DNA of 25,928 nucleotides from a virus, in IMG/VR virus record IMGVR_UViG_3300030380_003844, positions 1 through 25,928 of that record. One strand, 5' to 3'. The translations under genes were made by a program, and so were the position numbers. Below are positions 1 through 25,928 of the stretch, piece after piece. Numbering within the stretch: position 1 is the stretch's first letter; each line of letters starts with the position of its first letter. Under the pieces are notes generated by a model that did not search any database, was not told where the DNA came from, and saw nothing but the letters and a program-made list of their open reading frames with translations.

Positions 1-84
1 TTAAGAGAACAATTAGATAAAGCATTAGTTGATATTGAAGACTTAAAAGATAAAGTTAGAGCAAACGGTAACGGAGCCCATTAA
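1..84 (+). CDS. C-terminal end of a coiled-coil-like protein (partial)
   Basis: The frame is open from the first base to a TAA at 82-84 and encodes the last 27 residues of a protein that begins before the window. The sequence is charged and heptad-like (alternating L/I with E/K/D), ending in a short Gly/Asn tail. Its stop overlaps the ATG of the next gene by one base (TAATG), so the two are translationally coupled. Position just before a small protein and an endolysin would suit a lysis-cassette protein such as a spanin or holin partner, but too little is visible to say so. Confidence 0.6.
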   Translation, partial: LREQLDKALVDIEDLKDKVRANGNGAH

Positions 85-296
85 TGACAGAGATGGTGAT
101 AGCATTATTGATGATAATCAACGGAGAGATTAAAGAGGCACGTATTCAACCCTCAATGTCAGATTGTTTGAAGGGTAAGCGTGTTGCTAAACGTCAATCT
201 AAGTCACACATAAAATATCAATGTATTAAATCAAAAGCAGAACTAGAAAAAAATATAGATGGGTCTTTATCAATTAAAAAATTAATATTGGAGTAA
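84..296 (+). CDS. small hypothetical protein of the lysis region
   Basis: A 70-residue protein. It starts with a short hydrophobic stretch (VIALLMII, residues 5-12), followed by a charged, Lys-rich body with two cysteines (28 and 47). The hydrophobic stretch is shorter than a normal membrane helix, so I do not call it a holin. It overlaps the preceding stop by one base and is followed after 2 bases by the endolysin, whose ribosome binding site (GGAG) lies in its last codons. From memory, similar small proteins occur beside peptidase-type endolysins in marine phages; the function is unknown. Its coupling to the endolysin suggests a lysis-associated role (inference). Confidence 0.6.
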   Translation: MTEMVIALLMIINGEIKEARIQPSMSDCLKGKRVAKRQSKSHIKYQCIKSKAELEKNIDGSLSIKKLILE

Positions 297-298
297 TA

Positions 299-775
299 AT
301 GGAATTAACACGTAATTTTAGTTTACAAGAATTAATTAAATCAGATACAGCCGTACGTTTGGATATCAATAACAATCCAAACTCAGGACAGATAGAAAAA
401 CTAAAAGCACTGTGTGAAAATATTTTACAGCCAGTACGTGACCACTTCGGCAGAGTAAAAGTAACTAGCGGGTTCCGTAGCGAGCAGCTGTGCCTAAAGA
501 TAGGTAGCTCAGTCAATAGTCAACATGCAAAAGCTGAGGCGGCAGACTTCGAATGTATTGGTGTGGACAACGCTGAGTTAGCTGATTGGATTAACAAGAA
601 CCTTCCGTATGACCAGCTCATTCTCGAGTTCTACACTCCAGGTGAACCTAACAGCGGATGGATTCATTGCAGTTACACACCCGACCAACCAAGAAAACAA
701 TTCTTGCATGCTTACAAATCTGAAGGTAAAACTAAATACAAACCAATTATTGGAAAAGCAAAAGATTTAGTTTAA
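299..775 (+). CDS. M15-type zinc peptidase, probable endolysin
   Basis: A 158-residue protein of the peptidase M15 (D,D-/L,D-carboxypeptidase-like) type, which cleaves peptidoglycan cross-link peptides to release progeny. Visible marks are the SGFRS motif at 57-61, the SxHxxxxAxD-type zinc signature with His76 and Asp83, and the third ligand His123 in the WIH motif at 121-123. The length fits single-domain phage endolysins. There is no signal peptide, so it would need a holin or similar for access to the wall. The start is supported by a GGAG about 6 bases upstream. The middle of this gene is near 47-48% GC in two sampled 60-base lines (421-540), clearly higher than the flanking genes, which suggests a different origin. 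It abuts the halogenase start with no gap. Confidence 0.88.
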   Translation: MELTRNFSLQELIKSDTAVRLDINNNPNSGQIEKLKALCENILQPVRDHFGRVKVTSGFRSEQLCLKIGSSVNSQHAKAEAADFECIGVDNAELADWINKNLPYDQLILEFYTPGEPNSGWIHCSYTPDQPRKQFLHAYKSEGKTKYKPIIGKAKDLV

Positions 776-1927
776 ATGAAAATAGCTGTTATTGGCGCAG
801 GAACCGTTGGAGTCCTAAGTGTTTGTCATTTTTTAGGATTTACTTCAAAAGATATTGAAGTAACTTGTGTACATAATCCCAAAAAAAATATTTTAGGTAT
901 TGGTGAAAGTAGCACCATAGCGATGCCATTACTTTTATGGCAAACATTAAATTTTAATTGTGAGTTTGATGGTCAAGATTTACAATATACATATAAAGCA
1001 GGAGTAAAGTTTAAGAATTGGAGAAATTCCGATTTTACAAGTCCTATAATACCACCTAATTATGCAATACATTTTGATAATTTTAAATTAGCAGAAGTTA
1101 TCTTTAAAAAAGTTTATGAAAAATATTCTAATAGATTTAGTGAATTAAATATTGATATAAAAACAATAGATCAAAATAACCATGAAGTTATTATTAATAA
1201 TAAATATAAATTTGATTACGTTATAGATTGTCGAGGTTTTCCTAAAGATTATACAAATTATACAAAAGTAAATCTTCCAATAAATCATTGTTTAGTTCAT
1301 CCTGTCGATGAACCAGGTAATTGGAATTTTACATATCACGTTGCACATGATAATGGATGGATGTTTGGTATACCTCTTAAAAAGAGACAAGGGTGGGGAT
1401 ATTTATATAATGATGAGATTACTTCAAAAGAAGATGCGTTAATTAATTTTAATAAGATTACAAATAGAAAAATAAATCATGATAATATAAGAGAGTTTAC
1501 ATTCAAACCTTTTAGAGCGAAAAAGTTTGTTGACGGCAGAATATTACTTAATGGTAACTCTGCATTATTCTACGAACCTATTGAAGCTATTTCGGGAGGA
1601 TTTTATGATGAACTGAACCGATTTTTTTTTGATTATATATTTAATAATACTGTGAATGAAAAACAAATAAATGATTCAATGCTAGATTTATCTGATAGAT
1701 ATTTGAACTTTATATCATTTATATATAAAGGTGGTAGTATCTATAAGACTGATTTTTGGAAACATACACAAGATATATGTAACAAGAATTTACAAAATAA
1801 CAAATGGCTGCAAACAATTGAAAACGTAAAAAATAAAAGCAATCCAAACCCTGCTTTGTATCCTTTTAGTCCAGAAGCATGGTATATTCTAGATAAAAAT
1901 TTATATAATAGTAAAACATTTAAATAA
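776..1927 (+). CDS. flavin-dependent (tryptophan-type) halogenase
   Basis: A 383-residue protein of the FADH2-dependent halogenase family, which uses reduced flavin, O2 and halide to halogenate electron-rich substrates. The N-terminal Rossmann motif GAGTVG is at 7-12, GIGESS at 41-46 (as in PrnA/RebH), and a lysine in the YKAGVKF segment (Lys74) matches the catalytic Lys position. VIDCRGF (149-155) is the second FAD-binding strand. GWMFGIP (194-200) is a variant of the family's WxWxIP box. EPIEAISGG has Glu270 at the position of the catalytic Glu. It is shorter than PrnA (about 540 residues), as are viral relatives. A known precedent is VirX1 of cyanophage Syn10, a marine viral halogenase with broad iodinating activity. 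No flavin reductase is visible here, so reduced flavin would come from the host. The gene is extremely AT-rich (about 15-17% GC in two sampled lines, 1081-1200), unlike the endolysin it abuts. The substrate is unknown. Confidence 0.85.
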   Translation: MKIAVIGAGTVGVLSVCHFLGFTSKDIEVTCVHNPKKNILGIGESSTIAMPLLLWQTLNFNCEFDGQDLQYTYKAGVKFKNWRNSDFTSPIIPPNYAIHFDNFKLAEVIFKKVYEKYSNRFSELNIDIKTIDQNNHEVIINNKYKFDYVIDCRGFPKDYTNYTKVNLPINHCLVHPVDEPGNWNFTYHVAHDNGWMFGIPLKKRQGWGYLYNDEITSKEDALINFNKITNRKINHDNIREFTFKPFRAKKFVDGRILLNGNSALFYEPIEAISGGFYDELNRFFFDYIFNNTVNEKQINDSMLDLSDRYLNFISFIYKGGSIYKTDFWKHTQDICNKNLQNNKWLQTIENVKNKSNPNPALYPFSPEAWYILDKNLYNSKTFK

Positions 1928-1941
1928 ACAAAGGAGATAAA

Positions 1942-2073
1942 ATGGCCATAGGAAGAGGACAAATATCTGCACAAATAGATGGTAAGTTGAGAGGTGCTAG
2001 AGGTGAAAAAAAGAAAAAAATACAAGTTAAAAAGAAACCCAACAGCAAAAAGTCTAAGGTCTTCAAAGTTTAG
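1942..2073 (+). CDS. small basic protein, 43 residues
   Basis: A short ORF starting at ATG 1942 with a strong AAGGAG ribosome binding site at 1931-1936, ending at TAG 2071-2073. The N-terminus reads MAIGRGQIS and the C-terminal half is a run of Lys-rich clusters with pI well above 10. Similar tiny Lys/Arg-rich proteins sit between lysis and neck genes in marine phages (recollection). It could bind nucleic acid or be a minor virion component, but no fold is recognisable. Confidence 0.65.
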   Translation: MAIGRGQISAQIDGKLRGARGEKKKKIQVKKKPNSKKSKVFKV

Positions 2074-2080
2074 TCAAAAA

Positions 2081-2107
2081 GTGATACAATCCAAGAAATT
2101 GTATAAC
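2081..2107 (+). promoter_or_regulatory. inverted repeat and weak promoter-like element before neck genes
   Basis: In the 50-base gap before the neck genes, ATACAAT (2084-2090) and ATTGTAT (2098-2104) form a 7-bp inverted repeat around a 7-base loop. TATAAC at 2102-2107 resembles a -10 box, and GTGATA at 2081-2086 is a poor -35 with 15-base spacing. The stem is too AT-rich and lacks a T-tract, so it is not a convincing terminator. It may be an operator or promoter; weak evidence. Confidence 0.3.
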
Positions 2108-2123
2108 CGTAAAAAGGACTTTA

Positions 2124-2819
2124 ATGGCGACTTCAGGAACAACAAGTTTTAATCTTAATATCGATGAAGTAATCGATGAGGGTTATGAAAGATGTGGTCT
2201 TAGCACTACTTCTGGTTATGAAATGCGATCCGCTAGACGAAGTCTAGATCTCTTATTTGCAGAATGGGGTAATAGAGGTATCCATCTTTGGAAAGTAGCT
2301 CTTCATGAAGCAACTCTAGTTAGTGGGCAAGCAGAATATTCTGTTGCAGCCGATGTTAGTGATGTTTTAGAAGCTTTTGTATCTTCAACTGCAGCAGGAG
2401 CAAATAGTGTCAATACTCAAGATGTATCATTAACAAAAATAGATAGATCAGCTTATGCAGCTTTACCAAATAAATTAGCTCTTGGACAACCTTCACAATA
2501 TTATGTAGAAAGATTAACCACACCTAAAATATATTTATATCAAGCACCTGATTTAAACACTTACACAACATTAAAATATTATGTAATAAAAAGAATTGAA
2601 GATGCTGGTGCTTACACTAATGATGCTGATGTTGCTTATAGATTTCTGCCTTGTATGTGTGCGGGCCTAGCATATTATCTATCTATGAAAAAAGCTCCAC
2701 AGCTTGTACAACAAAATAAATTAGTTTATGAGGATGAATTGAAAAGAGCGTTAGATGAAGATGGTCAAAGAACATCTACATATATCACTCCACAATCTTT
2801 TTATCCTAACGGAGTATAA
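2124..2819 (+). CDS. head-tail adaptor / tail accessory factor (P22 gp4-like)
   Basis: A 231-residue protein whose N-terminal third matches the pattern of P22 gp4-type tail accessory factors: a helical segment with EVIDEGYERCGL (15-26), then a helix ending in LLFAEWGNRGIHLW (48-61). The equivalent gp4 region reads as an alternation of helix, AEW and a short turn. These proteins bind under the portal and close the neck of short-tailed phages. The remainder is mixed beta/alpha with no other motif I know. The start is supported by AAAAGGAC 6 bases upstream. It is followed at 2 bases by a structural protein and then a second adaptor-like protein, which fits a neck gene cluster. The assignment rests on pattern recognition, not an alignment. 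Confidence 0.65.
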   Translation: MATSGTTSFNLNIDEVIDEGYERCGLSTTSGYEMRSARRSLDLLFAEWGNRGIHLWKVALHEATLVSGQAEYSVAADVSDVLEAFVSSTAAGANSVNTQDVSLTKIDRSAYAALPNKLALGQPSQYYVERLTTPKIYLYQAPDLNTYTTLKYYVIKRIEDAGAYTNDADVAYRFLPCMCAGLAYYLSMKKAPQLVQQNKLVYEDELKRALDEDGQRTSTYITPQSFYPNGV

Positions 2820-2821
2820 TT

Positions 2822-3229
2822 ATGCCAAAATGGGCTACAGGAAAAAGATCACAATCAATATCTGACAGATCAGGAATGGCTTTTCCTTACACTGAGATGG
2901 TGAAGGAATGGAATGGTTCTTTAGTTCATTATTCTGAGTTTGAGCCTAAGCACCCACAGATAAGAAGAAAGTTTAATGTATCAGATGCTATAGCTTTACA
3001 AAATTCAAGAAATATGAAATTTCAACAACCGACTCAAGAATTTACAAATGACCAAACAATTTCTGATTCTGGTGGAATTACAGTTGGAGTTGCTAATTTA
3101 TCTTTACCAGGAGATTTTGCATTTATAAATCAAGGAACATCAGCTATGACTCCTGCTGATCCGTCCTTACAAAATAGAAGAAGACAACTAGATGCCTTAG
3201 TTGGTCGAGTGGAGGTTAATATAACTTAA
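2822..3229 (+). CDS. conserved virion/neck-associated protein with Cys-less ribbon motif
   Basis: A 135-residue protein with an N-terminal segment reading SDRSGMAFPY, an EWNG turn, then SEFEPKHPQ. This is a motif I recall from many marine phages, where some relatives have Cys pairs at the flanking positions (CDRCG and CxxC before the E-x-KHPQ) and look like zinc ribbons. Here all candidate cysteines are Ser, His or Glu, so the fold cannot be zinc-bound in the same way. The C-terminal part is low in structure and ends in an Arg-rich helix (QNRRRQLDALVGRVEV). It lies between the two adaptor-like proteins with one-base overlap to the next gene, so a role in the connector or as a minor virion protein is likely but inferred. 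Confidence 0.6.
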   Translation: MPKWATGKRSQSISDRSGMAFPYTEMVKEWNGSLVHYSEFEPKHPQIRRKFNVSDAIALQNSRNMKFQQPTQEFTNDQTISDSGGITVGVANLSLPGDFAFINQGTSAMTPADPSLQNRRRQLDALVGRVEVNIT

Positions 3230-3885
3230 TGGCAGTTACATACCCAAATTTTTTAACACAAGTAAGAAATTATACTGAGGTAGATAGTAATGTTTTATCG
3301 GATACTATAATTCAAGATTTTATTAGATCAGTAGAATTAGATGTCGCTGGCAAAGTAGATTATGATGATTTAAGAAAATATGCTACTTCATCCTTTACAG
3401 CTAGCAATAGATATGTTTCCTTACCTGCTGATTTGACAATAATAAGATCTGTTCAAGTCATAAATGGATCTACTAGAACTTTTCTTGAAAAAAGAGATAC
3501 TAGTTTTATTTCTGAATACAATAATGGAGGAGCTACTGGTCTACCCAAATACTACGCAAATTGGGATGATTTTAATTTCTTAGTAGCACCAGTTCCGGAT
3601 TCTGCATATACTGTGCAAATTAATTATATTACTGATCCACCTCAGTTCACATCTTCTAACAATACATTCTTGTCTACTTATCAAGAATCAATGTTATTAC
3701 ATGGTGTGCTGACAGAAGCTTTTAGATATTTAAAAGGCCCGCAGGATATGTACAAGCTGTATGAAAGTAAGTATAATGAAGAAGTACAGAATTTTGCTCT
3801 TCAACAAATGGGGAGAAGAAGACGTGCGGAATATGATGATGGGGTGCCAAGAGTTAAGATACCTTCACCATCACCAAATACGTAA
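3229..3885 (+). CDS. phage adaptor protein (SU10 adaptor / tail tubular-type)
   Basis: A 218-residue protein fitting the phage adaptor family found in SU10-like and T7-like podoviruses. It starts with a short helix, an acidic helix (IIQDFIRSVELDV, 28-40), the characteristic switch to beta structure with RYVSLPADL (61-69), a strand-rich core, then a long C-terminal helix region with YQESMLLHGVLTEAF (146-160). The Arg-rich tail RRRRAEYDDG is near the end. The ring of adaptors would join portal and nozzle. It overlaps the preceding stop by one base. Having both this and a gp4-like protein suggests one sits on the portal and the other on the tail, or that one is mis-assigned. Confidence 0.65.
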   Translation: MAVTYPNFLTQVRNYTEVDSNVLSDTIIQDFIRSVELDVAGKVDYDDLRKYATSSFTASNRYVSLPADLTIIRSVQVINGSTRTFLEKRDTSFISEYNNGGATGLPKYYANWDDFNFLVAPVPDSAYTVQINYITDPPQFTSSNNTFLSTYQESMLLHGVLTEAFRYLKGPQDMYKLYESKYNEEVQNFALQQMGRRRRAEYDDGVPRVKIPSPSPNT

Positions 3886-3903
3886 TTTTAAAGGAGAACA
3901 ATT

Positions 3904-4353
3904 ATGGCAATAACAACTAACGCAATTTGCAGTTCATTCAAAAAGCAATTGTTAGCTGGTGAACACGACTTTGATAGTTCAGGTGGAGATACATTTAAAT
4001 TAGCAATGTATACAAGCTCAGCTACCTTAGGTAAATCAACAACTAATTATGCAACCTCAAATGAAGTTTCATCACCATCAGGATATTCTGCCGGTGGAAA
4101 AGCTTTAGTAAACCAAGGTGTAAAAGTTTCATCATCAGTAGCGATTACTGATTTTGCAGATTTATCTTTCACAGGTGTCACTTTAACAGCTAGAGGTGCT
4201 TTAATTTATAATACAACTACTGACGGTGGCTCAAACACTACTGAAGCAGTTGCTGTATTAGATTTTGGCGGAGATAAGACTGCAACTTCTGGAACATTTA
4301 CAATCCAGTTTCCTGCATTCACAACATCTGCTGCAATTTTAAGAATTGCATAA
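3904..4353 (+). CDS. probable virion structural protein, beta-rich
   Basis: A 149-residue protein with an almost entirely Ser/Thr/Ala/Gly/Val composition and alternating strand pattern, with an N-terminal MAITTNAICSSFKKQLLAG helix. The C-terminal strand pair ends in FPAFTTSAAILRIA. It is preceded by an AAAGGAG ribosome binding site and followed by the first fibre gene. I recall similar proteins upstream of fibre genes in marine phages, annotated only as hypothetical. It is likely a virion protein that connects or decorates the fibre base (inference). Confidence 0.6.
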   Translation: MAITTNAICSSFKKQLLAGEHDFDSSGGDTFKLAMYTSSATLGKSTTNYATSNEVSSPSGYSAGGKALVNQGVKVSSSVAITDFADLSFTGVTLTARGALIYNTTTDGGSNTTEAVAVLDFGGDKTATSGTFTIQFPAFTTSAAILRIA

Positions 4354-4368
4354 TAAATAGGAGTTAAA

Positions 4369-6129
4369 ATGGCTTTGGTAGTAAACGATAGAGTAAAAGA
4401 AACCTCTACCACAACAGGTACAGGTACATTAGATTTAGCGGGAGCGGTATCCGGTTTTGAATCGTTCGTTACAGGTATTGGTAATTCTAATACCACTTAT
4501 TATGCTATCGTTAACGAAAACGGTGAGTTCGAAGTTGGTCTTGGAACTGTAACCGATGCAGCTACAGATACATTATCAAGAACTACGATTATTTCTTCAT
4601 CTAATAGTGACTCTGCGGTTAACTTCAGTGCAGGAACAAAAAATGTTTTCTGTACTTTACCTGCTTCCAAAGCCGTTATTGAAGACGCAAATAATCATGT
4701 AACTTTACCTCATGATTTATTTATTGAAGGTGGTCTTATTGATCTTAAAAATGATGGCGGTGCTGTATCACAGATTAAATTTTATTGTGAGGCTAGTAAC
4801 GCTCACGCACAGACACTTATTGGTGCACCACACTCAGAATCTGCTACTAATACTTTAACACTGCCAAGCACTGGGGGTGATTCTGTTTTAGTCACAGATA
4901 GTTCAACATCAACACTGACAAATAAAACTTTAACAAGTGCAGTATTAAATAGCACAATAAGTGGGACTTCAATTAAGGATGAAGATAACATGGCATCTGA
5001 CAGTGCTAGTCACTTAGCGACACAGCAATCAATTAAATCATACGTAGATACACAAGTAGCTACAGTTCCAGTAGGAGATATAACTTCTGTCGTTGCAGGT
5101 ACAAACTTATCAGGTGGCGGTACATCAGGAGATGTTACACTAAATTTAGCTGACGCTTCTACGTCTGCCAAAGGAGCAGCATCATTTAGTTCAGATAACT
5201 TTGCTGCTAGTTCTGGAGCAATAACAATTAAAGACGCTGGTGTAGCCACAGCCGAATTACAAGATAATGCAGTTACGACTGCAAAAATTACTGATTCTAA
5301 TGTAACGACAGCCAAGATAGCAGATTCTAATGTGACGCTTGCAAAAATGGCAGCGAACAGTGTAGACAGCAATCAATACGTTGACGGTTCAATAGACACA
5401 GCGCACATTGCAAACGATCAGATTACGAATGCCTTAATGGCAGACGATGCTATAGACGCAGCCCAAATTGCTGATAATGCTGTTGGGTTAGCTGCAATGG
5501 CTCATGGTACAGACGGTAATATTATTTCTTATGATGCTAACGGAGCCCCGGTTCATGTTGCAACAGGAAATGCTGGACAAGTTTTAACTTCAGCAGGTGC
5601 GGGAGCACCTCCAACTTTTCAAACACCTACAGTTGGAGACATAACTGCTGTTACAGCAGGGAATGGTTTATCTGGTGGTGGTACATCCGGTGATGTTAGT
5701 TTGGCTGTCAGTGCAGGTACTGGAATTGATGTTGGAGCTAATGTTTCTGTTGATGTATCAGACTTTATGTCAAACGGTTCTAACAATAGAATTTTAACTG
5801 CAACTGGTGCAGACGCTATGAATGCAGAAGCTAACCTTACCTTTGATGGATCTACACTTGCTGTGTCAGGAGCTTTAACTACTACAGGAAATACCACAAC
5901 AGACCATGTTCTACCCAATGCAAATGATTCTTTTGACCTTGGAGCAGATGGTAATGTTTGGAGACATGTGTATACTGGTGACTTACATTTAACTAACGAA
6001 GCTAAAGCTGAAGGTAATGCTGTCGATGGTACAAAAGGTAATTGGACTATTCAAGAGGGTGCTGAACATTTATTTATTTTAAATAATAAAAATGGTAAAA
6101 AATACAGATTTAAATTAGAAGAGATGTAA
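4369..6129 (+). CDS. tail fibre protein 1
   Basis: A 586-residue fibre. The N-terminal domain (about 1-110) begins MALVVNDRVKETS and looks like a virion-attachment domain. Residues 235-260 and 422-448 carry two copies of a GDIT.V.AG..LSGGGTSGDV motif, a common fibre shaft segment. Residues 289-373 are tandem short repeats of the form D-x-A-V-x-x-A-K-I, typical of beta-stranded trimeric fibres. The C-terminal 67 residues (520-586) are shared with the fibre at 7308-8012. Strong RBS (AGGAG) upstream. The stop overlaps the next ATG by one base. Host receptor recognition is the expected role; the receptor is unknown. Confidence 0.82.
   Translation: MALVVNDRVKETSTTTGTGTLDLAGAVSGFESFVTGIGNSNTTYYAIVNENGEFEVGLGTVTDAATDTLSRTTIISSSNSDSAVNFSAGTKNVFCTLPASKAVIEDANNHVTLPHDLFIEGGLIDLKNDGGAVSQIKFYCEASNAHAQTLIGAPHSESATNTLTLPSTGGDSVLVTDSSTSTLTNKTLTSAVLNSTISGTSIKDEDNMASDSASHLATQQSIKSYVDTQVATVPVGDITSVVAGTNLSGGGTSGDVTLNLADASTSAKGAASFSSDNFAASSGAITIKDAGVATAELQDNAVTTAKITDSNVTTAKIADSNVTLAKMAANSVDSNQYVDGSIDTAHIANDQITNALMADDAIDAAQIADNAVGLAAMAHGTDGNIISYDANGAPVHVATGNAGQVLTSAGAGAPPTFQTPTVGDITAVTAGNGLSGGGTSGDVSLAVSAGTGIDVGANVSVDVSDFMSNGSNNRILTATGADAMNAEANLTFDGSTLAVSGALTTTGNTTTDHVLPNANDSFDLGADGNVWRHVYTGDLHLTNEAKAEGNAVDGTKGNWTIQEGAEHLFILNNKNGKKYRFKLEEM
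5233..5487 (+). repeat. tandem short fibre repeats (DxAVxxAKI type)
   Basis: Codons for residues 289-373 of fibre 1 encode about eight degenerate units such as DNAVTTAKI, DSNVTTAKI, DSNVTLAKM, DGSIDTAHI, DDAIDAAQI and DNAVGLAAM, spaced about 10 residues. The nucleotide repeats have diverged, but a weak periodicity is visible. The same unit occurs once or twice near the N-terminus of the glycine-rich adhesin at 8022-8756. Confidence 0.75.
5926..6126 (+). repeat. shared fibre C-terminal domain, copy 1
   Basis: Codes for residues 520-586 of fibre 1, from DSFDLGADGNVW to the C-terminus. By hand count about 42 of 67 residues are identical to the C-terminus of the fibre at 7308-8012, without gaps. 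The core is VYTGDLHL, then VDGTKG and W-T-x-Q-E-G. Such a domain could trimerise, fold or bind a common partner. Confidence 0.8.
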
Positions 6130-6371
6130 TGATATTTAATTTTGAAAAAAACCACTATGATAGTGAAAAGTTATCTGATCAAGGTAAAGTGTATTTACAA
6201 AAATTACAAAACATTGTTGTAAAAAAAAATCAATTAAGTCTAGACTTTAACGATTGCGAAGTTTTACAAAAACACTACTCTGATCTACTTAGTAAAGAAC
6301 TTCCAGAGAAAGAAAAAACTACCTCTGAAATGTTACAAGAAGGATTCGATCAAGAACAAAAAGGAGCCTAG
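6129..6371 (+). CDS. small helical protein next to the fibre gene
   Basis: An 80-residue, mainly helical protein, starting in the stop codon of fibre 1 (TAATG). It contains LQKLQNIVVKKNQL (23-36), HYSDLL (49-54) and an acidic-basic C-terminus. Similar small proteins directly follow fibre genes in marine phages, in my recollection. The tight coupling suggests a fibre chaperone or a fibre-binding subunit; the sequence itself does not prove it. Confidence 0.6.
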   Translation: MIFNFEKNHYDSEKLSDQGKVYLQKLQNIVVKKNQLSLDFNDCEVLQKHYSDLLSKELPEKEKTTSEMLQEGFDQEQKGA

Positions 6372-6374
6372 TCT

Positions 6375-7289
6375 ATGGCTTTTGGTAATACCGCCTTTTC
6401 TGAAGCGGCTTTTTCATCTGAAGATAATAACGCGATTGCTTACCCTCAAGGTAATGTCCTTACAGGATCTGTTGGAGCTTCTGGAACTGAGGGAGATAAC
6501 AATGTTACTGTAACAGGTATCCAAGCAACTTTTACCAACGCAGGAGCTGTTGCAGGTTCTTCTGTATTAGTCCTTGTGACTGGTTCACAATTAACTACAT
6601 CAATAGGAGAAGAAACTTCTGGTATAGGAGTTCCTGTAACCGGACAAGAATTATCTATTACAAACAAAACTTCAACGCAAGATACATTAACTGCTTTTGG
6701 AGAAACTCCTTTTGCAACACTAAGTCCTAGTACCTTTAATATACCAAGCGTTTTAATTGAAGCTACCACAGGAGCTGGAAGTCTTCCAGAGTTCTTACTT
6801 CAAACATCTTTAGGAACTTTTTCAGTATCAGCAGATGGTAACGTTTCTGTAGTAGTCACTGAACATACAATGAATACTTCTGTTGGAGATGTAAGTATTA
6901 CAGGTATAGCAAACGTTTCAGTTACGGGCACTCAAATGACCATGACATTAGGAGATGAGTCTGCATTTACAGATCATACTGTTGAAGTTACCGGTCAACA
7001 ATTAACAATGTCTATAGGAGAAGAAGTTCCCACAGCAAATGCTGATGTTTCTTTAACAGGAATTCAATTAACAAGTTCTCTTGGAGATGCAGAACAAGAA
7101 ACTAGATATGCCGTTACAGGTGTTCAAATGTCCACTTCTGTAGGATCTGTTACAGTAACAGGAACTGCTAATATAGATGTTACTGGAATTCAGTTACAAT
7201 CTAATTCTGGAAGTCCAAATATCACAGCATGGGTTGAAATAGATCCTGGAGTGTCTAATGTTTGGACTGAGGTTGATCTAGCAGCGTAG
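6375..7289 (+). CDS. VTG-repeat virion protein, probable fibre component
   Basis: A 304-residue protein built from a repeat whose core is VTG-x-Q-(L/M)-T-x-S-x-G-(D/E). Core copies start at residues 46, 68, 88, 161, 183, 206, 227, 247 and 269, giving a 20-23-residue period apart from one gap between 88 and 161. The gap holds a different segment with AFGETPFATL (107-116), which echoes the N-terminal MAFGNTAFSEAAFS. The C-terminus ends WVEIDPGVSNVWTEVDLAA. A regular beta architecture is likely. It is located between fibre genes and is most likely a fibre or tail-surface subunit. Confidence 0.7.
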   Translation: MAFGNTAFSEAAFSSEDNNAIAYPQGNVLTGSVGASGTEGDNNVTVTGIQATFTNAGAVAGSSVLVLVTGSQLTTSIGEETSGIGVPVTGQELSITNKTSTQDTLTAFGETPFATLSPSTFNIPSVLIEATTGAGSLPEFLLQTSLGTFSVSADGNVSVVVTEHTMNTSVGDVSITGIANVSVTGTQMTMTLGDESAFTDHTVEVTGQQLTMSIGEEVPTANADVSLTGIQLTSSLGDAEQETRYAVTGVQMSTSVGSVTVTGTANIDVTGIQLQSNSGSPNITAWVEIDPGVSNVWTEVDLAA

Positions 7290-7301
7290 AGAGGATATAA
7301 T
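7273..7301 (+). promoter_or_regulatory. sigma-70-like promoter, leaderless arrangement, before second fibre
   Basis: TTGATC (7273-7278), a 17-base spacer, and a perfect TATAAT (7296-7301). Only 6 bases separate the -10 box from the ATG at 7308, so a transcript starting about 7 bases downstream of the box would begin at the start codon. The -35 lies inside the end of the preceding gene. The GAGAGGA at 7288-7294 is too far upstream to be a good ribosome binding site, consistent with leaderless initiation. Confidence 0.45.
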
Positions 7302-7307
7302 AGCGAC

Positions 7308-8012
7308 ATGTCATCAACATATACTGATCTTGGAATAGAATTAATGGTTACAGGTGCCAATGATGGTACTTGGGGAACTAAAACAAATACAAATTTACAA
7401 ATTGTTAACCAACTGCAAGGTTACGTAAATAAATCAATTGCAGGCGGTGCACAAACAACAACTTTATTAATAGCTGATGGCTCTACTGCATCTTCCGATG
7501 CAAGAAATTTAATTATAGAATTATCTGGAACAATAACAGGAAATCAAATTGTTACAGTTCCAAACAGTATAGAAAAATCTTATATTGTTTTTAATAATAC
7601 ATCTGGAGCACATACTGTTGAATTTAAAACGGCTGGTGGAACTGGTCCTACGTTTTCAGCTACAGATAAAGGAATAAAAATTTTATATAGCAATGGAACA
7701 AATATTATTGATGTAAATGCTAATTTAAAGACTTTAGGTGCTATCACAACAGGGGCAATAACTTCAGGAGCAATTACAGCTACAGGTAATATACTACCTG
7801 GTGCTAACGACACATATGATCTAGGAGCCTCTGGTAACGTTTGGCAGAACGTTTATACTGGTGATTTACATCTTAATAATGAACACAAAACTGAAGGTAA
7901 TACAGTTGATGGGACAAAGGGGAGCTGGACTTTACAGGAGGGTTCTAACGATATATACTTAATCAATAATAAATCTAATGAAAAATTTAGATTAAAATTA
8001 GAAAAAATTTAA
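7308..8012 (+). CDS. tail fibre protein 2 (short)
   Basis: A 234-residue fibre-like protein. The N-terminal half contains the LGIELMVTGANDGTWGTKTN segment (8-27), seen in many marine phage fibres, followed by Ser/Thr/Asn-rich strands. Residues 141-153 repeat (G)AITTGAITSGAITAT. The C-terminal 67 residues (168-234) are the shared domain also found in fibre 1. The gene follows a promoter-like element and precedes the glycine-rich adhesin with a strong AAGGAG ribosome binding site for the latter. It may be an alternate or co-assembling fibre. Confidence 0.78.
   Translation: MSSTYTDLGIELMVTGANDGTWGTKTNTNLQIVNQLQGYVNKSIAGGAQTTTLLIADGSTASSDARNLIIELSGTITGNQIVTVPNSIEKSYIVFNNTSGAHTVEFKTAGGTGPTFSATDKGIKILYSNGTNIIDVNANLKTLGAITTGAITSGAITATGNILPGANDTYDLGASGNVWQNVYTGDLHLNNEHKTEGNTVDGTKGSWTLQEGSNDIYLINNKSNEKFRLKLEKI
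7809..8009 (+). repeat. shared fibre C-terminal domain, copy 2
   Basis: Codes for residues 168-234 of the second fibre, starting DTYDLGASGNVW. It aligns without gaps to residues 520-586 of fibre 1, about 63% identical by hand count. The 12 residues before the domain (a PGAND/PNAND segment) also resemble each other. Confidence 0.8.
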
Positions 8013-8021
8013 GGAGACGTT

Positions 8022-8756
8022 ATGGGTATTATTTCAAATGGCAATACAGTAATAGATAATGGTGATATCGAAGATAACGAAGTCGATACCGCACAAATAA
8101 AAAATGATGCAGTAACTGCCGACAAAATTGCAGACACTGCTGTCTCTGCGGGATCTTATACTTCAGCTTCAATTACAGTTGATGCTCAAGGAAGATTAAC
8201 AGCTGCATCTTCAGGTTCTTCTGGTGGTGGAGCATTAAGTTTTAAAATTTTAGCAAACGGTCCAACATCTGGAAACACACCAGGTAATCCTGGTTCAAAC
8301 GCTTTTGCTGCTTACGCATTTTCTGGCGGGGGCGGAGGCGGAGGTGGAGCCGGTTCATATAATAGAAACGGTGGATCTGGAGGCAGTGGAGCCTTTGGAT
8401 ACTACGAAGGTAATTTAACTGGTGGTTCAGCAGTTGGCTACTCTGTAGGTGGTGGAGGTTCTGCCGGACCAAGTGGTCATCACGGTGGTTCGCCAGGAGG
8501 AGCTGGAGGAGCTACTAGCATAACTGGTAAGTTTACAGTAAACGGTTCAAGCGGTGGAAACGGAGGACCTAGTGGAGGAAATGGAAACACTGGTTCAAGT
8601 GGAAATGCCCCAGGTGCAACAGGAAACTTTCCTAAAAATTTCTTTTTTGATGCTAGTAATTTTGGAACTCCTGGTTCAGGTGGAAAAAGAGATGTTCCGT
8701 CAAATGCAGGTGGTGGTGGTTTTTTACTTTATTATGAAAACGATTTAGGAGCGTAA
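8022..8756 (+). CDS. glycine-rich tail-tip adhesin (probable receptor-binding protein)
   Basis: A 244-residue protein. Residues 1-66 are fibre-like: two DxAVxxAKI-type repeats and a GSYTSASITVDAQGRLTAAS segment. Residues 68-240 are extremely Gly/Ser/Asn-rich, with eight consecutive glycines (102-109) and many GGxGG blocks. This is reminiscent of the polyglycine-II sandwich of gp38-type adhesins such as in phage S16, whose variable loops between Gly-rich helices bind receptors. Tyr/His/Phe-bearing interruptions such as FGYYEG and SGHHGG could be such loops. AAGGAG precedes the start. It is probably the receptor-binding tip; the fold assignment is inference. Confidence 0.7.
   Translation: MGIISNGNTVIDNGDIEDNEVDTAQIKNDAVTADKIADTAVSAGSYTSASITVDAQGRLTAASSGSSGGGALSFKILANGPTSGNTPGNPGSNAFAAYAFSGGGGGGGGAGSYNRNGGSGGSGAFGYYEGNLTGGSAVGYSVGGGGSAGPSGHHGGSPGGAGGATSITGKFTVNGSSGGNGGPSGGNGNTGSSGNAPGATGNFPKNFFFDASNFGTPGSGGKRDVPSNAGGGGFLLYYENDLGA
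8325..8348 (+). repeat. GGN triplet tract (G-rich)
   Basis: Eight glycine codons in a row with G-runs of 2-5 bases (GG, GGGGG, GG, GG, GG, GG). It is strikingly GC-rich in an AT-rich genome. It is in frame, so gain or loss of triplets would vary the adhesin length without a frameshift, and it could form a two-tier G-quadruplex. Confidence 0.7.
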
Positions 8757-8767
8757 GGATTTTAACT

Positions 8768-9262
8768 ATGGCATATTTTATACTTAACCCAAACGAAACA
8801 GATTATACAAATATTTACAGAATAGCTGCAAATGATGCAGATAAAGATAATCTTAATTTAGATGCAGAAAATATTACTGTAGATGTAAGTGATTCAGATT
8901 TTAATAATTTAAGAACTGGCATGAAATTAATTTCATCATGGGATGGCACAAACTATACTTTTGTAGATGCGTTACCTACTGATGAGCCAACTCCACCAAC
9001 TAATCCTGGTGGTGAAAGTCCTGCTTTCTTTTCTGCTGCAGATCAAGTAAGTGCACATATAAATGATGTTGTTGAAATTTGTAATGCTTTTATCAACGAA
9101 GCAAATAATGCAAGCAACCCTTTATTTAGTTCAATTGAATCTTACAAAAATTATCTAACAGGTTTTGATACTTCTACATTAAGTTTTCCTATGACAGTTA
9201 CTTGGGAAAAATATTGTGAAGATAATGGTATAAGTTATTTCCACCCTTTACAGATACCTTAA
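8768..9262 (+). CDS. hypothetical protein following the adhesin
   Basis: A 164-residue acidic protein (AAGGAT ribosome binding site at 8755-8760). Residues 1-70 are strand-rich and include YRIAANDADKDNLN (17-30). Residues 73-85 are a Pro-rich linker (DEPTPPTNPGG). Residues 86-164 are helical and include FSAADQVSAHINDVVEIC. I do not recognise the family. Its place directly after the Gly-rich adhesin resembles that of adhesin or fibre assembly helpers, which is only positional inference. Confidence 0.6.
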   Translation: MAYFILNPNETDYTNIYRIAANDADKDNLNLDAENITVDVSDSDFNNLRTGMKLISSWDGTNYTFVDALPTDEPTPPTNPGGESPAFFSAADQVSAHINDVVEICNAFINEANNASNPLFSSIESYKNYLTGFDTSTLSFPMTVTWEKYCEDNGISYFHPLQIP

Positions 9263-9274
9263 TTTGATTATATT
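9247..9274 (+). promoter_or_regulatory. possible promoter before the oxygenase block
   Basis: TTTACA (9247-9252), 16 bases, then TATATT (9269-9274). The ATG at 9284 is 9 bases after the -10 box, so the expected transcript would start within 2-4 bases of the start codon. In such an AT-rich sequence the match is suggestive only. Confidence 0.3.
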
Positions 9275-9292
9275 GTAGCAACAATGCTACAA
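9273..9292 (+). promoter_or_regulatory. perfect 8-bp hairpin enclosing a start codon
   Basis: TTGTAGCA (9273-9280) and TGCTACAA (9285-9292) are exact reverse complements around the 4-base loop ACAA. The ATG at 9284-9286 starts in the last loop base. No T-tract follows, so it does not look like an intrinsic terminator. It could hide the start codon in read-through RNA. Confidence 0.55.
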
Positions 9293-10030
9293 AATATTAT
9301 TGAATTTAAAGCTAATCATCAATACGTAGATTTAAAAGAAGATCTTCCAAAACCAATTAAATTAAATATTCCTGAGTGGTATAAAAAATTACAACACTCA
9401 GCAACTAAACTAACTATAAAAGGTTGTGTACCTGTCATGGATAGTTTGACTACTGGCTATGTTTTGAGTCTTCCACAAGATATAATGCTAAAAAATAATG
9501 TTTTAGAAGATAATAAAATTATTAGTCGTATGATTCCCTCTGTACAAGATACATTAAAAACAATAGATTTGAATATAAATGTTGAAGATGTTGATCAAAC
9601 ACATCACCGAGGACAGGTTGAAGGATCTCCTATTAATAAAAAAAATTTACAATTTCCTATACAGAAACTTCTTAACCCCTGGACTATAAAAACACCTCCT
9701 GGATATTCTTGCTTATTTGTACCACCTTTAAATAATGAAGATGATAGATTTTCTATTATACCAGCTATTGTAAATACCGATACATTTTCTTTACCAATAA
9801 ATTTTCCGTTTATAATGAATGGAGATAAATATCCAGTACTTGATACAACTTTAAAAAGAGGTACACCCTATGTTCAAATAATACCATTTAAAAGAGATAA
9901 TTGGAAAATGAAAATTACAGGTACAAAAAGAACAGAATCTAATAAACATGAGGTAACTTTTTTAAAACATAGCCTCGATATACTTCATAGATATAGAACT
10001 AAATGGTGGAACAAAAGTAGTTTTTTTTAA
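9284..10030 (+). CDS. conserved phage protein of unknown function (possibly DUF6065-like)
   Basis: A 248-residue soluble protein with strongly conserved-looking blocks: IPEWYKKL (29-36), GCVPVMDSLTTGYVLSLPQDI (47-67 region), PWTIKTPPGYSCLFVPPLN (132-150), NFPFIMNGDKYP (173-184) and GTPYVQIIPFKRDNWKM (193-209). I recall this pattern from a family common in marine phages and some bacteria beside 2-oxoglutarate oxygenase genes; DUF6065 is my best guess for the family name, not verified. The Pro/Trp/Tyr-rich strand pattern suggests a beta fold. It ends in TAATG, coupled to the first oxygenase. Composition is AT-rich (about 25% GC in one sampled line). Confidence 0.6.
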   Translation: MLQNIIEFKANHQYVDLKEDLPKPIKLNIPEWYKKLQHSATKLTIKGCVPVMDSLTTGYVLSLPQDIMLKNNVLEDNKIISRMIPSVQDTLKTIDLNINVEDVDQTHHRGQVEGSPINKKNLQFPIQKLLNPWTIKTPPGYSCLFVPPLNNEDDRFSIIPAIVNTDTFSLPINFPFIMNGDKYPVLDTTLKRGTPYVQIIPFKRDNWKMKITGTKRTESNKHEVTFLKHSLDILHRYRTKWWNKSSFF

Positions 10031-10602
10031 TGGAAAAAATTAGAGATTATATATTAACAATAGAAAACGCAATGCCTTATAATCAATTAGAGGTTTTGAA
10101 GGAAGTTTGTGAATCAAATCATTTAGGAAACGAACCTGGTGTAGTTGGTATAGATAGAAGATTAGATCCAACGATTAGAAAAACAAGAGTAAGATATCTT
10201 TTTAATGCAGGAGAAGACTGTAAAAGTATGACAATGGCTTATTGGGCTAACTACTTAATGAAGTTATTTACTCATTACAAAAAACAATACTGTCACGCAT
10301 ATAAAATTAACTACAGTGACATTAATGTAAGTGAGTTACAGTTGTTAACTTATGGTAAAGGTAGCTTTTACAAAACACATGTAGATCATTTTAGAAATAG
10401 TCCTAGAACTTTAAGTTTTATTTTTTTAGTTAATGATAATTATGAGGGTGGAGAATTGTATTTTAAACTAACAAACGAAACAATAAAAATTCCAGTTAAG
10501 CAAGGTTCACTTGTTATATGGCCAAGTGGTTTTCAATACCCACATGGAGTTCTTCCTGTCACAAAAGGCGAAAGGTATGCGGTAGTATCATGGGCATTAT
10601 AG
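10030..10602 (+). CDS. 2-oxoglutarate/Fe(II) oxygenase, prolyl 4-hydroxylase-like
   Basis: A 190-residue oxygenase of the P4H-like group that couples 2-oxoglutarate decarboxylation to hydroxylation. The iron triad is His117 and Asp119 (THVDH), with His172 (PHGV). Arg182 in GERYAVVSW would bind the 2-oxoglutarate carboxylate. GGELYF (140-145) is the usual strand after the first ligands. The N-terminal 100 residues are helical, as in other phage members. It starts in the stop of the previous gene and overlaps the next oxygenase by 13 bases. Substrate unknown; protein or glycan targets are more likely than metabolites, given the late-gene setting (inference). Confidence 0.85.
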   Translation: MEKIRDYILTIENAMPYNQLEVLKEVCESNHLGNEPGVVGIDRRLDPTIRKTRVRYLFNAGEDCKSMTMAYWANYLMKLFTHYKKQYCHAYKINYSDINVSELQLLTYGKGSFYKTHVDHFRNSPRTLSFIFLVNDNYEGGELYFKLTNETIKIPVKQGSLVIWPSGFQYPHGVLPVTKGERYAVVSWAL

Positions 10603-11141
10603 GTAAAGATTTTAAGTATAAAAAAATAGATAATATTCTAAATGAAAATTTAGTTAATTTTTTTAGAGAGTATTGTAAATTTAAACATCAGTTCGATAAT
10701 AAAATGCATTTATTTAATGATGATAAAATTACTGCTGGTGATAGTCAACACTATGGTGATTTTGCTACTGAATCTTTATTAATAATGCTTCAGCCAGAAA
10801 TAGAAAAAATAGTAGGTAAAAAATTATTACCTACGTATTCTTTTTGGAGAATGTATACATATGGTGGTTATTTAAAAAAACATACTGATAGAGAGGCATG
10901 TGAGATAAGTGTTACATTGAACATAATGGGAGATACTGATTGGCCTATTTATATTGAAGATAACGAAGTACATTTAAAACCTGGTGATGGTGTAGTTTAT
11001 TTAGGTTGTGAACTTAATCATGAAAGAAAAAAACTTAAAGGAGATTATCAAGCACAAATATTTTTACATTATGTAGAAGAAGATGGTAAAAATGCATGTT
11101 ATAAATTTGATCAAAGACCAGCTTTAGGAGCCCCAAAATGA
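10590..11141 (+). CDS. second 2-oxoglutarate/Fe(II) oxygenase
   Basis: A 183-residue protein from ATG 10590. A longer in-frame start at 10518 would add 24 residues that read against the first oxygenase and carry no domain, so I prefer 10590, which overlaps the upstream stop by 13 bases. Iron ligands are His98 and Asp100 (KKHTDR) and His144 (NHER). Conserved-looking blocks are SFWRMYTYGGYLKKHTDR (84-101), CEISVTLN (104-111), and QAQIFLHYV (154-162). It differs clearly from the first oxygenase, so the pair is not a recent duplication. It is very AT-rich (about 13% GC in the sampled line 10621-10680). Likely hydroxylase; substrate unknown. Confidence 0.8.
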   Translation: MGIIGKDFKYKKIDNILNENLVNFFREYCKFKHQFDNKMHLFNDDKITAGDSQHYGDFATESLLIMLQPEIEKIVGKKLLPTYSFWRMYTYGGYLKKHTDREACEISVTLNIMGDTDWPIYIEDNEVHLKPGDGVVYLGCELNHERKKLKGDYQAQIFLHYVEEDGKNACYKFDQRPALGAPK

Positions 11142-11362
11142 AATTTGTAAAAAAGAAAAATGGAAATGTAGATATTATTTTTAGTGATGAAGAAGTAAAA
11201 ATATTTTCTGAAACCCAAAAACTTACATTAACACCTATAGCAGTAAGACATTTTGAAAATAACCTAATGAAAGTAATTGCAGATATGCATGCTAGTCTTC
11301 CAGAAAATTTAAAAAATGTACAGTCAGACAATGATGTAGATACTGAAGTAGCAACTGAATGA
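11138..11362 (+). CDS. small hypothetical protein
   Basis: A 74-residue protein that starts four bases before the end of the second oxygenase (ATGA overlap). It has a KKKNGNVDIIFSDEEVKIF segment (5-23), then a predicted helix with LTPIAVRHFENNLMKVIADM (31-50), and an acidic tail. No recognised family. The overlap on both sides (next ATG at 11359) makes it part of the oxygenase operon. Confidence 0.6.
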   Translation: MKFVKKKNGNVDIIFSDEEVKIFSETQKLTLTPIAVRHFENNLMKVIADMHASLPENLKNVQSDNDVDTEVATE

Positions 11363-11799
11363 TTACCTCTCAAAATAATTTTTTAGATAATGATAAATTT
11401 TGGACAATTCACGCTGCTGTTTATAGTAAGGAAATACCTTGGTTTAGAGAAGGTAATTTATTTACACATATCTTAGTCAAAAACAGTAAGATTAATAGTT
11501 CTTTTGCAAATTTATTAGGTGCTTTCAAAGAAGAAATTCAAGATCCTATAACGGAGGCTTGTTTATTTCTAGTACCAAAAACAGGAAAAGAAAATGCTAT
11601 AGAACATAATCTAAATCAAAAAACCCTAATATATACATTAGATACCTCTAATGGCCATAAGCTGATAAGTTCTATTCAAGAAATAGAAACAAAACAAAAC
11701 AGTGCGATTATGATAGACCACCCAACTTCTGTAATTCAAAAAAGACAATCAGATAAGGATTATATGGGTATCTTCTACGTATCATTTAAAAATAAATAG
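11359..11799 (+). CDS. oxygenase-like protein with missing iron ligands (degenerate)
   Basis: A 146-residue protein. Its layout follows another phage 2-oxoglutarate oxygenase group: IPWF (26-29), FTHILVKN (35-42), a helix, then a strand near residue 70, KTLIYTLDTSNGH (88-100) and a closing strand GIFYVSF (137-143). In active relatives I would expect HxD shortly before the KTL.Y segment and a distal His near residue 125. Here the first position reads HNL (83-85) and the distal region reads VIQKRQS. So the iron triad appears broken. It may be an inactive relative, a scaffold or regulator of the two active enzymes, or an unrelated fold; the assignment is moderately uncertain. Confidence 0.5.
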   Translation: MITSQNNFLDNDKFWTIHAAVYSKEIPWFREGNLFTHILVKNSKINSSFANLLGAFKEEIQDPITEACLFLVPKTGKENAIEHNLNQKTLIYTLDTSNGHKLISSIQEIETKQNSAIMIDHPTSVIQKRQSDKDYMGIFYVSFKNK

Positions 11800-11813
11800 T
11801 ATTATGGTATAAT
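11785..11813 (+). promoter_or_regulatory. extended -10 promoter, leaderless arrangement, before the nozzle gene
   Basis: TTTAAA (11785-11790), 17 bases, TATAAT (11808-11813) with an extended TG two bases before it (TGGTATAAT, 11805-11813). The ATG of the nozzle gene starts 5 bases after the box, and no Shine-Dalgarno sequence is present, so transcription would start at or next to the start codon. Confidence 0.45.
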
Positions 11814-11818
11814 ATGCA

Positions 11819-13729
11819 ATGCCTTTAACAAACATACAAATAGCACCAGGATTCAATAAACAAGTAACAGAGACCGGAGCAGAAGGTCAATGGACTGATG
11901 GAGATTTTGTAAGATTTAGGTATGGATCTCCTGAAAAAATAGGTGGTTGGGAACAGATTACATCCGATACTTTAGTTGGAGCCGTGAGAAAACAACTAGT
12001 GTGGGCTGATTTAGATGGAAGAAAATACGCAGCTTTAGGAACTAATAAAGCTTTATTAATTTATTATGAAGGTGCTTTCTATGACATCACTCCACTAAAT
12101 ACAGCTTTAACATCATGTACTTTTGATGCAACAAACACATCTACAACAGTTACAGTAAATAAATCAGGGCACGGTTTAGAACCTGGAGATTTATTTACTT
12201 TTACATCAGTAACCCCTCCTTCAGGCACGGGATATCTTGCAGCTGATTTTGAAACAAATACCTTTGAAGTTATTACATCTGCAGCAAATGAATTTACAAT
12301 CACCATGGCAACGGCTTCATCAGGGACTACATCGGCCACCGGATCAGCAACTGTAAATCCATATGTCAAACCTGGACCACTTAATGCAACAGCAGGGTAC
12401 GGATGGGGAACAGGGACTTGGGGAAGAGGAAAATTTGGATCTCCTGCAACAACTAGTAATTTAATAATTGATCCCGCTTCATGGTCTATAGACAACTTCG
12501 GCCAAGTAATGATAGCAACAATTAAAAATGGAAAAACTTTTTCTTGGAATCCTATAAATGCAGATGCAAATGCTTTAACAACTAGAGCTACTGTCATAAG
12601 TGGTGCACCAACAAGATCGGTCATGTCTATTGTGTCAGATAGAGACAGGCATTTGATATTGCTTGGAACTGAAACAACCGTTGGTTCTACGACTACGCAA
12701 GACAAAATGTTTATAAGATTTTCTGATCAAGAAAATTTATCCGAATATACACCTACATCGGTCAACACTGCTGGTACTTTAAGATTGGACTCTGGAGTAA
12801 CAATTGTAGGAGCTGCAAAAGGTAAAGATTATATTTTAATTTTAACAGATACTTCTGCATACGTAATGCAGTTTGTTGGACCACCTTTCACCTTTTCTAT
12901 TAGACAAGTCGGAAGTAATTGTGGATTAATTGGTCAGCATGCATTACATTATGTTAACGGAAGAGTTTGGTGGATGGGACAAGCAGGAGGTTTTTTTGTA
13001 TACGATGGAACAGTTAAATCAGTTCCATGCTTAGTTGAAGATTTTGTATTTACCAATACAGGAAGTAATCTTGGAATCAACTATAGCGCAGGAGAACAAG
13101 TATATGCAGGTCTTAATCATTTATATGAAGAAATAAATTGGTTTTATCCTAAAAGTGGTTCTGAATTAGTAGATAGAGTAGTGTCTTACAATTATACAGA
13201 AAATGCTTGGACAACAGGTTCTTTGGCTAGAACTTCTTTTCATGATTCAACTTTATATGATAATCCTTACGCAACCGAGTTTAACAGCACAGCAGTACCA
13301 ACGTTTCCTACTATTCAAGGAGTTAGTAACACAAACGGTGCTTCTACATACTATGCTCATGAAGTGGGCGTAGATCAAGTTGATAGTGCTGGTAACAAAA
13401 CGGCTATACCTGCATTTATTCAATCAGGAGATTTTGATTTAAGTGTTGGTGGTGATGGAGAGTTTTTTATGAGTATGAGAAGGTTTATACCTGATTTTAA
13501 AAGACTTGTAGGTGATGCCGAAATTACAATTAATTTAAGAAATTATCCGACAAGCACAACATCAAGCTCACCTTTAGGGCCATTTACAATTACAAGCTCA
13601 ACTGATAAAGTAGACACACGTGCCAGATCAAGATTTGCAAGTGTGAAAGTAGCTAACCTTTCAACAGATCAAAGTTGGAGATATGGTACTTTTAGAGCTG
13701 ATGTACAACCAGATGGAATGAGGGGTTAA
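11819..13729 (+). CDS. tail nozzle / packaged-DNA stabilisation protein (P22 gp10-like)
   Basis: A 636-residue protein with the characteristic opening MPLTNIQIAPGFNKQVTETG and FVRFRYGSPEKIGGW (30-44), known from many marine podovirus-type phages and matching the P22 gp10/SU10 nozzle idea of a large beta-propeller. Later blocks are WADLDGRKYAALGT (62-75), a Ser/Thr-rich insertion (about 95-180), GYGWGTGTWGRGKFG (193-207), GRVWWMGQAGGFFVYDGT (380-397) and QSWRYGTFRADVQPDGMRG at the end. It would form the tail tube end that plugs the packaged genome. It follows the promoter-like element and its stop overlaps the next ATG by one base. Confidence 0.8.
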   Translation: MPLTNIQIAPGFNKQVTETGAEGQWTDGDFVRFRYGSPEKIGGWEQITSDTLVGAVRKQLVWADLDGRKYAALGTNKALLIYYEGAFYDITPLNTALTSCTFDATNTSTTVTVNKSGHGLEPGDLFTFTSVTPPSGTGYLAADFETNTFEVITSAANEFTITMATASSGTTSATGSATVNPYVKPGPLNATAGYGWGTGTWGRGKFGSPATTSNLIIDPASWSIDNFGQVMIATIKNGKTFSWNPINADANALTTRATVISGAPTRSVMSIVSDRDRHLILLGTETTVGSTTTQDKMFIRFSDQENLSEYTPTSVNTAGTLRLDSGVTIVGAAKGKDYILILTDTSAYVMQFVGPPFTFSIRQVGSNCGLIGQHALHYVNGRVWWMGQAGGFFVYDGTVKSVPCLVEDFVFTNTGSNLGINYSAGEQVYAGLNHLYEEINWFYPKSGSELVDRVVSYNYTENAWTTGSLARTSFHDSTLYDNPYATEFNSTAVPTFPTIQGVSNTNGASTYYAHEVGVDQVDSAGNKTAIPAFIQSGDFDLSVGGDGEFFMSMRRFIPDFKRLVGDAEITINLRNYPTSTTSSSPLGPFTITSSTDKVDTRARSRFASVKVANLSTDQSWRYGTFRADVQPDGMRG

Positions 13730-14319
13730 TGGATCCTATTACACAAAGAATTTTAGATCAACAAAGGGCTATAACACAAGATCCTAACTTTAATAGCTAT
13801 CAACCATCTGACGTAAATGGCATTGCAGCTATTAACAATGCACCCGTTAATGAAAACCTTATGACTAACGAAAATTTTATTCCATCAATAGATTTTAAAG
13901 GAATGGCAAAAAATGTTGGTAAAAACTTAGTAACTAATTATGCTGTAAAAAAATTAGGACTTGAGGGAATAAAAGCCAACGTATTAAAATCAGTCCTGAG
14001 AGGAGGTCCTTTGATAGGTTTATCTAACCCTCTTACAGCAGCCTTTACAGTAGGTTCAATGTTACCAGATTCAGTGAAAGGACTTGCAGGTATATTAAGA
14101 AGCAATAGAGCACAAAAAGCTATTGAAAGAGATATTATGAGAGACATGCAAGGAACAATAACCACAAGTAGTCCAGCCATAACTAATATTCAACCAACTG
14201 CACAAGATACAGCGAGAGGTGGTGGTAATGTACCAGCATCACCAAAATCAACACCTTCTGCTGCTCCTACACAATCAAGGCATACGTCTGGAGCAGGTGG
14301 ACTACATTCAGGATATTAA
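13729..14319 (+). CDS. virion-associated hypothetical protein with hydrophobic centre
   Basis: A 196-residue protein coupled to the nozzle gene (TAATG). The N-terminus is polar and Asn-rich. Residues about 90-122 form an Ala/Gly/Leu-rich hydrophobic segment (GGPLIGLSNPLTAAFTVGSM then a second helix) that may insert in membranes. The C-terminal 45 residues are a Pro/Ser/Gly/Thr-rich disordered tail. Such a layout suits a minor virion or ejected protein; no family recognised. Confidence 0.55.
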   Translation: MDPITQRILDQQRAITQDPNFNSYQPSDVNGIAAINNAPVNENLMTNENFIPSIDFKGMAKNVGKNLVTNYAVKKLGLEGIKANVLKSVLRGGPLIGLSNPLTAAFTVGSMLPDSVKGLAGILRSNRAQKAIERDIMRDMQGTITTSSPAITNIQPTAQDTARGGGNVPASPKSTPSAAPTQSRHTSGAGGLHSGY

Positions 14320-14321
14320 CA

Positions 14322-14486
14322 ATGGCTAGAGTAGATATAATAATACCTGAACCCACTCCTCAATACACAGAAGAAAACCAAAGACAAGTTACTCAGTCTT
14401 TACGTACTATGCAAGATAAGTTAAATACTTCTTATCAACAAGAAATTAAAAATGAACAAGATGCTTTTAATTATTTTTTATCATGA
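14322..14486 (+). CDS. small hypothetical protein, 54 residues
   Basis: A short ORF, ATG at 14322 and TGA at 14484-14486. It starts MARVDIIIPEPTPQYTEEN and continues as one amphipathic helix rich in Gln, Glu and Asn. It lies 2 bases after the previous stop and overlaps the next gene by four bases (ATGA). The same type of small protein occurs at this place in marine podovirus-type genomes in my recollection. It may be a small virion or assembly protein. Confidence 0.65.
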   Translation: MARVDIIIPEPTPQYTEENQRQVTQSLRTMQDKLNTSYQQEIKNEQDAFNYFLS

Positions 14487-14833
14487 CTATACGATATAAA
14501 AACCAAGGTTTTAAACAAGCAAGTACAGGTAAGACTACAGTATTCACATGTCCAAGTGATGCAACAGTAATAATCAAAAGTGTTTATTGTGCTAACAACG
14601 ATGCTTCATCAGCGGTGTTAGTAAATATGAATTTAGTAGACTCTTCTGATTCAAGTACAGAGTATGAATTTTTTAGAGATGATGTGCCTGCAAAATCACA
14701 GGTGAATGCTACACCACAAGGTTTAAATCTAGAAGCTGGAGATGCAATAACAGTACAAGCAGCTACAGGCAGTAATACAATTCAAGGTGCAATAAGTTAT
14801 GCGCAAATAGATAGATCGCAAGAGAATGGCTAG
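14483..14833 (+). CDS. probable virion structural protein, beta-sandwich-like
   Basis: A 116-residue protein with alternating beta pattern: STGKTTVFTCPSDATVIIKS (14-33), VLVNMNLVDSSDSSTEYEFF (45-64), then AKSQVNATPQGLNLEAGDAI. Size and pattern resemble small phage decoration or tail-surface proteins. It shares four bases with the preceding gene and eight with the following one, in keeping with a structural operon. Function inferred from context only. Confidence 0.6.
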   Translation: MTIRYKNQGFKQASTGKTTVFTCPSDATVIIKSVYCANNDASSAVLVNMNLVDSSDSSTEYEFFRDDVPAKSQVNATPQGLNLEAGDAITVQAATGSNTIQGAISYAQIDRSQENG

Positions 14834-14963
14834 GAAATTTAAAGATTTTGTTGAGAGAGATCAACCTAGAAAAAGAGGTGCTCGTCAACATAAAAAAAGT
14901 TTAAACAAAAGTGAGAAAAGACAAAAACGTACTCGAAGATACAAGGGACAGGGTAAAGGCTAA
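14826..14963 (+). CDS. small basic protein, 45 residues
   Basis: ATG at 14826 lies inside the end of the preceding gene; TAA at 14961-14963. Sequence begins MARKFKDFVERDQPRKRGAR and has around 20 Lys/Arg residues among 45, with no acidic cluster. It resembles ribosomal-protein-like or nucleic-acid-binding small phage proteins. The eight-base overlap supports translation. Perhaps packaged with DNA or involved in assembly; unknown. Confidence 0.65.
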   Translation: MARKFKDFVERDQPRKRGARQHKKSLNKSEKRQKRTRRYKGQGKG

Positions 14964-14977
14964 TATAAAACTAGTTA

Positions 14978-16345
14978 ATGAATATTCTTTCACTTCATCT
15001 TTCTCATGAGGGATGTGCAACTTACATTCAAGATAATAAAATAATTTTTCATACACAATTAGATAGATATAATAGATTTAAATATAACACTTTTCCAACT
15101 TATGAAATTATATCTATTTTAAAAAAAATTAACATAGATATTATAATAATTACTTTTTTAAACGAAAATAATTCAGCACTTTTGTGGAGAGATTTTTTAC
15201 AAGCTTTACCAAACATAGAAAAAAGAAAAATTATATTTTATGGTAAAGAACATCATCATTTATTCCATGCCTATTGTTCTTTAACTTGGAGAACAAATAT
15301 AAAAAATATTTTAGTTACAGACTCTAGAGGTAAAGAAATAGAAGACGATTTCGAAAGAGAAAGTTTTTATATGTATAATAATAAACTGGAGCATGTTAAA
15401 ACTTTTACAAAAAAAGATGCTCCTACTATTGGAGATAATTATGCAGAATTTACCGAAAAAAATTTTGAAAGCTCTCTTGCATGTGGAAAGACAATGGCTT
15501 GGAGCCTGTATGATGAGAGACCAAATAAAATACAAAAACAATTTGAAAACGATATGAATGGGATATTAGATTCATTTAAGATAGAGAAAGAAATATTATT
15601 TACTGGTGGGTGTGCACAAAATATTTTATATAATTCAAAGCTTTTACAAAAATACAATAAGGTTTTTTGTGATCCTTTTAATGGAGATTTTGGTATTAGT
15701 TTAGGAGCTGCAAATTATTTTACAAATAATAAAATAAAAAATGATACTGTTTATTTAGGAATACCACAAAAAATAAATACTGATCTATTTTTAAAACACA
15801 AGATAATTAAATGTACACAAGATGATGTGAGCAAAATTTTATTAAATAATCCTGTAGCTATATTTCAATCAAGAAGTGAACAAGGGCAAAGAGGGCTTGG
15901 AAATAGATCGCTTCTTATGAGTCCAATACATAAAGATGCACACAATTTAATAAATGATATAAAAAAAAGAGAATGGTTCAGGCCCTTTGCTTGTTCAGTT
16001 CTTAAAGAAGCTGCTAAAGATTGGTTTGATATGAATATAGAAGAGTCTCCATACATGATGTACGTTTTTAAATTAAAAAAATTAGGAATACTAAAAGCTG
16101 GTATTTCTGTAGATAATCATTCAAGAATACAAACTGTTTCAAAAAAAAATAATTTACACTATTATAATCTAATAAATTCTTTTAATAAGTTAACTAATGT
16201 ACCAATGTTAATAAACACAAGTCTAAATTTACCAGGAGAGGTTCTAGTTGAAACACTTAATGATTTAAAAAATATGTTCGAAAAGAGTAATTTAAAGTAC
16301 ATATATTTACCAGAAATAAACACTTTAATACAGAAACAGTATTGA
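14978..16345 (+). CDS. carbamoyltransferase (NodU/CmcH/TobZ family)
   Basis: A 455-residue protein with the two-domain layout of O-carbamoyltransferases that move a carbamoyl group from carbamoyl phosphate, through carbamoyl-AMP, to hydroxyls. Marks in the N-terminal domain: LHLSHEG (6-12), a metal-binding HHHLFHAYC (92-100; His93, His97), VTDSRG (113-118) and GGCAQN (210-215). The C-terminal (YrdC-like) domain has EQGQRGLGNRSLL (301-313), REWFRPFA (331-338) and NTSLNLPGEVLVET (413-426). It is shorter than NodU (about 560), lacking some linker segments, but key motifs are intact. It is very AT-rich (about 17% GC in one sampled line). Candidate acceptors are sugars placed by the downstream glycosyltransferases or a modified virion protein; DNA carbamoylation is less likely, as no hydroxymethylating genes are visible. 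Confidence 0.85.
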   Translation: MNILSLHLSHEGCATYIQDNKIIFHTQLDRYNRFKYNTFPTYEIISILKKINIDIIIITFLNENNSALLWRDFLQALPNIEKRKIIFYGKEHHHLFHAYCSLTWRTNIKNILVTDSRGKEIEDDFERESFYMYNNKLEHVKTFTKKDAPTIGDNYAEFTEKNFESSLACGKTMAWSLYDERPNKIQKQFENDMNGILDSFKIEKEILFTGGCAQNILYNSKLLQKYNKVFCDPFNGDFGISLGAANYFTNNKIKNDTVYLGIPQKINTDLFLKHKIIKCTQDDVSKILLNNPVAIFQSRSEQGQRGLGNRSLLMSPIHKDAHNLINDIKKREWFRPFACSVLKEAAKDWFDMNIEESPYMMYVFKLKKLGILKAGISVDNHSRIQTVSKKNNLHYYNLINSFNKLTNVPMLINTSLNLPGEVLVETLNDLKNMFEKSNLKYIYLPEINTLIQKQY

Positions 16346-16370
16346 CTGTCTTTATTAAATAAATTAGATT
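16342..16370 (+). promoter_or_regulatory. sigma-70-like promoter, leaderless arrangement, before the cupin/glycosyltransferase genes
   Basis: TTGACT (16342-16347), 17 bases, TAGATT (16365-16370), then 6 bases to the ATG at 16377. The -35 overlaps the stop codon of the carbamoyltransferase. No Shine-Dalgarno sequence lies between box and ATG, so initiation would be leaderless. Confidence 0.4.
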
Positions 16371-16376
16371 CTAACC

Positions 16377-16574
16377 ATGAGCGATTTAGTAAAAATACCT
16401 GCAGAAGCAAAAGAGATTATTAAACACAAAAGAACGGGAGAAGTTTATGCTACTAAAGCTGATTTTGATGCTGATGTTGCTAATCCCAACACTGATACTA
16501 CTGTGGATGATTTTAGACAAGACCTAGAAATTAAAGTGACAAAAGTTTCTATGGGTGCTAAAACCAAGGAATGA
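16377..16574 (+). CDS. small hypothetical protein
   Basis: A 65-residue protein: a Lys-rich N-terminus with AEAKEIIKHKRTGEVYATK (9-27), an Asp-rich middle (ADFDADVANPNTD) and a short C-terminal strand ending TKE. The GEVYATKADFDA pattern resembles a beta-hairpin seen in other small phage proteins, but no function is known to me. It overlaps the next gene by four bases (ATGA). Confidence 0.6.
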   Translation: MSDLVKIPAEAKEIIKHKRTGEVYATKADFDADVANPNTDTTVDDFRQDLEIKVTKVSMGAKTKE

Positions 16575-17077
16575 GCCCAACCAAAGTTATTCAATCTTTT
16601 GATGATTTGCGTTTTGATTTTAATCAATTAACTGATTTATTATCATCAGCCAATTTTAAATCTAGAGTAAGTGGCAATCACTTAAATGAATTTATTTTAC
16701 AAGCATCCTATCAAATACTAGGTACACATACTCATATTTATTTTAAAGATTTAATAGAAAAAATGATAAAAAAATATTATCTCTATGGTGTTCCTATAGA
16801 TGTAGATTTATTTGCAGGCTTCACACAAAGTGCAGCTTCAACAATACATGATGATCCTTATGATGTTTTGATATATGGTCTGTACGGAGACACTATGTAT
16901 ATTGTAGATAAAAAACAATATTTAGTAAAAGCAGGAGACATAATAAGGATAAACGAAGGTGAAGTTCACCAAGGAATAGGGTTATCACCCAGAATAATTC
17001 TATCATTAGGAATTAGAAAAGATAAGGTTGTAGAAAATAATTTAAAAAATAGAAGCAGACCCGAAATAGAAGTATAA
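16571..17077 (+). CDS. cupin / JmjC-like oxygenase-fold protein
   Basis: A 168-residue protein. The C-terminal half is a double-stranded beta-helix with SAASTIHDD (88-95), DVLIYGLYGDTMYIVDKK (98-115), the cupin strand VKAGDIIRINEGEVHQG (119-135) and SPRIILSLGI (139-148). His93, Asp95 and His133 make an HxD...H triad as in JmjC-like hydroxylases, and the turn between GDII and EVH is typical. The N-terminal 80 residues are mostly helical. A hydroxylase acting on protein or sugar is likely; a sugar epimerase-type cupin is the alternative. It precedes two glycosyltransferases by 5 bases. Confidence 0.65.
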   Translation: MSPTKVIQSFDDLRFDFNQLTDLLSSANFKSRVSGNHLNEFILQASYQILGTHTHIYFKDLIEKMIKKYYLYGVPIDVDLFAGFTQSAASTIHDDPYDVLIYGLYGDTMYIVDKKQYLVKAGDIIRINEGEVHQGIGLSPRIILSLGIRKDKVVENNLKNRSRPEIEV

Positions 17078-17082
17078 TTTTT

Positions 17083-18012
17083 ATGGAACCTAGAGGAGCC
17101 ACTGAGCTACAATTTGAATTGCTTGAAAAACATGTGCCAAAAGACTTGCTTGACCAAGTTCAAATATGCACTTCTATTCCAGGCAAAGTACCAATTGATC
17201 CAAACAAGCTAAACATACTTTGGCAAAAAAATTCTTACGATCAAGCAAATCTTTGTCATTGGTTTGCTGATACAAATAACCATAAACAGTATGATTGGTA
17301 TGTTTTTAATAGTCATTGGAATTATGAAAAATTCAGATACTTCTTTCGTATACCTACCGAAAAATGTGTAGTTATAAAAAATGGTATTAATAATTTTCCG
17401 CAAAGAAAAGTTTATAAAAAAGGTGATCCAATAAAAATACTACACCACAATACTCCTTGGAGAGGTTTAAACGTTTTATTAGCAGCTATGCAGTTAGTAA
17501 AAAACCCCAACATCACGTTAGACGTTTATAGTTCTTCCCAAGTTTATGGTGATGCCTTTTCCAACAACAACGAAAAAGATTTTGAACCTTTATATGATCA
17601 AGCAAGACAAATGGCCAATGTAAATTATATTGGATACAAACCAAATGAATATATTTTAGAACATATAACGGATTATGATTTGTATGTTTACCCTAGTAAT
17701 TTTGAAGAAACATTTTGTGCCTCTGCCTTAGAGGCGCTGGCTGCGGGTGTTCATGTAATAACCAATAACTTTGGTGCATTGTATGAAACTTGTGCTGAAT
17801 GGCCGGTGTATGTAAATTATGATTCAGACAACGAGAGAATGGCTAGAGATACTGCTACAGCTATTGAAGTTGCTGCAACATATTTACATGAATCGTTTAT
17901 ACAAGAACATCTTGAGGAACAACAAAAATTTTACAAAAGATTTTACAATTGGACAAAAAAGGGATTAGAGTGGGAAAGCTTTTTACGTGGAGCTCTAAGT
18001 GCAAGGAAATAA
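17083..18012 (+). CDS. GT4-like (GT-B) glycosyltransferase
   Basis: A 309-residue retaining-type glycosyltransferase. The shortened N-terminal domain covers about 1-95. The C-terminal nucleotide-sugar domain has VIKNGIN (97-103), HNTPWRGLNVLL (122-133), an early Arg of the R-x-K/L loop (Arg127), and the donor-binding E-x7-E motif as Glu209 and Glu217 in EETFCASALEALAAG. The length is below the usual 350-400 residues, so the acceptor domain is trimmed. A TATAAT lies at 17073-17078, 4 bases before the start, but it includes the preceding stop and has no -35, so it may be chance. It overlaps the next gene by 14 bases. Sugar and acceptor unknown; virion protein or glycan modification fits the setting. 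Confidence 0.83.
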   Translation: MEPRGATELQFELLEKHVPKDLLDQVQICTSIPGKVPIDPNKLNILWQKNSYDQANLCHWFADTNNHKQYDWYVFNSHWNYEKFRYFFRIPTEKCVVIKNGINNFPQRKVYKKGDPIKILHHNTPWRGLNVLLAAMQLVKNPNITLDVYSSSQVYGDAFSNNNEKDFEPLYDQARQMANVNYIGYKPNEYILEHITDYDLYVYPSNFEETFCASALEALAAGVHVITNNFGALYETCAEWPVYVNYDSDNERMARDTATAIEVAATYLHESFIQEHLEEQQKFYKRFYNWTKKGLEWESFLRGALSARK

Positions 18013-18901
18013 AACTTACATAAACGAGGATACTTATCAAACCTTAAAAGATGTTAAGGTAACATCATCGAATAACCAAGAAGTTGAGCTTAACGAATAT
18101 GAAAAACGTATAAAGCCAATATGGATAAAGGACACCGGACAACGGAAAAGTAAAACATCTTTGTTTGTTGCAACACCTGTACACAGTGATTGTTCAATTC
18201 ATTATGCACAAGGATTGTTGCAATTACAAAAATTGTGCATGGAAAAAAAGGTAGAAGTACAATTTCAACTATTGAAATCATCATTAGTAACACAAGGAAG
18301 AAACTTGTGTGTATCAGGGTTTATTGAATCTGGAATGACTCACATGTTGTTTGTTGATTCAGATATATTGATGAATGCAGAGTCTATTTTTAAAATGATA
18401 GACAGAGATAAAGATATTATCTCAATTCCATATCCACTAAAAACATTTAATTGGGATAAGGCTTTTGATGCAATTAAAAAAGGTGAAGTAAAAAAACCTT
18501 CTGATATTCACAAATGGACTAATAGTTATCCAATGAGAGTGAAAGATACTAACGACATTGTTGTAGACGAAGGTGTCATAGAAGTTACACATAGTCCAAC
18601 AGGATGTATGATGATTAAAAGAGAAGTATTCGATAAAATGATTAAACATTATCCAGATAAAGGTATAGTTCAAAAGACAGTTATTAATGGTGAGTATGTA
18701 AATAGACCTCATCTATGGAACTTTTTTGACTGTATTCATGACCCTGAAACTAAGACATATTTAGGTGAGGATTTTAGCTTTTGTAAACTATGGAAAGACA
18801 TAGGTGGTAAGTGTTATGCCTTTATTGATGATCCAATTATGCATATTGGAGAGCATCAATATTCAGGACGTTTTGCCGATGAGTTGATAATACCTAAGTA
18901 A
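17999..18901 (+). CDS. GT-A-type glycosyltransferase with DxD motif
   Basis: A 300-residue protein. The start is a GTG at 17999, supported by GGAG about 7 bases upstream and 14-base overlap with the GT4 gene; no ATG start gives the full domain. The GT-A core has LFVATPVHSD (55-64), a SSLVTQGRNLCVSGFI segment (94-109) and the metal-binding DSD at 120-122 in FVDSDIL. HSPTGCMMIKREVF (198-211), GEDFSFC (256-262) and HIGEHQY (282-288) follow. This family is common in marine phages next to tail genes. Donor and acceptor are unknown. Together with the GT4 it could assemble a short glycan. Confidence 0.82.
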   Translation: MQGNKTYINEDTYQTLKDVKVTSSNNQEVELNEYEKRIKPIWIKDTGQRKSKTSLFVATPVHSDCSIHYAQGLLQLQKLCMEKKVEVQFQLLKSSLVTQGRNLCVSGFIESGMTHMLFVDSDILMNAESIFKMIDRDKDIISIPYPLKTFNWDKAFDAIKKGEVKKPSDIHKWTNSYPMRVKDTNDIVVDEGVIEVTHSPTGCMMIKREVFDKMIKHYPDKGIVQKTVINGEYVNRPHLWNFFDCIHDPETKTYLGEDFSFCKLWKDIGGKCYAFIDDPIMHIGEHQYSGRFADELIIPK

Positions 18902-18931
18902 AATGGTAATATTGAAAACTTAAGATCTTAA
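18884..18931 (+). promoter_or_regulatory. strong promoter and 12-bp palindrome before the ejection genes
   Basis: TTGATA (18884-18889), 17 bases, TAATAT (18907-18912) with an extended TG (TGGTAATAT, 18904-18912). A perfect palindrome TTAAGATCTTAA (18920-18931) begins at the expected transcription start. AAGGAG (18933-18938) then serves the ATG at 18948. This is the best-looking conventional promoter in the window. The palindrome might be an operator. Confidence 0.5.
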
Positions 18932-18947
18932 TAAGGAGAATTATTTA

Positions 18948-19940
18948 ATGTTACATCTTTTACCCTACGCACTAGCAGCTTATGGAGGAATTTCAGGTTA
19001 CAAAAGCGCTAAAGAAGCAGGCGTAAGTCCATTAGGTTCACTTGTCCATGGTGCTCTAGGAGCATATGGTGGATATAGTATGGGTTCTGCGGGAATGGGA
19101 ATGTTTCCTGGATCAGCAGCAACTGCAAAATTTGCAGCAATGCCAATGACACAATCTTTAACAAGACTCCCAGGAATATCTGCAATACAAACACCTGGAA
19201 ACCAAATGATTAATAATCAGATGCAACAAGAAGTAGCTGCTGGAGTTACTAAATCAAATGTATTGAACCAAGGTAATTCATCTAACCAAGGTGGTAGTCT
19301 TTTAGATTTACTTAGAAAAAAAGGAAGTGACGAATACGATCCTATGAAGATTGCACTGGCAGCTGGTGGTATACCTCTTATCATGGGTGCCTTTGATCAA
19401 GCGCCAACTGATGTTTACACTCCTGGCTACAATACAAATTATTTGAAGACTAGAGAAGAAAGAAGTTTCTCATACATAGATCCTGCAACAGGAGAAGAAA
19501 AAGAATATAAAAAAATTTATGTACCAGAAGAAAACCCTAATGATCCCGGGATGCAAATGAATGCAACAAGGTTGAGAACTGGTGGTTTAGCAGAAATAAA
19601 AAAATTTAATGAAGGAGGTATAAATTATTTACCTTCAAAAACAACTCACGATGAAGATGATTCTAACAATTATGTTAGAGCATCAGGATATGTTGAGGAC
19701 GGAGCAGGAGTAGGTGATAAGGACGAAGACACAATGTTAGCTCAATTAGCAGACGGAGAGTTTGTGACAAGAGCAGATGGTGTGTTAGGTGCAGGAATCA
19801 TTGCAGGTGCTAATCCAAATAGCATGAAAGACATGAGAGAAAAAGGTGCTACCTACTTCTATGAACAACAAAAAAGATATAAAAGAGTATTTGATTTATT
19901 GAAGGAGGCAAATGGCAACAGCAAACAAAAAACAAATTAA
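18948..19940 (+). CDS. internal virion / ejection-associated protein
   Basis: A 330-residue protein. Residues 1-65 are Ala/Gly-rich and hydrophobic (LPYALAAYGGISGY, GALGAYGGYSMG). A Gln/Asn/Ser-rich linker follows (80-115). LALAAGGIPLIMGA is near 135-150. Then a GGLAEIKKFNEGGINYLP segment (210-227). The acidic ending EDTMLAQLADGEFVTRADGVLGAG (255-278) matches the DGEF..A..V.GAG motif found in internal virion proteins of marine phages. It probably forms part of the ejectosome in the capsid. RBS AAGGAG; overlaps the next gene by 29 bases. Confidence 0.65.
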   Translation: MLHLLPYALAAYGGISGYKSAKEAGVSPLGSLVHGALGAYGGYSMGSAGMGMFPGSAATAKFAAMPMTQSLTRLPGISAIQTPGNQMINNQMQQEVAAGVTKSNVLNQGNSSNQGGSLLDLLRKKGSDEYDPMKIALAAGGIPLIMGAFDQAPTDVYTPGYNTNYLKTREERSFSYIDPATGEEKEYKKIYVPEENPNDPGMQMNATRLRTGGLAEIKKFNEGGINYLPSKTTHDEDDSNNYVRASGYVEDGAGVGDKDEDTMLAQLADGEFVTRADGVLGAGIIAGANPNSMKDMREKGATYFYEQQKRYKRVFDLLKEANGNSKQKTN

Positions 19941-20373
19941 ACCACTTGTAAGTGTATTACCAATAGAGTTTAAAGAGGTAGAACGATTTTGGCCTTTAGC
20001 AGAATTCATGGTGGCTGAAGCTTTGGCTTTTTCAGGAAAGTTTGCTGATTCTTCATATTTTTTAAAAGAATTAAAAGAAAATAGAATGCAACTTTGGGTA
20101 ATGTTTGGTTCTGATGAATTTGAAGAAAATAAAGTTTTTGGTATTTGTATTGGACAAATACAAGAACAACCTAATTACAAACAATATGAAATAATAATTT
20201 GCACAGGAAAGAGAAGAGAATTATGGGAAGACAATATTGTGAATGAAATAACAAGTTTTGCAAAACTTAACGATTGTAAAAAATTAAATATTATGGCCAG
20301 ACCTGGTTGGGAAAAAGTTTCCAAAAAATGGGGATGGAAAAAGAAACACGTACAACTAGAGAAATGGATATAG
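19912..20373 (+). CDS. GNAT-like protein, T7 gp13-like position
   Basis: A 153-residue protein with features of the phage GNAT-like family, including EFKEVERFWPLAEFMVAEAL (19-38), LWVMFGS (61-67), a strand VFGICIGQIQE (74-84) and RPGWEKVSKKWGWKKKHVQLEKWI at the end. The RPGWEK.....GW pattern is recurrent. In T7-like phages the corresponding position holds gp13, an internal virion assembly protein; relatives may not acetylate anything. An AAGGAGG Shine-Dalgarno sequence lies 3 bases before the ATG, inside the upstream gene. Confidence 0.65.
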   Translation: MATANKKQIKPLVSVLPIEFKEVERFWPLAEFMVAEALAFSGKFADSSYFLKELKENRMQLWVMFGSDEFEENKVFGICIGQIQEQPNYKQYEIIICTGKRRELWEDNIVNEITSFAKLNDCKKLNIMARPGWEKVSKKWGWKKKHVQLEKWI

Positions 20374-20377
20374 CACT

Positions 20378-21223
20378 ATGGGATTCATGAGACCTAAGTC
20401 ACAACCTACACCTACTGCACAAACTTATTATCAAAGAGAAGCACCGGGTATAGAAGAACGAAAAATGGAGTTAATGGACGTAGCAAGAGATATTGCTAAT
20501 GTACCGATAAACTTACCTGATTATCAGGTTGCACAATTAGATGCATTAGAGAAACAAGGAGTTACAGCTGCAGGACAAACAGGTGTAGGAGCTAATACTG
20601 TTGGTGCAGGTATCGGATCAATTTTAAACGCAGCAACTCCAGTTGGACAACAACAAATCAACCAATATTTAAATCCTTACCAACAATATGTAACAGACGA
20701 AATTTCAAGACAAGGACAAATGATGCAGAATCAGTTAGGTGCTAAAGCTATAGGAGCAGGTGCTTTTGGAGGTGGTAGAGAAGGAGTACAACAAGCAGAA
20801 CTTCAAGGAAGAACATTATCAAACATTGGTCAATCCCTAGCATCTGGATTTCAAACTGCATTAGGAGCAGCACAAAGACAACAACAAGTTGGTTTAGCTG
20901 CAGGGCAACAGTTAGGTCAAATGGGTGCCTTACAGCAACAAATGGCTCAAGGTGATATTAATCAGTTAATGGCTGCTGGAGGATTACAAAGACAATTAGC
21001 TCAAGCAACTTTAGATGCTCAAAGACAATCAACTTTACAACAACAATACGAACCATACCAAAGAGCAGAGTTCTTAGCTAACTTATATGCAGCAGGACCT
21101 AAAACACAATCAGGAGTAACTATGGGAACAAACCCAGCTACAAATCCTTTTGCACAAGCTGTTGGTACTGGTATAGGAGCATTCGCAGCTTACCAAGGCG
21201 CTAACCAAAATAAACAGGCTTAG
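20378..21223 (+). CDS. internal virion protein, Gln/Ala-rich, ejection component
   Basis: A 281-residue protein, almost entirely Ala/Gln/Gly-rich helical sequence. Blocks are REAPGIEERKMELM (20-33), INQYLNPYQQYVTDEISRQG (93-112) and AKAIGAGAFGGGREGVQQAE (122-141), matching the NPY.....GAFGG.R pattern typical of podovirus internal proteins. A long amphipathic helix rich in Gln (160-230) probably forms a coiled coil in the ejectosome channel. It lies 4 bases after the GNAT-like gene and 8 before the next. Confidence 0.7.
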   Translation: MGFMRPKSQPTPTAQTYYQREAPGIEERKMELMDVARDIANVPINLPDYQVAQLDALEKQGVTAAGQTGVGANTVGAGIGSILNAATPVGQQQINQYLNPYQQYVTDEISRQGQMMQNQLGAKAIGAGAFGGGREGVQQAELQGRTLSNIGQSLASGFQTALGAAQRQQQVGLAAGQQLGQMGALQQQMAQGDINQLMAAGGLQRQLAQATLDAQRQSTLQQQYEPYQRAEFLANLYAAGPKTQSGVTMGTNPATNPFAQAVGTGIGAFAAYQGANQNKQA

Positions 21224-21231
21224 GAGAGTGA

Positions 21232-23520
21232 ATGTCACTTAACAAAATTTTAAACAGACCGATGTTTAGAAAAGAGGCACTTAGAAAAGGTGCTCTTAAA
21301 ACTATTAATGCACGAACAGGAAGAATGGTGGGAATGAACGTTCCTGGAGGAGCTATAGATTACGTACAAAAAGGAGGTGGCTTTTACGATCCTAAAACAG
21401 GAAGATTAGTCGGTGGATTACCTGTAGATCCAAAAAGTACAAACGCTCCAAAGCCTGGTATATTTCAAAGAATAAAATCAGATATAAGAAATTTTCCAGG
21501 AGGTATAAAAAGTGATCCTATTGGTACAATAAAAGGAACAAGACCTTTTGGTTTAGGTGGTGGTATTTCAAGACTTTTAGGTTTCGAGGGAATATATAGT
21601 GCAGTTGATCCTTATGTAGGACAATATATTCAAAATCCTTATGGAAGAATGGCTGCTAGTACAGGTCTATCTATGTTGGGTGCTATGAACCCCTATATAA
21701 GAGGCGCTGGTGTAGTTAAATCTGTTTATGATATGGGTAAAGCTGGATTAAGTAAATTTAACAAAGATACTGCAGAATATAGAGCAAAACCCATTGGTGA
21801 AAAAACTTCATTTAGTCGTATGGGGGATGATGAAGCAGGTGTGTTTATACCTTCGATAGAACAACAAGTAGAATCAGATAAGAAAATTGTACAGGGTAAA
21901 CCAGGAGGAAGGGTAGGATTTGAAAACAGAAATAAAACATTAAAAGCTGAAGGCGACCCACTGCTACAGGACAACGTAGCTAATTCAGATGATATAGCAG
22001 ATCTAGATGCAGTCCAAGAAAATGCTGTGAACATCGACAGTACAGGAATGCCTCCAGGACCTCCAGGAAGCACAGATACTTTACCAACAAAATCTACTAC
22101 GGAAGTAGCTGAAAAAGATATGTCTAAAGATGAAAAGAAAAATATTGAAAAAGAAAACACAGCTCAAGGTAATAATGAAATAGCATTAGGTGGTCCATCC
22201 GATGATGTAGACTTTAATAAAACAATTGCACTTGCTAAAAAATATCAAGAAGAAGTTTTTAAAAATGAGGGATCACAAGCAGGTTTAGTATTTTTAGCTA
22301 ATCTTGCGTCAGGATTATTGACAGGAACTACAAGAAGATCTGGTATTGCTGGAGCTATGGAAGTGTTTGGTCAAGCAATAGGCCCTGCAGTTAATAATTA
22401 CGCAACAATTAAATTAAAAGAAGGTGAGCTTAGAGCTAATAACAGAGAAGCATCACTTAATGCTGCAGTAGATCATATGAAGTTTTTAAACGATGCAGCT
22501 ATAGCAAAAATGGAAGCTTCTGTAGTTGAAAGACCTGATGTAGATCCTGGAGTTGTTCAATTTAGAGGTGCAGACGGTAAGTTAAGAAATTATAGAGGTT
22601 ATGTAGGTAAAGGTGGTACAACTTATTTACCTGGAGGACTTGGTCCTGATGGTAAAGAACAGTTAATACCTATTTCACAATCTGGACCAATAAAAGATTC
22701 TGAAGGAAATGTATTAGGTTCATTTGAAAACTTTCAAAAACAAGACAAAATCAATAATAGATTATTTGAAATTTCTGATATTTTAGGAAATAGATACAAC
22801 GCATTATCTGTAGCTAGAGATGTATTAAAAACATTAAATCAAATGGATGCGTCTGGTGAAAAAGTTAAAGCCGGTGCTGCTTTAGCAGTAGATCAGTTTA
22901 CAAGAAGATTAAGTGGAGTAGCTAAAGAATTAGTTGGTTTAAATGTTTTAGATAATGATATTTCACAAATGACTTTAGGGGCTTTAGAAGATAAAATGAA
23001 TAAATTACAAGAAGATGAATTTGCAGCTATCGACAGATCTGATTTAAGTGATGAAGCTAAAAAAGAAGCAAAAGAAAAAATAAATAAAGATACTTTATTA
23101 GAAAAAGCAAGAAAAAAACTAAAAGGCAGAGGAATTTTATCTGGACTTACAAGAGAAGAACAAGAAAAACTTGCAGTACAAGAAGTAACATTAACTTACG
23201 CTTTAGCTAATACGTTTAAAGATCAAGATAGATTAACACAAAGAGACGTTAATGCTGCTAAAGAAATTGTAAATATATTTTCATTAGGAAGATCTTCAGC
23301 TGACGTAAGAGCATCTATTACCGCTATTGCTAATCAACTTGAATCCGACATTAGAAGACAAGAAGAATTATTTAGAGACGCGGGTGGTTTAGAATCTAGA
23401 ATTACAAATCTAAGAGGTTTAGCTGAATTTGAAACATTTGATAAGGGCACAGTTGAATCACAACTTAGTAAAGATTTAAGTTTAGAAGAGATAGAAAATA
23501 TTATTGAAGGGATAAACTAA
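21232..23520 (+). CDS. large internal virion / ejection protein
   Basis: A 762-residue protein, GGAG upstream of the ATG. Residues 1-120 are basic and Gly-rich (two repeats of TGR-hydrophobic-G: TGRMVG and TGRLVG). About 120-180 is hydrophobic. About 220-330 is acidic and disordered, with Asp/Glu/Lys runs. From about 345 a helical region begins (AGLVFLANLASGLLTG). The C-terminus (about 600-762) is Lys/Glu-rich helix with LTYALANTFKDQDRLTQRDV (about 657-676), a segment I recall from similar marine phage proteins. No enzymatic motif is visible. The one-base overlap with the following gene (TAATG) suggests an ejectosome pair. Confidence 0.65.
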   Translation: MSLNKILNRPMFRKEALRKGALKTINARTGRMVGMNVPGGAIDYVQKGGGFYDPKTGRLVGGLPVDPKSTNAPKPGIFQRIKSDIRNFPGGIKSDPIGTIKGTRPFGLGGGISRLLGFEGIYSAVDPYVGQYIQNPYGRMAASTGLSMLGAMNPYIRGAGVVKSVYDMGKAGLSKFNKDTAEYRAKPIGEKTSFSRMGDDEAGVFIPSIEQQVESDKKIVQGKPGGRVGFENRNKTLKAEGDPLLQDNVANSDDIADLDAVQENAVNIDSTGMPPGPPGSTDTLPTKSTTEVAEKDMSKDEKKNIEKENTAQGNNEIALGGPSDDVDFNKTIALAKKYQEEVFKNEGSQAGLVFLANLASGLLTGTTRRSGIAGAMEVFGQAIGPAVNNYATIKLKEGELRANNREASLNAAVDHMKFLNDAAIAKMEASVVERPDVDPGVVQFRGADGKLRNYRGYVGKGGTTYLPGGLGPDGKEQLIPISQSGPIKDSEGNVLGSFENFQKQDKINNRLFEISDILGNRYNALSVARDVLKTLNQMDASGEKVKAGAALAVDQFTRRLSGVAKELVGLNVLDNDISQMTLGALEDKMNKLQEDEFAAIDRSDLSDEAKKEAKEKINKDTLLEKARKKLKGRGILSGLTREEQEKLAVQEVTLTYALANTFKDQDRLTQRDVNAAKEIVNIFSLGRSSADVRASITAIANQLESDIRRQEELFRDAGGLESRITNLRGLAEFETFDKGTVESQLSKDLSLEEIENIIEGIN

Positions 23521-24512
23521 TGGCTTCCTTAAAAGATATTCAAGATCAAATTGATAACAATACTTTTGATCCAAGTAAATTAAATTCAAGACAAAGACAA
23601 GCAGTAGATGAAGCTATAAGACGAGGATTAATTACTGGTCCTTCAATGTCAGAATTACAATCACAAAGAGCAGGTGCTGCAAAAGATGTAGCTACTATTG
23701 ACGAGGCAGTAAAGAATCCAATCGGCGTAAGATTACAGCAAACAGGAAGCTCTTTAGATGGTAGATCAGAAGCAGTTCTTGCTGGAGATCTTATAGGATC
23801 TATTACACCTTATGTTTCAATGAGAAAAAAAATATTTAGTGCAGCTAAATCAAAAGTACCAGGAGATAAATCAACTGGACTATTTGCTAGAACTAAAATG
23901 TTTAGTAACTTTGCTGATAAACTTACAACAAGATTACCAGGTAGATTTAAATTACTTGGTGGTTTAGCAAAATTAGTTGCAAAAGTAGCAGACCCAACTG
24001 TTGGTAGAGTGTTAGCTAGTCCACTTGGAAAAGCAGAAGTATACTCTGTATTAGGTGGTACTGCAGGTGCAGGCGCAGGTTCAGTTACTTACGACATGTT
24101 AAATGAAACTGTTGGAGTTGCTGCAATGGATGCAATAGCTTCTGACATGGAAAACATGAGTCCAAAAGAAGTTAATACAGATATGATGGCAAATGCAGCG
24201 GACTCAATGTTTACCGCTTTGGCTTGGAACGCTGGTGCCGCAACACTGACACCGGTTATTACAAAAGGTTTAGGTAAAGTTGGAAGATTAATGATTGGTG
24301 CTAAATCAAAAGATGCAAAAGAATTAGTTAACATTGCAAGAGATAAAGGTTTACCACTACCTATGGTAATGACTGCACAAGAAGGTACAGGTCTTCTTGG
24401 TGGCTTTGCAAGTAAATATTTTAAAGTACTTGGTATTATGCCATTTATTAATGGTATTGGAAAAGAAGCATTACAAGGTGCAGAACAAAAAGCAGGTAGA
24501 ATATTTGAATAA
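23520..24512 (+). CDS. large ejection protein, N-terminal part, ending at a frame break
   Basis: A 330-residue ORF that starts in the previous stop (TAATG). It has a charged helical N-terminus, then a membrane-active-looking centre (about 175-190, Ala/Gly-rich VLGGTAGAGAGS) and a second hydrophobic stretch (LLGGFASKYFKVLGIMPFING). The frame ends at TAA 24510-24512, right where the +1 frame continues an uninterrupted helical protein to the end of the window. The two look like a single large virion protein, now split. Confidence 0.6.
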   Translation: MASLKDIQDQIDNNTFDPSKLNSRQRQAVDEAIRRGLITGPSMSELQSQRAGAAKDVATIDEAVKNPIGVRLQQTGSSLDGRSEAVLAGDLIGSITPYVSMRKKIFSAAKSKVPGDKSTGLFARTKMFSNFADKLTTRLPGRFKLLGGLAKLVAKVADPTVGRVLASPLGKAEVYSVLGGTAGAGAGSVTYDMLNETVGVAAMDAIASDMENMSPKEVNTDMMANAADSMFTALAWNAGAATLTPVITKGLGKVGRLMIGAKSKDAKELVNIARDKGLPLPMVMTAQEGTGLLGGFASKYFKVLGIMPFINGIGKEALQGAEQKAGRIFE

Positions 24513-25928
24513 TTCTGTTCTTAACTATGGTCCACTTATTAAAACAGGTATGTTATCAGCTACGATTTGGAAACAAGCAGATGAGGCCTTTAAACAAAAT
24601 TCAAATTTAATTAATGCTAGTTATAAAGCTTTTGATACTCTAGCAGATACAATAGGAAACCCAAAAGTTATTCCTACAGGCCATGTCAAAAAAATGGCTG
24701 GAGACTATGTTGATGAATTAGCAATGCAGTTTCCTGGTATAAGAGGTTATGCGCAAGACAAATTAGGAGATGTTCCTTTAAAAGATTTACAAAAACTACA
24801 AGGAACTGGAGATCCACTTGCGTTATTTTTTAGATATATGAACGCAGTAGATGACTTTGTAACTCCAAAACAATACAAAGGTATGATCACAACACTTAAT
24901 AGAGCTATACAACAAACAGGTTATGAAAATATAAGACCTACACTTTGGTCAATTAGAGAAGCTCTTGAAAATGATCTTAATTCATTTGGAGCAAACATAA
25001 CAAAAGAAACATTTTTAAAAGATGACACGGTTAAGGCTGCTTATGAAACTTTAGCTAAAACAAACAAAGCTGCTGCAGATGCAGACATGGCATTAAAAAT
25101 TAAATCTTCAGAACAACTAAGAGATAAACTTTATGGTGCAAATGATACATTTTCTACATTAATGAACTTTTATCAAAGAGCTAATGCTACAAAAGTATTT
25201 AGAGATTACAATGCAACAACATTTACAAATAAAGCTTTAGCTGGAATAGGTGGAATGGAAAAGAAAAAATCACAACGATTCTTTAATGATTTAGCTAACG
25301 ATGTATTTACAAGAGGAGACCCTACTGCAATTAAACAATTTAGACAATTATTAGGTGCTGATAAAATAGTATCTAAGAAGACAGGTCAAGCAATAGGAGT
25401 TACTAAGGGTGGTGGTGAAGCATTATTTAATGCTGCAAAAGCTAGATGGATGTTTAATTCATTCTATAAAGGTTTTGATTCAGCTTCATCTCCTGCAGGT
25501 AGAACAATGATAGATGAAATTATGAACGAATCCACTGTAAGAGCAGGTATTAATGGAACAGTAGATGTTATGGAATCTATGGTGCAAAAAGGAGATGTAG
25601 TAGATTTTAGTTTAGATAAAGTTAAAACAGGAAACAATATCTTTGATGCAACAAAAATAAAATTTAGTCCAAAAGATACATCAGGATTTAATATTAATAA
25701 ATTTATGAGAGAGCTAGGAATAGCAGACCCAACTGATGATGTAGCGAAAGAAAAAATGATATCTATTCTTGGTGGTAGAGGACAAGCAAAAGAATTTGAA
25801 AAGTTTTTAACTTATATGAAAGCAGTATCCGATACTCCAATTGCTGATACATCTACTTTTATGCAAAGAAGATTACAATTAGGTGGTCTTAATTCATTTA
25901 CAGGAGCTTTAGTTCTTGGAGGTTCTGC
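24451..25928 (+). CDS. large ejection protein, C-terminal part (partial, +1 frame)
   Basis: The +1 frame is open from 24373 through 25928 without a stop, more than 500 codons, and continues off the window. The first ATG in this frame is 24451, but the residues before about 24505 look like a shadow of the upstream frame, so the real start may be TTG 24505, ATG 24550, or none (frameshift). The protein is helical, with IKTGMLSATIWKQADEAF soon after the junction, FPGIRGYAQDKLGD, ALFFRYMNAVDDFVTPKQY and many Lys/Ala/Glu helices later. It has no known catalytic motif and fits a long ejection protein. The end lies outside the window. Confidence 0.6.
   Translation, partial: MVLEKKHYKVQNKKQVEYLNNSVLNYGPLIKTGMLSATIWKQADEAFKQNSNLINASYKAFDTLADTIGNPKVIPTGHVKKMAGDYVDELAMQFPGIRGYAQDKLGDVPLKDLQKLQGTGDPLALFFRYMNAVDDFVTPKQYKGMITTLNRAIQQTGYENIRPTLWSIREALENDLNSFGANITKETFLKDDTVKAAYETLAKTNKAAADADMALKIKSSEQLRDKLYGANDTFSTLMNFYQRANATKVFRDYNATTFTNKALAGIGGMEKKKSQRFFNDLANDVFTRGDPTAIKQFRQLLGADKIVSKKTGQAIGVTKGGGEALFNAAKARWMFNSFYKGFDSASSPAGRTMIDEIMNESTVRAGINGTVDVMESMVQKGDVVDFSLDKVKTGNNIFDATKIKFSPKDTSGFNINKFMRELGIADPTDDVAKEKMISILGGRGQAKEFEKFLTYMKAVSDTPIADTSTFMQRRLQLGGLNSFTGALVLGGS

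Follow-up and report, generated by a model that had tools for sequence, protein, structure and literature searches.

A short flavin-dependent halogenase homologue beside the endolysin gene of a pelagiphage

Papers have recorded prnA genes in cyanomyoviruses from 2010 onwards (PMC2984593, PMC3037559) and in 20 of 153 cyanophages (PMC10452541), with genes of 1,104–1,167 bp and genes of 1,437–1,593 bp pooled as a single family (PMC3037559). The viral protein VirX1 of cyanophage Syn10 (6QGM) accepts many small heteroaromatic compounds (PMC8407142). Motifs of flavin-dependent halogenases (FDHs), and their meaning, are taken here from PMC8407142 and PMC8269204: FxxPxxSxG or variants are reported in all active FDHs and the WxWxIP box is thought to block monooxygenation (PMC8407142), while FDHs without the Trp4 motif do not interact with tryptophan (PMC8269204). 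A survey of HTVC023P-type pelagiphages discusses 2OG oxygenases and 'ferrochelatases', and its main text contains no word beginning with 'halogen' (PMC9599517). Here we describe a halogenase homologue in a 25,928-nucleotide stretch of viral DNA from IMG/VR, referred to as the window (Table 1).

The halogenase gene and its insertion site

The open reading frame is intact, and its ATG start follows the endolysin stop codon (773–775) at once, with a gap of 0 nt. The encoded protein matches the Pfam family Trp_halogenase over two stretches, scoring 103 bits, above the curated cut-off of 21, and the PHROG family 'tryptophan halogenase' with E = 8.9e-77; a search of NCBIfam gave no match. Its best PDB sequence matches were LooH, RebH, PrnA and Thal, with VirX1 weaker. 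An AlphaFold2 model, built from 27 sequences comprising the window protein and its relatives, predicts an FDH fold. Foldseek matched the model to tryptophan halogenases over its whole length, with E values down to 1e-26, and structural comparison gave Z scores of 39.3 against AbeH (rmsd 3.1, 373 residues aligned), 36–39 against SttH, Th-Hal, PyrH and RebH variants, and 29.9 against VirX1; for RebH, PrnA and PyrH taken as a group the range was 32–37.

A near-identical copy of the halogenase (99%) is present in another contig (L003), and further relatives are 64–73% identical. The gene is under purifying selection: its dN/dS is ~0.13–0.22 against relatives of 65–74% identity and reaches 0.39 at 43% identity, with dS exceeding 1 and hence poorly measured, and is 0.10–0.13 in the lower-dS pairs L040/L035 and L026/L027. 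Together, the copy, the relatives and the dN/dS values of about 0.13–0.22 argue that the reading frame is real, beyond chance, and on the same ratios we rejected its reading as a degraded gene.

Protein matches identify the window as part of the genome of an HTVC023P-type pelagiphage. Its adaptor and its stabilisation protein (59%) are closest to those of Pelagibacter phage HTVC023P, with HTVC027P next, which upholds the original prediction of a podovirus-type phage; the M15 peptidase endolysin and SU10-type adaptor that neighbour the gene likewise place it at the predicted lysis-to-neck junction. The same prediction described an FDH homologue directly abutting the endolysin, as the Pfam and PHROG matches and the coordinates confirm, and lacking an adjoining flavin reductase; none was seen among the window proteins scanned against Pfam and PHROG, which included part of the small ORFs.

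HTVC023P and the window agree in layout at the endolysin, the adaptor, the fibre, the 2OG island and the glycosyltransferase, but neither its complete genome nor that of HTVC027P contains a PF04820 gene. In HTVC023P, a 46-aa ORF (gp50) comes next after the endolysin and overlaps its stop codon, leaving the site empty. The small gp50-like ORF of the window, traced by tblastn, is shifted 1,166 bases downstream by the halogenase. Because the ORF found at the endolysin stop in HTVC023P is displaced in the window, the halogenase must have been inserted where two genes are known to adjoin. Searches matched the gp50-like ORF at 49 loci, some of the matches being weak, and in 25 of these it lies directly at the endolysin stop, so that the site is empty; at the empty site of L240, the small ORF is 98% identical to that of the window. 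An endolysin adjoining an empty or filled site was found at 80 IMG/VR loci. We take the halogenase to be optional cargo of HTVC023P-type pelagiphages. Its late expression, as first proposed, is unsupported; transcripts of the related phage HTVC027P are reported to have a mosaic arrangement (PMC12753301). Across L191–L270, the endolysin is 85–98% identical though the neighbouring genes differ completely, suggesting frequent exchange of the endolysin gene.

Table 1. Features of the window discussed in the text.
Feature	Position	Strand	Evidence
Endolysin, peptidase M15_3, cargo-site flank	299–775	+	PF08291 E 3e-15; phrog_894 endolysin
Short flavin-dependent halogenase homologue, 383 aa	776–1927	+	PF04820 E 2.4e-29; mean pLDDT 91.8
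GxGxxG FAD motif, Gly7–Gly12	794–811	+	80/80 relatives
Catalytic Lys74 (= RebH Lys79)	995–997	+	Alignment; 80/80 relatives
Shortened segment Trp82–His99, residues 83–98, Trp2 absent	1022–1069	+	Length comparison, regex
WMFGIP, WxFxIP form of the WxWxIP box	1358–1375	+	93/93 short members
FYEPIEAISGG with Glu270 (= RebH Glu357)	1568–1600	+	Fits FX[DE]PX[EFL]; Glu codon 1583–1585
43-aa ORF like HTVC023P gp50	1942–2073	+	tblastn
SU10-type head-tail adaptor	2124–2819	+	PF24175 E 7e-9; 74% to HTVC023P
DUF6065-like protein, tail-fibre island	9284–10030	+	phrog_7084; predicted dUTPase-like fold
2OG-Fe(II) oxygenase (2OGa)	10030–10602	+	PF13640 E 9e-19
Second putative 2OG-Fe(II) oxygenase (2OGb), PHROG 'ferrochelatase'	10518–11141	+	phrog_2954 E 1e-49; HTD...H read from sequence
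NodU-like carbamoyltransferase	14978–16345	+	PF16861 E 7e-47
Cupin-like protein, possibly a further oxygenase	16571–17077	+	PF07883 E 7e-5, below cut-off; between carbamoyltransferase and glycosyltransferase-like genes
Glycosyltransferase group 1	17083–18012	+	PF00534 E 4e-14
Anp1-like, possible glycosyltransferase	17999–18901	+	PF03452 E 2e-4, below cut-off; phrog_1574

Architecture and motifs of the short clade

The window protein shares with RebH, PrnA and PyrH the fold, the GxGxxG motif and counterparts of Lys79 and Glu357, and with VirX1 its viral origin, the PF04820 fold and the conserved Lys and Glu. It is built differently, however. The segment between Trp82 and His99 spans 16 aa, compared with 62–81 aa in VirX1 and the long phage FDHs, 45–65 residues before His99 being missing in the short clade, and the stretch after Trp328 has 55 residues, compared with 77–113 in the long phage FDHs. 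VirX1 itself has 530 aa, an 81-aa segment, WVWNIP and ESTG, and is 21% identical to the window protein. Maximum-likelihood analysis of 54 sequences gave a 100/100 branch that parts the short proteins from the long ones, including VirX1 and RebH, and the neighbours of VirX1 are Syn10b, a 528-aa protein of L096, and RebH. The sole exception, L098_3_390, whose reading frame opens at base 3 of the contig, is a truncated long protein. This shows that the 'prnA' of phage annotations comprises two deeply separate enzymes, for which a single function is unwarranted.

VirX1, originally put forward as the near precedent, is set apart by this split and its low identity. Closer counterparts are the short 'tryptophan halogenases' (T4-GC 212, prnA) of Synechococcus phages S-MS29, S-SSM5 and S-SSM7, which likewise carry WMFGIP and Lys74 and are 37–43% identical to the window protein over nearly the full length. 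They differ in belonging to T4-like cyanophages, where the gene has gp33, phoH and nrd around it instead of endolysin or fibre genes, and the S-SSM7 copy has Gln at the Glu270 position. The accompanying view that viral halogenases are rare also had to be given up, as 64 phage records match the halogenase, one IMG/VR scan returned 259 related stretches and prnA has been in print since 2010. No assay of any short-clade member was found in the literature.

For residue and context counts, 80 of the 259 IMG/VR relatives were kept. The FAD motif of the window protein reads GAGTVG (residues 7–12), and its G7, G9 and G12, together with Lys74, Glu270 and E267–P268, are invariant in all 80. Residues counted in the alignment, in native numbering, place Lys74 on RebH Lys79 and Glu270 on RebH Glu357. 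Both therefore occupy the catalytic positions of RebH, and the FAD, Lys and Glu signature first read from the sequence is in place. Lys is also found at the Lys74 position in VirX1, RebH and ten bacterial relatives. FYEPIE conforms to FX[DE]PX[EFL], as do 91 of the 93 short members, and in the full FYEPIEAISGG stretch A-I-S stands in place of S-T-G (Ser to Ala, Gly to Ser). The strict FxxPxxSxG form is found in none of the 93 short members and in only 8 of the 28 long phage sequences, and does not separate the groups.

Instead of the WxWxIP box of RebH, PrnA and PyrH, the window protein has WMFGIP, with W195 and F197 aligned to RebH W282 and W284. None of the 93 short members has WxWxIP, whereas all 93, which are viral, have WxFxIP, making it a trait of the clade; the IMG/VR scan partly used a GWMF pattern, which biases the WMFGIP count, and loci found by the other pattern as well as GenBank phages also have WxF. 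A local mutation is rejected on this ground. The variant box had been recognized correctly, but the peculiarity thought to suggest a switch of halide or substrate is common to the clade. The Trp2 (HxFG) and Trp4 tryptophan-binding motifs of RebH, PrnA and PyrH are also absent from the window protein by regex search, which found Trp4 in 0 and HxFG in 1 of the 93 short members.

The clade-wide change of the box bears on whether the protein is a flavin monooxygenase or oxidase, in which F197 would open the flavin site and a C4a-hydroperoxide would oxygenate the substrate directly. The loss of a presumed block on monooxygenation (PMC8407142), the company of 2OG oxygenases described below and the loss of Glu270 in bacterial members speak for such a reaction. 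However, Lys74 is invariant even in members without Glu270, Phe is a conservative change, and Bmp5 and other active FDHs lack the box (PMC8407142). We regard direct oxygenation as distinctly unlikely.

A pattern-limited scan of bacterial genomes found only ten relatives, nine with Val/Ile and one with Gln at the Glu270 position. One of the ten (L110) is a phage-like sequence. The scan returned no homologue from SAR11, the most abundant bacteria in the ocean. Short PF04820 genes that stand alone in MAGs of Vampirovibrionales, Eremiobacterota and Myxococcota (L101–L109) form one clade (100/100). They share the short architecture, WMFGVP and the Lys with the window protein, but have Val/Ile for Glu270 and no phage context, and are 32–37% identical. 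We saw no sign that the short form derives from a bacterial biosynthetic cluster, the bacterial relatives standing alone when their ORFs were read by eye. Gln occupies the Glu270 position in three other short members (S-SSM7, P-TIM40 and a locus assigned to Nonlabens). Because of these members and the bacterial Val/Ile, catalysis need not be conserved across the clade. The large deletion relative to characterized FDHs could even indicate a non-catalytic or decaying PF04820 protein kept for binding or as a scaffold. This is very improbable, given that all 80 relatives keep the catalytic and FAD positions, that dN/dS is low (0.13–0.22) and that the full-length fold is predicted with confidence.

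Neighbouring genes and the candidate substrate

Cargo occupies two sites, the tail-fibre island and the endolysin flank. In most short-halogenase contigs, the gene lies within a 2OG-Fe(II) oxygenase island between the tail-fibre and stabilisation genes. A 2OG oxygenase or another halogenase lies directly beside the short halogenase at 31 of 38 loci (non-redundant at 90%), against 17.3 expected from random gene boundaries of the same contigs, a control that leaves in shared ancestry of the loci and a shared preferred insertion site. The window halogenase has no such direct neighbour; its own island (DUF6065-like, 2OGa and 2OGb, 9284–11141) is 7 kb away. No oxygenase is annotated within 8 kb of the short halogenase in S-MS29 and S-SSM5. 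The island order is fibre, c33, DUF6065, 2OGa: among 80 relatives of the DUF6065-like protein, 2OGa is beside 79 and the small c33 protein beside 78. Only 7 of these 80 loci, all counted on partial contigs, include a halogenase, which is on that account an optional extra of the island.

At the endolysin flank, 2OG oxygenases (L204, L214, L215, L224, L225, L237, L249 and L260), carbamoyltransferases (L226, L227, L231 and L260), a sulfotransferase-family protein (L249) and long halogenases (L022, L210 and L213) are found. In L022 the endolysin is flanked by a long halogenase on one side and a short one on the other, and L025 has two short halogenases in tandem. The window also holds genes for a carbamoyltransferase and a cupin-like protein, as well as two that are glycosyltransferase-like. 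Hydroxylation, then carbamoylation, sulfation or glycosylation, plus ring halogenation, would have the look of a tailoring set. The DUF6065-like protein was considered as the missing flavin reductase and provisionally set aside, as its model (pLDDT 83) resembles dUTPases (best Z 10.3, with a dUTPase in each of the 50 rows; the Foldseek E of only ~0.01 is weak) and no flavin-reductase match was listed.

The halogenase probably tailors a phage or host molecule. With about as much confidence as doubt, we read it as a working shortened FDH, carried as optional pelagiphage cargo, whose substrate is bulkier than tryptophan and likeliest a virion (tail) protein, modified at an aromatic side chain. 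By analogy with known FDHs, a host reductase would supply reduced FAD, and O2 and halide would yield HOX, which would travel to Lys74 and halogenate an aromatic ring activated by Glu270. The missing adjoining reductase is no obstacle, because host flavin reductases can suffice for FDHs and served PrnA in another host (PMC8407142). Free tryptophan is presumably not the substrate, since the segment and the Trp motifs are missing and FDHs without Trp4 ignore tryptophan (PMC8269204). More weakly, a substrate bulkier than free tryptophan is suggested, and within it the virion-protein side chain as the likeliest single target class; this target is favoured because fibre-side cargo sites are shared with hydroxylases and carbamoyl-, sulfo- and glycosyltransferases, and because small-substrate elements are lost. 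Against the working-FDH reading stand the changed WxWxIP box and a FxxPxxSxG motif that reads FxxPxxAxS, and a shared site of insertion might account for the proximity to oxygenases.

The enzyme could instead be an active halogenase on a small molecule, such as a host metabolite, an indole derivative or a signal during infection, in the manner of an auxiliary metabolic gene. Characterized FDHs mostly act on small aromatics and VirX1 takes many of the heteroaromatic kind (PMC8407142), genes for DNA metabolism, not fibre genes, surround the members from S-MS29 and S-SSM5, and the bacterial short relatives stand alone. Yet the tryptophan substrate-binding motifs are absent, most relatives lie in fibre-side islands with oxygenases, and no biosynthetic genes for aromatic small molecules were found nearby, making a small-molecule substrate rather unlikely.

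A more specific form of the virion-protein reading, tentative and rather doubtful, is that the short FDH halogenates aromatic residues of virion proteins within an exchangeable set in which 2OG hydroxylases make acceptors that carbamoyl-, sulfo- and glycosyltransferases cap. If true, marine phage tail fibres would be chemically diversified post-translationally by genes carried by the most abundant ocean phages. The large conserved clade in any case offers enzymes whose active sites are unusually built, and makes the old question of what phage halogenases modify directly testable.

Several minor observations concern the neighbouring genes. The PHROG labels 'ferrochelatase' (2954, 3531), 'DNA endonuclease V' (274) and 'minor coat protein' (1644) have been given to 2OG-Fe(II)-oxygenase-like proteins, examples being window 10518–11141, L066:8454-8945 and L024:6741-7373, with HxD...H and weak 2OG or DUF6445 Pfam matches; 2OGb itself had no Pfam match and its PDB sequence search gave nothing useful. 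The 'ferrochelatase' label is repeated in the pelagiphage paper (PMC9599517). In Syn10, the gene immediately downstream of VirX1 (L015:576-1364) encodes a counterpart of the DUF6065-like protein, a link made by reading the sequences by eye, and the window protein also matches proteins of the haloarchaeal tailed viruses HF1, HF2 and HSTV-2. Finally, PF04820 genes number four or five in each of the marine viral records G003–G006 (contigs L096/L097, L087, L093 and L100), one of them short and the other three or four long, with 2OG oxygenases and DUF6065-like genes alongside.
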